Source: Parundibacterium terreum
GTDB taxonomy: Bacteria > Pseudomonadota > Gammaproteobacteria > Burkholderiales > Burkholderiaceae_D
DNA: 64,000 bases
NCBI RefSeq assembly: GCF_014636315.1
Contig: NZ_BMED01000005.1
Location: 372,001 to 436,000 of the forward strand
Reading direction: 5' to 3'
Notes under the pieces: generated by a model
What the model was told of the DNA's origin: nothing
Seen by the model: only the letters and a program-made list of their open reading frames with translations
Database searches by the model: none
Translations under genes and position numbers: made by a program
In this document: positions 1-64,000 of the stretch, one piece after another
How the letters are laid out: every line of letters starts with the position of its first letter
Numbering within the stretch: position 1 is the first letter of the stretch

Positions 1-894
1 CAAATCCTTGGCCAGTTCGCGGATCAGGCGCGGGAATTTCTGGAACAGACGGCCGACAGGCTGCATGCGGGTGGCAAGCGTCGCCCTTTGCAGTTCAGTG
101 GAATAACGGGATGCCCTGGTCAGTGTTTCGGTCAGTGCGGACATCAGCGGTGCTGCCTGGCCGTCAAATTTGAACTGCGACAGTTTTTCCAGCAGCACGG
201 CAGCCTGGTTGGCAGCCTGCACGGATTCACCGGCGACTTCCAGCAATACATCCAGCTTGACTGCATCAATACGGATGCTTTCTTCTTTGGCGGGCGCGCT
301 GCTTTGTTTGACATCCGGGCTAGCCAACTGGGTTTTGATAGCTTCCTGTTCTTCCGCTGCCGCCGCCAGGGCGGGCAGGGTGCCTTCGGGAACAACGGCG
401 CGATAATAGGCTTCCCAGTCCAGGCCGTCAGCACTTACCGGTGCTGCAGCTTTTTCCTTCACAGGCTCTGCTGCTTTTGCGCTTGCTGCGGGTTTTTTCG
501 CCGAGCTGGCCTTGCCTTCAATCGCATCGGTCAGGATCTGTTCCAGCGATTTCGGCATGGTCGACAACTGCTCGGGTGCGGTGCCGTTGGACAGCGCAGT
601 CAATTGGTCCGCGACAAAGCCGCTGGCCTCCAGGGCCGCTTCAATTGACAGCGGCGTGACCGGCGCCTGGCCGGTGCGCAAGGCGTCAAACAGGTTCTCG
701 GTCAAATGGCAGGCGGAAACCATGGCCGTCAGATTCATGAAGCCGGCGCCGCCCTTGATCGTATGGAAAGACCTGAACACCGCATTCAGCGTATTCATGT
801 CACCTGGATTGCGCTCAAGGCTGAGCAGGTGTTCTTCTACGTTTGTCGCCAGGTCCAGCGCCTCTACGACAAACTCTTTCAGCATATCGTCCAT
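1..894 (-). CDS. cheA: Chemotaxis histidine kinase CheA (N-terminal part only)
   Basis: CheA autophosphorylates under control of receptor-CheW arrays and passes phosphate to CheY. Only the first 298 residues are here; the frame is still open at the left edge. Residues 1-105 form an Hpt (P1) domain with the phosphoacceptor His44 in FHTIKGGAGF. A Pro/Ala/Lys-rich linker follows (about 125-215), then the first helices of the P3 dimerisation domain (about 230-298). The start codon overlaps the cheZ stop as TAATG, so translation is probably coupled. The ATPase (P4) and CheW-like (P5) domains must lie outside the window, so kinase activity cannot be judged here. Confidence 0.9.
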   Translation of the reverse strand, partial: MDDMLKEFVVEALDLATNVEEHLLSLERNPGDMNTLNAVFRSFHTIKGGAGFMNLTAMVSACHLTENLFDALRTGQAPVTPLSIEAALEASGFVADQLTALSNGTAPEQLSTMPKSLEQILTDAIEGKASSAKKPAASAKAAEPVKEKAAAPVSADGLDWEAYYRAVVPEGTLPALAAAAEEQEAIKTQLASPDVKQSSAPAKEESIRIDAVKLDVLLEVAGESVQAANQAAVLLEKLSQFKFDGQAAPLMSALTETLTRASRYSTELQRATLATRMQPVGRLFQKFPRLIRELAKDL

Positions 895-1622
895 TAAAAG
901 CCCAGACTATCAAGTAGGTTGTCTACGTCGTCCTGTTCTAATGCTGTCGTAGGGACAGAAGGGCCCTCCATCAATTCCACGGCTTTTTCCTTGAAGTTGG
1001 CCGGTGCATTGTCGATCAATATCTGCGCCAGTTCATGTTCAACCGCCTTGGTAATTCCCACTACTTTTTTGATCAGCTGGCCGGTCAGATCCTGGAAATC
1101 TTGCGCCATCATGATATCCAGCAGGCGGGCTTTCTCGGCATCGGTCGATGCGATCACGGCATTGGCAAAACCTTTGGAGTCATTTGCCAGCGTCTTGAAT
1201 TCGTCCACGCTGAGCTTGCCTGCAAACAGGTTTTCCCATCGCGCATCCATGTCCTTGGCGCTTTTTGCCAGTGCGTCCTGCTCAGGCATGCCGGCGTCTG
1301 TCGCGTTCAATACCTTGTTGGCAGCCTGTTCTGTCAGCGTGGCGACATATTCAAGCCTGCCTTGTGCATCGGTAATCTGGGATGCTACATCCGACAGCGA
1401 GCGGTCGTAGCCGAGTTCGCGCATCGAGTCATGCAGCATGCGGACTATGCCGCCCAGCCTGTCGAACATCGGTTTGCCGGAGTCGTCACCCTGGAAGTTG
1501 AGTTTTGGCGCTGCTGGTTCTGGTTCGGGCTGTGCTGGTGCGGGTACGGCAGCGACGGGTGCTGCTCTCTGGGTGGACATTTCTTCAAACAATGCATCCA
1601 GATCATCTGCTGAGTCAGTCAT
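894..1622 (-). CDS. cheZ: Chemotaxis phosphatase CheZ
   Basis: CheZ speeds dephosphorylation of CheY-P and so ends the chemotactic signal. The 242-residue protein has the family signature QDFQDLTGQ at 174-182, which places the catalytic Asp and Gln at 178 and 182, corresponding to E. coli D143 and Q147. The C-terminal peptide DDVDNLLDSLGF is the classic CheY-binding tail. A Pro/Ala-rich linker at about 18-40 precedes the long helical hairpin. An AAAGGA Shine-Dalgarno sits just before the ATG. The cheZ-cheA order is as in Pseudomonas, but no cheY lies upstream; an unrelated PIN-domain gene is the next neighbour. Confidence 0.95.
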   Translation of the reverse strand: MTDSADDLDALFEEMSTQRAAPVAAVPAPAQPEPEPAAPKLNFQGDDSGKPMFDRLGGIVRMLHDSMRELGYDRSLSDVASQITDAQGRLEYVATLTEQAANKVLNATDAGMPEQDALAKSAKDMDARWENLFAGKLSVDEFKTLANDSKGFANAVIASTDAEKARLLDIMMAQDFQDLTGQLIKKVVGITKAVEHELAQILIDNAPANFKEKAVELMEGPSVPTTALEQDDVDNLLDSLGF

Positions 1623-1946
1623 AGTCCTTTATTCTCCATAATCGCTGTGATTGCGCTGCACATCATTGTGCCGGCAGCGCCGCAAATATCAATGTACTTC
1701 ACAGATAGGTTTGTTTTGCCATTTCGTTGGGGAGCTGTTGCGGCATTGGTACGGCAACAGCGCGCAGTAGCGCAGATTTGCTACGCCGCAGCCTCTTTTG
1801 TTGGGTTTGGCATGATAGCGTCATACTACAGGACTTCAATATACATAGGATAACCCTGAGCAACAAAATTTGTCATCTTTTAATTGTCACGAATGGTTAA
1901 GGATGCGCTGGACGCTTGCATGCGACAACATTCAAACCATGGTCAT
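1623..1946. other. Intergenic region upstream of cheZ
   Basis: About 320 bp between cheZ and the PIN-domain gene. It must carry the cheZA promoter, but I found no convincing sigma-28 (TAAA-N15-GCCGATAA) or sigma-70 match. A short plus-strand open frame (1647-1853) lacks a ribosome-binding site and coding character. Nothing else is recognised. Confidence 0.4.
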
Positions 1947-2411
1947 CTATGCAGGTTTGGTCGCTGCATTCTGTTCCGCGATAAATTTCTCCGGCGTTTG
2001 TATCGTGTACAATCCCGCCTGCTTCGTTTTTCTTGCCAGTTTTAACAGGGCCTTGTCCTTGGTGATCAGGATGTCGGCACCGGCGTCGCGCGCCAGCTCC
2101 AGAAACTTCTGGTCATCCTTGTCCGTGCATACCGGCAAGCGCAGCGTGGATTTCGCAATCGGGCTGACGCACTCAATATGCTGGTCGAACTGCTGGATGA
2201 TGCCGCCACGCTGATCAAGGGCGACCGGCAGGTGAGGATAATTAAGGACGGCCAGCCATTCCATGCGGCAGTCATTGCGCGTTACTGCCTTGATGCTGCC
2301 ATCTTGCAGGCCGCCGAGCAGCCCAGCCCAGCGCGGATCGTGGAATACGAATAAATCCAGGCAGACGTTGGTATCAAGGACCACGAGTTTGGACATCTTT
2401 GAAGTCGTCAT
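1947..2411 (-). CDS. PIN-domain protein (putative nuclease)
   Basis: A 154-residue PIN-domain protein, the RNase fold common in VapC-type toxins but also found in solitary housekeeping proteins. Visible acidic residues are Asp in VVLDTNVCLD near the N-terminus, the TDKDDQKFLELA segment in the middle and ITKDKALL towards the end, in the order expected for a PIN metal site. No antitoxin-like gene is adjacent, so a toxin-antitoxin role is not supported. The start is uncertain: Met1 or Met6 (2396) could serve, and neither has a good Shine-Dalgarno. The gene is divergent from yaaA with only 18 bp between the two starts. Confidence 0.75.
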   Translation of the reverse strand: MTTSKMSKLVVLDTNVCLDLFVFHDPRWAGLLGGLQDGSIKAVTRNDCRMEWLAVLNYPHLPVALDQRGGIIQQFDQHIECVSPIAKSTLRLPVCTDKDDQKFLELARDAGADILITKDKALLKLARKTKQAGLYTIQTPEKFIAEQNAATKPA

Positions 2412-2429
2412 TAAATTTTTGTAGAAATT

Positions 2430-3206
2430 ATGTTAATTGTTTTATCGCCTGCAAAGTCGCTCGACTACGAAACGCCGGTTAAAAGCAAAAGCCACAGTTT
2501 ACCGATGTTTATGCAAGATGCAGAGCAATTAATTGAGGTCAGCAGAAAGCTGGATGTCGAGCAAATTGCCAGCCTGATGGATATCTCTCCCGCGCTGGCG
2601 CAATTGAATGCCGATCGTTTCGCCGCGTGGTCCACTACGGCGACCAAGAAAAATGCGAAGCAGGCTGTGTTCGCATTCAATGGCGATGTCTATGAAGGCC
2701 TGGATGCTTCCACGCTGGGCACGCCGCAAGTCAGCTATCTGGAGAAGCATCTGCGTATCTTGTCCGGGCTGTATGGATTGCTCAGGCCATTGGACCTGCT
2801 GCAGCCATACCGGCTGGAAATGGGAACGCGCCTGGCAAATCCGCGCGGCAGCAATCTGTATGCATTCTGGGGTGGCAAGGTGACCGAGGCGCTGAATCAG
2901 CAAGCGGCGGACCAGAAGAGCAAGGTCCTGGTGAACCTCGCCTCGGAAGAGTATTTTAAGGTGGTGAAGCCTGCGCAGCTTGCAGTGCCGGTCATCAGCC
3001 CGGTGTTTCTGGACTGGAAAAATGGCCAGTACAAAGTTATTTCATTTTATGCAAAACGGGCGCGCGGTTTGATGACGCGTTATGCTGCTGTCAATAAAAT
3101 AAGCAAGGCCGATGAATTGAAGGGCTTCGATGTCGAAGGCTACCGTTTTTACGAGAATGAATCGGATAGCCGACAATGGGTATTCAAGCGTAAGCTGGAA
3201 GAATAA
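2430..3206 (+). CDS. yaaA: Peroxide stress protein YaaA (UPF0246)
   Basis: A 258-residue member of the YaaA/DUF328 family. In E. coli the protein lowers free intracellular iron during hydrogen peroxide stress and binds DNA. The family features seen are the N-terminal [16 protein letters not shown], the central [21 protein letters not shown] and the C-terminal [13 protein letters not shown]. Length equals the family norm (about 257). It is a single-gene unit followed by a strong hairpin terminator shared with the convergent bamD. No OxyR site was recognised in the 18-bp gap to the divergent PIN gene. Confidence 0.93.
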
Positions 3207-3223
3207 AAGCGCGGAAGAAATAA

Positions 3224-3248
3224 AAAAGCCTCTATAAACGAGGCTTTT
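3224..3248. terminator. Bidirectional terminator, yaaA / bamD
   Basis: A perfect 9-bp stem AAAAGCCTC/GAGGCTTTT with a 7-nt loop lies between the convergent yaaA and bamD genes. A-tracts and T-tracts on both sides let it work in either direction. Confidence 0.85.
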
Positions 3249-3289
3249 GCTGTGGAATAGTGGCGCGGCTGATGCGCCAGCCTGGTTTT

Positions 3290-4090
3290 TTATTTCCAGA
3301 ATTGCCACCAGGAAGCTTTCTTGCCGGTGCTGCTTTCCAGGAAGGCGCTTTTAGGGAAGCTTTGCAGGAATACACGATTTGCATCGTCGCGCAGTTCTGT
3401 CATGCCCATGAAGTCGTAGGAGCGAACCAGTACGTACATTGCTTCTTCAATTGCCGGCGCGTCCGGGTATTCCTTGATGGCGGATTGGGCGCGATTGGCT
3501 GCTGCCAGGAAAGCACCGCGGCGCAGGTAGTAACGGGCCACGTGGACGTCATACTGAGCCAGCGAGTTGACCAGGAATTTCATGCGTGCAATCGCATCCG
3601 GCGTGTATTTGCTGTCCGGGAATTGAATCGCGAGTTGCTTGAATGCATCAAATGCGTCGCGTGCTGCTTTAGGATCGCGCTCGGTAATGTCCTGGTTGGC
3701 AATGAAATTCAGGAAGCCGAGGTTATCATTGAAGTTGATAACGCCGCGCAGGTAGTACATATAGTCGACGTTAGGATGGTTGGGGTGCAGTTTGATAAAG
3801 CGCTCTACAGCAGCCAGAGCCTGGGCCTGGTCATCCTGCTTGTAGTATGCGTAGGCGATTTCCATCTGCGCTTGCTGAGCATAAGTACCAAATGGGAAGC
3901 GGGATTCCAGTCTTTCAAAATACTGAACGGCTTTTTCGTAACCACCATTATTAAGTTCGTCTTTTGCTTCAGCGTATAATTTTGCTGCGGACCACGTTCT
4001 TGTTTCATCATTCTTGTCGCCGGTCGAGCTGCAAGCCGACAAGGCAAGTATCAAGATGAGACCAAGAAATTTTATAGATTTAATTTGCAT
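3290..4090 (-). CDS. bamD: Outer-membrane assembly lipoprotein BamD (ComL)
   Basis: Essential lipoprotein of the BAM complex, which inserts beta-barrel proteins into the outer membrane. The 266-residue precursor has a short hydrophobic signal ending in the lipobox LSAC, with lipidated Cys20. The rest consists of TPR-like helical pairs, with family landmarks such as YAYYKQDDQAQALAAVERFI, LHPNHPNVDYMYYLRG and YPDAPAIEEAMYVLV. Length fits the family. It is divergent from rluD, the same pairing seen in many proteobacteria. Confidence 0.95.
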   Translation of the reverse strand: MQIKSIKFLGLILILALSACSSTGDKNDETRTWSAAKLYAEAKDELNNGGYEKAVQYFERLESRFPFGTYAQQAQMEIAYAYYKQDDQAQALAAVERFIKLHPNHPNVDYMYYLRGVINFNDNLGFLNFIANQDITERDPKAARDAFDAFKQLAIQFPDSKYTPDAIARMKFLVNSLAQYDVHVARYYLRRGAFLAAANRAQSAIKEYPDAPAIEEAMYVLVRSYDFMGMTELRDDANRVFLQSFPKSAFLESSTGKKASWWQFWK

Positions 4091-4134
4091 AAGTTTTTTG
4101 CATGAGCAGTAGAACGATTTACGGATTATAGCCG

Positions 4135-5166
4135 ATGGGAATTAATGTGATACCAACTGAAGTAGCGATTTTGTCAGAGCCCTTGATGGATACCCCTGAA
4201 AACGACGTGGAAGAAGGGGATGATTTTGTTCATCAGGCCGCGCCTATAGAGTTGAAATTGACTCCCGATGCTTGCGGCGAACGCCTGGACAAGACCTTGT
4301 CCAAACTTGTTCCACAATACTCAAGAAGCCGCATCCAGCAATGGATAGAAGCAGGTTTTGTGACTGTGGATGGACAGGCTGCACGTGCCAAGATGACGGT
4401 ACTCGGTGATGAGAAAGTGTGCATTCTGCCACAGGCTGCACCGGATGAGGGGGCTTATCAGCCAGAAAATATCCCTTTGGACATCATTTACGAAGATGAT
4501 GCGCTGCTGGTAGTCAACAAGCCGGCTGGCCTGGTGGTGCATCCAGCCGCGGGAAACTGGTCGGGCACCCTGCTAAACGGCTTGCTGTATCACTATCCGG
4601 AATTGCTGGGCGTACCACGCGCGGGCATCGTGCACAGGCTGGATAAGGACACATCGGGCCTGATGGTGGTTGCCAAGACCCTTATCGCCCATACCGAGCT
4701 GGTCAGGCAGTTGCAGGACCGCACCGTGAAACGGGAGTATTTTGCGCTGGTATGGGGCACACCCAAGCCTTCCGGCACAGTGGACGCGGCGATGGCAAGG
4801 CATCCGCGCGACCGTATCAAGATGGCGGTCTCGGAAAGCATGCTGGCCAAACCGGCTATTACGCATTACCAGCGTGTAGGCGCCGGCATGCTGGAGCGCT
4901 TTCCGGTCAGCCTGGTTGCTTGCCAATTGGAAACCGGCCGCACCCATCAGATCCGGGTTCACATGCTCTCGCTCGGCTTCCCGCTGGTCGGCGATACGCT
5001 CTATGGCAAGCAGCATCTGGCCCGCTTTTTCCCACGCCAGGCCTTGCAGGCCCGCAAGCTGGGCCTGATCCACCCTGTTACCGAAGAGCACGTGGAATGG
5101 CAAGTGCCGCTGGCCGAGGATTTTGCCGCGCTGATACAGCAGGCGGGTATGAGCCTGCCTGCATGA
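4135..5166 (+). CDS. rluD: 23S rRNA pseudouridine synthase RluD
   Basis: Makes pseudouridines 1911/1915/1917 in helix 69 of 23S rRNA. The protein has an acidic N-terminal extension (1-40), an S4 RNA-binding domain (about 47-95) and the RluA-type catalytic domain. The catalytic Asp170 lies in GIVHRLDKDTSG. Further family motifs are VNKPAGLVVHPAAGN and LETGRTHQIRVHM. The start codon lacks a clear Shine-Dalgarno, and Met18 (position 4186) is an alternative. pgeF follows 22 bp downstream, a conserved rluD-pgeF operon. Confidence 0.94.
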   Translation: MGINVIPTEVAILSEPLMDTPENDVEEGDDFVHQAAPIELKLTPDACGERLDKTLSKLVPQYSRSRIQQWIEAGFVTVDGQAARAKMTVLGDEKVCILPQAAPDEGAYQPENIPLDIIYEDDALLVVNKPAGLVVHPAAGNWSGTLLNGLLYHYPELLGVPRAGIVHRLDKDTSGLMVVAKTLIAHTELVRQLQDRTVKREYFALVWGTPKPSGTVDAAMARHPRDRIKMAVSESMLAKPAITHYQRVGAGMLERFPVSLVACQLETGRTHQIRVHMLSLGFPLVGDTLYGKQHLARFFPRQALQARKLGLIHPVTEEHVEWQVPLAEDFAALIQQAGMSLPA

Positions 5167-5188
5167 TCCTGTTTGAGAGACTGCGTGC

Positions 5189-6001
5189 ATGAGTGCCGAT
5201 ACGCCGGTGCAGAACGGAAAAACCGTCCCCTTTGACCTTATTGTCCCCAGCTGGCCCGGAGTGCCCGCCCACGTGCGGGCTTTTTCAAGCTTGCGCAACG
5301 GCGGAGTCAGTTTGCCGCCTTACGACAACGGCACGGGCCAGGGCGGCCTGAATCTGGGAGATCATGTAGGCGATGATCCTGCCGCGGTCGCTGCCAATCG
5401 CGGCCTTGTACGCAGCGTATTGCCTTCCGATGTCACATGGTTATCACAAGTGCATGGCACACTAGTCTGTGATGCTGCGCTGGGCGTGAGCGGAGTCCAG
5501 GCAGATGCCTGTAGCACCTCCAAAAAGAATGTTGTGTGTGCTGTCATGACCGCAGATTGCTTGCCGGTATTATTTACCGATCGCGCCGGCACCGTGGTGG
5601 CAGCAGCCCACGCTGGTTGGCGTGGCTTGGCTGCCGGTGTGCTGGAAAACACGCTAGCGCATATGCGGGTCGCAGGCGCTGGCGAAATTTTCGCGTGGCT
5701 GGGGCCGGCTATCGGGCCGGAGCAATTTGAAGTCGGCGAAGATGTGGTGCGGGCATTTTTGCCGTTGCTGGGCGGCACGAAAGATCTGTCTGGCTTGCGC
5801 CCTTACTTCAATCCGCGTCCAGAGGCAAAAGGCAAGTTTTATGCGGATATCTATGCGCTGGCAAGAGCCGTGCTGATGCGGGCGGGCGTGCAGCAGATAG
5901 ATGGCGGCAATCATTGCACGGTGACGGAAAAAGAGAAATTCTTTTCTTACCGCAGGGATGGTGTTACCGGAAGAATGGCGAGTCTTATTTGGCTGGAGTA
6001 G
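5189..6001 (+). CDS. pgeF: PgeF/YfiH (DUF152) family protein
   Basis: A 270-residue member of the YfiH/laccase-like DUF152 family. In E. coli, PgeF keeps peptidoglycan stem peptides correct by removing wrongly incorporated L-Ser; related proteins have purine nucleoside phosphorylase/deaminase activity. The family motifs are present: TADCLPVLF, then AAAHAGWRGLAAGVLE with metal-binding Cys and His, and GGNHCTV near the C-terminus. It lies directly behind rluD, as in most proteobacteria, and the pair is probably one transcript. The specific role is taken from the family; only the family is visible. Confidence 0.9.
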   Translation: MSADTPVQNGKTVPFDLIVPSWPGVPAHVRAFSSLRNGGVSLPPYDNGTGQGGLNLGDHVGDDPAAVAANRGLVRSVLPSDVTWLSQVHGTLVCDAALGVSGVQADACSTSKKNVVCAVMTADCLPVLFTDRAGTVVAAAHAGWRGLAAGVLENTLAHMRVAGAGEIFAWLGPAIGPEQFEVGEDVVRAFLPLLGGTKDLSGLRPYFNPRPEAKGKFYADIYALARAVLMRAGVQQIDGGNHCTVTEKEKFFSYRRDGVTGRMASLIWLE

Positions 6002-6039
6002 ATGGCATTCGCGAAGGAGGCAGCATTGCGCACAGGCTC

Positions 6040-6291
6040 CTAGTCTTTGTCGCTGCCGGATTCAGGAGAGCTGGCAGACTCCGATGGCGTATTTGCTGCA
6101 ACCGCAGCATTTTTTGCCTGCATGGCAGCCTGGCGCTGCTTTTTTCGCTGAGGGCTGCGCACGAGGTAGAAAATTATTATTAAAGGCAACACACAATACA
6201 TTAAAAACGTCATAATTCCTGCAACCACTGTAGATTCCGTGATCGACATCATGAAGATCACGTAGATCCAGGCAATGGCAATGATGTACAT
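6040..6291 (-). CDS. Small membrane protein of unknown function
   Basis: An 83-residue protein with two hydrophobic segments (about 2-15 and 20-43), then a basic stretch (RSPQRKKQRQ) and a Ser/Glu-rich tail. The basic residues after the second segment suggest a cytoplasmic C-terminus. No Shine-Dalgarno stands out; Met14 or Met15 could be the real start, leaving one membrane segment. It is convergent with pgeF and divergent from phaC. I do not recognise a function. Confidence 0.6.
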   Translation of the reverse strand: MYIIAIAWIYVIFMMSITESTVVAGIMTFLMYCVLPLIIIFYLVRSPQRKKQRQAAMQAKNAAVAANTPSESASSPESGSDKD

Positions 6292-6383
6292 AAGTAAGAG
6301 CGGATAGAAAAGTTTTAATCAGAATTAATTGAGTGGTAAGCTCGATTCGAGATGCAACGATACGCGAAAAACAGGAGGCACGC

Positions 6384-8102
6384 ATGAAGACTTATGATCC
6401 TCAAGCTATGTACTCCGAATGGATGTCACAGCTGTCGAACCAGGCCAGTCTGCAAGACTGGATGAAACCCGCCGCTGCATTCACTGACGGTACTATCATG
6501 GATACCCTGAAAGAAATCGGGGCCCAGATCAGCCCGGCAACATTGGGCAAGCTGCAAAGCGACTATATGCAAGAGTTTGGCAAGCTCTGGCAGGATTTCA
6601 TGATTTCCAAAGTGCCGGACTTCAGCGACCGGCGTTTTTCTTCGCCGGACTGGCACCAGCATACAATGCACTCCTACAGTGCCGCCTCCTATTTATTGAA
6701 CGCCCGCTTCCTGATGGCAATGGCCGAGGCGGTTGAGGCTTCCGAGAAAACCCGGCAAAAGATTCGTTTCGCGGTACAGCAAATGATCGATGCGATGTCG
6801 CCGGCGAATTTCCTGGTGACCAATCCTGAGGCGCAAGCCAAATTAATAGAAAGCAAGGGCGAAAGCCTGGCGAAGGGCATTGCGCAGATGCTGGCCGATA
6901 TGCAAAAAGGCCGTATTTCGCAAACCGATGAATCTGCATTTGAAGTCGGTAAAAATGTTGCGACCTCAGAAGGCACGGTCATCTTTGAAAACAAGCTGTT
7001 CCAGCTGATTCAATATACGCCGCTGACCAAGACCGTGCATCAGCGGCCGCTGCTGATGATTCCTCCCTGCATCAATAAATTCTATATTCTTGATCTGCAG
7101 CCGGAAAACTCTGTCGTGCGTTACGCGGTTGAACAGGGGCATACGGTGTTCCTGGTTTCCTGGGCCAATCCCACCGAGGCGATGGCGGATGTCACCTGGG
7201 ACGATTACATTGAGGAAGGCGCAATCAAGGCCATTCATCTGGCGCAGGAAATCAGCAAGCAAAAGGAAATCAACGGTTTTGGCTTTTGCGTCGGCGGCAC
7301 GATTATCTCCACTGCGCTGGCCGTGCTGGCAGCGAGGGGCGAGCATCCTGTCAGCAGCCTGACGCTGCTGACAACCTTGCTGGATTTTACCGATACCGGC
7401 GTGCTGGATGTGTTTGTCGATGAGATGCAGGTGCAGATGCGCGAGCAGACCATAGGCAAGCATGGCCTGCTGCCCGGCAAGGACCTGGCCAGTACTTTTT
7501 CCAGCCTGCGCGCGAACGACCTGGTGTGGAATTATGTGCAATCCAATTATCTGAAAGGCGAGAGTCCTCCGCCTTTCGATCTCCTATACTGGAACGCAGA
7601 CAGTACCAATTTGCCGGGGCCGATGTTCTGCTGGTATCTGCGCAATACCTATCTGGAAAACAGCCTCAAAGTGGCCGACAAGCTCCAGGTAGCCGGCTCA
7701 CCGGTTGACCTGGGCAAGATCGACGTGCCAACGTTCGTATACGGCTCGCGCGAAGACCATATCGTGCCCTGGCAGGCGGCCTATGCGTCCTGTTCCATCC
7801 TCAACCGCAAGAGCAAGAGCAAAAACCGTTTCATCCTGGGGGCTTCGGGCCACATCGCCGGTGTGGTCAATCCTCCGGCAAAAAAGAAAAGGAGTTACTG
7901 GACCAACGACAAGTTGGGAGCGGATTCCGACGCCTGGTTCAAGGGCGCGACGGAGCATGCGGGCAGCTGGTGGCCGGTATGGGCTGAATTTCTCGCTGAG
8001 CATGGCGGCAAGATGATCAAGGCGCCGGCTCAACCCGGCAATGCCGACTATCAGGCAATAGAGCCGGCACCTGGGCGTTACGTCAAGGTAAGGGCCGATT
8101 AG
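6384..8102 (+). CDS. phaC: Class I polyhydroxyalkanoate synthase PhaC
   Basis: Polymerises (R)-3-hydroxyacyl-CoA into storage polyester on the granule surface. The start at 6384 is set by a perfect AGGAGG six bases upstream; the frame is open further upstream but lacks such a signal. The 572-residue length suits class I. The PhaC-type lipase box GFCVGG holds the catalytic Cys302. The partner Asp458 lies in GSREDHIVPW and His490 in GASGHIAGV. The N-terminal part has the family features DWHQHTMHSYSAASYLLN and PLLMIPPCINKFYILDL. phaB follows after 137 bp, with no phaA between. Confidence 0.96.
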   Translation: MKTYDPQAMYSEWMSQLSNQASLQDWMKPAAAFTDGTIMDTLKEIGAQISPATLGKLQSDYMQEFGKLWQDFMISKVPDFSDRRFSSPDWHQHTMHSYSAASYLLNARFLMAMAEAVEASEKTRQKIRFAVQQMIDAMSPANFLVTNPEAQAKLIESKGESLAKGIAQMLADMQKGRISQTDESAFEVGKNVATSEGTVIFENKLFQLIQYTPLTKTVHQRPLLMIPPCINKFYILDLQPENSVVRYAVEQGHTVFLVSWANPTEAMADVTWDDYIEEGAIKAIHLAQEISKQKEINGFGFCVGGTIISTALAVLAARGEHPVSSLTLLTTLLDFTDTGVLDVFVDEMQVQMREQTIGKHGLLPGKDLASTFSSLRANDLVWNYVQSNYLKGESPPPFDLLYWNADSTNLPGPMFCWYLRNTYLENSLKVADKLQVAGSPVDLGKIDVPTFVYGSREDHIVPWQAAYASCSILNRKSKSKNRFILGASGHIAGVVNPPAKKKRSYWTNDKLGADSDAWFKGATEHAGSWWPVWAEFLAEHGGKMIKAPAQPGNADYQAIEPAPGRYVKVRAD

Positions 8103-8116
8103 AGCTTCGATAAGCC

Positions 8117-8178
8117 GTTTGAAAAAGTAATTTGAACAAGCAGTTTGAATTAACTGGTTTGAGCTACATATAGTTTGA
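8117..8178 (+). repeat. Array of five TTTGA units between phaC and phaB
   Basis: TTTGA occurs at 8118, 8131, 8144, 8158 and 8174, that is at 13, 13, 14 and 16 bp spacing, mostly in the context GTTTGA. The array fills the gap between phaC and the phaB ribosome-binding region. It could come from slippage or be a protein-binding array; no hairpin forms. Confidence 0.5.
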
Positions 8179-8239
8179 GCCAGCAAGTTGGTGATTCAGC
8201 GATTGTTTTAGTGCAAGTACATACCAATAGGAGACAAGA

Positions 8240-8980
8240 ATGTCAAAACGAATAGCATATGTAACTGGTGGCATGGGTGGAATCGGAACTCCTATTTGCA
8301 GGCGCCTGTGCGCCGACGGCTTTACCGTTGTCGCAGGCTGTGGCCCTAACTCCCCTCGCAGGGAAAAGTGGCTGGCGGATATGCGCGCCGAAAATTGTGA
8401 TATCCACGCCTCGGAAGGTAATGTGTCCGACTGGGAGTCTACCAGGGCGGCCTTCGAAAAGGTCAGGGCGGAAATCGGCGAAGTGGACGTATTGGTCAAT
8501 AATGCCGGCATTACGCGTGACGGACAGTTCCGTAAAATGAGCAAGGATGATTGGGATGCGGTCATGGATACCAATCTGAATTCATTGTTTAATGTGACTA
8601 AGCAAGTGATCGACAGCATGGTCGACCGCGGCTGGGGCCGTATTATCAATATTTCTTCAGTCAACGGCCAAAAGGGGCAGTTCGGGCAAACCAACTATTC
8701 CACAGCCAAAGCCGGTATCCACGGCTTTACCATGGCATTGGCGCAAGAAGTCGCTACCAAGGGCGTTACCGTCAATACGGTTTCACCTGGCTATGTGGGG
8801 ACAGATATGGTGCGCGCCATCCGTCCGGACGTGCTGGAAAAGATTGTTGCCGGCATTCCGGTAAAACGCCTTGCCGAGCCTAGTGAAATTGCCTCCATCG
8901 TTGCCTGGATCGCTTCCGATGAAGGTGGTTATGCCACTGGATCGGATTTTTCCATCAACGGCGGCTTGCACATGGGATAA
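8240..8980 (+). CDS. phaB: Acetoacetyl-CoA reductase PhaB
   Basis: NADPH-dependent short-chain dehydrogenase that reduces acetoacetyl-CoA to (R)-3-hydroxybutyryl-CoA, the monomer for PhaC. It is 246 residues, the same length as the Ralstonia enzyme. The Rossmann motif TGGMGGIG is at the N-terminus, NNAGITRD in the middle and the catalytic pair in NYSTAKAG (YxxxK). An AGGAGA Shine-Dalgarno precedes the ATG. It follows phaC and is ended by a strong hairpin. The thiolase gene phaA is not in this window. Confidence 0.95.
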   Translation: MSKRIAYVTGGMGGIGTPICRRLCADGFTVVAGCGPNSPRREKWLADMRAENCDIHASEGNVSDWESTRAAFEKVRAEIGEVDVLVNNAGITRDGQFRKMSKDDWDAVMDTNLNSLFNVTKQVIDSMVDRGWGRIINISSVNGQKGQFGQTNYSTAKAGIHGFTMALAQEVATKGVTVNTVSPGYVGTDMVRAIRPDVLEKIVAGIPVKRLAEPSEIASIVAWIASDEGGYATGSDFSINGGLHMG

Positions 8981-9002
8981 AACAAACACTGGTATTGCTT
9001 TT

Positions 9003-9040
9003 ATGTAAAAAGCCACGTCATAATGATGTGGCTTTTACAT
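9003..9040 (+). terminator. Terminator after phaB
   Basis: A long stem, ATGTAAAAAGCCAC paired with GTGGCTTTTACAT, follows phaB by about 20 bp and ends in a T-rich 3' arm. Confidence 0.8.
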
Positions 9041-9300
9041 GTTTGATCTATACTAAGCAGTAGAATTTCCTGACCGAAATAAAAGGATGCAATATCCTCC
9101 AATATGCGTGCATAATCGGCAGACAAATATATTAGAATTAAAAAAGGGACAAGCTGGTTAATTATTTGACATGCTTACCTACGCAGGTAAGAAAAGCAAA
9201 TGATTGCCGGTTTATTTGGATGGATTTGGCGTGACAGGCAAGCATCTCCGCGATTTGCCTGATCGACTCAAACGCTAGGATGTTATTAATTGAGAATTCG
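9041..9300 (+). promoter_or_regulatory. phaR upstream region with inverted repeat
   Basis: The gap between the phaB terminator and phaR contains a consensus -35 hexamer TTGACA (9166-9171). A perfect 7-bp inverted repeat CTTACCT-ACGC-AGGTAAG (9174-9191) starts 2 bp downstream of it. The only -10 candidate, TAAGAA at 9188, is weak. The repeat is placed like an operator, possibly for PhaR autoregulation; this is an inference. Confidence 0.4.
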
Positions 9301-9864
9301 ATGAATAGTGTAAAGAAAACGACACAGCACCTGATCAAGAAATATCCGAATCGCCGTTTGTACGATACGCAGACCAGTAGCTACATTACCCTGGTCGATG
9401 TAAAACAATTCGTTCTGGAAAATGATGATTTCGCTGTCATCGATGCGAAAACCAACGAAGACCTGACCCGCAGCATTTTGCTGCAGATCATTCTGGAAGA
9501 GGAAGCGGGCGGTGCGCCCATGTTCTCCAGCGTGGCACTGGCCCAGATCATTCGCTACTATGGCCATGCAATGCAGGGAATGATGGGGTCTTACCTGGAA
9601 AAAAATATCCAGGCCTTCATCGATATCCAGAACAAGCTGGCAGAGAACTCCAAGGGCGTGTACGAAGGCAAGCCTTTCAGCCCTGAAATGTGGGCCCAGT
9701 TCATGAGCGTGCAGGGACCGATGATGCAGGGCATGATGGGTAACTACATCGAACAAAGCAAGAACCTGTTTGTGCAGATGCAAGAGCAGATGCAGAGCCA
9801 GACCAAGAATATTTTCGGCGTATTTCCATTTGGCGCCGATGATAATAGCAATAAAAACAAGTAA
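9301..9864 (+). CDS. phaR: Polyhydroxyalkanoate synthesis repressor PhaR
   Basis: DNA- and PHB-binding repressor that links granule formation to expression of phasin and its own gene. Near the N-terminus is the PHB_acc_N DNA-binding segment, recognised by IKKYPNRRLYDTQTSSYITL. The PHB accumulation regulatory domain follows, with GAPMFSSVALAQIIRYYG. The C-terminus is Met/Gln-rich and probably binds the granule surface. I prefer the start at 9301 (187 residues), which has GAGA at proper spacing; the ATG at 9280 has its AGG directly adjacent. A strong terminator follows at 9940. Confidence 0.93.
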   Translation: MNSVKKTTQHLIKKYPNRRLYDTQTSSYITLVDVKQFVLENDDFAVIDAKTNEDLTRSILLQIILEEEAGGAPMFSSVALAQIIRYYGHAMQGMMGSYLEKNIQAFIDIQNKLAENSKGVYEGKPFSPEMWAQFMSVQGPMMQGMMGNYIEQSKNLFVQMQEQMQSQTKNIFGVFPFGADDNSNKNK

Positions 9865-9939
9865 CTTGTCTTAAGCTGCTGATTTTGCAGGAAATTTTCT
9901 GAAATAGGGCATTTCCGGGCAGCATGGCGACAGCATCAG

Positions 9940-9982
9940 GAGGTACAATAGCGGATTCGCTTTTGTACCTCTTTTTTCTTTT
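9940..9982 (+). terminator. Terminator after phaR, abutting the rimO start codon
   Basis: GAGGTACAA (9940-9948) pairs with TTGTACCTC (9963-9971) around an inner AGCG-GATT-CGCT hairpin. A T-rich tract runs up to the rimO ATG at 9983. It has every mark of an intrinsic terminator, yet it occupies the space where the rimO leader and ribosome-binding site should be. Confidence 0.8.
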
Positions 9983-11365
9983 ATGGCTATCGAACAAATT
10001 TCCAGGCTGTCCACCGGCGGCGCCACTCCCAAAGTTGGGTTCGTTTCACTGGGTTGCCCAAAAGCGCTTGTCGACTCCGAGCAAATCCTGACGCAACTGC
10101 GCGCAGAGGGCTACGACACAGCCAAGTCCTATGACGGCGCCGATCTGGTCATCGTCAATACCTGTGGCTTTATCGATGCAGCGGTGCAGGAGTCGTTGGA
10201 TGCGATCGGCGAAGCGCTGAGCGAAAACGGCAAGGTCATCGTGACCGGCTGCCTGGGCGCGAAGAAAGATGCCAGCGGCAACGACATCATCATGTCGGTG
10301 CATCCCAAGGTATTGGCCGTCACCGGTCCGCACGCGCTGGGCGAGGTGATGGATGCGGTGCATATCCATCTGCCTAAGCCGCATGAGCCGTTTATCGACC
10401 TGGTGCCGGCGCAAGGCGTTAAGCTGACGCCCAAGCACTTTGCCTACCTGAAAATTTCCGAAGGCTGCAACCATCGCTGCAGCTTCTGCATTATCCCTTC
10501 GATGCGCGGCGATCTGGTATCGCGCCCGATTGCGGACGTGATGCTGGAAGCCGAAAATCTGTTCAAAGCCGGCGTCAAGGAATTGCTGGTGATCTCGCAA
10601 GACACCAGCGCCTATGGTGTGGATGTTAAATTCCGCATGGGTTTCTGGAATGGCAAGCCGGTCAAGACACATATGACGCAACTGGTGGAAGCACTGGGAG
10701 GCCTGGCCAAACAATATGGCGCCTGGGTGCGTCTGCACTACGTCTATCCTTATCCGCACGTGGACCAGATCATCCCTATGATGGATGGCAATGTGCTGCC
10801 TTACCTGGACGTGCCTTTGCAGCATGCGCATCCTGCTGTGCTGAAACGCATGAAGCGTCCTGCCAGCGGCGAAAAAAATATCGAGCGTATCCGTGCATGG
10901 CGCGAAATGTGCCCTGACATCACGATACGTTCCACCTTCATCGCCGGCTTCCCTGGCGAAACGGAAGAAGAGTTTGAATACCTGCTGGACTTCCTGAAAG
11001 AAGCCGAGATCGACAGGCTGGGTTGTTTCGCCTATTCGCCGGTAGAAGGTGCCACGGCAAACGAACTGGAAAACCCGGTACCGGAAGAAGTGCGCGAAGA
11101 CCGTCGCCGCCGCGTGATGGAATTGCAGGAAGGTATTTCCAAGAAGCGCCTGCAAGCCAAGGTCGGCAAAACCCTGCGCGTGTTGATCGATTCTCTTGAC
11201 AGCAGTGGCGGTGTCGGCCGTACTTCTGCCGATGCGCCCGAAATCGATGGCGTGGTTTACGTGAAACCGCCGTATGAGCCTAACCGCAAGCTGAAGGTGG
11301 GCGAGTTTTTTGACGTCACCATTACCGCGGCTGATGCGCACGACCTGTGGGGCGAAGCCAATTGA
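9983..11365 (+). CDS. rimO: Ribosomal protein S12 methylthiotransferase RimO
   Basis: Radical-SAM enzyme that methylthiolates Asp88 of ribosomal protein S12. The 460-residue protein has an N-terminal UPF0004 domain with cluster cysteines in [18 protein letters not shown] and VTGCLG. The radical-SAM CxxxCxxC follows at Cys162, Cys166 and Cys169 ([10 protein letters not shown]), and a TRAM domain lies at the C-terminus. No Shine-Dalgarno is visible: the start codon follows a T-rich tract that ends the upstream terminator hairpin. A small exported-protein gene overlaps its 3' end. Confidence 0.95.
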
Positions 11366-11937
11366 TTCATCTGGATCGCGTACGTGCAGTAAATAATTTG
11401 TCTTTGATTGCCGGTAAAGCCTTGTCATTGGCAGCAATGGCTGTGGCGCTGTCGTCAGCGGCTGTCGCGCAACCGGTGGCGGCATCGGCTGCTGCCCCTG
11501 TTTCGGTCGCGCCTGCAACAGCCGCGGCAAATCCTTTTTCCGCTCCCATCGTGCTGCGGGGCAAGCTCGGCAGCGAAACAGTGCAGATGCGCCTGCAGCC
11601 CAAGGTCGAGGATGCAGACAGTGTGGAAGGCGATTACTTTGTCTTTGGCAAGGGCAGCAAGATCTTGCTGGCGGGCGAGGTGTCCGGTAATGCCGTGACG
11701 ATGGAAGAGTCGGAAGACGGCATTGATGTGTCCGGCCAGTGGGACGGCAAACTGGATGGCAAAATCTGGCGCGGTACCTGGACTTCAGACGACGGCTCTG
11801 TCAGCAAGGAGTTTGCGCTGGAAATCCAGGCTGCAACAGCATCTCCCAAACTCGCCAAGCCTGCAAAGCCGGCCAATGCGGCTAAATCCACGGCCGCGGC
11901 CAAATCTGGCGCCAACGCTAAAAAGTCGGCGCCCTAG
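11362..11937 (+). CDS. Exported protein of unknown function, Ala/Lys-rich tail
   Basis: About 191 residues. A signal peptide is likely, with charged RVRAVNN, then hydrophobic [16 protein letters not shown] and a probable cut after AVA-QP. The body (about 45-150) looks like a small beta-rich domain with repeated Gly-rich turns ([23 protein letters not shown]). The tail is Ala/Lys/Pro-rich, low complexity and probably disordered. The start is uncertain: TTG at 11362 or GTG at 11347 (overlapping rimO), and neither has a strong Shine-Dalgarno. It is probably co-transcribed with rimO. Family not recognised. Confidence 0.65.
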
Positions 11938-11978
11938 CTGCACTCCTGCGCTTGCCCTGTTACCATGCTAGATAGAAA

Positions 11979-12005
11979 GCAAAACTACGTTTTACGTAGT
12001 TTTGC
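11979..12005. terminator. Perfect 12-bp hairpin before the cystathionine lyase gene
   Basis: GCAAAACTACGT and its exact complement flank a 3-nt TTT loop. It follows the rimO-exported protein unit by about 40 bp and is probably its terminator, though the following sequence has no long T-tract. It overlaps the first possible start of the next frame, which supports a downstream start for that gene. Confidence 0.55.
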
Positions 12006-12049
12006 ATCCACCTCTATCTTTCTATTCCGGTTCAGCATGGCAGATCAGC

Positions 12050-13222
12050 ATGGCAAATAAGCTCCATATCAATACCTCCCTCATTCACAGCGACTATTCC
12101 GCGCCGGAAGACTTCGGTGCGCTGCAAACGGGAGTGCATCACGCTTCCACCGTGACCTTTCATAATGTAGCCGCAATGCGTTCGCGCAGTTGGCAGGACA
12201 AATCAGCCTATACCTATGGCCTGCACGGCACGCCCACGAGCTTTACCCTGGAAGCGCGCTTGGCAGAGATAGAGCAAGGCAAGTATTGCCTGCTGGCCCC
12301 AAGCGGCCTGGCGGCGATTGCGATGGTGAACCTCGCCTTGCTGCAATCCGGCGACGACGTGCTGTTGCCTGACAATGTGTACAACCCGAATCGTGAGCTG
12401 GGCGACTGGCTCAGCAAAAGCTTTGGCGTCAGCGCCCGCTATTACGATCCTCTGATAGGCGCCGGCATCGCCGGGCTGATACAGGACAACACGCGGCTGA
12501 TCTGGACTGAAGCCCCAGGTTCGGTCACGATGGAAGTGCCGGATATTCCTGCCATCTGTGCAGTTGCAAAGGCAAAGGGCATCCTGGTGGCGCTGGATAA
12601 TACCTGGGCAGCCGGGATTGCTTTTTCTGCGTTCGAGCACGGTGTGGACATCGTGATGCAAGCGCTGACCAAATATCAGTCCGGCGGGTCCGACGTGCTG
12701 ATGGGCGCCGTGATTACTCGCGACCAGGCGCTGAACTCCCGTTTGCAGGACGCTCATATGCGCCTGGGCATGGGGGTAGGCATGGACGATGTCTATCTGG
12801 TGCTGCGCAGCCTGTCTTCACTGAAGCTGCGCTTTGACGCGCACGACCAGAGTGCGAGAAAGATCGCTGCCTGGCTGCAGACGCGGCCGGAAATCAGCAA
12901 GGTCTTGCATCCGGCGCTGGCAGGCAGCCCTGGCCATGAACTGTGGCAGCGCGACTTCAGCGGCGCCGCCGGCCTGTTCTCTGTGCTGTTTGATCCTCGC
13001 TATACCGAAGCGCAGACGGACCGTTTTGTCGATACGCTGAAACTGTTCAAGATAGGATTCAGCTGGGGCGGTGCGCACAGCCTGTGCGTTCCCTATCGCA
13101 TCAAGCATATGCGCAAGAACTGGCCGCATGAAGGCATCCTGGTGCGCTTTAATATCGGCCTGGAAGACGCGGATGATTTGATAGCCGACATAGCGCGGGC
13201 TTTCGCGGCAATGGCAGGCTGA
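12050..13222 (+). CDS. metC: Cystathionine beta-lyase (MetC-type PLP enzyme)
   Basis: PLP enzyme of the Cys/Met metabolism family; it probably cleaves cystathionine to homocysteine, pyruvate and ammonia in methionine synthesis. The chosen start, MANKLHINTSL, gives 390 residues, normal for the family. An in-frame upstream start at 12002 lies inside a hairpin and is unlikely. The PLP lysine is Lys208 in ALTKYQSGGSD, with the usual VALDNTWAAG stretch ahead of it and TYGLHGTPTSFTLE near the N-terminus. Members of this fold vary in specificity (beta-lyase, gamma-lyase, gamma-synthase). The MetC assignment rests on overall motif pattern. Confidence 0.87.
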   Translation: MANKLHINTSLIHSDYSAPEDFGALQTGVHHASTVTFHNVAAMRSRSWQDKSAYTYGLHGTPTSFTLEARLAEIEQGKYCLLAPSGLAAIAMVNLALLQSGDDVLLPDNVYNPNRELGDWLSKSFGVSARYYDPLIGAGIAGLIQDNTRLIWTEAPGSVTMEVPDIPAICAVAKAKGILVALDNTWAAGIAFSAFEHGVDIVMQALTKYQSGGSDVLMGAVITRDQALNSRLQDAHMRLGMGVGMDDVYLVLRSLSSLKLRFDAHDQSARKIAAWLQTRPEISKVLHPALAGSPGHELWQRDFSGAAGLFSVLFDPRYTEAQTDRFVDTLKLFKIGFSWGGAHSLCVPYRIKHMRKNWPHEGILVRFNIGLEDADDLIADIARAFAAMAG

Positions 13223-13255
13223 TTTGCTGATCGTCGCTAAAAATTGGGAGGGAAT

Positions 13256-13681
13256 ATGATCGAGTGGAATCGGGAGCGGAAGCTGCGGGGCTACTGGTTG
13301 GCGCTAGCGGCGCTCTTGTTCAGTTCATCCTTCATGTCCAATGCAATGGCTGCCCGCTCGCCTTGCGTGGGGACCTTCTCCAATCTGGCGATCAATCCGG
13401 TCGGAGGGGAGTTCAGTGGCATGGAAGTGCGCGTCGTGCAGACCGATATCGGCTTTCGCGGCACGGTGCAGATCGCCCAAGGCGGCGCCGGGATACTGTT
13501 GCTGGTGGATTTAGAATGCGATGGCAAGGAGGTCAGCTTTCATTTGCCGGCAACCAATACCGATATGCACGGAAAATTTACGGGACTGGTCAATAGCGAA
13601 AATTTAAAAGGCGAGATCGCTTACGATGACAAGAGAGTCGCGCGCGTCTTTTTGCAGCGGCGCAAGAGCTATTGGGACTGA
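13256..13681 (+). CDS. Exported protein of unknown function
   Basis: 141 residues starting at ATG 13256, which has a strong GGGAGGG Shine-Dalgarno 3-9 bases upstream. The N-terminus is a signal peptide: WNRERKLRG, hydrophobic YWLALAALLFSSSFMSNAMA, probable cut after AMA. The mature part carries two Cys (ARSPCVGTF and DLECDG) that could pair in the periplasm, and looks beta-rich. Family not recognised. It ends at a bidirectional terminator facing acnA. Confidence 0.65.
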   Translation: MIEWNRERKLRGYWLALAALLFSSSFMSNAMAARSPCVGTFSNLAINPVGGEFSGMEVRVVQTDIGFRGTVQIAQGGAGILLLVDLECDGKEVSFHLPATNTDMHGKFTGLVNSENLKGEIAYDDKRVARVFLQRRKSYWD

Positions 13682-13738
13682 TCACTCTCTGATTGAAGCC
13701 GCCCTGATGTGGTGGCCAGGCTGCTGTGCCTGATAATT

Positions 13739-13783
13739 AAAAAGGGCTGGATTCCATAAGAATTCAGCCCTTTCTTGTTTTCT
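13739..13783. terminator. Bidirectional terminator between exported protein gene and acnA
   Basis: AAAGGGCTGGATTC (13741-13754) pairs with GAATTCAGCCCTTT (13760-13773) with one internal mismatch, followed by a T-rich run. On the minus strand the hairpin is followed by TTAATTATC, so it also suits acnA. Confidence 0.8.
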
Positions 13784-13823
13784 TCAGGCCTGGTTGCCCG
13801 GGCCTGAAGAAGTTTGCTCTTGC

Positions 13824-16544
13824 TTACGCAGCCAGCAATTGACGCAATACGAATGGCAGGATGCCGCCGTGTTTGTAGTAGTCGACTTCGATTGGTGTAT
13901 CGATGCGCAACAGTACTTTCACTTCCTGTTTCTTGCCGTCGGCACGAGTGATCACCAGAGTCACTTCTTGCTGTGGCTTGATGTCGTCTTCGATACCTTT
14001 CAGGTCGAAAGTTTCATTGCCTGTGATGCCCAGGGTCTGAACGCTGTCTGTGCCCAGGAATTGCAGGGGCAAGACGCCCATGCCGACCAGGTTGGAGCGG
14101 TGGATACGTTCGAAGGAGCGTGCGATCACTGCTTTGACGCCCAGCAATTGCGTACCTTTTGCTGCCCAGTCACGGGAGGAGCCTGTACCGTATTCTTCGC
14201 CGCCGAAGATCATGGTTGGCACGCCGTCAGCAACATATTTCATCGCTGCATCGTAGATGGACATCTCTTCACCGCTTGGCTGGTGAATCGTGATGCCGCC
14301 TTCTACGCGGGAACCGTCGATCTTCGCTGGAATCATCAGGTTTTTGATACGCACATTGGCGAAAGTGCCGCGCATCATGATCTCGTGATTGCCACGACGT
14401 GAACCGTAGGAGTTGAAGTCCGCTTTCAGTACGCCGTTTTCCTGCAGCCATTTACCGGCTGGGCTGGATTCCTTGATTGCGCCGGCAGGGGAGATGTGAT
14501 CGGTTGTGATCGAATCACCGAATACGCCCAGTGCGCGTGCTGCGGAGATGCCTGTTGCCGCTGCTTTTGGCTCCATTGTGAAGTCAGCAAAGAATGGTGG
14601 CTCAGCGATGTAAGTGGATTTAGGCCAGTTGTAGACCTGGCCTTCAGCCACGCCTTTGATGCCTTCCCACAGCTTGCCTGGGGCACCTTTGACGTCAGCG
14701 TAGTTGTCCTTGAAGGTTTTGGAGTTCATCGCGAACTTCATCAGCTTGGAGATTTCTGCGCTGGTAGGCCAGATGTCGCCCAGGAAGATGTCCTTGCCTT
14801 TGACGCGGCCAACAGGCTGGGTCATCAGGTCCACTGTCATGTTGCCGGCGATAGCGTAAGCAACAACCAATGGTGGGGATGCCAGGAAGTTGGAACGAAT
14901 GTTCGGATGGATACGTGCTTCAAAGTTGCGGTTGCCGGACAATACAGCGGAAGCCACGATGTCATTGGAGACGATCGCTTCGTTCATTGCTGGTGTCAGG
15001 TCGCCTGCGTTACCGATACAGGTGGTGCAGCCGTAGGCAGTCACGCCGAAGCCGAGTTTTTCCATGTATGGCAGCAAACCGGCCGCTTCCAGGTACTTGG
15101 TCACAACGCGGGATCCAGGAGCCAGCGAAGTTTTGATATGCGGAGATACCTTCAGGCCGGCTTCCACCGCTTTTTTGCACAGCAGGCCAGCGGCCAGCAA
15201 TACGCTAGGATTGGATGTGTTGGTGCAGGAAGTGATCGCTGCAATCAGTACATCGCCGTTTTTGACTTTGACGCCGTCGGTATTGGTGTACTGCGCATCC
15301 AGGTCTTCCACTTTCTTGTTGAAACCGTTTTCAGCAGTAGGCTTGCTGAACAGGTCTGCAAAAGTAGAGCGCACGTTGCCGATTTCGATACGATCCTGAG
15401 GGCGTTTCGGGCCAGCCAGGGACGGTGCTACGGAGTCCAGGCTCAGGGATACTTCTGTCGTGTAATCGATTTCGCCGGCCTTTGGAATGCCGAACATTTT
15501 TTGCGCTTTGAAATAGGATTCGAATGCGGCGATTTCTGCCTTGGTACGGCCTGTGCCTTCGAAGTAGTCGATAGTTGCTTCATCAACCGGGAAGAAGCCC
15601 ATGGTCGCGCCGTATTCCGGAGCCATGTTGGCGATGGTTGCGCGGTCTGTCAGCGTCAGCGAGCGTGTGCCTTCGCCGAAGAATTCAACAAACTTGCCTA
15701 CCACTTTTGCTTTACGCAGCAATTCAGTGATGGTCAGTACCAGATCGGTTGCTGTCACGCCTTCACGCAATTGGCCGGTCAGGTGTACGCCGACAACGTC
15801 AGGTGTCAGGAAGTAAACCGGTTGGCCCAGCATACCTGCTTCCGCTTCAATACCGCCCACGCCCCAGCCGACTACGCCGATACCGTTGATCATGGTGGTA
15901 TGGGAATCGGTACCTACCAGAGTATCTGGGTAGTACACTTCATCTTTACCGTCTTTCATTTTGTGTACGCCGCGCGCCAGGTATTCCAGATTGACCTGGT
16001 GGACGATACCGAAGCCTGGAGGAACCACGCCGAAAGTATCAAATGCCTGCATACCCCATTTCATGAACTGGTAACGTTCATTGTTACGGGAGAATTCCAG
16101 CTTCATGTTCAGGTCCAGCGCTTTTTTCTCGCGGAAGTGATCGATCTGCACGGAGTGATCTACCACCAGATCCACTGGAACCAGCGGTTCGATATTCTTT
16201 GGCTTCTTGCCCATTTTAGCGGCAACGTTACGCATTGCGGCCAGATCGGCCAGCAGTGGAACGCCGGTAAAATCTTGCAGCACTACGCGGGAAACCACGA
16301 ATGGGATTTCGTCGGTACGGGCTGCGGTCGCGCCCCAGCTTGCCAGTTGCTTGACATGTTCTTCGGTGACTTTTTTGCCGTCGCAGTTACGCAGAACGGA
16401 TTCCAGTACGATACGAATAGAAACCGGCAAACGAGAAATATTGATGCCCAGTTTTTTTTCCAGTGCAGGCAAAGAATAGAACTTGCCTGTTTTTGTATCT
16501 GAAATTTTGAAATCTTTCAGGGTTTTAAATGCATCTTGGCTCAT
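13824..16544 (-). CDS. acnA: Aconitate hydratase AcnA
   Basis: Interconverts citrate and isocitrate in the TCA cycle through a [4Fe-4S] cluster. The 906-residue length fits the AcnA/IRP1 type. The cluster cysteines are seen in [10 protein letters not shown] and [10 protein letters not shown]. Substrate-binding SRDWAAKGT and [20 protein letters not shown] are present. An AAGGAA Shine-Dalgarno precedes the ATG. It is the first gene of the TCA supercluster, on the same strand as the citE-like gene and mdh but separated from them by a small exported-protein gene. Confidence 0.97.
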
Positions 16545-16690
16545 GGCTGTTCCTTATTATACAAATCGATGATCGAAAAACATGCTTACTACTAATGTAA
16601 ATACTATTGTGAAGCGGATTGAAACCTAAATTCACTACTTCATTCACTACTTCAAATTCTCAAAAAACTTAACATCACGCCGGTACAAAT

Positions 16691-17206
16691 TTACTGAATG
16701 ACCTGCTTTACTGCCGCCGGTGCGGTGGCTGTCACAGTGGTTTCTGCCTTCACTTGCGAAACGACTTCCGGGGTCTTGCATTCATTGGCTAACTGCTGGC
16801 CGCGGATGGAATCCAGCAACATGCCTTTGGCAGGGATGCCTATCCAGACCAGACCGGCTTTTTTGTTTTCAAAGCGTTTGGCGCCGGTTGTGGTATCAAC
16901 GCGGGTCAGGCGATACAGGCGTTTTTTCCAGCGCATGGCAACATGCATCTCGTCATCCACATTGGTGTACAGGGTGATGAAATTGCCCAGTTCGCACTTG
17001 TATTCATAGGTCACGCTCTGGCCGACATCCGGCTCCATATCGTCCTCATCCTGTACTGCCGGGGTTTCCGCTGGTTTTGCCGCTTTTGTCTTGGCTTTTG
17101 CTGCCGGCTTGGCCTTGGTGGTGGTCTGTGCAAAGGCTGTTGCCTGCATGCCTGTTGCTGCTGAAGCTACTACCAGGCAAGCCAATAATTTGTAAATCAA
17201 TTTCAC
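16691..17206 (-). CDS. Exported protein with MliC-like (lysozyme inhibitor) domain
   Basis: I start it at the GTG 17206, which follows GAGGAGAAAGTA; the longer open frame has no better signal. That gives 171 residues with a signal peptide (KLIYKLLACLVVASAATGMQATAFA). A Lys/Ala/Pro-rich linker follows, then a domain of about 85 residues. The domain resembles the MliC/PliC fold: YEYKCELGN with the first Cys, a TGAKRFEN segment matching the family SGARY element, a hydrophobic AGLVWIGIPAKG, and a second Cys in NECKTP. MliC proteins inhibit C-type lysozyme in the periplasm. The match is by pattern only, so the function is tentative. Confidence 0.6.
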   Translation of the reverse strand: MKLIYKLLACLVVASAATGMQATAFAQTTTKAKPAAKAKTKAAKPAETPAVQDEDDMEPDVGQSVTYEYKCELGNFITLYTNVDDEMHVAMRWKKRLYRLTRVDTTTGAKRFENKKAGLVWIGIPAKGMLLDSIRGQQLANECKTPEVVSQVKAETTVTATAPAAVKQVIQ

Positions 17207-17301
17207 TACTTTCTCCTCAAAACCTTTGTCAGGCATTTACCATGTCATGCAATAGGATGCTATTGCAGCGTCTTCATTAGCGTGGCGCTTCAAGTGCGCA
17301 C

Positions 17302-18273
17302 TTATAATAATTTCAGTGCCGCTTCCGGCAGTTGAATCTGGCTTAAATGGGCACGTTTCAGCAGCGACCAGAAATAGCGGTAGCTGGCCCTGTCATGCAG
17401 GCGGCCGTTAATTTGCACCGGTCCCCAGTTTTCTTGCTGGGCGCTGCTTAGTATTGTCACTGCTTCGTTAATCTCGGCGCTTCTTGGCGACAAGGCCTTA
17501 ACGATGGGTTTGATCTGGTCCGGGTGGATGCTCCACATACGGGTGTAGCCGCATTCGAGCAGCGCGCGTGTCGCGTCTCCCGCAACAACGGCGGTGTCCT
17601 TGATTTCTGTCGTCACATTATGTGACGGTATCTTGCCATAACGGTGGCATGCGGCAGCGATTTCCAGCTTGGCGCGCATGACCAGCGGGTGGCTGAATTG
17701 TCCCGGCGAACGCATGGCAGTGGAGGGGATTGCTCCATTGTGCGCGGAAACAAAATCCATGACGCCAAAAGACAGGCACTGCACTTGTGGCAATGCGGCG
17801 ATCTGCTGCACTTCGGCCAGCGCGTTATGCGTCTCTATCAGTACGTGTACAGGCAGGGTATCGCGGCCGGCAAATTCGGCATGCGCATTGATCCTGGCGA
17901 TGGCTTTGGTAACTTGCGCCGCGCTTTCTACCTTGGGCAATACGATATAGGCCAGTTTGGCAGCTGCGGCTGTCAGGATCAGGGAGAGATCTTGTTCAAA
18001 AAACGGGCTCTCAATATCGTGCACCCGCACGCCGATGCGATTGAAGGTGTTCTGTTCCGAATTGATCAGCGAAGCAACCAGTGTTGCATGCTCGGCTTCA
18101 TTGCCGGCAGCGGCGCCGTCTTCGCAATCAAACGTGATGTCAAATATGGCGGCCAGGTCGTTCTGTAATTCCATGGACTTGCGCATCAGTTTTTCCGAAC
18201 CGGCATAGTGGTCGCAGACCGGTAGAAATACCGGCTGTAACTGGTCCTGGAATAACACGGTGGAAGGATGCAT
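17302..18273 (-). CDS. HpcH/HpaI aldolase family protein, CitE-like
   Basis: A 323-residue TIM-barrel protein of the CitE/malyl-CoA lyase group, which cleave or form C-C bonds of CoA thioesters with a metal. Visible elements are the acidic metal site in FDITFDCEDGAAAGNEAEH, IVLPKVESAAQV, the metal-binding VHVLIETHNALAEVQQIA and MWSIHPDQIKPI. The substrate cannot be read from sequence: citryl-CoA, malyl-CoA or methylmalyl-CoA are all possible. No citD or citF is nearby, so a full citrate lyase is unlikely. It lies downstream of mdh on the same strand, with a hairpin between. Confidence 0.85.
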   Translation of the reverse strand: MHPSTVLFQDQLQPVFLPVCDHYAGSEKLMRKSMELQNDLAAIFDITFDCEDGAAAGNEAEHATLVASLINSEQNTFNRIGVRVHDIESPFFEQDLSLILTAAAAKLAYIVLPKVESAAQVTKAIARINAHAEFAGRDTLPVHVLIETHNALAEVQQIAALPQVQCLSFGVMDFVSAHNGAIPSTAMRSPGQFSHPLVMRAKLEIAAACHRYGKIPSHNVTTEIKDTAVVAGDATRALLECGYTRMWSIHPDQIKPIVKALSPRSAEINEAVTILSSAQQENWGPVQINGRLHDRASYRYFWSLLKRAHLSQIQLPEAALKLL

Positions 18274-18367
18274 CAGTCGTTTATCTGGTGGTGATGGTGG
18301 TGAATACGGTGAAATATGGCCTGAGTCGCAGATGGAGCTTGTGTCAAATACGCATGCTTAAAAATTC

Positions 18368-18408
18368 GGCGGATATGCTTTCATGCAGCGCATGCAAGCA
18401 TATCCGCC
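18368..18408. terminator. Hairpin downstream of mdh
   Basis: A perfect 13-bp stem, GGCGGATATGCTT/AAGCATATCCGCC, lies 13 bp past the mdh stop. On the minus strand it is followed by GAATTTTTAAG, so it fits an intrinsic terminator or 3' stabiliser between mdh and the citE-like gene. Confidence 0.75.
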
Positions 18409-18420
18409 TTTTGCTGGAGC

Positions 18421-19410
18421 TTAGCCTACCAGGTGTTTAACGCCGTCGCGTTCTTCTTGCAGTTCTTTCAGCGTGATATTGATGCGCTCACGGGAGAACT
18501 CATCAATTTCCAGGCCTTGAACGATTTTGTATTCGCCGTTTTCTGTTGTTACAGGGAAGCCGAACATGGTGCCTTCAGGGATGCCGTAGGAACCGTCGGA
18601 TGGAATACCCATGGTTGTCCATTTGCCGTTAGTGCCCAGTACCCAGTCGCGTACGTGGTCGATCGCTGCATTCGCTGCAGATGCTGCAGAAGACAGGCCG
18701 CGCGCCTCGATGATCGCTGCGCCGCGTTTGCCGACTGTAGGCAGGAATGTGTCTTTGTTCCATACCTGGTCGTTGATCAGGTCTTTTACCGGCTGGCCGT
18801 CAACTGTGGCAAAACGGTAGTCAGCGTACATAGTAGGGGAGTGATTGCCCCACACGCACAGTTTTTCGATCGCAGCAACTGGCTTGCCCAATTTGGCAGC
18901 AACTTGCGACAAGGCGCGGTTGTGATCCAGGCGCAGCATTGCTGTGAAGTTTTTCGCTGGCAGGCTTGGTGCCGATTTCATCGCGATGTAAGCATTGGTG
19001 TTGGCTGGATTGCCGACCACCAGGACTTTAACATTGCGGGATGCTACTGCATCCAGTGCCTTGCCTTGCACGGTGAAAATCTGTGCATTGGCTTCCAGCA
19101 AATCTTTGCGTTCCATGCCTGGGCCGCGTGGACGTGCGCCAACCAGCAGGGCAACGTCGATATCCTTGAATGCTGTCATCGGATCGCTGTGTGCAGTCAT
19201 GCCTGCCAGCAATGGGAATGCGCAATCGTCGATTTCCATCATGACGCCTTTCAGCGCCTTTTGTGCTTTCTCATCAGGAATTTCCAGCAATTGCAGGATG
19301 ACCGGTTGGTCTTTGCCCAGCATGTCGCCATTGGCGATACGGAACAGAAGGGAATAACCAATTTGGCCAGCAGCGCCTGTAACAGCTACGCGCATAGGGG
19401 ATTTCGCCAT
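18421..19410 (-). CDS. mdh: Malate dehydrogenase
   Basis: NAD-dependent oxidation of malate to oxaloacetate, the last TCA step. The 329-residue protein has the nucleotide-binding [14 protein letters not shown], the mobile-loop arginines in [18 protein letters not shown], and the catalytic His in [13 protein letters not shown]. It belongs to the proteobacterial type with GARPR rather than the E. coli type. GGAGA precedes the start. It is divergent from the gntR regulator across a 480-bp regulatory gap. Confidence 0.96.
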
Positions 19411-19611
19411 GATGCATCTCCAAAGTAGGGTAAAACGATGTTAATGAGGGCTTTGCACTAGCCTTAGCAATATAACCGCTTAGCGGGTTTGTCGCTGAGC
19501 CGTGCAACGCACTCTAAAAATCCGTGCCTGGACAAAAAACCAGGTAAGCAAACACACAATGATACCGTTGAAAATCAGCCTAGTCAGCCAAATTCAGAGG
19601 GCGGAAACAAA

Positions 19612-19648
19612 AAAATTGACAGCCCAGGCCTGCTGAGGTGTCAATTTT
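19612..19648. repeat. Inverted repeat AAAATTGACA-N17-TGTCAATTTT
   Basis: Perfect 10-bp arms 17 bp apart, each containing TTGACA read inward. It lies about 200 bp upstream of mdh and 240 bp upstream of gntR. It may be an operator or paired -35 elements; no -10 at 17 bp supports either orientation. Confidence 0.6.
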
Positions 19649-19813
19649 GGCGATCCGATTTTCGAGCTTTAACATTGCTTGTGTTCGAACTATAGTGCTT
19701 GGTGAATCTGCATTTTGATCACGAGTGATCTTTGATTACTTCATTATCCAGCCGGTGCCGAATAATTTTAACCGAAGTTTAGGTTGCCTGAGCCCAAGTG
19801 TCAATGAATATCT

Positions 19814-19833
19814 TATGTCTTATATAAGACATA
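19814..19833. promoter_or_regulatory. Putative GntR operator (20-bp perfect palindrome)
   Basis: TATGTCTTATATAAGACATA is a perfect palindrome centred about 68 bp before the gntR start. Its GTC...GAC half-sites with an AT core fit the general GntR operator form (GT...TA...AC). It is most simply the autoregulatory site of the adjacent regulator, which may also control mdh. Confidence 0.6.
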
Positions 19834-19890
19834 TCAGTTGTTACTTTTGTTCTGGACTAAACGGGTCATTTTGTGGTGAAATTGCGGTCT

Positions 19891-20721
19891 ATGAATTCTA
19901 TCGTGCCATCCGCCAACAATCAGAATAATAATGCCGCCGGTACAGGCTCCGGCGCAGGTGGCGCAAGTTCCTCGAATTCTTCGTCTGCTGCATCCTCATC
20001 CGCATCCCCTACGTTCAGTCCTTTATATCAGCAGATCAAGGCTTTGATCATGCAGGGTTTGCAGTCGGGAGAGTGGAAGCCGGGTGAGTTGATCCCCAGT
20101 GAGATCGAATTGGCGGGGCGTTTTAAAGTCAGCCAGGGCACGGTGCGCAAAGCCATTGATGAGATGTCGGCCGAAAATCTGGTCGTGCGCCGCCAGGGCA
20201 AGGGGACTTTTGTCGCGACCCATCATGAGGCGCGTTCGCAGTTCCGCTTTTTGCGTCTGGTGCCGGATGGCGGCGTGCCGCATTATCCCGAAAATAAAAT
20301 TATTGAAGTGAAGCGCCTGCGCGCGCCGGCCGAGGTCGCGAGATTATTGGATATCAAATCCGGTGATTCCGTCGTGTTCATTCGCCGTGTGCAGTCTTTC
20401 TCCGGCGTGCCAACGATCCTGGACGACCTGTGGTTGCCGGGTGCAATCTTCAAGGGGTTAACGGCTGAGCGCCTGAACGAATACAAGGGGCCGATGTACG
20501 GTTTGTTCGAAACTGAGTTCGGCACCCACATGATACGCGCTTCTGAAGAAATCAGAGCGGTGTGCGCAGACGAGGTTGCGTCCGAGCTTTTGCATGTGGA
20601 AAAAGGGGTACCTTTGCTGAATGTCGAACGCGTCTCTTTCACTTATGGCGACAAGCCGGTGGAATTGCGCAGAGGCCTATACCTGACCAGCCAGCATCAT
20701 TACAGAAATGAGCTTAGCTGA
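19891..20721 (+). CDS. GntR-family regulator (HutC/UTRA type), putative TCA cycle regulator
   Basis: A 277-residue protein. The first 45 residues are Ser/Ala/Asn/Gly-rich and probably disordered. A winged helix follows (about 50-115) with PGELIPSEIELAGRFKVSQGTVRKAIDEM and VVRRQGKGTFVA. The C-terminal UTRA ligand-binding domain begins at about 130. HutC-type regulators usually sense small metabolites of the genes they control. Its place between mdh and sdhC, with a palindrome just upstream, suggests control of TCA genes; the effector is unknown. The start is uncertain (ATG 19891 or GTG 19873); neither has a clear Shine-Dalgarno. Confidence 0.85.
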   Translation: MNSIVPSANNQNNNAAGTGSGAGGASSSNSSSAASSSASPTFSPLYQQIKALIMQGLQSGEWKPGELIPSEIELAGRFKVSQGTVRKAIDEMSAENLVVRRQGKGTFVATHHEARSQFRFLRLVPDGGVPHYPENKIIEVKRLRAPAEVARLLDIKSGDSVVFIRRVQSFSGVPTILDDLWLPGAIFKGLTAERLNEYKGPMYGLFETEFGTHMIRASEEIRAVCADEVASELLHVEKGVPLLNVERVSFTYGDKPVELRRGLYLTSQHHYRNELS

Positions 20722-20860
20722 ATGGGTGCTTGCTGAGGATATCGGTGGGTGCGCGAAGCGAATCATAGTTCTGTCATCGCACAAAATTGGTGAAACGCAA
20801 TTCGCATATTCGAAATTAGGACTAAGATATCGGTATTTTGTGAAATTCGGGCTTTTTTTG

Positions 20861-20877
20861 TTGGTGCGATGCACCAA
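20861..20877. promoter_or_regulatory. Inverted repeat upstream of sdhC
   Basis: TTGGTGC-GAT-GCACCAA, with perfect 7-bp arms, lies about 55 bp before the sdhC start, next to a T-tract. It could be an operator or a small leader hairpin. It does not match the GntR-like palindrome upstream. Confidence 0.45.
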
Positions 20878-20931
20878 AATAGGCGAAAATTGCAAAGTTC
20901 GTTTACAGACTAGTTAATGGGGAGATTATTT

Positions 20932-21339
20932 ATGTCTGAAGTTGTGAAACCTAAGCCGCAGTTTGGAAAAATGCGGCTGATCGATGCATTGGGATACAGG
21001 CTGCCGCTGGCAGGTCTTGTCTCGATATTGCATCGCGGAAGTGGCATGCTGATGTTTGTGCTGTTGCCATTTGTTCTGTTCTTGCTCGACAAGAGCTTGA
21101 CCTCTGAATCGTCTTTTTCCTATTTCCAATCCTTTACTTCAGGCGTGTTCGTCAAGCTGGTTATCCTGGCTTTGTCGTGGGCTTACCTGCATCATTTCTG
21201 TGCGGGGATTCGTCATCTGCTGATGGATCTGCATCTCGGTTTGGATAAGGTTAGCGGACGCCAGTCGGCTGTCGCCGTGCTGGTGATCAGCCTGGTGCTG
21301 ACAGCACTGATCGCGCTGAAACTGTTTGGAGCATTTTAA
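20932..21339 (+). CDS. sdhC: Succinate dehydrogenase cytochrome b556 subunit SdhC
   Basis: Membrane anchor of complex II that binds heme b and ubiquinone with SdhD. The 135-residue protein starts at ATG 20932, with GGGGAGA about 7 bases before it; the upstream in-frame ATG (20917) overlaps that signal. Three hydrophobic segments are seen, at about 27-50, 62-85 and 105-130. The quinone-site-type motif LHRGSGMLMF and the heme-ligand region LHHFCAGIRHLLMDLH are present. It is the first gene of sdhCDAB and is joined end to start with sdhD. Confidence 0.95.
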   Translation: MSEVVKPKPQFGKMRLIDALGYRLPLAGLVSILHRGSGMLMFVLLPFVLFLLDKSLTSESSFSYFQSFTSGVFVKLVILALSWAYLHHFCAGIRHLLMDLHLGLDKVSGRQSAVAVLVISLVLTALIALKLFGAF

Positions 21340-21708
21340 ATGGCAAATAATAATATCGGCCCGAATCGCCTCGTCGTAGGCGCTCATTACGGCCTGCGTG
21401 ACTGGTTGGCGCAACGCGTTACCGCGATCATCATGGCTCTGTACACCGTTATATTGCTGGTGCTGTTCTTGACCGGCAGTCATTTTACCTACGAAGGCTG
21501 GGCCGGCATTTTCGCAATGCAATGGTTCAAGCTGGCGACGTTTGCCGTGTTTGTTAGCCTGTTCTATCACGCCTGGGTTGGTATGCGTGATGTCTGGATG
21601 GACTATGTCACGCATTCCGTTGCTCTGCGTTTGGTATTTCAAGTTGCCACTATCCTGTGGCTGGTCGCTTGTGTCGGATACACGGCACAGATTTTGTGGA
21701 GAGTGTAA
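21340..21708 (+). CDS. sdhD: Succinate dehydrogenase membrane anchor SdhD
   Basis: Second anchor subunit of complex II. The 122-residue protein has three hydrophobic stretches (about 25-48, 57-80 and 95-118). Family features are [20 protein letters not shown] and [15 protein letters not shown], where the His is the likely heme ligand. Its ATG directly follows the sdhC stop and the sdhA GTG lies 2 bp after its own stop, so the operon is tightly coupled. Confidence 0.94.
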
Positions 21709-21710
21709 CC

Positions 21711-23486
21711 GTGGCAGCAATTAAATCCACAATTCCTTCCCGCCGTTTTGATGCGGTAATCGTCGGTGCGGGTGGTTCCGGCATGCGTGCTTCGCTGCAA
21801 TTGGCTGAAGCCGGCCTGAACGTCGCCGTACTTTCCAAAGTTTTCCCTACCCGTTCGCACACTGTTGCGGCGCAGGGCGGTATCGGTGCTTCGCTGGGCA
21901 ATATGTCCGAAGACAACTGGTACTGGCATATGTTCGATACCGTCAAGGGTTCCGATTACCTCGGCGACCAGGACGCTATCGAGTTCATGTGCCGAGAAGC
22001 GCCTAAGGTCGTGTACGAGCTGGAACATTTCGGCATGCCTTTCGACCGTAATGCTGACGGTACTATTTATCAGCGCCCATTCGGCGGCCATACAGCCAAT
22101 TTCGGTGAAAAACCGGTTCAGCGCGCATGCGCTGCAGCCGACCGTACCGGCCATGCATTGCTGCACACGCTGTATCAGCGCAATGTGCGCGCCCGTACCC
22201 ATTTCTTCGTGGAATGGATGGCGATCGATCTGATTCGCGATGCGTCTGGCGACGTGCTTGGCGTAGTTGCGCTGGAAATGGAAACCGGCGAGGTCATGAT
22301 GCTGGAAGCCAAGACCACCGTGTTTGCAACTGGCGGTGCCGGCCGTATCTGGGCGGCTTCGACCAATGCCTTTATCAATACCGGTGACGGTATGGGTATG
22401 GCGGCGCGTGCCGGTCTGCCGCTGGAAGATATGGAGTTCTGGCAGTTCCATCCTACCGGTGTTGCCGGTGCGGGCGTGCTGATTACAGAAGGCGTGCGCG
22501 GCGAGGGCGGTATCCTGGTCAATAGCCAGGGCGAGCGTTTCATGGAGCGTTATGCTCCTACGCTGAAAGATCTGGCTCCACGCGATTTCGTTTCCCGTTC
22601 CATGGACCAGGAAATCAAGGAAGGCCGCGGCTGTGGCCCTAACAAGGATCACGTGATGCTGGATCTGCGCCACATCGGTGCCGATACGATACAGAAGCGT
22701 CTGCCTTCGATTCTGGAAATTGCACACAAGTTTGCCAACGTGGATGCGACCAAGGAACCGATTCCTGTCGTTCCTACCATCCACTATCAGATGGGCGGTA
22801 TCCCGACCAATATCCACGGTCAGGTAATTGCACCGAAAAACGGCAGCAGCGAAATCGTGAACGGCCTGTATGCAATCGGCGAATGTGCTTGCGTATCGGT
22901 ACACGGCGCGAACCGCCTGGGTACAAATTCCCTGCTGGATCTGCTGGTGTTCGGCCGCGCAGCCGGCAACCACATCGTGGACAGCAAGCTGAAAGAACGC
23001 AGCAACAAGGACTTGCCTGCCGATGCGGCGGATCTGGCCCTGTCTCGTTTGTCCAAGCTGGAAAACAGCACCGGCGGCGAGCGTGTGCAAGACGTGGCCA
23101 ATGCAATTCGCAAGACCATGCAGCATCACTGCGGCGTGTTCCGTACGGATGAATTGCTGCAAGAAGGCTACAAGGAAGTCATGGAGCTGGATGAGCGCCG
23201 CAAGCATGTTTCGTTCAAGGATAAATCCAAGGTCTTCAACACGGCACGTGTGGAAGCGCTGGAACTGGATAACCTGATCGAAACTGCCAAGGCAACCATC
23301 ACATCGGCTGCCGCGCGTAAGGAATCCCGTGGTGCGCATGCACACCGTGACTACGAAAAACGCGATGACGAAAACTGGATGAAGCACACGCTGTGGTATT
23401 CCGAGGGCAATCGCCTGGACTACAAGCCAGTCAATACCAAGCCGCTGACAGTGGAAACATTCAAGCCTAAGGCACGTACATTCTAA
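21711..23486 (+). CDS. sdhA: Succinate dehydrogenase flavoprotein SdhA
   Basis: Catalytic flavoprotein of complex II, oxidising succinate to fumarate. I start it at GTG 21711 (591 residues; E. coli 588), which gives the expected N-terminus just before the FAD motif [13 protein letters not shown]. The covalent FAD attachment His lies in [17 protein letters not shown]. Substrate-binding residues are in FHPTGV and in [17 protein letters not shown]. It sits between sdhD and sdhB. The longer open frame overlapping sdhD is not needed. Confidence 0.97.
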
Positions 23487-23508
23487 GAGAAATTCTAAGA
23501 GAACCCAT

Positions 23509-24219
23509 ATGGCACGCACACTAAAATTTAAAATCTACCGCTACGATCCGGACAAGGATGCGAAGCCTTACATGCAGGATTTGACCGTAGAGCTGCAAGA
23601 TACGGACAAGATGCTGCTGGATGCGCTGCAACGCATCAAAGCCGACGTTGATGATTCCCTGGCGCTGCGCCGTTCATGCCGTGAAGGCGTGTGCGGTTCC
23701 GACGCGATGAACATCAACGGCAAGAATGGTCTGGCATGCACGACCAACCTGAACGAGCTGACCGAGCCTATCGTTTTGCGCCCATTGCCTGGCCTGCCGG
23801 TCATCCGCGATCTGATCGTGGATATGACCCAGTTCTTCAAGCAATACAATTCGATCAAGCCTTATCTGATGAACGACTCCATTCCTCCGGAAAAAGAGCG
23901 TCTGCAGACTCCGGCGGAACGCGAAGAGCTGGATGGCTTGTATGAGTGCATCCTGTGCGCTTGCTGCTCGACTTCCTGCCCGTCGTTCTGGTGGAATCCG
24001 GACAAGTTCGTCGGCCCGGCCGGCTTGCTGCAAGCCTACCGCTTTATCGCTGACTCCCGCGATGAAGCGACTGGCGCGCGTCTGGATAACCTGGAAGATC
24101 CATACCGTCTGTTCCGCTGCCATACCATCATGAATTGCGTGGATGTATGCCCTAAAGGCCTGAATCCAAGCAAGGCGATTGGCAAGATCAAGGAATTGAT
24201 GGTTCGCCGCGCGGTGTAA
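23509..24219 (+). CDS. sdhB: Succinate dehydrogenase iron-sulfur subunit SdhB
   Basis: Carries electrons from the flavin to ubiquinone through [2Fe-2S], [4Fe-4S] and [3Fe-4S] clusters. At 236 residues it is near the E. coli length. The cluster ligands are visible: [12 protein letters not shown] plus a later Cys for [2Fe-2S], then [12 protein letters not shown] and [17 protein letters not shown] for the others. It is the last gene of sdhCDAB, followed by a long hairpin. Confidence 0.97.
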
Positions 24220-24253
24220 GCCGCCGGCTGAGACCTGATAGTTTGTATTAAGT

Positions 24254-24287
24254 GCGAAATTCAAATGCTTTGCGGTTTGAATTTCGC
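24254..24287 (+). terminator. Hairpin after sdhB
   Basis: Perfect 12-bp stem GCGAAATTCAAA/TTTGAATTTCGC with a 10-nt loop, 34 bp after sdhB. The tail CCTTATTT is a weak T-tract, so it may be a partial terminator or mRNA stabiliser. Confidence 0.55.
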
Positions 24288-24476
24288 CCTTATTTCATGC
24301 AGTTTTTGGCGCAAATGGATTGCGTCAGCGAGCCTGTGAAGCAGGGGAATTAGCTGGAGAGTTGTCTCCGGTGAATTAAAAGACCCGTGCTCCACTTCTA
24401 AAATGTCTTAGCAGTAAAATGTTGGACAGGTTCCAAGAATTGCATGAAATATGCATAGAGATTGAAAAAATAAAGT

Positions 24477-24746
24477 ATGTCGATAAGCCATCAAAGTGAT
24501 CCTGTTAAACGTGCCCGTCTCAGATGGCGTGCCCGCCGGGGTCTGCTGGAAAATGATTTGATACTGACCCGTTTCCTGGATGCCCATGAGGAGTCCATGA
24601 CGGATGAAGAGGTTGATGCGTTCAGCCGCCTGATGGAGCTGTCCGACAATATTTTGATGGATTTGATCTTGGCGAAGAAGCAGCCGGAAGGGGAGGTTGA
24701 TCTTCCCCATGTTCGCGCCTTGCTGATACGCCTGCAAGCCGCATGA
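24477..24746 (+). CDS. sdhE: Succinate dehydrogenase assembly factor SdhE
   Basis: Small FAD assembly factor (SdhE/CptB/YgfY family) that aids flavinylation of SdhA. The 89-residue protein has the family core RLRWRARRGLLENDLIL, carrying the RG motif, and an acidic DEEVDAFSRLMELSDNILMDLIL. Placement between sdhB and gltA fits the role. It is expressed separately or with gltA; the 258-bp gap before it contains the sdhB hairpin. Confidence 0.93.
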   Translation: MSISHQSDPVKRARLRWRARRGLLENDLILTRFLDAHEESMTDEEVDAFSRLMELSDNILMDLILAKKQPEGEVDLPHVRALLIRLQAA

Positions 24747-24802
24747 AATACGGAATGGTTTTCGTGTTTTTTTGATTAACGACTCACCTCTAGGGAAGAG
24801 CC

Positions 24803-26110
24803 ATGACTAACTCTGAAACAAAAGCAACCCTATCGTTTTCCGATGGTTCCCCATCGTTGGAAATGCCTATCTACAAAGGCACGGTTGGCCCTGATGTAAT
24901 CGATATTCGTAAGTTGTATGGCGCTACGGGCATGTTCACTTATGACCCGGGCTTTATGTCTACAGCCGCGTGCAATTCTTCGATTACCTACATCGACGGC
25001 GATAAAGGCGAATTGCTGTACCGCGGTTACCCTATTGAGCAACTTGCAGTCAATGGCGGCGATTTCATGGAAACCTGCTACCTGCTGCTGAACGGCGAAT
25101 TGCCGACCACAGCGCAAAAAACAGAGTTCGTCGACACTGTCACCAAGCACACAATGGTGCACGAACAGATGCAATTCTTCTTCCGCGGCTTCCGTCGCGA
25201 CGCGCATCCTATGTCTGTGCTGGTTGGTACTGTCGGCGCGCTGGCATCCTTCTACCATGATTCGCTGGATATCAATGATCCGCATCATCGTGAAGTATCC
25301 GCAATCCGCCTGATCGCGAAGATGCCTACGCTGGTAGCAATGGCCTACAAATATTCTATCGGCCAGCCTTTCGTGTATCCACGCAACGACCTGTCCTATA
25401 GCGCGAACTTCATGTACATGATGTTCTCCAATCCTTGCGAGCCTTACAAGGTCAATGAAGTGCTGGTGCGCGCACTGGATCGTATCCTGATCCTGCACGC
25501 AGACCACGAACAGAATGCATCGACATCGACAGTACGCCTGGCCGGTTCTTCAGGCGCCAATCCGTTTGCGTGTATCGCTGCCGGTATCGCCTGCCTGTGG
25601 GGCCCTGCTCACGGTGGCGCTAACGAAGCCGCGCTGGACATGCTGACCAAGATCGGTAGCGTAGACAATATTCCTGAGTTCATCAAACAGGTAAAAGACA
25701 AAAACTCCGGCGTCAAGCTGATGGGCTTCGGTCACCGTGTTTACAAAAACTACGATCCACGCGCAAAACTGATGCGTGAAACCTGCTACGAAGTGCTGCA
25801 AGAACTCGGCCTGCAAGACGACCCGCTGTTCAAGCTGGCAATGGCGCTGGAAAAAATCGCTCTGGAAGACGAATACTTCGTTTCCCGCAAGCTGTATCCG
25901 AACGTCGACTTCTATTCCGGCATCGTACAGCGCGCTCTGGGCATCCCAACCTCCCTGTTCACCGGCATTTTCGCGCTGGCACGTACAGTAGGCTGGATCG
26001 CGCAATGGAAAGAAATGATTTCCGATCCTGAGCAAAAAATCGGCCGTCCACGTCAATTGTTTGTCGGTTCGAAAACACGTGAAGTGCCGCCTATCGCCAA
26101 GCGCGGTTAA
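24803..26110 (+). CDS. gltA: Citrate synthase GltA
   Basis: Condenses oxaloacetate and acetyl-CoA, the entry step of the TCA cycle. The 435-residue protein is the hexameric Gram-negative type. Active-site motifs are [12 protein letters not shown] (His), [12 protein letters not shown] (His) and [13 protein letters not shown] (catalytic Asp), with [15 protein letters not shown] around the oxaloacetate-binding His/Arg. An AGGGAAGAG Shine-Dalgarno precedes the ATG. It is followed by a good terminator. Confidence 0.97.
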
Positions 26111-26152
26111 GACTGCATCGCGACTGCACAGATAATGGATGCAGAGTAGAAT

Positions 26153-26182
26153 AAGCGGGCCTGTATGGCTCGCTTTTTTTTT
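26153..26182 (+). terminator. Terminator after gltA
   Basis: AGCGGGCC (26154-26161) pairs with GGCTCGCT (26167-26174, one G-T pair), followed by a run of nine T residues. Confidence 0.85.
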
Positions 26183-26289
26183 GCGTAGTATGCTATGCTT
26201 CGGCTCGATAGTGAAATTTTAGATCCACCGTCATTTTTAATTCAAAAAAATTATCTTTTTAACATTGAGAATGAAATTTTTGATTTGAG

Positions 26290-26414
26290 AATGGGGTAGT
26301 TTGAAACAAGCCCTTCCCCACAACTTGATGTGCAATCCGCTAACCGGTCAGGCCGTGTCGCGGAAGGTTAGATTAACCCGCTAATCTCGCGAAACGCGAA
26401 GAAAGGTGAGCAAG
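26290..26414 (+). promoter_or_regulatory. Structured leader before the E1 gene, candidate sucA RNA motif
   Basis: The region before the E1 gene holds many short helices. TGGGG/CCCCA pairs 26292-26296 with 26316-26320. TCCGC (26336-26340) can pair with GCGGA (26360-26364). TAACC (26341-26345) can pair with GGTTA (26366-26370), crossing the previous helix as a pseudoknot or switch. GATTA/TAATC and TCGCG-AAA-CGCGA hairpins follow just before the AAAGG Shine-Dalgarno. A conserved 'sucA RNA motif' of unknown ligand is described in Burkholderiales at this place. I did not check the consensus, so the identity is inferred from position and structure. Confidence 0.5.
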
Positions 26415-29270
26415 ATGATGCAACAATATAACGCCAACTCCTACCTGTTCGGCGGCAATGCGCCGTACGTTGAGGAGTTATACGAAGCGTATCTCAATAA
26501 TCCCGGTTCGGTACCCGACAACTGGCGCGCCTATTTTGACGCGATGCAGAATGTCCCTGCGGTCGACGGCTCCACAAAACCCGACGTAGCTCACGCTCCT
26601 GTTATCGCCTCGTTCGCCGAGCGCGCCAAGCAAGGTCCTGTCCGCGTTACCGCGGGTGCAGACAATGCTGAAATGGGCCGCAAGCGTGTCGCAGCGCAGC
26701 AATTGATCGCCGCTTACCGTTTCCTGGGTACCCACTGGGCCAATCTGGATCCGCTGCAACGCCAGGAACGTCCGGCAATTTCCGAGCTGGAGCCTAGCTT
26801 CTATGGCTTCACCGATGCCGACATGGACCTGCAGTTCAATATCAGCCACACTTACTTCGGTGGTGAAACTGCATCCCTGCGCGACCTGCTGAATGCCTTG
26901 CGCGATACCTATTGCCGCTCCATCGGCGCAGAATTTATGTACATCAGCGATCCTACCGAGAAGCGCTGGTTGCAACAGAAGCTGGAATCGATCCGTTCCA
27001 CTCCTGCATTCTCCGCAGAAAAGAAAAAACACATTCTGGACAGGCTGACTGCAGCCGAAGGCCTGGAACGCTATCTGCACACCAAATATGTCGGTCAAAA
27101 GCGCTTCTCCCTGGAAGGCGGCGAAAGTTTCATCGTTTCCATGGATGAAACTATCCAGCGCGCCGGTGAGCGTGGTGTGGAAGAAATCGTTATTGGCATG
27201 GCCCACCGTGGCCGTCTGAACGTGCTGGTCAATACACTGGGCAAGATGCCGCAAGACCTGTTTGCCGAATTTGAAGGCAAGCATGGCGACGATCTGCCGG
27301 CCGGCGACGTGAAATACCACCAAGGTTTCTCGTCCGATATCTCCACCCCAGGCGGCCCGGTCCACCTGTCTCTGGCATTTAATCCTTCCCACCTGGAAAT
27401 CGTTAACCCAGTGGTTGAAGGTTCCGTCAAGGCGCGTATGGAACGCCGCGGCGACAAGGACGGCGCACAGGTATTGCCTATCCTGGTACACGGCGATGCT
27501 GCTTTTGCGGGCCAGGGCGTTGTCATGGAAACCCTGAACCTGGCGCAGACCCGCGGCTACGGTACAGGCGGTACAGTACATATTGTGATCAACAACCAGA
27601 TCGGTTTCACGACATCCGACCCACGCGATTCCCGTTCCACGCTGTACTGCTCCGACGTTGTCAAAATGATCGAAGCGCCGGTATTGCACGTGAATGCGGA
27701 TGATCCTGAGGCCGTAGTCCTGGCGACTCAGATCGCGCTGGACTACCGTATGGAGTTCAAAAAAGACGTTGTTGTCGACATCATCTGCTACCGCAAACTG
27801 GGCCACAACGAGCAAGATACACCAGCTCTGACCCAGCCTTTGATGTACAAGAAGATTGGCCAGCATCCAGGCACCCGCAAAATGTACGCGGACAAACTGT
27901 CGGCCCAGGGCACGATCGCGGCAGATGGCGGCGACCAGATGGTCAAGGCTTTCCGCGATGCGATGGACGCAGGCAAGCACACAGTCGATCCTGTCATCTC
28001 CAACTTCAAGAACAAGTATGCGGTTGACTGGATTCCTTTCCTGAACCGTAAATGGACAGATGCAGCCGATACGGCTGTGCCTATGACGGAATTGAAACGT
28101 CTGGCAGAGCGCATCACGACAGTGCCGGAAGGCTTCAAGCCGCACAGCCTGGTAGAAAAAGTATTGGGTGACCGCGCAACGATGGGCCGTGGCGAAATGA
28201 ACCTGGACTGGGGCATGGGCGAACACCTGGCCTACGCGTCGCTGGTTTCTTCCGGCTACGGTATCCGTTTGACAGGCCAGGATGCAGGCCGCGGTACTTT
28301 CGTTCACCGTCATGCAGTATTGCATGATCAAAACCGTGAACGTTGGGATGCAGGCACTTATATTCCTCTGCAAAACATCTCGGACAAACAGGCTCCATTT
28401 ACCGTGATCGATTCGGTATTGTCTGAAGAAGCGGTACTCGGCTTTGAATACGGCTATTCCACAGCAGAACCAAATACGCTGACAATCTGGGAAGCGCAGT
28501 TCGGCGATTTCGCCAACGGCGCCCAGGTGGTTATCGACCAGTTCATCAGCTCCGGCGAAGTGAAATGGGGCCGTGCTTCCGGTCTGGTCATGATGCTGCC
28601 GCATGGTTACGAAGGCCAGGGTCCGGAACACTCTTCCGCACGTCCTGAGCGTTTCTTGCAACTGTGCGCGGACAACAATATGCAAGTAGTGCAGCCTACA
28701 ACGGCCGCGCAGATTTTCCACTTGCTGCGTCGTCAGATGATTCGCATGTTCCGTAAGCCGCTGGTCATCATGACGCCTAAGTCTTTGTTGCGTAACAAGG
28801 ATGCCGGTTCACCATTGTCCGAGTTGGCTAAAGGCAGCTTCCACACCGTGATCGGTGAAGTAGATGAGAAGATCGATGCGAAGAAGGTCAAGCGCGTAAT
28901 CGCCTGCTCCGGCAAGGTGTACTACGATCTGGTCAATGCTCGTAAAGAGCGCGGCCAGACTGATACCGCCATCGTGCGTATCGAGCAGCTGTATCCTTTC
29001 CCGCATAAGAGTTTTGTTGCCGAACTGAAGAAATTCCCGAATCTGGCTGAATTGGTTTGGGCGCAGGATGAGCCGCAAAATCAGGGACCATGGTTCCAGA
29101 TCCAGCACAATATTTTTGAAAGCCTGGAAGATGGTCAAAAGCTGGCATATGCCGGTCGTCCAGCAAGTGCATCGCCTGCCGTCGGTTACTACGACAAGCA
29201 CTATGCACAGCAAAAAGCTTTGCTGGAAACTGCATTTTCCAAACTCAAGGGCTTTGTCCTGACCAAATAA
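26415..29270 (+). CDS. sucA: 2-oxoglutarate dehydrogenase E1 component
   Basis: Thiamine-diphosphate E1 subunit that decarboxylates 2-oxoglutarate and succinylates the lipoyl arm of E2. I chose ATG 26415, 8 bases after AAAGG (951 residues; E. coli 933). The N-terminal E2-binding segment [18 protein letters not shown] is present. ThDP motifs include [14 protein letters not shown] and [17 protein letters not shown]. Histidines of the active site lie in HQGFSSD and [16 protein letters not shown]. It is the first gene of the odh unit, behind a structured leader. Confidence 0.96.
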
Positions 29271-29340
29271 TGACGCCGCGGCGCATGCAAGGGCTGGTAA
29301 GCCTGATGCGCCGCAGGTACACACCGAAACGGAGAGAAAT

Positions 29341-30630
29341 ATGGCAATTATCGAAGTAGTAGTTCCGCAGTTATCTGAGTCCGTCGCAGAAGCGACACTG
29401 TTGCAATGGCATAAAAAAGTTGGCGAATCGGTTGGCCGTGATGAAAACCTGATCGACGTAGAAACCGATAAAGTCGTGCTGGAATTGCCGGCACCGGCAG
29501 CAGGCGTGATCGCGCAAATCATCAAACCGGACGGCAGCACTGTCGTTGCCGGTGAAGTGATCGCGACGATCGATACCGACGGTTCCGCCAAAGTCAGCCC
29601 TATGCAAGTTTCTGCGGCTCCTGAGGCAACAGCATCTGCGCCTGCAGCAGCGGTACCTGCGGCTGACCCTGTTGCTGCTGCCATCAATGCGCTGGCTTCC
29701 AAGGCAGCTGCTGGCGTTGCAATGCCGGCTGCGGCTAAGATCCTGGCAGAAAACAACCTGACAGCAGGTCAAGTTGACGGTACAGGCAAAGACGGCCGCG
29801 TCACCAAGGGTGACGCACTGGGCGCAGTTGCCAACAAGGCGGCAGCTCCTGCGGTTGTACCTATCGCGGCACCGGCTGCAAAACCTGCGTTGCAACAAGT
29901 TGCTGCTCCTGCAGCGCCTAACCTGGGCGATCGTCCGGAAGAGCGCGTGCCTATGAGCCGTCTGCGTGCACGTATTGCAGAGCGTCTGATCCAGTCGCAA
30001 TCGACCAATGCCATTTTGACGACCTTCAACGAAGTCAATATGCAACCGGTTATCGACCTGCGCAACAAGTACAAAGACAAGTTCGAGAAAGAGCACGGCG
30101 TCAAGCTGGGCTTCATGTCCTTCTTCGTCAAGGCTGCCGTTGCCGCGCTGAAGAAATACCCTATCATCAATGCTTCCGTTGACGGCAACGACATTGTGTA
30201 CCACGGTTATTTCGACATCGGTATTGCAGTCGGTTCGCCACGCGGCCTGGTAGTGCCTATCCTGCGTAATGCAGACCAGATGTCCATCGCTGAGATTGAA
30301 AAGAAAATCGGCGAATTCGGCAACAAGGCAAAAGAAGGCAAGCTGACACTGGAAGATCTGACCGGCGGTACATTCTCGATCTCCAACGGCGGCACCTTCG
30401 GTTCCATGCTGTCCACACCGATCATCAACCCACCGCAATCCGCGATCCTGGGCGTACATGCGACCAAAGACCGCGCAGTGGTTGAAAACGGCCAGATCGT
30501 CGTTCGCCCAATGAATTACCTGGCGATGTCCTACGATCACCGTATCATCGACGGCCGTGAAGCAGTATTGGGTCTGGTAGCAATGAAGGAAGCACTGGAA
30601 GATCCAGCGCGCCTGTTGCTGGATCTGTAA
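29341..30630 (+). CDS. sucB: Dihydrolipoyllysine succinyltransferase E2 component
   Basis: Core E2 of the 2-oxoglutarate dehydrogenase complex. The 429-residue protein has one lipoyl domain with the modified Lys in [14 protein letters not shown]. An Ala/Pro-rich linker follows, then a peripheral-subunit-binding domain (about 120-160: [24 protein letters not shown]), a second linker and the catalytic domain. The catalytic His and Asp are in [20 protein letters not shown] precedes the ATG. Its stop codon overlaps the start of the next gene (TAATG). Confidence 0.96.
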
Positions 30631-30965
30631 TGTCCATCTCAGACGAAATCAAGCGTTTGCACGAACTGCATCTGTCGGGAGCCCTGACGGATGCAGAATT
30701 CGCCCAAGCCAAGGAAAAGCTGCTGTCCTCCATCGGAGGCTCGGCGTCTGCCTCCGGTTTTCCGGATGATTCCCTGGGCCAGCTTGGCAAATTCCGCCGT
30801 TCCAAGAGCGATCAATGGTTCGGCGGTATTTGTGGCGGCCTCGGCAAATTTACCGGGCTGGAATCCTGGGTGTGGCGTTTGATTTTTGTCTTGTTCACGT
30901 TTTATTTCGGCTTCGGCCTGGTGGCTTATCTGCTTGCGTGGATATTCGTGCCGGAAGAGGGCTGA
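30630..30965 (+). CDS. PspC-domain membrane protein with N-terminal SHOCT-like motif
   Basis: A 111-residue protein. Residues 1-30 resemble a SHOCT motif (DEIKRLHELHLSGALTDAEFAQAKEKLL), a short helical element often placed beside other domains. After a Ser/Gly linker comes a PspC domain, recognised by QWFGGICGGLGKFTGLESWVWRLIFVL and a hydrophobic helix ending in AWIFVPEEG. PspC proteins sense or relay envelope stress. The start overlaps the sucB stop and lpdA follows 39 bp later, so it is translated from the odh message. Its function in this operon is unknown. Confidence 0.8.
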   Translation: MSISDEIKRLHELHLSGALTDAEFAQAKEKLLSSIGGSASASGFPDDSLGQLGKFRRSKSDQWFGGICGGLGKFTGLESWVWRLIFVLFTFYFGFGLVAYLLAWIFVPEEG

Positions 30966-31004
30966 GCCTGACGTGATCCTCACCAGAAAATATGGGATAA
31001 ATCC

Positions 31005-32432
31005 ATGAGCAAACAATTTGATGTCATCGTTATCGGTGGCGGCCCTGGCGGCTATATCGCAGCAATCCGTGCTGCACAATTAGGTTTTTCCACTGCATGT
31101 ATCGATGCATGGACCAATGACAAGGGCGGCCCTGCACTGGGCGGTACTTGCACCAACGTAGGCTGCATTCCATCCAAGGCACTGCTGCAATCGTCCGAGC
31201 ACTATGAGCATGCCGGCCACGCATTCGCGGACCACGGTATCGACGTCAAGGGCCTGGGCCTGAACCTGGAAAAAATGCTGGGTCGCAAAAATACCATCGT
31301 CAAGCAAAACAACGACGGTATCGTGTTCCTGTTCAAGAAGAACAAGGTTACCTCTTTCTTGGGCCTGGGTTCTTTCGTGAAGGCAGTTGATGGCGGCTAC
31401 GAAATCAAGGTTGCCGGCAAGACTGAAGAAACCATAGTCGGCAAGCACATCATCGTTGCTACCGGCTCCAATGCGCGCGCTTTGCCAGGCACGCCATTTG
31501 ATGAACAGCTGATCCTGTCCAACGACGGCGCATTGGCGATGACCGAAGTGCCTAAGAAATTGGGCGTTATCGGTGCCGGCGTGATCGGCCTGGAAATGGG
31601 TAGCGTATGGCGCCGCCTCGGTGCGGAAGTCACCGTACTGGAAGCCTTGCCTGCATTCCTGGGTGCAGTGGATGAACAGATCGCCAAAGAAGCCGGCAAG
31701 CTGTTTGCCAAGCAAGGCCTGTCCATCAACCTGGGCGTCAAGATCGGCGATATTTCGGCAAGCAAGAAAGATGTTACCGTCAGCTACACCGACGACAAGG
31801 GCAATGCGCAGACAGGCGTGTTCGACAAGCTGATCGTGTCCATCGGCCGTACGCCGAACACCAACGGCCTGAATGTTGAAGGCGTAGGCCTGAAACTGGA
31901 CGAGCGCGGCTTTGTTGCAGTCGATGGCGATTGCAAAACCAATTTGCCGAATGTCTGGGCGATCGGTGACGTCGTGCGCGGCCCTATGCTGGCGCACAAG
32001 GCGGAAGAAGAGGGCGTTGCCGTTGCAGAGCGTATCGCCGGCCAGCATGGTCACGTGAACTTCAACACGATTCCATGGGTTATCTACACCTCGCCGGAAA
32101 TCGCATGGGTAGGCCGAACCGAACAGCAATTGAAAGCTGACGGCGTTGCTTACAAGGCGGGCACCTTCCCGTTCATGGCTAACGGCCGTGCACGCGCACT
32201 GGGTGATACCTCTGGTATGGTGAAGTTCCTGGCAGATGCAAAGACCGACGAAATCCTCGGCGTGCACATCGTTGGACCGATGGCATCGGAACTGATTTCC
32301 GAGGCCGTGGTAGCAATGGAATTCCGCGCATCGGCGGAAGACATCGCACGTATCTGCCATGCACATCCATCCCTGTCGGAAGCAACCAAGGAAGCCGCAT
32401 TGGCGGTGGACAAACGTTCTTTAAACTTCTGA
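31005..32432 (+). CDS. lpdA: Dihydrolipoamide dehydrogenase E3 component
   Basis: FAD enzyme that reoxidises the lipoyl arm and reduces NAD. The 475-residue protein has the N-terminal FAD motif [15 protein letters not shown], the redox-active disulfide in [16 protein letters not shown], and the NAD motif [24 protein letters not shown]. The C-terminal catalytic His-Glu pair is in [15 protein letters not shown]. It is the last gene of the odh operon; its terminator is separated from it by a MITE-like element. Confidence 0.96.
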
Positions 32433-32440
32433 TGTAGCAA

Positions 32441-32602
32441 TAGTGTCCTCTTCCGTAAATTCGCAACATAAAAGATGGCGGGAATCGAACCGAGCACTGC
32501 GTCAAAAATACTCGCAAGGATGTATCCTTGCCGTGCTTTCTTCCTTGTTTCGATCCGATTTCGCCACTTTTATTTGTTACGAACATACGGAATAGGACAC
32601 TA
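32441..32602. mobile_element. MITE-like palindromic element with TA flanks
   Basis: A 158-bp sequence bounded by TA on both sides. Its ends are long inverted repeats: the left arm begins TAGTGTCCTCTTCCGTA, the right arm in reverse complement TAGTGTCCTATTCCGTA. 23 of the first 27 positions match, and similarity continues with gaps to about 45-50 bp. The centre has GCAAGGAT-GT-ATCCTTGC (32514-32531), so the whole element folds on itself. There is no transposase gene. Length, terminal repeats and TA duplication resemble MITEs mobilised by IS630/Tc1-type transposases. It lies between lpdA and the operon terminator. Confidence 0.65.
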
Positions 32603-32605
32603 GAC

Positions 32606-32645
32606 GGCCGCTGATGATTCCCTCATCGGCGGCCTTTCCGTTTCT
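32606..32645 (+). terminator. Terminator of the odh-lpd operon
   Basis: GGCCGCTGATGA (32606-32617) pairs with TCATCGGCGGCC (32623-32634, one T-G pair), followed by the T-rich TTTCCGTTTC. Confidence 0.75.
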
Positions 32646-32715
32646 GCGGAAAATGTACCGTACATTTGCACAACTTAGCCCGCTTGATTTATGGTAGGCG
32701 CTGACCCTATCCATC

Positions 32716-33813
32716 ATGAATGTTCTCGAGTTTTATCAGGAAGCTTTAACCCAGCGCGGTTTTCAGGCCGATGCAGCGCAGCAGCGCGCAGTAGATCGTT
32801 TGCAGCAGGCATACGATGAGTGGGTAGAGTACAAATCCAAAAGATCGAACAGGCTGACCCGCCTGATTACCCGTCCTGAAGTACCGCGCGGCGTGTACAT
32901 GTGGGGTGGTGTCGGGCGTGGAAAATCCTTCCTGATGGATAGCTTTTATTCCGTGGTGCCGGTGGTGCGCAAGACCAGGCTGCACTTCCATGAGTTCATG
33001 CGCGGCGTGCATCGCCAGCTGGATGAGTTGAAAGGTGTTGCCGATCCGCTGGATGAGGTTGCCCGCCGTGTCGCCAAGAAATACCGCCTGATCTGCTTTG
33101 ACGAGTTTCACGTATCGGATGTGGCCGACGCGATGCTGCTGTACAACCTGCTGAAGGCCTTGTTCGACAATGGCGTGTCTTTCATGATGACGTCCAACTA
33201 TCAGCCGGACACCTTGTATCCGGATGGCCTGCACCGTGACCGCATGCTGCCCACCATAGGCTTGCTGAAAGAGCGCATGGACGTCATGAACGTCGATTCC
33301 GGCAATGACTATCGCAAGCGCGCGATGGAGCAGGTGCAAGCCTACCTGACGCCGCTGAATGCCGAGACGGACAAGGCATTGCGTTCTGCCTTCAGCCGCA
33401 TCGCTGAAACCGCTGATGAAGACCCGCGGGTGAATATCGAAGGCCGCGATTTACGCGCGCTGCGTAAGGCCGGTAGCGCGATCTGGTTTGATTTCTCTAC
33501 CTTGTGCGGCGGTCCCCGCTCGCAAAATGATTACCTGGAAATCGCCAGCCGTTTTCACACTGTGATTTTGTCGTCGGTGCCGCGCATGTCCGCTGCCATG
33601 TCGTCGGAAGCGCGCCGCTTTACCTGGCTGATCGACGTTTTTTACGATAATAAGGTTAAGCTGATCATATCGGCTGAAGTTGCACCGGAAGAGTTGTATA
33701 CTCAGGGTATGCTGTCCAACGAGTTTCACCGCACTGTGTCGCGCATCATAGAAATGCAGTCGCAGGAGTATATGGATGCGGATCAAAGAAATATCGCTGA
33801 ATCGATAGCCTGA
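32716..33813 (+). CDS. zapE: Cell division protein ZapE (AFG1-like ATPase)
   Basis: AAA-type ATPase of the AFG1/LACE1 family; in E. coli ZapE acts on FtsZ rings during constriction under stress. The 365-residue protein has Walker A in WGGVGRGKSFLMD, Walker B in LICFDEFHVSDVADAMLL and the sensor segment MMTSNYQPDTLYPDGLHRDR. Length matches the family. It follows the odh terminator and precedes a lipoprotein gene by 13 bp, probably on one transcript. Confidence 0.93.
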   Translation: MNVLEFYQEALTQRGFQADAAQQRAVDRLQQAYDEWVEYKSKRSNRLTRLITRPEVPRGVYMWGGVGRGKSFLMDSFYSVVPVVRKTRLHFHEFMRGVHRQLDELKGVADPLDEVARRVAKKYRLICFDEFHVSDVADAMLLYNLLKALFDNGVSFMMTSNYQPDTLYPDGLHRDRMLPTIGLLKERMDVMNVDSGNDYRKRAMEQVQAYLTPLNAETDKALRSAFSRIAETADEDPRVNIEGRDLRALRKAGSAIWFDFSTLCGGPRSQNDYLEIASRFHTVILSSVPRMSAAMSSEARRFTWLIDVFYDNKVKLIISAEVAPEELYTQGMLSNEFHRTVSRIIEMQSQEYMDADQRNIAESIA

Positions 33814-33826
33814 TACCTGAGAAACC

Positions 33827-34273
33827 ATGAAAATTTCACCGACTATGCGAGGCTGGAAAACACTGGCACACACGCCACTTTACCTGTTGGCGGCAATACT
33901 GCTGAGCGCTTGCGCGACGACCAGCGCCGATGTGCCATCCATCGACCCTATGGGGAAGCAGCTGGCAGCGGCGATCAAGGATCTGGATACCTATTACGTT
34001 CCCGGGACGATACAAACCAGGGACGTTTCCCAGGCAGCATTGAAACAGGTATCCGTCAATGAAGCAGCGCTGCAGGACTGGTATGTGCATTCTGAGCAGG
34101 CTTGTTATGACAAGTTCTTCGTCAATTCCTGCCTGACCGACATCAAGCTGTACCGGCGTGAGTACAGGATGAAGCTGCAAAGGATAGAGATAGAGGCCAA
34201 GGCCTTGCAGCGCAAGCTGCATATCGACGAGCTGGATGAAGACTTAAAGCGGCGCCAGGCACAGAAGCCATAA
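33827..34273 (+). CDS. Predicted lipoprotein of unknown function
   Basis: A 148-residue lipoprotein precursor. The hydrophobic segment PLYLLAAILLSAC ends in a lipobox with Cys29. The mature part is mainly helical, with two Cys in SEQACYDKFFVNSCLTDIK that could pair, and a highly charged coiled C-terminus (REYRMKLQRIEIEAKALQRKL). No family recognised. It lies 13 bp after zapE and ends at a strong bidirectional terminator. Confidence 0.75.
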   Translation: MKISPTMRGWKTLAHTPLYLLAAILLSACATTSADVPSIDPMGKQLAAAIKDLDTYYVPGTIQTRDVSQAALKQVSVNEAALQDWYVHSEQACYDKFFVNSCLTDIKLYRREYRMKLQRIEIEAKALQRKLHIDELDEDLKRRQAQKP

Positions 34274-34275
34274 TG

Positions 34276-34303
34276 AAAAAAGCAGGGTATCCCTGCTTTT
34301 TTT
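34276..34303. terminator. Bidirectional terminator, lipoprotein gene / aminotransferase
   Basis: A perfect stem AAAAAAGCAGGG/CCCTGCTTTTTT with a TAT loop between convergent genes; A- and T-tracts serve both strands. Confidence 0.9.
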
Positions 34304-34325
34304 ACGTGCAAATGTATGGCGCCTT

Positions 34326-35519
34326 TCAGATTTTCTGCAGGCAGGCAATCGCTTTTTGCAAAGTTGCATCCTGCTTGGCGAAGCAAAAACGCACGATGCC
34401 GGACTCTTTCTGCTGCTTGTAAAACGCCGATACCGGAATGGCCGCGACACCCACTTCAGCCGTCAGCCACTGGGCAAACTCCAGCTCGGGCAAATCCGAA
34501 ATCGCCGTATAGTCGACACACTGGAAATAGGTCCCCGCAGACGGAAGCATGCGGAAGCGTGAATTTTTCAGGCCATCGCGAAACAGGTCGCGCTTGCGCT
34601 GGTAGAAAGCCGGTAAATTCAGGTACGGCGCCGGATCGTTCATGTATTCGGCGATGCCCACCTGCATAGGCGTATTGACGGTAAATACGTTGAATTGGTG
34701 CACCTTGCGGAACTCGGCCATCAATGCTGCAGGAGCTGCGACATAACCGACTTTCCAGCCGGTCACGTGGTAGGTTTTTCCAAAGCTGGAAATGATGAAA
34801 CTGCGTTCTCCCAGTTCCGGGTGGCGGCACAGCGATTCGTGCCGTACGCCGTCGTAGACCATATGCTCATAGACTTCGTCCGAGGCAATCAGGACCTGGG
34901 TACCGCGCACGATGTCGGCCAGCGCCTTGACGTCTGCCGCGCTGAGTACGAAACCGGTAGGGTTGTGCGGAGAGTTCAGCATGATCAGGCGGGTTTTGCT
35001 GCGGATGCTGGCCGCGACTTTATCCCAGGGAATGGTATAACCGTGCTGATTCAGCTCCATGGAGACAAACACCGGCACGCCGCCTGCCAGTTGAATCGAT
35101 GGGACATAGCTGTCATACGCCGGCTCGATGACGATGACTTCATCTCCTGCATGTACGCAAGACAGTAGTATGGTCATGATGCCCTGGGTCGCACCTGCCG
35201 TGATCGTGATTTCGCTGGCGGCGTCATAGCTGTGGCCGTAGATCGATGCAATCTTGGCGGCGATCCTTTCTCTCAGCATGGGTACGCCGGGCATGGGAGG
35301 ATACTGATTGTGTGCCGCCGCCATCGCAGCGGAGACCGCGCCGGTCAGGGCAGGATCGCACTCAAAATCAGGAAACCCTTGCCCCAGGTTGACCGCTTTT
35401 TTTTCAGCGGCCAGTGCCGACATGATGGAAAAAATGGTGGTGCCCACTTCCGGCAGCTTGGAATGCAATGCCAGCGTACTTGCCGGCGTTGACTGTATGC
35501 TCGTCGATAAAGAATTCAT
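34326..35519 (-). CDS. Class I/II aminotransferase, methionine aminotransferase-like
   Basis: PLP-dependent aminotransferase of the KAT/YbdL type. I start it at the ATG 35519 (397 residues); the longer open frame adds 41 residues with no family similarity. Visible elements are VNLGQGFPDFECDPAL, the GATQGI turn, MLNSPHNPTGFVL, SDEVYEHMVYDG and the PLP Lys in SSFGKTYHVTGWKVGYV. The closing FCFAKQ carries no Arg in the usual place. The close resemblance to E. coli YbdL suggests a methionine-preferring enzyme, but specificity is an inference. It lies downstream of upp on the same strand. Confidence 0.85.
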   Translation of the reverse strand: MNSLSTSIQSTPASTLALHSKLPEVGTTIFSIMSALAAEKKAVNLGQGFPDFECDPALTGAVSAAMAAAHNQYPPMPGVPMLRERIAAKIASIYGHSYDAASEITITAGATQGIMTILLSCVHAGDEVIVIEPAYDSYVPSIQLAGGVPVFVSMELNQHGYTIPWDKVAASIRSKTRLIMLNSPHNPTGFVLSAADVKALADIVRGTQVLIASDEVYEHMVYDGVRHESLCRHPELGERSFIISSFGKTYHVTGWKVGYVAAPAALMAEFRKVHQFNVFTVNTPMQVGIAEYMNDPAPYLNLPAFYQRKRDLFRDGLKNSRFRMLPSAGTYFQCVDYTAISDLPELEFAQWLTAEVGVAAIPVSAFYKQQKESGIVRFCFAKQDATLQKAIACLQKI

Positions 35520-35583
35520 GCTTGAATCTGTGAAGAGGTTCTCTGCTGGCAGCGCAGAGAACCATGCCGAAAGGGAGGGGGTA

Positions 35584-36216
35584 TTACTTGGTGCCGAACA
35601 GGCGGTCGCCAGCGTCGCCCAGGCCGGGGATGATGTAACCATGCTCGTTCAGGCATTGGTCTATCGATGCAGTCACGATAGGCACATCCGGATGGGCCGC
35701 TTGCATGACCTTGATGCCTTCAGGCGCTGCCAGCAAGCACACAAATTTCATCGACGTAGCACCGCGCTCTTTCAGCTTGGTGACTGCCGCAGCGGCAGAA
35801 TTGCCGGTTGCCAGCATAGGGTCCACCACGATAACCAGGCGCTCTGCGATGTCGTCAGGCACTTTGAAATAGTACTCTACCGGCTCCAGCGTTTCAGGGT
35901 CGCGGTACAAGCCGATATGGCCTACGCGGGCTGCCGGCAGCAGGTCCAGCATGCCGTCCAGGATGCCGTTGCCTGCGCGCAGCACGGAAATGACACACAA
36001 TTTCTTACCGCTGATTGTTGGCGCTTCTATGGTTGCCATCGGCGTTTCTATCGTGACGAACTCCAGTGGCAGGTCGCGGGTGACTTCATAAGCCAGCATC
36101 TGGCTGATCTCGCGCAACAGGCGGCGGAAATTGTCCGTCGTTGTTTCTTTGCTGCGCATGAGGCTAAGTTTATGTTGCATCAGGGGATGCCTGATTTCCG
36201 TCACGTAATCTGACAA
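35584..36216 (-). CDS. upp: Uracil phosphoribosyltransferase
   Basis: Pyrimidine salvage enzyme converting uracil and PRPP to UMP. A TTG start at 36216, preceded by GGAGA, gives 210 residues, the family norm, with the N-terminus [16 protein letters not shown]. The longer open frame upstream adds about 29 residues unlike any UPRT. The PRPP-binding loop lies in [14 protein letters not shown], and the uracil-binding end is [18 protein letters not shown]. The rare start codon may limit translation. Confidence 0.95.
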
Positions 36217-36253
36217 GGTGATTCTCCGTATATGGGTAAGGGATACTTTGCTG

Positions 36254-36400
36254 CTATGCCTGTGCCTGGGCGGCTGGTGACCACATGGACATGGTCGCAG
36301 CAATCAGGACTTGCTGCTTTGCCGCCGGCAAATCCTGGCTAGGCCTCAATTTTACGCTGGCATTGCCGTGAACGGAAATGCTTTTAATGGTATTGGTCAT
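36254..36400 (-). CDS. Possible 48-residue small protein upstream of upp
   Basis: A short open frame beginning [18 protein letters not shown], with AGTAGGGG almost touching the ATG, ends 38 bp before upp on the same strand. It could be a leader or small protein, or chance. It has no hydrophobic segment and no known motif. Confidence 0.25.
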
Positions 36401-36704
36401 GCCCCTACTAATCACTAATATATCTGCATTTGAAAAACAGCGTATGCCTGCCTGGCGCAGACCAAATCTAGTGGGGCACTGGCGGCAATGAACCGAAGGA
36501 CTGGAACCAGGAATACACGAGACAAGTTAAATATGGCGCAGTCGATGGCCCGGTAGGGCGGGCCACTTGCACATGCCTTGCGACATTGTTAAATTTTCTT
36601 GCTAAATATTCAAAAACATTGACAGTTTTGCACTTTGCCGTCTAATCTGGACTCGTAGGCCGAGATTTCCTTCAATGCATCCCGGACGTGATACAGGGGG
36701 GTAG
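36401..36704. promoter_or_regulatory. Intergenic region with promoter of the hybrid kinase
   Basis: This 304-bp stretch carries a good sigma-70 promoter reading right: -35 TTGACA (36619-36624), 16-bp spacer, -10 TCTAAT (36641-36646). The kinase ATG is about 58 bp downstream with GGGGGTAG before it. Nothing else is recognised. Confidence 0.6.
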
Positions 36705-39700
36705 ATGAGCTCTGGCAGTGAGCAATTCGGATCCAATTTTGCAGGCATACGCGCTCGCATGCTGCTGCTCATCATCGTCATCCTGGTTCCGGTGCTGGCA
36801 CTCTACGTCCAATATGCGACTGTGACGCGCGAAATAGGCGAACAGCGTGAAATCAATGAGTTGCAAACCATGTCGCGCGAAGTGGCTGCGGCTACTGCGC
36901 GTATCAGCGATGCCACGTCGGCGCTGATACAGACTGTCGCGAATTTGCCCGAAGTGCGGCAAATGGATGCGGACGCCTGTCCGAAAACAATGAAGGCGCT
37001 GCTGGAGCGATTGCCGCGCTATTCGAATATCACAATATCAAACCTGAATGGCGACATCGTCTGCGGTGGATTGATTAGTACCGGAAAGAAAATCAATGTC
37101 GCCGACCGCATCTACTTCAAGGATGCCCTGGATAGCCACAGTGCGGTCGTTGGCGTTCCCACCATAGGCACCATCAGCGGCGAAGCCATATTGCCGGTTT
37201 CTTTTGCGGCGCGTGACGCCGACGGGCATGTGCGCTTCGTCATCGCGGCCTTCATGCGCCTGGGCTGGATAGCCAACGATGAAGGGCGTACCAAGAACAG
37301 GCCGGGTATAGGATTGATTTTTCTGGATGCGGAAGGCCGGATACTGGCAAGTTTTCCTAGCGAGATCGGCCGTGTAGGCAAGCTCCACCCTGTGGTGAGT
37401 CCCTTATTGCGCAGTTGGGAGGCGGCCTTCGTGACCAGGGGCATGGGCTTTGACGAGAAGCCTCGCCGCTATGCGGTAGATCCGGTCAAGCTGGGCGACT
37501 ACCGGTTCTGGATCGTGGCGACCCTTTCCGAGCAGGAGCTGTTTGGCGCACTGGAGCAGGCATTTGTAAGGAATATGATTGCGCTGGCCTTCTTTACGGT
37601 GTTTGCACTAATACTGGCCTGGATTTTGGCTGAGCGCCTGGTGCGGCGGCCCATGATGCGTCTTATCCATGTCTCGCAAGCCCTGCGCGCGGGTGACTTT
37701 TCGGCGCGGGTCGGAGGGCCGCGCATCAGCGGAGAAATAGGTATATTGATGGACCAGTATGACTTGACTGCGGCCGACCTGGAAAAGCGCGAACAGGAGC
37801 GCAGCAGGCGCGAAGCGGAAATCAAGGCGCTGAACCGGGTGTTGCGCATGATAGGCAACTGTAACCAGGTACTGGTGCACGCCATGGATAAGCAGCAATT
37901 ACTGCAGAGTTTTTGCAGGCATATTGCACAGGATGGTGGATATCCGCTGGTATGGGTCGGACTGCTGAAAGCCGACGTCCGGCAGGGCGTGGAAATTCTG
38001 ACGCATTTTGGCGAGGAGCAGGGTTACCTGAATATCGTACAGCTAAGCTGGGGCGATGGCACCCAGGGGCAGGAGCCGGCAAGCCGCTCGGTGCGGGAAG
38101 GGCGGCCACTGATTGAGCGGTATTTCGACGACGATGGCAATCCCGGATTTTGGCATGTGGAGTCTGTCAAGAGGGGCTTCCTGTCGTCGCTGTCCCTGCC
38201 TTTGCTCAGCAATGGCGAAGTGATCGGTGTGCTGTCAGTCCATGGTGCAGAAGCGAGGGCTTTTCCGGATACTGAAAAAAGCCTGTTTGAGGAGCTGGCG
38301 GCGGATCTCGCTTACGGTATCGCCGCCTTGAATGGCCGGGTAGCGCGTGAGAAGGCGGAGACGGAGTTGCGCCAGCACCAGCAATTGCTGGAACACAGGG
38401 TGGCTGAGCGTACTGCGCAGATATCTCTCACCAATGATGAATTGCAAAGAGAGATTGTCGATCACCAGATCGCTGAAGAGGCCTTGCGCAAGGCGGCTGC
38501 GTACGACCAGACGCAGCGCAAGACGCTGGCACTATTCAATAATGTGCGCGAGCGCGCCGAGCTGTTGCAGGGCATGTTTGAACTGCTGGCTACCGAGCAG
38601 GCGTTTCCGGTTGCCGCCTACTATGACTATGATGAATGGCGAGGGATATTTACGGCACAGTCGAGCTGGGGCATGCCGGCAGGTGCACCGCGTGAAATCC
38701 GGGTCGGTGAGGGGCTGGTAGGGCAGGTTGCACAATCAGGCAAGGCGATGCTGCTGCAGGACGCGGCTGAGACTGGCAAACTGGAAATAGATACCGGTAT
38801 TTTTGCCTTTAAGCCGCAGGCAGTATTGATGGTGCCCGTGATTTACCAGGAGCAGCGTTTTGGCGTACTGGTACTGGCATCGGCTCGCGAGTTGAGCCCG
38901 CGCGACCGTGATTTTGTCGATCAGTTGGCAGGCCAACTGGGTGTGGCCCTGCACAATCTGACACAGCATGAAAACCTGCAACTGCTGGCTACGCAGTTGC
39001 GCGTGCGCGGCGAGGAAATTACGCGGCAAAACCTGCAATTGGAAGATGCGAGCAGGATGAAGAGCGAGTTTCTGGCAAATATGTCTCACGAGCTGAGGAC
39101 TCCGCTGAATGCGATTATCGGTTTTTCAGAGATATTGAAAGAAAATCTGGTTGGCCAGCTGACTCCGCAGCAGCAGGGACTTACCAGGGATATTTATACC
39201 AGCGGCGAGCATTTGCTGTCGCTGATTAACGATATCCTGGACCTGTCCAAGGTCGAGGCCGGATATATGACGCTGGATATGGCGCCTTTACCTATCCAAC
39301 TGTTGTATAACAACAGCCTTTCCATCGTCAAGGAAAGGGCGATGACGCATCGCGTCAAACTGCAGAGCAATATCGATCCAGACCTGCCCGACATTGTCGC
39401 CGACCCAAGGAAGGTGAAACAGATTGTCTATAACCTGTTATCCAATGCGATCAAATTTACTCCTGAAGGAGGGACGGTCAGTTTCGATTTAAAACGGGCC
39501 GCAGCTCCCACCGCACCTCCCAATGGCAGCTATTTTGACGTCAGCACGACGGATACCGATTTTCTTGAGATTGTTGTGGCTGATACCGGCATAGGCATCC
39601 AGGCGGAAGACCTGCCACGCTTGTTCGAGCCATTTGTACAACTGGATTCTGCTTTGTCCAAGCACTATGAAGGCACAGGGCTTGGCCTGGCTATGGTCAA

Positions 39701-40700
39701 GCGCCTGGTGCAATTGCACGGAGGCGCGCTGGCGGTGGAATCGGTGCCGGGCGAAGGTTCCCGTTTCAGCGTGTGGCTGCCGTACAAGCTGGCCGGGGAC
39801 ATGCCTGCGCAGGCCGTGTTGCCGGTTGGACCGGTCTCCGGCGATGAAAGGATAGAGAGACTCGTCCCTCCGCGCCGCCATCAGCAGAATCACGCGCAGC
39901 AACGGTTCTCGGTGCTGATTGTAGAGGACGACGATCAGGCTGCGCATACGATGCGCCTGCAATTGGAGGCTGCGGGTTTGCAGGTCAGCCGGGCTGTAAG
40001 CGGTGAACACGCGCTGGAAGTAGCAGCTGCCGACCCTCCCGATGTGATTACGCTGGATATTTTGCTGCCCGGGATAGACGGCTGGGATGTGCTGACCCGC
40101 CTGAAGCAGGATGTCCGCCTGGCGCATATCCCGGTACTGATCGTGTCGATAGTGGCCGATGCGGGCAAGGGTATCAGCCTAGGCGCTACCCAGGTATTAC
40201 AAAAACCGGTATCAAGGCAGGATCTGGCAGACGCTTTTGCCAGCATAGGCATGCAGACAGGCAAAGCCAAACCTGTGCGTGTACTGGTGATCGATGATGA
40301 TCCCAAGGCGGTGCGTATCATCAGCACCCATCTTGAGCAGGACGGTTTCAGCGTCGAACGTGCGTATAGCGGTTACGAAGGGATTGCTGCGGCCAGGATA
40401 GGGCATCCGGATGTGCTGATACTTGATCTGATCATGCCGGAGCTGAGCGGCTTCGATGTGGTGGAAGCTCTGAAAACAGATGCAGCAACTGTTAATATAC
40501 CGATTATAGTCATGACATCGAAGATGCTGACGTCGGCGGACCGTGCGGCATTGAACGGACATATTGCTACAATCATTGAAAAATCTGCCTTCAAGCCCGA
40601 AACACTTATGAGTGAAATACATCGATTACTGCAAATGACTATGCGTAAAGAACATCAAAGGCAACTGGTGGTTGCCACTGCATCCTCAGAGAGGGAATGA
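36705..40700 (+). CDS. Hybrid sensor histidine kinase (Cache-HAMP-GAF-GAF-HisKA-HATPase-REC-REC)
   Basis: A 1331-residue membrane sensor. TM1 is at about 18-41, a periplasmic Cache-like region at 45-275, TM2 at 283-305 and HAMP at about 306-360. A first GAF domain lies at about 390-545, a helical linker at 550-625 and a second GAF at about 632-765. HisKA has phosphoacceptor His795 in MSHELRTPLNA, and HATPase shows DTGIG and GTGLGLAM. Two receiver domains follow, with Asp1118 (TLDILLPG) and Asp1241 (ILDLIMPE). The ligand is unknown. Its stop overlaps the next receiver gene and an HD-GYP gene follows, suggesting one pathway. Confidence 0.92.
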   Translation: MSSGSEQFGSNFAGIRARMLLLIIVILVPVLALYVQYATVTREIGEQREINELQTMSREVAAATARISDATSALIQTVANLPEVRQMDADACPKTMKALLERLPRYSNITISNLNGDIVCGGLISTGKKINVADRIYFKDALDSHSAVVGVPTIGTISGEAILPVSFAARDADGHVRFVIAAFMRLGWIANDEGRTKNRPGIGLIFLDAEGRILASFPSEIGRVGKLHPVVSPLLRSWEAAFVTRGMGFDEKPRRYAVDPVKLGDYRFWIVATLSEQELFGALEQAFVRNMIALAFFTVFALILAWILAERLVRRPMMRLIHVSQALRAGDFSARVGGPRISGEIGILMDQYDLTAADLEKREQERSRREAEIKALNRVLRMIGNCNQVLVHAMDKQQLLQSFCRHIAQDGGYPLVWVGLLKADVRQGVEILTHFGEEQGYLNIVQLSWGDGTQGQEPASRSVREGRPLIERYFDDDGNPGFWHVESVKRGFLSSLSLPLLSNGEVIGVLSVHGAEARAFPDTEKSLFEELAADLAYGIAALNGRVAREKAETELRQHQQLLEHRVAERTAQISLTNDELQREIVDHQIAEEALRKAAAYDQTQRKTLALFNNVRERAELLQGMFELLATEQAFPVAAYYDYDEWRGIFTAQSSWGMPAGAPREIRVGEGLVGQVAQSGKAMLLQDAAETGKLEIDTGIFAFKPQAVLMVPVIYQEQRFGVLVLASARELSPRDRDFVDQLAGQLGVALHNLTQHENLQLLATQLRVRGEEITRQNLQLEDASRMKSEFLANMSHELRTPLNAIIGFSEILKENLVGQLTPQQQGLTRDIYTSGEHLLSLINDILDLSKVEAGYMTLDMAPLPIQLLYNNSLSIVKERAMTHRVKLQSNIDPDLPDIVADPRKVKQIVYNLLSNAIKFTPEGGTVSFDLKRAAAPTAPPNGSYFDVSTTDTDFLEIVVADTGIGIQAEDLPRLFEPFVQLDSALSKHYEGTGLGLAMVKRLVQLHGGALAVESVPGEGSRFSVWLPYKLAGDMPAQAVLPVGPVSGDERIERLVPPRRHQQNHAQQRFSVLIVEDDDQAAHTMRLQLEAAGLQVSRAVSGEHALEVAAADPPDVITLDILLPGIDGWDVLTRLKQDVRLAHIPVLIVSIVADAGKGISLGATQVLQKPVSRQDLADAFASIGMQTGKAKPVRVLVIDDDPKAVRIISTHLEQDGFSVERAYSGYEGIAAARIGHPDVLILDLIMPELSGFDVVEALKTDAATVNIPIIVMTSKMLTSADRAALNGHIATIIEKSAFKPETLMSEIHRLLQMTMRKEHQRQLVVATASSERE

Positions 40701-40702
40701 CG

Positions 40703-41077
40703 ATGAAAGTTCTTGTTGTTGAAGATAATGAGGCCAATATGAAATTGGCCGTCATCGTGCTGGAAAGTGGCGGTTATCAGGTAGTGCAGGCGGTGGACGG
40801 TGCCCAGGGAATAGAGCAGGCAAGACAGGAGTTGCCCGACCTGATCCTGATGGACATCCAGCTACCCGGCACGGATGGCTTGACGGCTACCCGCATCCTC
40901 AAGGCGGACGCTGCGACCCGCCACATCCCTATTATCGCGCTGACGGCCTATGCGATGAAAGGTGACGATGAGAGGATGTTTGCAGCCGGCTGTGATGGCT
41001 ACATAACCAAGCCTATCCACTATCCCGAATTGCTGGCGCAAGTAGCGAGGCATCTGGAACGAGACGTGGAGAGGTAG
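40703..41077 (+). CDS. Single-domain response regulator (DivK/CheY-like)
   Basis: A 124-residue receiver-only protein, MKVLVVEDNEANMKL, with phosphoacceptor Asp51 in LILMDIQLPG, the conserved Thr/Ala in ALTAYAM and Lys in YITKPI. It has no output domain, so it must act by protein contact or as a phosphate shuttle. The motif pattern is nearer DivK than CheY. GAGGG lies 7 bases before ATG 40703; an ATG at 40697 overlaps the kinase stop (ATGA) but is too close to that signal. It is presumably a partner of the adjacent hybrid kinase. Confidence 0.9.
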   Translation: MKVLVVEDNEANMKLAVIVLESGGYQVVQAVDGAQGIEQARQELPDLILMDIQLPGTDGLTATRILKADAATRHIPIIALTAYAMKGDDERMFAAGCDGYITKPIHYPELLAQVARHLERDVER

Positions 41078-41261
41078 GCTGCATCGTTTATTTTGTCTGG
41101 ATTACGCCTGAATTTCGTCTGATTTTTGCCTAACTTGGCTGGGCCCTGCGGACAAGGCTGAGGTAATCCCGTAATCGGCAGCACAATCCAATCAAGCCGT
41201 AGCATCATGAAGCCGGCATAGCTTAACAGGCACTGGCAAGGAAGCACGAATGGAGGTAATG

Positions 41262-42329
41262 ATGGCGGACACAGACTCTCGCATACTCATCGTTGACGAC
41301 GATGTCCATAATGTGAAATACCTGGAGGCAGTGCTGGGTACCGGCGGCTATAGCACCAGGATTGCGACCCACGGCGAAGAAGCGCTGGAAATAACCGCGA
41401 TTTTCAAGCCCGATCTGATCCTGCTGGACCTGATCATGCCGGGTATAGACGGATTTGAAGTGGCGCGCAGGCTGAAGCTGGATCCAGCAACCAAGAACAT
41501 CCCCATCATCATGATCACGTCGCTGGATGACCGCGACTCCAAGATCCGTGCGCTGGAAGTGGGGGCGGAAGAATTTCTCACCAAGCCGGTGGACAGGGCG
41601 GAACTGTGGGTCAGGGTGAGAAATTTGCTGCGGCTGCGTGAATATACCAATTTCCTGGCCAACCATACCCAGATACTGGAAGGACAGATCAAACAGCGCA
41701 CTGCGCAACTGACCTCCAGCTATCGTGAAACCATACAAACGATGAACCGGGCTGCCGCCTACAGGGATGAGGAGACCGGTGCCCATGTGAAGCGCATCAG
41801 CTACTACTGCGTGGAACTGGCGGAAACCATGGGCATGAGCGCCGACTTTTGCGAGCGGATATTTTATGCAAGCCCCATGCACGATGTTGGCAAAATCGGA
41901 ATTCCAGACTCGATATTGCAAAAACCGGGTGGTTTTCGGGAAGATGAGTGGGAAATCATGAAATCGCATTCCGCCCTGGGAGCCAAAATGCTGGATGGCG
42001 GGGAGTCTCCCTACCTGACGATGGGCCGTGAAATCGCGATGTGGCACCATGAACGCTGGGACGGCACCGGCTATCCGCACGGCTTAGCCGGCGAAGAAAT
42101 ACCATTGGCCGCCCGTATCATGCAGATTGCCGACGTCTATGACGCATTGCGTTCCCAGCGGCCTTACAAGCCGGCCTTTACGCAAACCAGAGCGCTGGAC
42201 ATTATCCTGAACGGCGACGGACGGGTAATGCCGGGGCATTTTGATCCGCAGGTGCTGGATGCCTTCCGTATCAGTTCGCGCCGGCTGCTGGAAATATACG
42301 ACACCGAGTTTGCATCGGCAGGCCATTAG
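41262..42329 (+). CDS. HD-GYP response regulator (RpfG-like cyclic-di-GMP phosphodiesterase)
   Basis: A two-domain regulator. The receiver (about 6-120) has Asp56 in LILLDLIMPG. After a helical linker comes an HD-GYP domain with His207-Asp208 in HDVGKIGIPD, HHERWDGTGYPHG with the GYP triplet at 270-272, and IADVYDAL. All catalytic motifs look intact, so it probably hydrolyses c-di-GMP when phosphorylated. ATG 41262 lies 5 bases after GGAGG; the earlier in-frame ATGs at 41250 and 41259 overlap or crowd that signal. It follows the hybrid kinase and receiver by 184 bp. Confidence 0.92.
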   Translation: MADTDSRILIVDDDVHNVKYLEAVLGTGGYSTRIATHGEEALEITAIFKPDLILLDLIMPGIDGFEVARRLKLDPATKNIPIIMITSLDDRDSKIRALEVGAEEFLTKPVDRAELWVRVRNLLRLREYTNFLANHTQILEGQIKQRTAQLTSSYRETIQTMNRAAAYRDEETGAHVKRISYYCVELAETMGMSADFCERIFYASPMHDVGKIGIPDSILQKPGGFREDEWEIMKSHSALGAKMLDGGESPYLTMGREIAMWHHERWDGTGYPHGLAGEEIPLAARIMQIADVYDALRSQRPYKPAFTQTRALDIILNGDGRVMPGHFDPQVLDAFRISSRRLLEIYDTEFASAGH

Positions 42330-42383
42330 GCCCGGTACGGCGCTTGCCTTCCGCGGCTTTTCAGCCGCCCATACACCTGAATA

Positions 42384-42410
42384 AACGGGAAATAGGCAGT
42401 GTTTCCCGTT
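42384..42410 (+). terminator. Hairpin after the HD-GYP gene
   Basis: AACGGGAAA/TTTCCCGTT with a 9-nt loop, 55 bp after the stop. There is no T-tract beyond the stem, so it is a weak terminator candidate. Confidence 0.4.
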
Positions 42411-42500
42411 CTGATTCATCAATTGCTTGCCTTTCTGTTCAGTGATAATCCATGTTAGTAAAGCTCCGATTCGGGGAGCGACTCTCAATGGAGGCATAGA

Positions 42501-45500
42501 ATGGACGCAAAGGCATTGTCAAATAGATTGTCTATGGGAAATTTTTCCATGGATACGCATGCCGATTTAAGAGAAGAGTTCCATGCGTCGGAAGCTCCTT
42601 TTGAGTCTAATTCCCGGATAGACGTCAAAGGCATACGCGAGGCAATCGCCCGTGTCGAGGCAGAGGCCCGCGCTACCGTTGCCGCAGAAAATCGCGTGCT
42701 GGCAGAGGCCCGCGCCCGTGCTCTGGCTGAAGATCGCGCCCAGGTAGATGCCGAAGCCGCCGCTTTAGCCCGGCAAAAAGCCGAACTGGATAAGGATGTC
42801 CTCTCCAGTAATCGTGCGCGTCTGGAGGCTGAACGCCTGTCGCGCCAGGCGAGTGAAGCCAGGATCGCTGCAGCGAATGAAGAAACGCTGGAGCTGCAAG
42901 AACGCATCAAGATGGACGAGTTGGCGCGCCAGCAGACCGAAGAGCGCACCAAATCTGAAAAAGAAGCGAATAAACGGGCCGCAGAGCAACTGGAAGCCGA
43001 GGCTGAGCTTGGTGCCAAAGCCAAGCTCGTTGCCGAAAACCTGGCCAGGGAAACCCTGAATGCCCGTAACTGGGCCAGCGAGCGTTTTGCTGCATCCGAT
43101 GCAGCCCGCCAGGAAGCGGAGGAGCGCGCGCGTGCCGATTTGCGCATTGCCGAATTGGCCAGGGAGCGTGAAAAACGCGACCGCGAAGCGCGTGAAACTG
43201 CTGAAATGCTGCTGAAAGTCCGCACCGAAACCCTGCAACTGACCAAAGAGCGCGACGACGCCGATGCAATGGCGCTGGAGTTTGCAATCAACCGCGCACC
43301 GATAGAAGTCCGTGCACGCGAAGATGCATTGGCCAGGGTAGCGATGGAGCAGGAACACGAGGCAATGGCAAGAGCGCGTGTAGAGTCTGAGCGCCGTGCT
43401 ACAGAAGCGATACAGATGCGCCTGCAGGCAGAGACGGAATTGCGCAATGCGGCTGCCAAGCGGGAGCAGGCCGAATTGATCGCTGCGGCAACGGCGCAAG
43501 CCCGGCGCGATGCGGAAGAAAGCATACGCCAGGTGACAGAATCCCGCATCACGGCCGAGCGCGAATTGCAGTCTACTGCAATGCACAGGATAGAAGCGGA
43601 ACAACTTGCCGATGAAGAAGCACGGATACGGTTGGAAGCGGAAACTGCTGCCACTGCAGAGGCGCGTCGCCGCGCTATGCTGGAGCAGCATGCCGGGCAG
43701 GCTGCACAGCAGCGGGCACAGGAAGAGCAGCGGGCAGCCATGCTCGCCAAGGAACGTGCCGATAGGGAATCCGAATCCCTGAGCCTGGCGCGTGAACAGG
43801 CAGAGTCTGAACAGCAGGCTCTGGCAGCATCTACACTGCATGTCGAATTGTTGAAGAAAACCAGTGTGGCTGCGGCACAAGCGGCCGAGGCTGCGCTGGA
43901 ACTGGCACACGCCGAGCAGTCGCGCGTAGAAGCCGAGCAAAAGGTTGCGCGGACTATCCAGGAAAAACTACAGGCAGAACAGAAAAAGGTCGAGCAGGCG
44001 GAAGAGGCTGCAAGACTGGAGCAAGTCCGTATCAACTTGCTGAAGGAGCAGCAGGAAGTTGAAGCCCAGGTCAAGCTGGCGCGTGAAAAGGAATGCGCGG
44101 CTGAGCAAGCCATTCTGGAAAAGAACCAGGAGCAGGCCGAGCTGCAACAGCAAATCGCTGCACTGGCGGTCAAAAAAGAAGAAGACGCTGCAGAATTGTT
44201 GCGTCTTGAGCAGCAACGCGCGAACGATGAGCAAAAAGCGGCAGAACTGATGCGTGACAAGCTGGAAGTCGAGCGCAAACGTGCTGGCGCAGTACAGCAA
44301 GTCATCCTTGCCACGCAGGAAAAATTGAGCCTGGAGCAAGCTGCGCAGACAGAGGCTGAAGCTCGTTTGCAGGCAGAAGAAGAAGCGCAAGCAGTTGCAC
44401 AAGCCAGGGCTTTGCACGAAAAAGAAGCCAGGATGGCATTGGAGGCGACAGCTACCGCCGAGAAACATGCCCTAGAACAAGCAGAGCAGCTTGCCGAAAT
44501 GCAAAAGAAAGCCGCCAAACTTGCTTTGGTCAAAGCGCGCCAGGCGGTAGAGCTGGGCAAGGCAGAGCAAGTCCGCTTGCAGGCCGAGCATGAGGCCGTC
44601 GTTGCCGCTCAGCAAAAATTGGAAGCAGAACGCGCTGCTGCTGAAGAGGTTATCGCACGCGCCGTGATAGACCGCGAGCACGCGGCAGTGTTCCATCAGC
44701 GCCAGCAGCAGGAAGCAGCCGCCAAGGAAGCCCGTCAGGCAATGTTGCAGGCAGAACAGTTGCGCCTGGAAAAAATGACTGAGCATGCAGAGTTGCAACG
44801 CGAGTCCTCTACCATTGCCCAGACCAAAGTCGCAGAGGCATTGGAATTGGGCAAGACTTTGCGCCTGCGTGCCGAATCCGAAAAACGCGCCTTGGCTGTC
44901 GTTGAGCAAAAGCTGGCCGCTGAAAAGCAATTGATTATTGAGTTGGAGCAAAAAGCCGCCCAGGAACAGCAGCAACTGGATGTATGCAATGCGAAGTTGC
45001 GCGCAGAACAGGAAACACTCGCTGCGACTGCGATCAAGCTGGAAGCCGGGAAAAAATTACTGGCGCAAAACCAGGCTCAGGCCAAGTCGGAGCAGGAACT
45101 GGCATTGGCACTGAGTGCAAAAGCAAGCGTTGCGGAGCAATTAGCCAACGCTGAGAAGGAAAAAGCGCTGGCGCAGCAGCGCAATGTCGCTATTTTGCAG
45201 GAGCAGTTGCAAGCTGAGCAAGAGCGTGCCCGGATTGAGCAATTGCAAATGCAGGCAGCTCAGGAAAGGCTGAACGCCGAACAGGCAGCGCTGGCAGATG
45301 CAGCGGCGCGTGCGCAGGCGGAACAATTACAAGCCGAACTGGCAGCGGCGCGGGCCGTGGCTGAACAGCAGGCGAAAGGCGCAGCGCAAGCCAAGCTTGC
45401 ACAAGAACAGGAATTGCACGGCAGGGTAAAAGCATTTGCAGAAGTACAGCATCAGGCCAGGGAGTTGCTGGTTGCGAAGATGCACAAGGTGGCAGAGCTG

Positions 45501-47783
45501 GAGGAGGCTGCCGCGCAGCGCCTTGCAGCAGATGCGCAATTGGTCAAGCTCACCCAGCAAAAACTGGATACAGAGCGGCGTGCACGCGATGAGGCAAATG
45601 CAAAACTGCAGGCAGAACAGCAGTTGAAAGACTATGCCGATGCGCGGGAAAATGTGGAGAGGCAATCGCGTATTTCCACTGAGGCGCTGTTGCATGGCGA
45701 ACAATCGTTGTATCAGGAAATGGCGGCTCACGCAGAAGCGCAGAATCTGGTTGCCCAACTGACCCAGCAGCGTTTGCTGGATGAAAAGACGGCGCACACA
45801 TTGCAGCAGCAGCGCCTGCAAGCGGAGCAGGGCGCTGCCCAGATGATGGCGCAAAGGCAAGTGGCAGAAGCGCTGGCTTGCCAGGAAGCGCAGGCCCGGG
45901 CGGCTGCAGAACAGCAGCAGCTGAACTTGGTGCAGGAAAAATTGCGGGCGGACGCTGCAGTAAAAAGCGCCGTCGAAGAGTTGAATCAGGCGGAGCAGCG
46001 TTGGATCGCCTCTTCTGCCGAAGAGGCGGACAACAAGCGCGATGCTGCGCAGGCGCTGAATGAAAAGAATCGCTTGCTGGTTGAATCTGCAATCGCCGAG
46101 AAGGCGCGTTGCGAGGCTGATCAGCAGTTGATACTGGAATTGCAAGCCAAACTGGAAGCTGAGAACAGGGAGCGCGAAGCTGTCGCGCAGCGTGCAGAGT
46201 TTGAACATGGCGTTGCTGACGTCTCTCGCCAAAGGGCTGAGCTGGAAGAGCAGGCTGCGGCGGATCTGGCAGCGAAACTTGCGGCTGAGCAGGCTTTGTT
46301 TGCGAAATCGGCAGAACATGCGGAAGCGCAGCGGGTTGCAAATGAGGCTGTGCAAGAAAAGCTGAAGGTCGCTGCCGAAGTGGCTCGCCTGGAAAATGAA
46401 AGGGCAGCAGCGGAATTGAACGCTGCTGATCTGGTGCAGCGTAAATTGGCGATGGAAAAACTGGCTTTCACTGAAGCCGGCAAGCGCCAAAAAGCGGAAC
46501 AGGAATTGCTGGCGATAGCCGAAGCGAAAGCCAGGGCCGAGCATGAAGCGAACCAGAATATCCAGGCCAGGCTTGCCAGTGAACGGGAAGCTGCCGAATT
46601 GCTTGCGCAGCAAGCACAGATCGCACAGCAGGCAGCCGAGCTGGCCGAAATCCACGCAAAGGATATGCGTGAATTGCAGCAAGCCCAATTGCAGCATGCC
46701 GATCTGGAACAGGAAAAGCTGCTTGCAACACAAGAACAGTTGCGCTTGGAGCAGGAAAAGATCGCGTTGAATGAAGCTGCACTGGCTGCGATAGAAGAAA
46801 AAATCGCCGCCGAAAAAATGATTTTTGCAGAATCCGAACAGCGCGTGCGCATGGAACAGGAACTGTGCAGGCAAAGCGAATTGCGTGCTGAGCAGGAACT
46901 GGCTGCGCGCGAAGCGTCACAAGAGCGTCTGGAACTGGAACAAGAGTTGAATGCTGCTGAAGTTAAATTCGCAGAAGAGCAAAAACAGGCATCCAAACAA
47001 ATCGCCGCTCAACTGGAGCATCAGGCACTGCAACAGCAGCAATTGATACAACTGGAAGAAGACCGTCTGGTGGCGCAGCGTCAACTGGCTGAAACCATGC
47101 AGCAACAGCAAGTGGCCGAGAGCAAGCTGTGCGAAGAAGTTCTGCAGAAGCTCGCCCTTGAGCAGGAAAACAATGCATTGCTGCAGCAGCGCCTGGAACT
47201 GGAAGCACATGCAGTAGCGACTTTGCAGGCCAGCGTTGCAGCGGAACAGGCAGCGATGGAAGTGCAGCAGGCGGCATTGATTGCAGCGCAGCAGGCAGCA
47301 GCCGAAGCCAGTGAAATGGAGCGCCAGCAACAACAGGTCCAGGCGCAACTGGAGCAAGAGACTGAGGCCGCACGCCTGCAATTGCAGCGTGAAACCGAGC
47401 AGGCAGAATCAATTGCGAAAGAATTGCTGACCCGTTTCACGCAGAAAACTGAGCAAAACCTGGTTTGGCGTCATCGCGCTGAGGCAGTTTTGTCGGAAGC
47501 CCCGGTTGCCGTGGCCTTGCCTGCAAAACGCGCCGGCAAGCTGCGCACCTCGGTATTCAGCGGTATTGCCGTTGCGGCTGGCGTGGCCGGCGTTGTTGGA
47601 TGGACTACCCTGGATTTATCCCACGCTGCCGGCTTGGGCGCCAAAGGGGCAGTGCGTACGGCTGCTGTAGCCGGAGCGATCTCTCCTGCCAAGGCGGTAG
47701 ATAGCAAGCTGAAGATGTCCTACCAATTGGCCGCTGCAACGCCTGCGGCTGATGGCAATGAATTGAAGTTGGCACAGAAATAG
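42501..47783 (+). CDS. Giant coiled-coil protein with C-terminal membrane segment, unknown function
   Basis: A 1760-residue protein starting at ATG 42501, with GGAGG 6 bases upstream. Residues 1-40 are ordinary; about 45-1650 are an almost unbroken Ala/Glu/Gln/Arg/Lys-rich helical rod with variants of [KR]LxAE, such as IQEKLQAEQKK and AQERLNAEQAA, recurring throughout. There are almost no Pro or Gly and few Cys in the rod. A single hydrophobic stretch at about 1685-1704 (VFSGIAVAAGVAGVVGW) follows a basic GKLR, and the last 55 residues are Ala-rich. No signal peptide is seen, so it is probably a cytoplasmic rod tethered to the inner membrane at its C-terminus. It is not a recognisable SMC or TolA protein: no ATPase motif and no TolA ends. 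Its neighbours are a c-di-GMP regulator and EnvZ/OmpR. Confidence 0.85.
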   Translation: MDAKALSNRLSMGNFSMDTHADLREEFHASEAPFESNSRIDVKGIREAIARVEAEARATVAAENRVLAEARARALAEDRAQVDAEAAALARQKAELDKDVLSSNRARLEAERLSRQASEARIAAANEETLELQERIKMDELARQQTEERTKSEKEANKRAAEQLEAEAELGAKAKLVAENLARETLNARNWASERFAASDAARQEAEERARADLRIAELAREREKRDREARETAEMLLKVRTETLQLTKERDDADAMALEFAINRAPIEVRAREDALARVAMEQEHEAMARARVESERRATEAIQMRLQAETELRNAAAKREQAELIAAATAQARRDAEESIRQVTESRITAERELQSTAMHRIEAEQLADEEARIRLEAETAATAEARRRAMLEQHAGQAAQQRAQEEQRAAMLAKERADRESESLSLAREQAESEQQALAASTLHVELLKKTSVAAAQAAEAALELAHAEQSRVEAEQKVARTIQEKLQAEQKKVEQAEEAARLEQVRINLLKEQQEVEAQVKLAREKECAAEQAILEKNQEQAELQQQIAALAVKKEEDAAELLRLEQQRANDEQKAAELMRDKLEVERKRAGAVQQVILATQEKLSLEQAAQTEAEARLQAEEEAQAVAQARALHEKEARMALEATATAEKHALEQAEQLAEMQKKAAKLALVKARQAVELGKAEQVRLQAEHEAVVAAQQKLEAERAAAEEVIARAVIDREHAAVFHQRQQQEAAAKEARQAMLQAEQLRLEKMTEHAELQRESSTIAQTKVAEALELGKTLRLRAESEKRALAVVEQKLAAEKQLIIELEQKAAQEQQQLDVCNAKLRAEQETLAATAIKLEAGKKLLAQNQAQAKSEQELALALSAKASVAEQLANAEKEKALAQQRNVAILQEQLQAEQERARIEQLQMQAAQERLNAEQAALADAAARAQAEQLQAELAAARAVAEQQAKGAAQAKLAQEQELHGRVKAFAEVQHQARELLVAKMHKVAELEEAAAQRLAADAQLVKLTQQKLDTERRARDEANAKLQAEQQLKDYADARENVERQSRISTEALLHGEQSLYQEMAAHAEAQNLVAQLTQQRLLDEKTAHTLQQQRLQAEQGAAQMMAQRQVAEALACQEAQARAAAEQQQLNLVQEKLRADAAVKSAVEELNQAEQRWIASSAEEADNKRDAAQALNEKNRLLVESAIAEKARCEADQQLILELQAKLEAENREREAVAQRAEFEHGVADVSRQRAELEEQAAADLAAKLAAEQALFAKSAEHAEAQRVANEAVQEKLKVAAEVARLENERAAAELNAADLVQRKLAMEKLAFTEAGKRQKAEQELLAIAEAKARAEHEANQNIQARLASEREAAELLAQQAQIAQQAAELAEIHAKDMRELQQAQLQHADLEQEKLLATQEQLRLEQEKIALNEAALAAIEEKIAAEKMIFAESEQRVRMEQELCRQSELRAEQELAAREASQERLELEQELNAAEVKFAEEQKQASKQIAAQLEHQALQQQQLIQLEEDRLVAQRQLAETMQQQQVAESKLCEEVLQKLALEQENNALLQQRLELEAHAVATLQASVAAEQAAMEVQQAALIAAQQAAAEASEMERQQQQVQAQLEQETEAARLQLQRETEQAESIAKELLTRFTQKTEQNLVWRHRAEAVLSEAPVAVALPAKRAGKLRTSVFSGIAVAAGVAGVVGWTTLDLSHAAGLGAKGAVRTAAVAGAISPAKAVDSKLKMSYQLAAATPAADGNELKLAQK

Positions 47784-47819
47784 GCACAATGCGCTGACTT
47801 TAAGGAAGGCTAAACGACT

Positions 47820-47853
47820 AACGGCTGCCCAGAAATGGGCAGCCGTTTTTTTA
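47820..47853 (+). terminator. Terminator after the giant coiled-coil gene
   Basis: An 11-bp perfect stem AACGGCTGCCC/GGGCAGCCGTT with a 6-nt loop, followed by a T run. It lies between the coiled-coil gene and the convergent envZ. Confidence 0.92.
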
Positions 47854-47944
47854 ATCAGTCTGCAAAAAGGTGGCCGTGGATATCGGTGGCCAGGTTTCCA
47901 GTCCTGGTGCGCAGCCTTAGTTCGCAGCCTTAGTTGCAAGCTTA

Positions 47945-49291
47945 TTACGGAAAGGCGATCAGCACCATGAAGCCGCCATTCGGATGGTTGGATATCCTGA
48001 GCTTGCCATGGTGGCGCTTGACGATGCGCTCCACGATAGCCAGCCCCAGGCCGGAGCCGTTAGCCTGGCCACGCGCTGCGTCCAGCCTGGTAAATGGTCT
48101 CAGCAGGCGTGGCAGGTCGGCCTCGGGCACGCCTTGGCCGTGGTCGCGGAAACTGAGCATGATGCCCTGTTTCTTTTCCTTGTTCTTGTAGCTGGTGCGG
48201 ATATCAATGTGGGTGAAAGCGGTGTCGGCGGTTTTGCCGTAGCGCCGTGCATTTTCGATAATATTGGTAAACAAGCGGTGCAGTTCAACCGTGTTTCCCT
48301 GAATTTCCATGTTCGGATGAATCGCTGCACGGACTATGATGTCGCTTTGCCGGGAGTATTCTTCAATGATCTGCTCCAGCATATCGCTGAGGCTGACAAA
48401 TTCAAAGTTCAGCTCTTCAGACGGTTTTGCGTAGACCAGGAACTGTCCTATGATGGCGTCCATCTGGCTCAGGTCGGACTGCATGCCCAGCCGGGCGTCA
48501 TCGGTCAGGCTGGCCATTTCAACTTCAAGCTGCATGCGCGCCAGCGGCGTGCGCAAGTCGTGCGAGATACCTGCCAAAATCACCGCGCGGTCTGATTCTA
48601 TACGCACAAGATCTTCCACCATCTGGTTGAAGCTGATATTGGTTTCCTTGATTTCGTTCGGACCTGCTTCAGGTAGCGGCTTGGGCTGTTTGCCTTTGGC
48701 CAGCATGCGGGCGGCAGCGCTAAGGCGGGCCAGCGGCTCATTAATCAGCTTGGAAATGAAGGCCGCGCCGAGCAAGGTCAGGAACAGGGTAATCGCCGCC
48801 CAGCCCAGCAATTGCAGGCCGGTCGCAGGTTCCAGCCGGCCTTCATCCAGTTTTAGCCAGTATTGGTCGCCGTCGATTTCGAAACTGATCCAGAAGCCCG
48901 GAACATTGTTCATCTTCTTGGCAAAGCGGGTATCTTCACCCAGGCGCTCCCGCACCAGGCTTTGCAGTTCCCGGTAGATGGGAGTTTCTTCCGGCGGGTC
49001 TATCTTGTCCGTATCCTCCAGCAAATAGATACGTATGCCCTCATTGCTGGCCAGATCAATCAGCAATTCCGTGCGTTTGTCGGGAGCGGAGTGGGTGAGA
49101 GCGGCGCGGGTAATCGTGACGACAGAAACGATCTGGGCCGCGATCTGCTGCGCTCGCGGGGTGCGTTCCACCATGCGAAAGCTCGCAAACCAGGCCGCCA
49201 TACTGCTCATGACCAGAAAGGTCAGCAAAAAGAATGTGCGCCAGAACAGCCCGCTCAGGAGCCAGTCAAAACTGTTTAAATAGGCGCGCAT
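47945..49291 (-). CDS. envZ: EnvZ-like sensor histidine kinase
   Basis: Membrane sensor partner of OmpR. The 448-residue protein has TM1 (about 16-38), a periplasmic sensor region (40-155), TM2 (about 160-182), HAMP, HisKA with His244 in GISHDLRTPLARM, and HATPase with ENARRYGK, RDHGQGVP and GSGLGLAIVERIV. In E. coli EnvZ responds to osmolality and acidity; the stimulus here is not visible. It lies 47 bp downstream of ompR on the same strand and is almost surely co-transcribed. Confidence 0.92.
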   Translation of the reverse strand: MRAYLNSFDWLLSGLFWRTFFLLTFLVMSSMAAWFASFRMVERTPRAQQIAAQIVSVVTITRAALTHSAPDKRTELLIDLASNEGIRIYLLEDTDKIDPPEETPIYRELQSLVRERLGEDTRFAKKMNNVPGFWISFEIDGDQYWLKLDEGRLEPATGLQLLGWAAITLFLTLLGAAFISKLINEPLARLSAAARMLAKGKQPKPLPEAGPNEIKETNISFNQMVEDLVRIESDRAVILAGISHDLRTPLARMQLEVEMASLTDDARLGMQSDLSQMDAIIGQFLVYAKPSEELNFEFVSLSDMLEQIIEEYSRQSDIIVRAAIHPNMEIQGNTVELHRLFTNIIENARRYGKTADTAFTHIDIRTSYKNKEKKQGIMLSFRDHGQGVPEADLPRLLRPFTRLDAARGQANGSGLGLAIVERIVKRHHGKLRISNHPNGGFMVLIAFP

Positions 49292-49338
49292 TCACATTTG
49301 GGCGGCAAGGTCTCGATGAAAATCGCTAACGATACTGT

Positions 49339-50103
49339 TTATTGACGGGATTGGCCGTCAGGGATAAACACATAGCCCAGGCCCCATACAGTTTGTATGT
49401 ACAGGGGATTGGATGGGTCCGGCTCTATCAGTTTGCGCAATCTTGAGATTTGCACGTCCAGGCTGCGATCAAATACCTCATATTCGCGGCCACGGGCCAA
49501 TTCCATCAATTTCTCGCGCGATAGCGGCTGCCTTGCGTGGCGGGCAAATACCTTCAGCACAGAAAACTCGCCGGTAGTCAGGGCGATATTTTCACCGTTC
49601 TTTTTCAGCGTGCGGGTTGCCAGATCCAGTACAAAGTCGCCGAACTCAAAAGATTGCGGACCATCGGAGGGGGCGCCAGGCAATTCATCGGGGGTCTTGC
49701 GGCGCAGTACAGCGTTGATCCTGGCGACCAGTTCGCGTGGGCTGAAAGGTTTTGGCAGATAGTCGTCCGCGCCCATTTCCAGGCCGATGATGCGGTCCAC
49801 TTCTTCGCCTTTGGCGGTCAGCATGATGATGGGAGTCTGGTCGCCGGCACCGCGCAGGCGGCGGCAAATTGCCAGGCCGTCTTCTCCAGGCAGCATCAGG
49901 TCCAGCACCAGCAAGTCATAGCGCTCGCGTATCCATAATTTGTTCATGGCCTGCGCGTTTTCCGCGCTGACGACGTTGAAGCCTTGCTCAGTCAGATAGC
50001 GCCGCAGCAGGTCACGCAGGCGAACGTCGTCGTCTACTACGAGGATTTTTGCTTTCGGTCCGCTATTGGCGGCGTTGTCGGGGTTGTTATCTATAGTATT
50101 CAT
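49339..50103 (-). CDS. ompR: OmpR-family response regulator
   Basis: A 254-residue transcription factor. The receiver (about 18-135) has the acidic pocket Asp24-26 and phosphoacceptor Asp68 in LLVLDLMLPGEDG, then MLTAKGEEVDRIIGLEMGADDYLPKPF. The C-terminal winged helix (about 150-245) has LTTGEFSVLKVFARHARQPLSREKL, DVQISRLRKLIE and VWGLGYVF. All this is typical OmpR. The N-terminus carries about 15 extra residues. Upstream are TTAC repeats with near 10-bp phasing, like an OmpR binding array, so autoregulation is plausible. Confidence 0.93.
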   Translation of the reverse strand: MNTIDNNPDNAANSGPKAKILVVDDDVRLRDLLRRYLTEQGFNVVSAENAQAMNKLWIRERYDLLVLDLMLPGEDGLAICRRLRGAGDQTPIIMLTAKGEEVDRIIGLEMGADDYLPKPFSPRELVARINAVLRRKTPDELPGAPSDGPQSFEFGDFVLDLATRTLKKNGENIALTTGEFSVLKVFARHARQPLSREKLMELARGREYEVFDRSLDVQISRLRKLIEPDPSNPLYIQTVWGLGYVFIPDGQSRQ

Positions 50104-50110
50104 AGGGGTA

Positions 50111-50178
50111 TGTTACTGTCAGAAACAAATTTGATCGTCATATTTTGTTAATCCATTACAAACTGTTACACACTTTAC
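50111..50178. promoter_or_regulatory. Phased TTAC repeats upstream of ompR
   Basis: TTAC occurs at 50113, 50156, 50166 and 50175, with TTAA at 50148, giving near 10-bp spacing in the last part (CATTAC, TGTTAC, CTTTAC). OmpR binds tandem 10-bp direct half-sites, so this may be an autoregulatory array. Confidence 0.35.
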
Positions 50179-50360
50179 CGATTTGGCTGGAGGATTGCGA
50201 ACAGCAGCGCATAAACTAACATCAAATAATTTATTTGAATGTCCAGCGTTGGATTTAAGCATAAAACCGTCGCTTTATGCTGGCCTCCCACGATGTACTT
50301 AGAGCATAATTGCTGCGTTGACACAAAAGATTTCTTGATCATTCATAGCTAGGAAGTCGC

Positions 50361-50723
50361 TTGTTTGCGAAAAACGGAATGGATATAAGACGTTCACAAC
50401 TTGTTTTCTTTTTGCTGCTGCAGACAGTTAGCCTGACTGCGCTCGCCGAGCCTGGCCGCTTTGGCGGCTTTTTCTCGTTCGGAAAAAGCAAGGCCCCTGA
50501 GCACAGGGAAGAGCAAGTCCAGCGCGCAGCAGACAAGAAAATGGAAAAAGAGGCCCTGGTCGAACAGCGCAACGAGGCCAAGCGCCAGGCTGCACCAGCC
50601 GGCCCATCCAATGGCGGCGGCGAAGCTACTCAAAAACGCAGCCGCATGACGCCTGATGAGCGCCGCGCACTGCGCCGCCAGATCAATGATGCGGGACACG
50701 ATATCTACGTCCCTGGGCGCTAG
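50361..50723 (+). CDS. Small exported protein of unknown function
   Basis: A protein of about 120 residues. The N-terminus (RRSQLVFFLLLQTVSLTALAEPG) is a signal peptide, probably cut after ALA. The mature part is highly charged and low complexity, with a conserved-looking end RMTPDERRALRRQINDAGHDIY, a pattern I have seen in small betaproteobacterial exported proteins. The TTG at 50361 has AGGAA 5 bases upstream; ATG 50379 is an alternative with no spacing to its GGA. Function unknown. Confidence 0.65.
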   Translation: MFAKNGMDIRRSQLVFFLLLQTVSLTALAEPGRFGGFFSFGKSKAPEHREEQVQRAADKKMEKEALVEQRNEAKRQAAPAGPSNGGGEATQKRSRMTPDERRALRRQINDAGHDIYVPGR

Positions 50724-50783
50724 TTCGCTGCCGTACTCCCGTCTCTGCCAATCAGTTCACAGCAATATCATTCAGTCATTCAT

Positions 50784-50814
50784 GACTGCGGCCGGGTTTG
50801 ATCCGGTCGCAGTC
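50784..50814. terminator. Hairpin between the exported protein gene and smpB
   Basis: GACTGCGGCCGG/CCGGTCGCAGTC with one G-T pair, between two convergent genes. It is GC-rich with no strong T-tract on either side; a probable but not certain terminator. Confidence 0.5.
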
Positions 50815-50827
50815 TTCACCAGCATTT

Positions 50828-51277
50828 TTAACGCCTGTGCTGCTTCATCACTTTTTGTTGCTCTCTTTGCCAGTCGCGTTCTTTTTCTGATTCCCGCTTG
50901 TCGTGCTGTTTCTTGCCTTTGGCAAGGCCGATCTGGCATTTGATCATGCCTTTGCTGAAGTGCATATCCAGCGGAACCAGTGTATATCCGGCGCGCTCCA
51001 CCTTGCCGATCAGCTTGTTGATCTCGGCGGCATTGAGCAGCAGTTTGCGCGTCCTGACGGAATCAGGGTGAATATGCGTAGACGCAGTGGGCAGGGCGCC
51101 TATATGCGCGCCAAACAAAAAAATCTCGCCGTTGCGAACGATGACGTAGGCTTCTTTGAGTTGAGCGCGCCCGGCTCGGATGGCTTTGACTTCCCATCCT
51201 TGTAATACGACCCCGGCCTCGAATTGTTCTTCGATAAAATAGTCGTGAAAGGCTTTTTTGTTATCAGCAATGCTCAT
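50828..51277 (-). CDS. smpB: SsrA-binding protein SmpB
   Basis: Delivers tmRNA to stalled ribosomes in trans-translation. The 149-residue beta-barrel protein starts [15 protein letters not shown], with [21 protein letters not shown], then [16 protein letters not shown], and the basic C-terminal tail [17 protein letters not shown] that enters the decoding site. The tmRNA gene is not in this window. It is divergent from ratA, the typical proteobacterial layout. Confidence 0.96.
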
Positions 51278-51420
51278 GCAGTTTTAAGAATATTTCTATT
51301 TCGGCCTAAAAAATCCCGTTTTAAGTTTCATTTCGGGCTGACTTGCGTGTTTTTTTGACGAGGAAACAGAGTGAGTCGGTTAAAATTTCGAATTGTGATT
51401 CTACCAAATGGTTCTTATTG

Positions 51421-51852
51421 ATGGCAGTCGTACATAAAACAGTTTTTGTCGGGTATAGCGCAGCGCAAATGTTTGCGCTGGTCGACGGGGTGGAGAACTA
51501 CCCCCAGTTTCTGCCGTGGTGCGGTGAAGTCCACGTCAAGGAAAGAACCGATGATACATTGATTGCAACACTGTCCATCAACTATCATGGCATAAAACAG
51601 CGTTTTACGACGCAAAACAAGAACAACCCGCCACACTCGATGGAAATGGGCCTGGTTGACGGACCCTTCAAGCAGCTAAGCGGCCGCTGGAAGTTTACCG
51701 AATTGCGGCCGGACGCCTGCAAGATAGAGTTTGACCTGAGCTATGAATTTTCCAGCAAGCTGCTGGAACATCTGATCGGCCCTGTGTTCGGCAAAATCGC
51801 CAACAGTTTCGTTGACTCTTTTTGTGCCCGTGCAGAGACTTTATATGGCTGA
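51421..51852 (+). CDS. ratA: RatA/COQ10-type START-domain protein
   Basis: A 143-residue polyketide-cyclase/START-domain protein. In E. coli RatA was described as a toxin that blocks 70S assembly, while related COQ10 proteins bind ubiquinone. The start MAVVHKTVFVGYSAAQMFALVDGVENYPQFLPWCG at 51421 fits the family; the longer open frame upstream does not. Other landmarks are NPPHSMEMGLVDGPF and LEHLIGPVFGKIANSFVDSF. Its stop overlaps the ratB start by 8 bp. Confidence 0.92.
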   Translation: MAVVHKTVFVGYSAAQMFALVDGVENYPQFLPWCGEVHVKERTDDTLIATLSINYHGIKQRFTTQNKNNPPHSMEMGLVDGPFKQLSGRWKFTELRPDACKIEFDLSYEFSSKLLEHLIGPVFGKIANSFVDSFCARAETLYG

Positions 51853-52150
51853 TGCCGGATTTATCAAGGTCCAGGTTTGTTATGCCGCTATCAATGGCAT
51901 AACTTTGCTGGATTTGACGATGCCTGCCGGCGCTACGCTGTCAGATGCTGTCACGCGTAGCGGCATACTGCTAAAACATCCGGAAATTGACATCGAGGTC
52001 CATAGAATGGGCGTATATGGCAAATTAAAAGCCGCGGACGCGCCATTGCATGACGGCGACAGGGTAGAAATCTATCGCCCCCTGATCGCCGACCCCAAGG
52101 AAGCGCGCCGGCGCCGGGCCGGCAAGCAGAAAGTGGAGCGGCAGGCCTAG
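51845..52150 (+). CDS. ratB: RnfH-family ubiquitin-fold protein RatB
   Basis: A 101-residue RnfH/UPF0125 protein with a beta-grasp fold. Visible are the N-terminal strand IKVQVCYA, LTMPAGATLSDAVTRSGIL, VGVYGK-like RMGVYGKLKAADAPLHDGDRVEIYRPLIADPKEARRRRA, and a basic tail. It overlaps ratA by 8 bp and is translationally coupled. The role is unclear even in E. coli; pairing with ratA is conserved. Confidence 0.9.
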   Translation: MADAGFIKVQVCYAAINGITLLDLTMPAGATLSDAVTRSGILLKHPEIDIEVHRMGVYGKLKAADAPLHDGDRVEIYRPLIADPKEARRRRAGKQKVERQA

Positions 52151-52184
52151 GCCGGGCCGCCTACATCGTTAATTTACAATCCAG

Positions 52185-52685
52185 TTATTTACAATCTGCG
52201 GTGGTGCGCCTGGCATCGGCAAGTTCTTTGGCTCGTTGCTCGTCCGTCAAGTAGCTTCTTTCGCCTTTGCTATCGGTAGTCGCAATGCGCACGCCTGATT
52301 CCAGCGATTTCTGATAGGAGCTGGCGCGCTCGCAATTGGTTTTTTTCTGGCTGGCGATGCGCTTTTCTTCTTCCGCTTTCTTGTCTTTCTCCGCTTGTTC
52401 AGCCTTGCGTTTCATGAAGTCTTCATTTCTGCTGGCCGTGGTTACCGGCTTCGGTGCCTGATCAGCGTCCGGGGCAGGCGCCGCGTTGTCCTGGGATGGG
52501 GCTTCAATGCTGGCCTTGCCGGGCGATTTCAGGATGCGGTTATTGGGCACCGACTTGGGCGGCGGTGTATCGGAATACTGCTTGACTCCCTTTTCATCCA
52601 CCCAGACATACTGGGCAAAGGCGGAGGCGCAGACAAAAAAGGACATCAATACTGAGAAAACGAGTTTTTTTTGATATTTTTGCAT
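52185..52685 (-). CDS. Exported DUF4124-domain protein
   Basis: A 166-residue secreted protein. A signal peptide (KKLVFSVLMSFFVCASAFA) is followed at once by a DUF4124 segment with YVWVDEKGVKQYSDTPPP. The rest is a Pro/Ala-rich linker and a Lys/Glu/Ala-rich coiled stretch (MKRKAEQAEKDKKAEEEKR), with two Cys (NCERAS and TADCK) near the end. DUF4124 is common in beta- and gammaproteobacterial envelope proteins, with no known activity. Confidence 0.85.
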   Translation of the reverse strand: MQKYQKKLVFSVLMSFFVCASAFAQYVWVDEKGVKQYSDTPPPKSVPNNRILKSPGKASIEAPSQDNAAPAPDADQAPKPVTTASRNEDFMKRKAEQAEKDKKAEEEKRIASQKKTNCERASSYQKSLESGVRIATTDSKGERSYLTDEQRAKELADARRTTADCK

Positions 52686-52800
52686 GGATCGTTATTCCGA
52701 AAGGGCTAGTCTGGCTTTTTGGGCGATAGACCGAAAAGCCGGGTTTGAAAGAAATTTGCTAGAGTTTTACACGGTTAAAGACGTCTCGGCAAGTTTTCTG

Positions 52801-54293
<1,493 letters not shown>

Positions 54294-54494
54294 GGTAATC
54301 GTAGTAGTCTTGCCGAACGTAAAAAAGGCGGCGGGAAACCGGTGGGGGCATTGCTTAAAAAGCAAAATACTTTCCCTTTATTCGCTTAGCGGCGATAACG
54401 GCGGCTTGTTACGGCGCCGGTGGGGGATTGGGCCTTGCGCAGGGTTTTCCGCCGGCACTCAAGCTATCCGGTTTTCATAAAGGTTCTGCACGGT

Positions 54495-55544
54495 ATGACC
54501 ACTCAGCTAGATCGTTCAAATCCTGCCACTGTGCTTCAGGCCAACTCAGGTTTTGAGAACGTATTTGCCGAAAAATTCGAAAACCGGCTGAAACGCTTCG
54601 AGCGTCTTGGCCTGAGGTTGTTTTCGGTTGCCAACTGCATGGTCAATTTTATCAACTCGCCTGCGAGATTCGACAAGGCTGAGCGCTCCATGGCGGCGCT
54701 GGAGGTGATGTTTTGCGAAAGCATGCCGGTTCCGGAAGATGTAGTGGTGGTTCCGGATACGCGAAATGATCCCGCGCTGGCGGAAAATCGCCTGGTGGTA
54801 GGTGCGCCGTATATCCGTTTTTACGCGGCACAGCCTATCTGGGATCATGCGCAGAATCTGATGGGCAGTGTGGCCCTGATTGATTATCAGCCGCGCGAAT
54901 TCAGCGACGAGGACAAGCATTTGCTGAGTGACCTGGCGGTCATGATAGAGCGCGAACTGGCGCTGAGCACGATGTACCACGCGCAACTGGAGCTGATCAA
55001 GCAGAACCGCAACCTGAAGCGCGATTCGCTGATCGATCCTATTTTGGGAACCTGGAACAAGGCCGCCATTGTGCGTTCTTTGCGGCTGGAGATGGATCGT
55101 TGCAGCAAGGCGGAAAAGCCGCTGTCCCTGATTTTTGCCAGCCTGGACCAGAGCGATGTCATTCGCAATACCCATGGCATTGCAGCCAGCGACGTGATCA
55201 TGGTGAAGATCGTCAGCCGCATCCGTTCTTGCATCCGTCCTTTTGATGCGCTGGGGCGTTTTGGCAATGACGTCTTTTTGATTGTGCTGCCCGGTGCATC
55301 GCATCTGGTGGCAACCGCGGTGGCGGAGCGTATCAGATTGGCCGTCATGACGCATCCGGACAAGATAGGAGATGCGCAGATTGCATTAACGATCACCGCC
55401 GGGATGATATCGACCGATACCTTCCCCAATGTAGAGCCGGAAACGCTGATTAGCCTTGCCGAAAAAGCCCTGTTATCTGCAAAGAGCGCAGGAAATAACC
55501 GTGTTGTACAGGCTACGCCTATGCAACCTGACATTACCATTTGA
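54495..55544 (+). CDS. GAF plus degenerate GGDEF protein between guaB and guaA
   Basis: A soluble protein of about 349 residues. Residues about 25-180 resemble a GAF domain (PEDVVVVPDTRNDPALAENRLVVGAPYIRFYAAQPI). A helix then leads into a GGDEF-like domain (about 200-345), recognised by RDSLIDPILGTWNKAAI, where active enzymes have DxLTGLxNR, and by LGRFGNDVFLIVLPG. The GG[DE]EF motif reads GNDVF and the upstream acidic residue region is altered, so cyclase activity is unlikely; it may bind GTP or act by contact. The GAF part may sense a ligand. guaA begins 3 bp after its stop. Confidence 0.85.
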   Translation: MTTQLDRSNPATVLQANSGFENVFAEKFENRLKRFERLGLRLFSVANCMVNFINSPARFDKAERSMAALEVMFCESMPVPEDVVVVPDTRNDPALAENRLVVGAPYIRFYAAQPIWDHAQNLMGSVALIDYQPREFSDEDKHLLSDLAVMIERELALSTMYHAQLELIKQNRNLKRDSLIDPILGTWNKAAIVRSLRLEMDRCSKAEKPLSLIFASLDQSDVIRNTHGIAASDVIMVKIVSRIRSCIRPFDALGRFGNDVFLIVLPGASHLVATAVAERIRLAVMTHPDKIGDAQIALTITAGMISTDTFPNVEPETLISLAEKALLSAKSAGNNRVVQATPMQPDITI

Positions 55545-55547
55545 TTT

Positions 55548-57149
55548 ATGCATTCGAAAATACTCATACTCGATTTTGGTTCGCAAGTCACACAACTGAT
55601 TGCACGCCGTGTGCGCGACGCAGGCGTCTTCTCGGAAGTCCATCCGTATGACGTGGATGATGAATTCATCCGCAACTACGGCGCAGCCGGCATCATCTTG
55701 TCGGGCGGCCCCAATAGCGTGACAGAAGGCGATACACCACGCGCGCCGATGGCGGTATTCGAAGCCGGCGTGCCTGTTCTGGGCATCTGCTACGGCATGC
55801 AGACCATGGCCGAGCAGCTTGGCGGCAAGGTGGAAAATGGCCATGTACGCGAATTCGGTTATGCCGAGGTGAGGGCGCGCGGCCATACGGCACTGTTCAA
55901 GGACATCAACGATTTCACTACCGCTGAAGGCCACGGCATGCTGAAGGTATGGATGAGCCACGGCGACAAGGTCAATGAAATGCCCGCCGGTTTCAAGCTG
56001 ATGGCATCCACCGATAATTGCCCTATCGCCGGCATGGCCGACGAAGAGCGCCGCTTCTACGCCGTGCAGTTCCATCCGGAAGTGACACACACCGTGCAGG
56101 GCGAAGCCATCATTGGCCGTTTTGTGCATGAAATCTGCGGCTGCAAATCCGACTGGAATATGCCTGACTACATCAGCGAGGCGGTTGAATCTATACGCCA
56201 GCAAGTAGGCAGCGATGAAGTCATCCTGGGCTTGTCCGGTGGCGTTGACAGTAGCGTAGCCGCTGCGCTGATCCACCGCGCCATCGGCGATCAATTGACT
56301 TGCGTGTTTGTTGATCACGGCCTGCTGCGCCTGGACGAAGGCAAGATGGTGATGGACATGTTCAGCAAGAATCTGGGCGTGAAGGTCATCCATGTGGATG
56401 CGACTGCACAATTCATGGGCCATCTGGCCGGCGTGACCGATCCGGAAGCCAAGCGCAAGATCATAGGCCGCGAATTTGTCGAAGTGTTCCAGGTGGAATC
56501 GGCCAAGCTGAAAAATGCAAAATGGTTGGCACAGGGCACGATTTATCCAGACGTGATCGAGAGCGCGGGCAAGGGCAAGAAGGGCTCGCACACAATCAAG
56601 AGCCACCACAATGTCGGCGGCTTGCCGGATACGCTGAACCTGAAACTGCTGGAACCTCTGCGAGAGCTGTTCAAGGATGAGGTGCGTAAGCTGGGCGTTG
56701 CCCTGGGCTTGCCGCACTCCATGGTGTATCGCCATCCTTTCCCAGGCCCAGGCCTGGGTGTGCGCATCCTCGGTGAAGTGAAGAAAGAGTTTGCCGACCT
56801 GCTGCGCCGAGCCGATGCGATCTTTATCGAAGAACTGCGCAATACGCAAACCGAGCCTGCACCAGGCAGCAATGAAAAAGCGATGAGCTGGTACGACGCC
56901 ACCAGCCAGGCTTTCGCCGTATTCCTGCCAGTGAAGTCGGTAGGCGTGATGGGTGATGGCCGTACCTATGAATACGTGGTAGCACTGCGTGCAGTACAGA
57001 CGCAGGATTTCATGACCGCACACTGGGCGCACCTGCCGCACAGCTTGCTGGGCAAGGTATCTAACCGCATCATCAATGAAGTGCGCGGCATCAACCGCGT
57101 GGTATACGATATCTCGGGCAAACCGCCTGCGACTATTGAGTGGGAATGA
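55548..57149 (+). CDS. guaA: GMP synthase (glutamine-hydrolysing) GuaA
   Basis: Converts XMP to GMP using glutamine and ATP. The 533-residue protein has an N-terminal class I glutamine amidotransferase, with catalytic Cys in [15 protein letters not shown] and His in FHPEVTHT. The ATP pyrophosphatase P-loop is in [15 protein letters not shown], and the dimerisation domain ends [17 protein letters not shown]. It lies 3 bp behind the degenerate GGDEF gene and is probably translated from the same message. Confidence 0.97.
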
Positions 57150-57186
57150 ATTGACTTTCTAACTCATTGATTCTGTTGTACTAAAT

Positions 57187-57226
57187 AAATGCCATTGATG
57201 GTCGTGACGTATCATCAATGGCATTT
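57187..57226 (+). terminator. Inverted repeat after guaA
   Basis: A perfect 14-bp stem AAATGCCATTGATG/CATCAATGGCATTT with a 12-nt loop, 37 bp after guaA. The tail is TTTCTC, so termination is plausible but the T-tract is short. Confidence 0.65.
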
Positions 57227-57355
57227 CTCATGGCATGGTGTCTTTCGCGTCAGCTATTTACTCTCGAACCCAAGGAGATGTCGCGCAGGGTCTGTCGCGT
57301 TGCGCTACGACCGTGTGGAAATCGTCTCAATGGATGTCCTGAAGTCATTTGATCG

Positions 57356-58357
57356 CTAGTTCCGCGCGACGCGCGGCTGAGAGTTTGACCGGAATTGCTT
57401 GCGGTAGGCTGACGGTGAAAGACGAAAGGATGACTGGAAGTGCTGCCGCATGGATAGCCCAGTCCCAAACCCAGCCTCCTGGGCAACGACTTCAATCGAT
57501 GCAGTGCTGCTTTCAAGCAGATGCTGGGCATGCACCAATCTCTGGCTCAATATCCATTGTTTAAACGACGTGCCGGTCGCATCGCGAAAATGACGTGTGA
57601 AGTTGCGCCGGCTCATCGCTGCGCGCTTCGCGAGCGATTCAATGGTATGGACTTGCTCCAAATGCGCTGTCACCCATTCGAGAACTTGGGAAAGGCGGCC
57701 ATCGCTGCTCGTGACCGGCAAGGGACGTTCGATAAACTGCGCTTGCCCTCCCTGTCGATGCGGAGCGACCAGTAATCTTTTGGCCCGCCGATTTGCGACC
57801 TCGGGACCAGAAATCTGGCGTAACAGATGCAAGCAGCAATCGATGCCTGCAGCGACGCCCGCCGAGGTGAGGACATCGCCTTCGTCGACATACAGTACAT
57901 TCGGATCCACTTTTACTTTGGGATGTCGTTCGGCCAGTGTGTCGACACATTCCCAGTGAGTGGTGGCGGTTTTGCCGTCCAAAAGGCCAGCCTGGGCCAG
58001 CGGAAACGCCCCAACACACAACCCCACGACTCTAGCGCCTCTGCGGTGCGCCCGCTGAAGCGCTTCGAGCAAAGAAGGTGGGGCCTCGCGACAGTCGTCA
58101 TGCCAGGAAGGCATGATCACCAGGTCCGCCGAGTCCAAAGCGGAAAGGTCGAACGGCGTGTCGATCGTAAAGCCCGCCGTAGTTTGTAACGGCGCCTTGT
58201 CAGTTGTACAAACTACCACTTCAAAAGCCGACACCCCGGGGTCGCGCGAATTACCACCAAAAACCAGGCACGGCACCGATAAGTGAAACGGGATGATACC
58301 GTCGAAAGCAATGACGGCAATTTTCAAGCGACGGGATAAAACAGCTATTTTTCGCAT
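57356..58357 (-). CDS. GlxA-type AraC regulator with DJ-1/PfpI domain
   Basis: A regulator of about 333 residues. The N-terminal DJ-1/PfpI-like domain (about 8-185) starts RLKIAVIAFDGIIPFHLSVP and has the nucleophile-elbow-like VVGLCVGAFPLAQAGLLDG. The C-terminal AraC helix-turn-helix pair (about 225-320) has TIESLAKRAAMSRRNFTRHFRDATG and AGFGTGLSMRQHFQSSFRLSPSAYRKQF. I start it at ATG 58357; the longer open frame adds 91 residues unlike the family. TATAAT lies 7 bases before that ATG, hinting at a leaderless message. It is divergent from the HD-domain gene, which it may control; the ligand is unknown. Confidence 0.85.
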   Translation of the reverse strand: MRKIAVLSRRLKIAVIAFDGIIPFHLSVPCLVFGGNSRDPGVSAFEVVVCTTDKAPLQTTAGFTIDTPFDLSALDSADLVIMPSWHDDCREAPPSLLEALQRAHRRGARVVGLCVGAFPLAQAGLLDGKTATTHWECVDTLAERHPKVKVDPNVLYVDEGDVLTSAGVAAGIDCCLHLLRQISGPEVANRRAKRLLVAPHRQGGQAQFIERPLPVTSSDGRLSQVLEWVTAHLEQVHTIESLAKRAAMSRRNFTRHFRDATGTSFKQWILSQRLVHAQHLLESSTASIEVVAQEAGFGTGLSMRQHFQSSFRLSPSAYRKQFRSNSQPRVARN

Positions 58358-58486
58358 GGCCCAATTATATCGCACAATGGCTTTCAGGCCGCTGGTCATG
58401 AATGCGGGATGTATCGACAATGGCTGTGGTGGGAGAGCAAGCTCCGCCTGCATCCCGACCGAGTGCCAATCAATATAGGTGACATG

Positions 58487-59128
58487 ATGAACAATGCTGA
58501 GATCTCCGGCGTGAAGATTCCGGACAGTCGTATTGCCCGGGAAATAACCCAACACATTCGCGATACCGAAACCGATATGTTGTTCCAGCATTCGAAGCGC
58601 GTTTATTTTTGGGGTGCCTTGCTTGGACAACGCAAGGGTTTGAAGTTCGATCCGGAGCTACTTTACGCCGCCGCTATGTTCCATGACATCGGCATCACGC
58701 CGCACTATCACGGGAGCCAGCTCCGCTTCGAGGTCGATGGCGCGAACGCGGCACGCGAATGTCTGCAAAGCTATGGAATCGCCCAAAGCGATATCGAGAA
58801 AGTCTGGCTTGCGATCGCGTTGCATACGACGCCCGGCATTCCTGAACATATGCACCCTGAAATCTTCCTGGTGCAAGCTGGCGCCGGAATGGATATGGCG
58901 GGCCGCTACCAGGCAGATTTCTCGGATGAAGAGCGCGGCGCAGTGATTGCCGCCTGCCCGCGCGATCATGATTTCGGGCACCAAGTCATCGAAACTTTTT
59001 ATCAAGGCCTGAAGCATCGGCCTGGCAGCACCTTCGGCACGTTCAATGACGATTTTCTCGCATTTAATGATCCTGAATTTCAGCGGGCGAATCTGTGCAG
59101 CATCATCCTCGCCAACTGGCCGGGTTAG
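58487..59128 (+). CDS. HD-domain metal-dependent hydrolase
   Basis: A 213-residue HD-superfamily protein. Visible metal ligands are His in LFQHSKRVYFWGALL, the His-Asp pair in AAMFHDIGITPHYHG, and His in IALHTTPGIPEH. It resembles the cyanamide-hydratase-like HD group more than phosphodiesterases, but the substrate is unknown. ATG 58487 lies 4 bases after AGGTGA; ATG 58484 is less well spaced. The exported metallo-hydrolase gene follows after 51 bp, likely on the same message, and the GlxA-type regulator is divergent. Confidence 0.8.
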   Translation: MNNAEISGVKIPDSRIAREITQHIRDTETDMLFQHSKRVYFWGALLGQRKGLKFDPELLYAAAMFHDIGITPHYHGSQLRFEVDGANAARECLQSYGIAQSDIEKVWLAIALHTTPGIPEHMHPEIFLVQAGAGMDMAGRYQADFSDEERGAVIAACPRDHDFGHQVIETFYQGLKHRPGSTFGTFNDDFLAFNDPEFQRANLCSIILANWPG

Positions 59129-59179
59129 AACGGCGTGCACATCGCCACAGTTCTTCTTCTCTCACCAAAGGAAAGCAAA

Positions 59180-60187
59180 ATGAATACATTCATCAAATTG
59201 GGCAAAAGTGCCAAAAAGTCTCATTTACGGTCAATTTCGATTGCATCGGCAATACTGCTGGCCTCCGCGATGGCCTTTGCTGCTCCCGTCAGCCATCTCG
59301 CCCAAACGACGCAGGACGACTATTTTCACACTGGCGCAGGCGCCAGATATTTGAAGCGTGCCGATTCGGATCTCGTCGTGGAATCCCTGCGTGGAAACAT
59401 CAGCGTACTAGTGGGTTCCGGCGGCAACATCACCGTCCTTTCGGGAAGGGACGGCAAGTTCCTGGTTGACGCGGGTATTAGTAAATCACAGGAAAAACTA
59501 CAGGTTGCACTCAACAACCTCAGTCCCGCGCCTGTGAAATTTGTAGTCAACACGCACTGGCATTGGGACCATACGGATGGCAATGCATGGATGCATGCGG
59601 CTGGAGCCACCATAATTGCCCACAACAATACCTCGAAGCATTTGACCGAAACCACGCATGTGAATGCCTGGAACTGGACCTTTGATCCGGTGCCGGCGTC
59701 GGCGCGTCCAACACTGCTGGTCGATAAGGAAAAAATATTTACCTTCGCTGGAAGCGAGGTTGAAGTTGAAAATTTTGGCGACGGCCACACCGATGGCGAC
59801 CTGTGGGTCTATTTCAAGAATGCAGATGTGCTGGCGTTGGGAGACACTTTTTGGAACGGCAACTATCCGTATATCGATAACGAAGACGGCGGCAGTATCA
59901 ATGGAGCGATCAAGTGGGCCAGCCAGGCCGTTGCACACACGACTGACCACACCATCGTTATTCCTGGCCACGGTGCGGTAGGCACTCGTAAACAGTTGAT
60001 CGAATTCCGTGACATGCTGGTCACGGTACGCGACAACGTAGCTGCGCTGAAACAACAAGGAAAATCGCTCGATGAAATTATTGCCGCCAGGCCGACCGCT
60101 GCCTTCGACGCGAAATGGGGAAATTTCGTATTCAATGGCGACCAATTTACCAGGATGGTCTACGCCGGCCTGCGATCAGAAAATTAA
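59180..60187 (+). CDS. Exported metallo-beta-lactamase-fold hydrolase
   Basis: A 335-residue precursor with a signal peptide (SIASAILLASAMAFAAP) and an MBL fold. The zinc motif is NTHWHWDHTDGN (HxHxDH); further ligands are in FGDGHTDGDLWVYF, LGDTFWNG (Asp) and VIPGHGAVG (His). All ligands look intact, so it should be an active periplasmic hydrolase. Similar solitary exported MBL proteins have diverse or unknown substrates; a beta-lactamase role is not implied. AAAGGAAAG precedes ATG 59180. It follows the HD gene and ends before a good terminator. Confidence 0.83.
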   Translation: MNTFIKLGKSAKKSHLRSISIASAILLASAMAFAAPVSHLAQTTQDDYFHTGAGARYLKRADSDLVVESLRGNISVLVGSGGNITVLSGRDGKFLVDAGISKSQEKLQVALNNLSPAPVKFVVNTHWHWDHTDGNAWMHAAGATIIAHNNTSKHLTETTHVNAWNWTFDPVPASARPTLLVDKEKIFTFAGSEVEVENFGDGHTDGDLWVYFKNADVLALGDTFWNGNYPYIDNEDGGSINGAIKWASQAVAHTTDHTIVIPGHGAVGTRKQLIEFRDMLVTVRDNVAALKQQGKSLDEIIAARPTAAFDAKWGNFVFNGDQFTRMVYAGLRSEN

Positions 60188-60503
60188 AGACGAGGCAAGA
60201 GAGCGCCGGAACAATGGCCTGCTGACCTTGGAGATGGCAGCTGCCTCGCGCCAGATCAGTGGGGGCTATCAAATTTCAGGACATGGCATTTTTCATCGCA
60301 TTACTCTAACCACGCTGCGCCAACTGTATGACTTTGTGATGATTTCCGGCCTTGTTGATCATTGAGTGAGGATGATCGTGCGTCCGGCACTGTCCAGCGT
60401 CTGATCGCGCCAAACTTTAAAAGGCCCGCTTAACTGTGGGCCTTTTTGCGCTCGGACATTCCCTGTTTAGGTATAGGCGGATGAATCGGCGAGTTTGCTT
60501 GAG
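60188..60503. other. Intergenic region between the MBL gene and tetR copy 1
   Basis: 316 bp. It holds a terminator (60419-60447) and the left end of the tetR duplication: from about 60490 the sequence resembles that before copy 2 (about 63270). An open frame through 60365 shows no known motif and no ribosome-binding site. Confidence 0.5.
60419..60447. terminator. Terminator after the MBL gene
   Basis: AAAAGGCCC/GGGCCTTTT with a 10-nt loop and an extra T. The A- and T-tracts on both sides allow use from either strand, including tetR copy 1. Confidence 0.85.
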
Positions 60504-61253
60504 TTAATGCGTTGCGCCGTGTGGGTGTTGGCTAGCAGGCTGATCGTGCAAGCCATTTTCGGAATTTCTATGCTGGCCCGAGGTCTTCCCCAGCCATGCC
60601 AGCGTATCCGCCAGTAGCTGGTCGGATAATTCCGGGTCGTCGACTATCCTCGCCAGCATAGCGGCGCCTATCATTGTTGCCCAACTGCCGGTAGCGGCCT
60701 GCCTGCGTTCTTCTGCGTCGCTGCCGGGCATACCTTTGCTGAATATGTCGATACGGCTGCGCACATTCGCAGTCATTGCGTGCCGCGTTTCTACCGATGC
60801 GCCCGCAGCTTCCGTGCCCAGGGTGGAGTACAGGCAAGCGGTGGCGCGTTCGTCGCGCTGCTTTGCGCTCAGGTAGATCTCGGCAAAATCCATCATCCAT
60901 TCGGGCAGGGCGCTTTCCCTTGTTCCGTCTCCCGGCATCAGCACATGGGCGGAGGTCTGGGCGATCAGGTCTTCCTTCGACGTGAAATGGCCATAGAAGG
61001 CGCCATGCGTCAGGTCTGCTGCATGCATGATTTCCGCCACGATCACACCATCAAAGCCACGTTCACGAAACAGGCGTGCGGAGGCTTTCAGAATACTCTT
61101 TCCAGCTTGCGGGTTGGTTAAAGACGGAGGCAGGTAAAAGTCGCAAGAAGTGACGTAGCCTGAAACAACTACATTTGGATCAGAAGGAGTTGGGATTCTA
61201 GGAGGCGCATGGCCGGGTGGCAGCCTTTTACCAGGCGGTGGAAGGTGGATCAA
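60504..61253 (-). CDS. TetR-family regulator, copy 1, with foreign N-terminus (possible pseudogene)
   Basis: From LFRERGFDG onward this is nearly the same protein as the copy at 63282: 7 substitutions in 167 residues before the divergent tail. It keeps most of the helix-turn-helix (AEIMHAADLTHGAFYGHF). The normal N-terminus MKISREQVAINRTR is missing, replaced by a Pro-rich stretch, and the first helix is altered (KSILKASARLF). No ATG or well-placed start exists; the frame opens at TTG 61253. It was probably 5'-truncated by recombination and may be non-functional. Coordinates at the N-terminus are uncertain. Confidence 0.6.
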   Translation of the reverse strand: MIHLPPPGKRLPPGHAPPRIPTPSDPNVVVSGYVTSCDFYLPPSLTNPQAGKSILKASARLFRERGFDGVIVAEIMHAADLTHGAFYGHFTSKEDLIAQTSAHVLMPGDGTRESALPEWMMDFAEIYLSAKQRDERATACLYSTLGTEAAGASVETRHAMTANVRSRIDIFSKGMPGSDAEERRQAATGSWATMIGAAMLARIVDDPELSDQLLADTLAWLGKTSGQHRNSENGLHDQPASQHPHGATH

Positions 61254-61405
61254 ACTGACCAGGTCAATTCAGCGAGCAAAAGAACAACCTTAGGCTTATG
61301 AGTCTTTTTGGGTCTTCTCTCAGCTCAATCTCGACTTCTTAGCGTAATTAACCCATAGTAAAATAAGATTCATTTAGACACTATTCGTTGATTATAAAGG
61401 TAATG

Positions 61406-62953
61406 ATGCCTAACGCTAAATTGCGGTATTCCCCGTCAATCCGGGCGCGGTTAATGTTGCTCGTATTGGCTTGCATACTTCCGGCAACGCTATTAGCGGT
61501 CATTCTCATCTACTACGATTACCAGTCAGCATATGCGGACTTTGTACAAAACGCGATGGCAACTGCTCGATCCAATGCGATGGGGGTCGATCAGGAGTTT
61601 ATCGCCCTTGAAGCCACGCTCATTGGATTTTCCTCCACTAATCGTCTCAGCCGAGACAATCTGAAATTCCTTGACACCCAAGCGCGCAAATTAGCCGTCC
61701 GTCAGAAGATTTTTAATGTCGTAATGGAGGATGCATCTGGCCAGCAACTTTTTAATACCTTCGCCCCCTATGGGTCTCCTCTTCCTCGTGAAGATGACTC
61801 GCAGTCATTGCGGTTCCTTCGTACGCATGATCAGACCTTTATATCCAGCGTGTTTTCCGGCCCTGTAACCAAGAAATGGATGACAGCGGTCGGTATACCA
61901 AGCAAAACGATTGATGGCCAATGGGTGGCCCTGACTGCCACACTGACAGTGGAACGTTTCAGCGCTATTTTGCAGCAACAACATTACCCTGAGTACTGGA
62001 TCACTAGTATCGTTGATCGAGGTGGCCGGGTTGTCGCTCGCTCGGTTGATATCGAGCGTTATATCGGAACCGAGATCAATCCGCAAGCAATGAAGTTGAT
62101 GCTAAATAAGTCCGAAGCGGCCTTTGAAACACAGGCATTTGACGGTACGCCGATGTTGGCGGTAATGGTACGCGCAGCAAATTCCGGCTGGACTGTGGCG
62201 ATAGGCATTCCTTTGAATCAGCTGAAAGTCGACATGTGGCGCAAGCTGTGGTCACTAGTCCTGGCCACAGTGGTGATTTTAGGCGTTGGCTTGCTGTTTG
62301 CTTGGAAAATAGGCACTAAGATACGTAATTCGATGCGCGGGTTGATTGAGCCTGCGCTAGCCTTAGGGAGCGGCAAGCCAGTGAAATTCGTGTCAAATGG
62401 TGTACGTGAGGCCGACGAAGTGAGCGAGGCTTTGGTTAATGCATGGGACATGCTTCAGCACGCTCAGTATCAAGCCACGCATGATGTCCTGACCGGCATC
62501 GGCAACCGTGCCATGTTTCATGCTTTCCTGGAGCGGGAGCTGGCCGCAGCTGATCGCGCTCACGGTACGTTATCGGTGCTGTATCTCGATCTCGACAATT
62601 TCAAACCTATTAACGATACTTACGGCCATGCGATCGGAGACAAACTGCTGATCGAAGCTTCCCTGCGCCTTACGTCGCAATTAAGGAAATCAGACATTGC
62701 CGCGCGGCTTGGCGGTGACGAATTTGCGATTGTGCTGTCAGGCGGCATAGATGAAACCGCTTTTGTGGCCGAGAAACTAAGCAGACTGATGTCCCAACCC
62801 TACCTGATTGAAGGGAATGAGCTGTTTGCCGAGGCAAGCATAGGGACTGCCACTTATCCAGAGTGCGGCCGCAGCATTGACAGTTTGCTTGCCGCGGCCG
62901 ACAAAGCGATGTACCGCGCAAAAACCATGCGCAAAAAAGCTAGAAAATCTTAA
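61406..62953 (+). CDS. Membrane diguanylate cyclase (Cache-GGDEF)
   Basis: A 515-residue protein. TM1 is at about 14-38, a Cache-like periplasmic sensor at 40-275 and TM2 at about 283-305. A short HAMP-like linker precedes a GGDEF domain (about 355-512). The catalytic motif is intact (RLGGDEFAIVL), as are HDVLTGIGNRAMF and YLDLDNFKPINDTYGH. No RxxD inhibitory site precedes the GGDEF motif at the usual place (LRKSDIAARLGGDEF has no Arg four back from Asp). AAAGG lies 5 bases before ATG 61406. It lies between two tetR copies, in a region that looks acquired. Confidence 0.88.
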   Translation: MPNAKLRYSPSIRARLMLLVLACILPATLLAVILIYYDYQSAYADFVQNAMATARSNAMGVDQEFIALEATLIGFSSTNRLSRDNLKFLDTQARKLAVRQKIFNVVMEDASGQQLFNTFAPYGSPLPREDDSQSLRFLRTHDQTFISSVFSGPVTKKWMTAVGIPSKTIDGQWVALTATLTVERFSAILQQQHYPEYWITSIVDRGGRVVARSVDIERYIGTEINPQAMKLMLNKSEAAFETQAFDGTPMLAVMVRAANSGWTVAIGIPLNQLKVDMWRKLWSLVLATVVILGVGLLFAWKIGTKIRNSMRGLIEPALALGSGKPVKFVSNGVREADEVSEALVNAWDMLQHAQYQATHDVLTGIGNRAMFHAFLERELAAADRAHGTLSVLYLDLDNFKPINDTYGHAIGDKLLIEASLRLTSQLRKSDIAARLGGDEFAIVLSGGIDETAFVAEKLSRLMSQPYLIEGNELFAEASIGTATYPECGRSIDSLLAAADKAMYRAKTMRKKARKS

Positions 62954-62995
62954 GTAGATTTTTCTTTCTGCGTCAATGGTCTGACCGGCAATCAG

Positions 62996-63313
62996 ATGTG
63001 TGGTCGGCAGTCCTATTGCAATTCAGTCAGCGTGTTTATAAGGCCGGACCCATTCCGATCGAAAAACCGTCAATATTCCTACTGCTGCACAGTTCCGATG
63101 CACGATATGTCAGACGACACGCGCGACTTGGTGTGCGGAGCCTTCATGGGCCTGAAGTGCATCTATCGAGCCGGCTACAAATACAAGAAGGTGGCCGTTA
63201 TGCTGATGAGCCTCTCAACCGAGCGTGCTAGACAGGGTACTTTGTTTGAGGAAGCCAGTGAATTGGCGAGTCTGTTCCGAATTAATGCGCTGCGCGTTGT
63301 GGGAGCTGGCTAG
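62996..63313 (+). pseudogene. Remnant of umuC (DNA polymerase V subunit), C-terminal part
   Basis: About 95 residues match the end of UmuC: SVSVFIRPDPF (compare VSVFIRTSPF in E. coli), SDDTRDLVCGAFMGLKCIYRAGYKYKKVAVML, and a final QGTLFEEA like the Q-L-F end of the family. The polymerase palm and thumb are absent and no start site is present, so it is a 3' fragment. Its 3' end runs into the tail of tetR copy 2 on the other strand. It marks past rearrangement at this site. Confidence 0.7.
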
Positions 63314-63914
63314 CTGGCTGATCATGCAAGGTATCTTCTACACTATTTTGCTGGCCTGAGGTCTTTCCCAGCCATGCCAGCGTATCCGCCAGCAGCCGGT
63401 CGGATAATTCCGGGTCGTCGACTATCCTTGCCAGCATGGCGGCGCCTATCATTGTTGCCCAACTGCCGGTAGCGGCCTGCCTGCGTTCTTCTGCGTCGTT
63501 GCCGGGCATACCCTTGCTGAATATGTCGATACGGCTGCGGACATTCGCGGTCATTGCGTGCCGTGCCTCTACCGATGCGCGCGCAGCTTCCGTGCCCAGG
63601 GTGGAGTACAGGCAGGCTGTGGCGCGCTCGTCGCGCTGCTTTGCGCTCAGGTAGATCTCGGCGAAATCCATCATCCGTTCGGGCAGGGCGCTTTCCCTCG
63701 TTCCATCTCCCGGCATCAGCACATGGGCAAAGGTCTGGGCGATCAGGTCTTCCTTCGATGTGAAATGGCCATAGAACGCGCCATGCGTCAGGTCTGCTGC
63801 ATGCATGATTTCCGCCACGGTCACGCCGTCAAAGCCGCGTTCGCGAAATAGACACGCGGCGGCTTCCAGTATGCGCGTGCGATTGATGGCTACTTGTTCA
63901 CGGCTGATTTTCAT
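63282..63914 (-). CDS. TetR-family regulator, copy 2 (intact)
   Basis: A 210-residue regulator with a complete TetR N-terminal domain: NRTRILEAAACLFRERGFDGVTVAEIMHAADLTHGAFYGHFTSKEDL. The C-terminal ligand domain is of TetR_C type, with CLYSTLGTEAARASVEARHAMTANV and MIGAAMLARIVDDPELSDRLLADTLAWL. AAGGAG precedes the ATG. Its promoter has TATAAT at 63953-63958 (minus strand), and a perfect palindrome lies upstream at the window edge. It probably represses itself and a gene to the right that is not in the window. The ligand is unknown. Confidence 0.88.
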   Translation of the reverse strand: MKISREQVAINRTRILEAAACLFRERGFDGVTVAEIMHAADLTHGAFYGHFTSKEDLIAQTFAHVLMPGDGTRESALPERMMDFAEIYLSAKQRDERATACLYSTLGTEAARASVEARHAMTANVRSRIDIFSKGMPGNDAEERRQAATGSWATMIGAAMLARIVDDPELSDRLLADTLAWLGKTSGQQNSVEDTLHDQPASQLPQRAAH

Positions 63915-63952
63915 CGTGACTCCTTCATTACCTCTTTTAATCGATGCTTGAC

Positions 63953-63958
63953 ATTATA
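63953..63958 (-). promoter_or_regulatory. -10 element of tetR copy 2
   Basis: TATAAT on the minus strand, 39 bp before the start codon. The -35 is weak: TTAATA at 18 bp. A TTGACA (63948-63953) on the opposite strand overlaps it and may serve a divergent promoter. Confidence 0.5.
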
Positions 63959-63984
63959 CCTGATCGCCATCATGATTATTAATG

Positions 63985-63998
63985 CTGATGATCATCAG
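63985..63998. promoter_or_regulatory. Palindromic operator candidate upstream of tetR copy 2
   Basis: CTGATGATCATCAG is a perfect 14-bp palindrome about 70 bp before the tetR start. TetR proteins bind such short palindromes between divergent promoters, so this is a likely self-binding site. Confidence 0.45.
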
Positions 63999-64000
63999 GA

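Follow-up and report, generated by a model that had tools for sequence, protein, structure and literature searches.

Background

To what is a very long bacterial coiled coil attached, and what might it organise? The question is raised by a large gene in a 64,000-nucleotide stretch of the Parundibacterium terreum genome (contig NZ_BMED01000005.1, positions 372,001 to 436,000; the window in what follows). The gene is present in all 36 near-complete genomes of its genus and in 265 of the 371 sampled genomes of its family, and its product has no family in Pfam, NCBIfam or PHROGs. Among the titles and beginnings of abstracts listed by a literature search, none is about the rod protein. Here we describe a conserved, uncharacterised family whose predicted architecture is clear. 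Judged from its sequence, the protein very probably has its coiled-coil rod in the cytoplasm, crosses the membrane with a single helix and ends in a tail on the periplasmic side.

The gene and its product

42501..47783, + strand: rod protein gene, ATG start, 1760 residues; homologues in 36 of 36 genus genomes at least 90% complete
42490..42494, + strand: Shine-Dalgarno sequence GGAGG, with the ATG 6 nt downstream
47820..47847, + strand: intrinsic terminator-like hairpin (12-pair stem, loop of 4) followed by T5

The initial annotation, made from the letters of the sequence, described a 1760-residue reading frame encoding an Ala/Glu/Gln/Lys/Arg-rich rod with a clean Shine-Dalgarno and terminator. 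These descriptions are borne out. The composition is A 23%, E 16%, Q 12%, L 11%, R 8% and K 6%, GGAGG stands 6 nt before the ATG, and the hairpin runs into TTTTT. Its stem is the longest among the 16 terminator-like sites of the window (shuffles average 10.6). Only six prolines are present, at residues 33, 267, 1668, 1674, 1729 and 1748. The gene is single-copy in its own genome. Long open reading frames lie antisense to it, for example 42485-44560 on the minus strand; its biased codon use is their likeliest source.

The heptad rod

42621..46940, + strand: heptad rod in one register, residues 41-1480, with a 14-residue charge repeat and two apolar seams
46941..47450, + strand: length-variable rod segment, residues 1481-1650, from homologue comparison
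42606..43790, + strand: conserved region, residues 36-430, opening near RIDVKGIREAIARVEAEARATVAAE, from an alignment of 29 sequences

One heptad register is held over about 1,350-1,400 residues, far beyond what shuffled sequences give. Over residues 41-1480 the power of Gln at period 3.5 is 35.2 (maximum of 1000 shuffles 6.8), that of K/R at period 7.0 is 26.6 (maximum 7.0) and that of ILVMF at period 3.5 is 11.6 (maximum 6.8). The phase was tracked in sliding windows of 140 residues. For Gln at 3.5 it stays between -0.08 and 0.36 in all 20 windows that start from 30 to 1360, and drift begins with the window starting at 1430. For charge at 7.0 the phase holds steady no earlier than about 170, and up to 1360; the first two windows deviate. 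Two apolar seams run along the rod, one residue apart.

The repeat detection and coiled-coil prediction that had been proposed as checks on the helical rod both support it. A 14-residue repeat is evident as 23% identity at offset 14, against 13% expected, and a D/E stands four residues after a K/R in 118 cases, where shuffling would give 40. No DNA-level tandem array was found as a source of the repeat, one short 15-base repeat being all that was present. A COILS-type score exceeds P 0.5 at 1281 of 1760 residues. This fraction is less telling, because composition alone already scores high (78% of real vs 64% of shuffled residues). More informative is the frame: the commonest one accounts for 58% of residues 41-1480 and the adjacent one for another 24%, whereas the leading frame of 50 shuffled sequences averages 21% coverage and never exceeds 28%. 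Among homologues, most anchored proteins have strong periodicities, and those of the short proteins are weaker. Exceptions with weak periodicity among anchored homologues are L057 and L115 and, for charge, L082, L117, L124, L129 and L130.

The region nearest the N-terminus, residues 36-430, has a mean column identity of 65% over 29 sequences that include the window protein and both anchored and non-anchored forms. Within the genus Undibacterium the length of the rod varies little. Between residues 145 and 1480 the net length change is zero in 24 of 25 homologues, which are 42-54% identical there; past residue 1480 length is variable. Gaps in the rod occur at 1.1 per 1000 aligned residues, 33 of 37 in rows where gaps cancel. 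For comparison, the neighbouring kinase has 0.2 per 1000 at 63% identity, the gene at 54420 has 0.2 at 55%, and other neighbours range from 0.0 to 14.9 (a DUF4124-like protein, 60%), with one pair at 39.5. The constant length fits a rod whose register matters, and is not unique to the rod. A ruler of fixed length was considered as a reading; it is weakened by the neighbouring genes with fewer length changes, and further by the 243 additional residues of L057 and the differing lengths across genera. Nor are gap lengths preferentially multiples of seven, as only 8 of the 158 raw gaps at residues 131-1599 are. Most of the remaining raw gaps lie past residue 1480. In L057, an Undibacterium protein, the 243 extra rod residues are placed around position 1000-1043, and the protein has little global heptad phase.

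Probable membrane segment and tail

47466..47468, + strand: Trp1656, invariant in 42 aligned C-terminal regions
47541..47609, + strand: probable transmembrane segment, about residues 1681-1703, from hydropathy; N-terminal side basic
47709..47729, + strand: tail motif LKMSYQL, residues 1737-1743; consensus L-[QRKH]-M-S-Y-[QE]-L

A single hydrophobic segment near the C-terminus, preceded by basic residues, had been noted from the sequence, and the hydropathy scan recovers it. In 19-residue means (cut-off of 1.4 for the segments of homologues) the best value is 1.65, only moderately hydrophobic, starting at residue 1681, and the basic KRAGKLR precedes the segment. Nothing exceeds 0.79 except in windows starting at 1651-1729. 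There is therefore no hydrophobic N-terminal signal, in line with the absence of a signal peptide that had been reported. Basic residues are more numerous in the 20 positions before the segment than after it in 42 of 47 homologues, with three ties and two reversals. By the positive-inside rule this excess would make the rod cytoplasmic and the tail periplasmic.

About 57 residues lie beyond the segment in the window protein, and the tails of homologues are 22-100 residues long. The initial annotation called the protein tail-anchored. This holds insofar as the membrane segment is C-terminal; membership of the strict tail-anchored class is rejected on account of the 57 or so residues, with a conserved motif, that follow. 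The linker between segment and motif varies from 14 to 62 residues across homologues and the motif is constant. The C-terminal alignment took in 42 of the 48 anchored proteins. Of all 48 tails, 45 fit a loose pattern for the motif and 35 a strict one; when the tails were shuffled 300 times, the mean numbers of fitting tails were 0.9 and 0.00. With three nested patterns taken together the motif is recognisable in 47, the exception being the anchored protein L118. Anchor and motif, or variants of it, are found in Undibacterium, Herminiimonas, Noviherbaspirillum, Keguizhuia, Sapientia and Solimicrobium. With its alternating apolar L, M, Y and L, the motif would resemble an edge beta strand. In the window's genome no second protein carries the Met-in-third-place form of the motif behind a C-terminal membrane segment. 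A pattern search of that genome gave 14 sites vs 15 for a control pattern; when the 14 frames were read, the site in the rod protein itself was the one case of a C-terminal motif that follows the membrane segment of a long protein.

Distribution of the family

Whole-protein matches were obtained in 51 of the 98 genomes searched, the window's own included. Within the genus 39 of the 42 other genomes have one, and the three without a match are 56-89% complete. Homologues in related genomes, whose existence the earlier reading left to be checked, were found more widely by a profile of the N-terminal 395 residues (29 members). It matches 265 of 371 sampled family genomes, in 19 of 40 genera, and all 36 genus genomes that pass a 90% completeness filter, again with the window's own included. 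The remaining 106 of the 371 family genomes gave no match to this profile, so the gene cannot be generally required. Of 300 genomes drawn evenly from the order, 15 match, eight of them outside the family and five of those eight weakly.

An alignment search of named genomes yielded 102 relatives, of which 80 were kept, and the same search with the single protein as query returned none. The named relatives are from Undibacterium, Herminiimonas, Noviherbaspirillum, Janthinobacterium, Massilia, Rugamonas, Keguizhuia, Sapientia and Solimicrobium. Among viral contigs 116 stretches fit the search pattern and none encodes a relative. A phage or mobile origin is rejected, given no PHROGs families, no viral relatives and housekeeping neighbours.

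Anchored and anchor-less forms

The window protein and those of 78 loci were compared, two open-ended proteins (L060 and L073) having been dropped. The C-terminal hydrophobic segment is present in 48 of these 79 and absent from 31. The anchor-less proteins, of 757-1075 residues, are from Janthinobacterium, Massilia and Rugamonas, plus L123 and L125. By eye, many of them stop at a stretch resembling the one that leads to the Trp and the membrane segment of the long form. A maximum-likelihood tree built from the N-terminal region unites these 31 proteins in one clade with support of 100/100, and with a midpoint root a single change of the anchor label is needed. The anchor was thus most simply lost once. 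Sister to this clade is the anchored L084, from a bin titled Janthinobacterium lividum. In another family of the Burkholderiales, the protein of L138 has 1103 residues from its likely start and a tail LRLAYEM; the hydropathy of its C-terminal segment is 1.33, under the 1.4 cut-off. A like segment and tail in this protein point to the anchor as the ancestral state.

A lack of conserved homologues with the same C-terminal anchor had been named as grounds for refuting the initial annotation. There are 47 such homologues besides the window protein among the 79, so the annotation withstands this check, with the caveat of the clade of 31 without the anchor. The membrane-tethered rod of the initial annotation stands, by sequence, for the window protein and these 47, and does not extend to that clade. 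The N-terminal region is kept in the clade that lost the tether, and the core function is probably located there.

Two homologues differ at their ends. That of L024 (G014) has 1476 residues and no membrane segment. That of L020 (G016) has 1737 residues, the first 90 of which are the same as in L024.

Gene neighbourhood

In the window a hybrid kinase with GAF and receiver domains (36705-40700), a lone receiver (40697-41077) and a receiver-HD-GYP protein (41250-42329) lie between the upp-like and rod genes. The kinase, regulator, hybrid kinase and HD-GYP domains were assigned with Pfam. The rod had been suggested to work with these adjacent c-di-GMP and phosphorelay genes. This did not hold up as a conserved association: the genus offers nine further loci with long flanks (L041-L049), and in all nine not one ORF had the window's hybrid kinase, lone receiver or HD-GYP gene as its best match. 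Their absence there indicates a local insertion in the window's genome, and a functional unit of the rod with them is rejected on this ground. At the nine loci the rod gene sits in a constant block, complete or partial, with uraA- and upp-like genes on one side and on the other a RisS-type kinase, an OmpR-type regulator and smpB-, ratA-, rnfH- and guaB-like genes. The names uraA, upp, smpB, ratA, rnfH and guaB are those we presume from the look of the proteins.

Elsewhere the neighbours differ. Kinases are also found upstream of the rod in Herminiimonas, though these are different ones that share about 30% identity with the kinase of the window. Loci of Herminiimonas and Noviherbaspirillum, and related ones, encode a TPR protein and an L,D-transpeptidase downstream of the rod on the same strand (clusters at 10 and 12 of the 80 loci). 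One TPR protein scanned with Pfam has TPR and Cds6_C domains and one transpeptidase has YkuD and Cds6_C. In L082 the flhC, flhD, motA, motB and cheA genes are near the rod (Pfam); the gene order of L084, as judged from a gene map by length and first residues, is like that of L082. An MCP and CheZ are near the rod in L089 (Pfam). What we take to be smc, zipA, ligA and galU neighbour the rod in Sapientia and Solimicrobium. No neighbour cluster common to all groups was found among the 80 loci, and no partner. Because the neighbours vary between genera, they point to no firm pathway.

Some details of these loci may be recorded separately. The TPR protein and L,D-transpeptidase genes overlap by one base in several loci (L079, 5196-7693, and equivalents), and the two proteins scanned both end in the Cds6_C NTF2-like domain. 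L082 and, judged from its gene map, L084 represent two lineages outside Undibacterium with flagellar master-regulator and motor genes by the rod.

Relationship to known families

The initial annotation held that the rod is not a recognisable TolA, SMC or phage tape measure protein, and the searches agree. At E 0.1 neither Pfam nor NCBIfam has a match for the window protein, Pfam has none for the 29 members of the N-terminal profile, and no PHROGs family is matched. NCBIfam matches for the 42 members of A3 are weak and scattered, the best (0.00026) being to apgM, in 5 of the 42. Against solved structures the N-terminal profile picks up three coiled coils, all from what looks like a single designed series, at E 0.00055-0.26, and the C-terminal profile gives 12 chance-level matches at E 0.23-4.2. 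Crescentin is not matched among the solved structures by these two profiles, which cover the N- and C-terminal regions.

TolA combines an Ala/Glu/Lys-rich helical stretch with a membrane helix at its N-terminus and a C-terminal domain in the periplasm. The rod protein is similar in its Ala/Glu/Lys-rich helix and its one membrane helix but has no N-terminal hydrophobic stretch and no match to the TolA family. With SMC and MukB it shares a very long coiled coil, but no ATPase head or hinge is matched and a probable membrane segment is present. Unlike a phage tape measure, it has neither phage context nor a family match.

The closest known system in plan is PodJ of Caulobacter. PodJ has 974 residues with six coiled coils and a disordered region, carries periplasmic TPR and peptidoglycan-binding domains, and scaffolds a signalling protein (PMC8980812). 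Both proteins have coiled coils in the cytoplasm, a single membrane anchor and a periplasmic C-terminus, the topology of the rod protein being predicted. The rod protein differs in being one regular rod with a short tail and no Pfam domain, TPR and peptidoglycan-binding domains included. Crescentin is also a long heptad rod associated with the membrane, to which the rod protein is probably attached as well. Crescentin attaches through residues 1-27, and a stutter interrupts the C-terminal half of its rod (PMC10873595). The likely anchor of the rod protein is instead a C-terminal membrane helix, and its rod is far longer. The hydropathy scan gives a C-terminal segment and no hydrophobic N-terminus; an additional contact through the N-terminus is conceivable. 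By analogy the rod protein may work like a PodJ- or crescentin-type scaffold, although the tests do not make it a member of either family.

Proposed role

We propose that the protein is a bitopic inner-membrane, envelope-tethered scaffold with a docking tail, a reading to which we give a probability of about one half. The N-terminal 1,650 residues would form a long, regular, alpha-helical coiled coil in the cytoplasm, presumably as an oligomer, and one C-terminal helix, predicted from hydropathy and positive-inside charges, would cross the membrane. Beyond it the strand-like L-x-M-S-Y-x-L, on its variable linker, could dock a periplasmic or cell-wall partner. The two apolar seams may let rods pair and bundle side by side. 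The tail would then set the position and the rod present binding sites within the cytoplasm; recruiting or organising cargo might fall to the N-terminal 400 residues, which are conserved. In the Janthinobacterium/Massilia clade the tether would have been lost once and the rod shortened, with the N-terminal region retained. Cargo, cellular place and partner are all what we infer.

Should the protein be a scaffold or tether, it would represent a new class of coiled coil with a natural contrast between forms with an anchor (Undibacterium) and without (Massilia/Janthinobacterium). It would also offer a short, testable docking motif and bear on how bacteria build long internal scaffolds. A bolder version is decidedly doubtful: a new class of envelope-anchored tether with a register of about 1,400 residues, a reach of up to about 240 nm if the rod is one extended helix, docking on the periplasmic side by a seven-residue strand motif, and shortening and release from the membrane once, in the Massilia/Janthinobacterium lineage. 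Such a tether would span a tenth to a quarter of a cell 1-2 micrometres long.

Other readings draw on parts of the same evidence. The long regular coiled coil with its second apolar seam, the probable membrane attachment and the occurrence in 265 of 371 family genomes are also what an intermediate-filament-like cytoskeletal element might have, forming submembrane filaments that set cell shape or stiffness as crescentin does. We regard this as possible, if somewhat doubtful. The rod is about four times the 308-350 residues given for intermediate-filament rods in PMC10873595, the likely anchor is the C-terminal hydrophobic segment and not an N-terminal peptide, and the profiles of the N- and C-terminal regions match no crescentin among solved structures. 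That the rod is an isolated single alpha-helix, a charged spacer and not a coiled coil, is very unlikely. The excess of K/R to D/E pairs at i+4 (118 vs 40) is what such a helix would have; however, charged residues make up just 34% of the rod, and the strong periodicity of apolar residues and Gln at 3.5 in a single register argues for a coiled coil.

Two more specific roles draw on the gene neighbourhood. The tail might bind a peptidoglycan-modifying partner, for example the L,D-transpeptidase encoded with the TPR protein downstream on the same strand in Herminiimonas, Noviherbaspirillum and related loci, making the rod a cell-wall-linked tether. This is quite improbable: the transpeptidase homologue of the window's genome is about 100 kb away from the rod gene, the Herminiimonas locus L082 has other neighbours, and with gaps to the rod of about 50-330 bp a shared transcript is conjectural. 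It is also unlikely, if less so, that the protein organises the flagellar pole or chemotaxis arrays, the rod being a spacer between envelope and cytoplasm. The flhD, flhC, motA, motB and cheA genes of L082, the like gene order of L084 (from the gene map) and the MCP and CheZ of L089 favour such a role, but no motility cluster reaches at least 6 of the 80 loci among the clusters listed, and in Undibacterium the rod neighbours are housekeeping and two-component genes. In a hand-picked sample, in which related species are not independent, FliG_C is found in 39 of 40 rod-positive vs 22 of 27 rod-negative genomes. The 22 rod-negative genomes that keep FliG_C, and the rod-positive G253 that shows none, leave at most a weak tie between rod and motility, and a flagellum does not require the rod.
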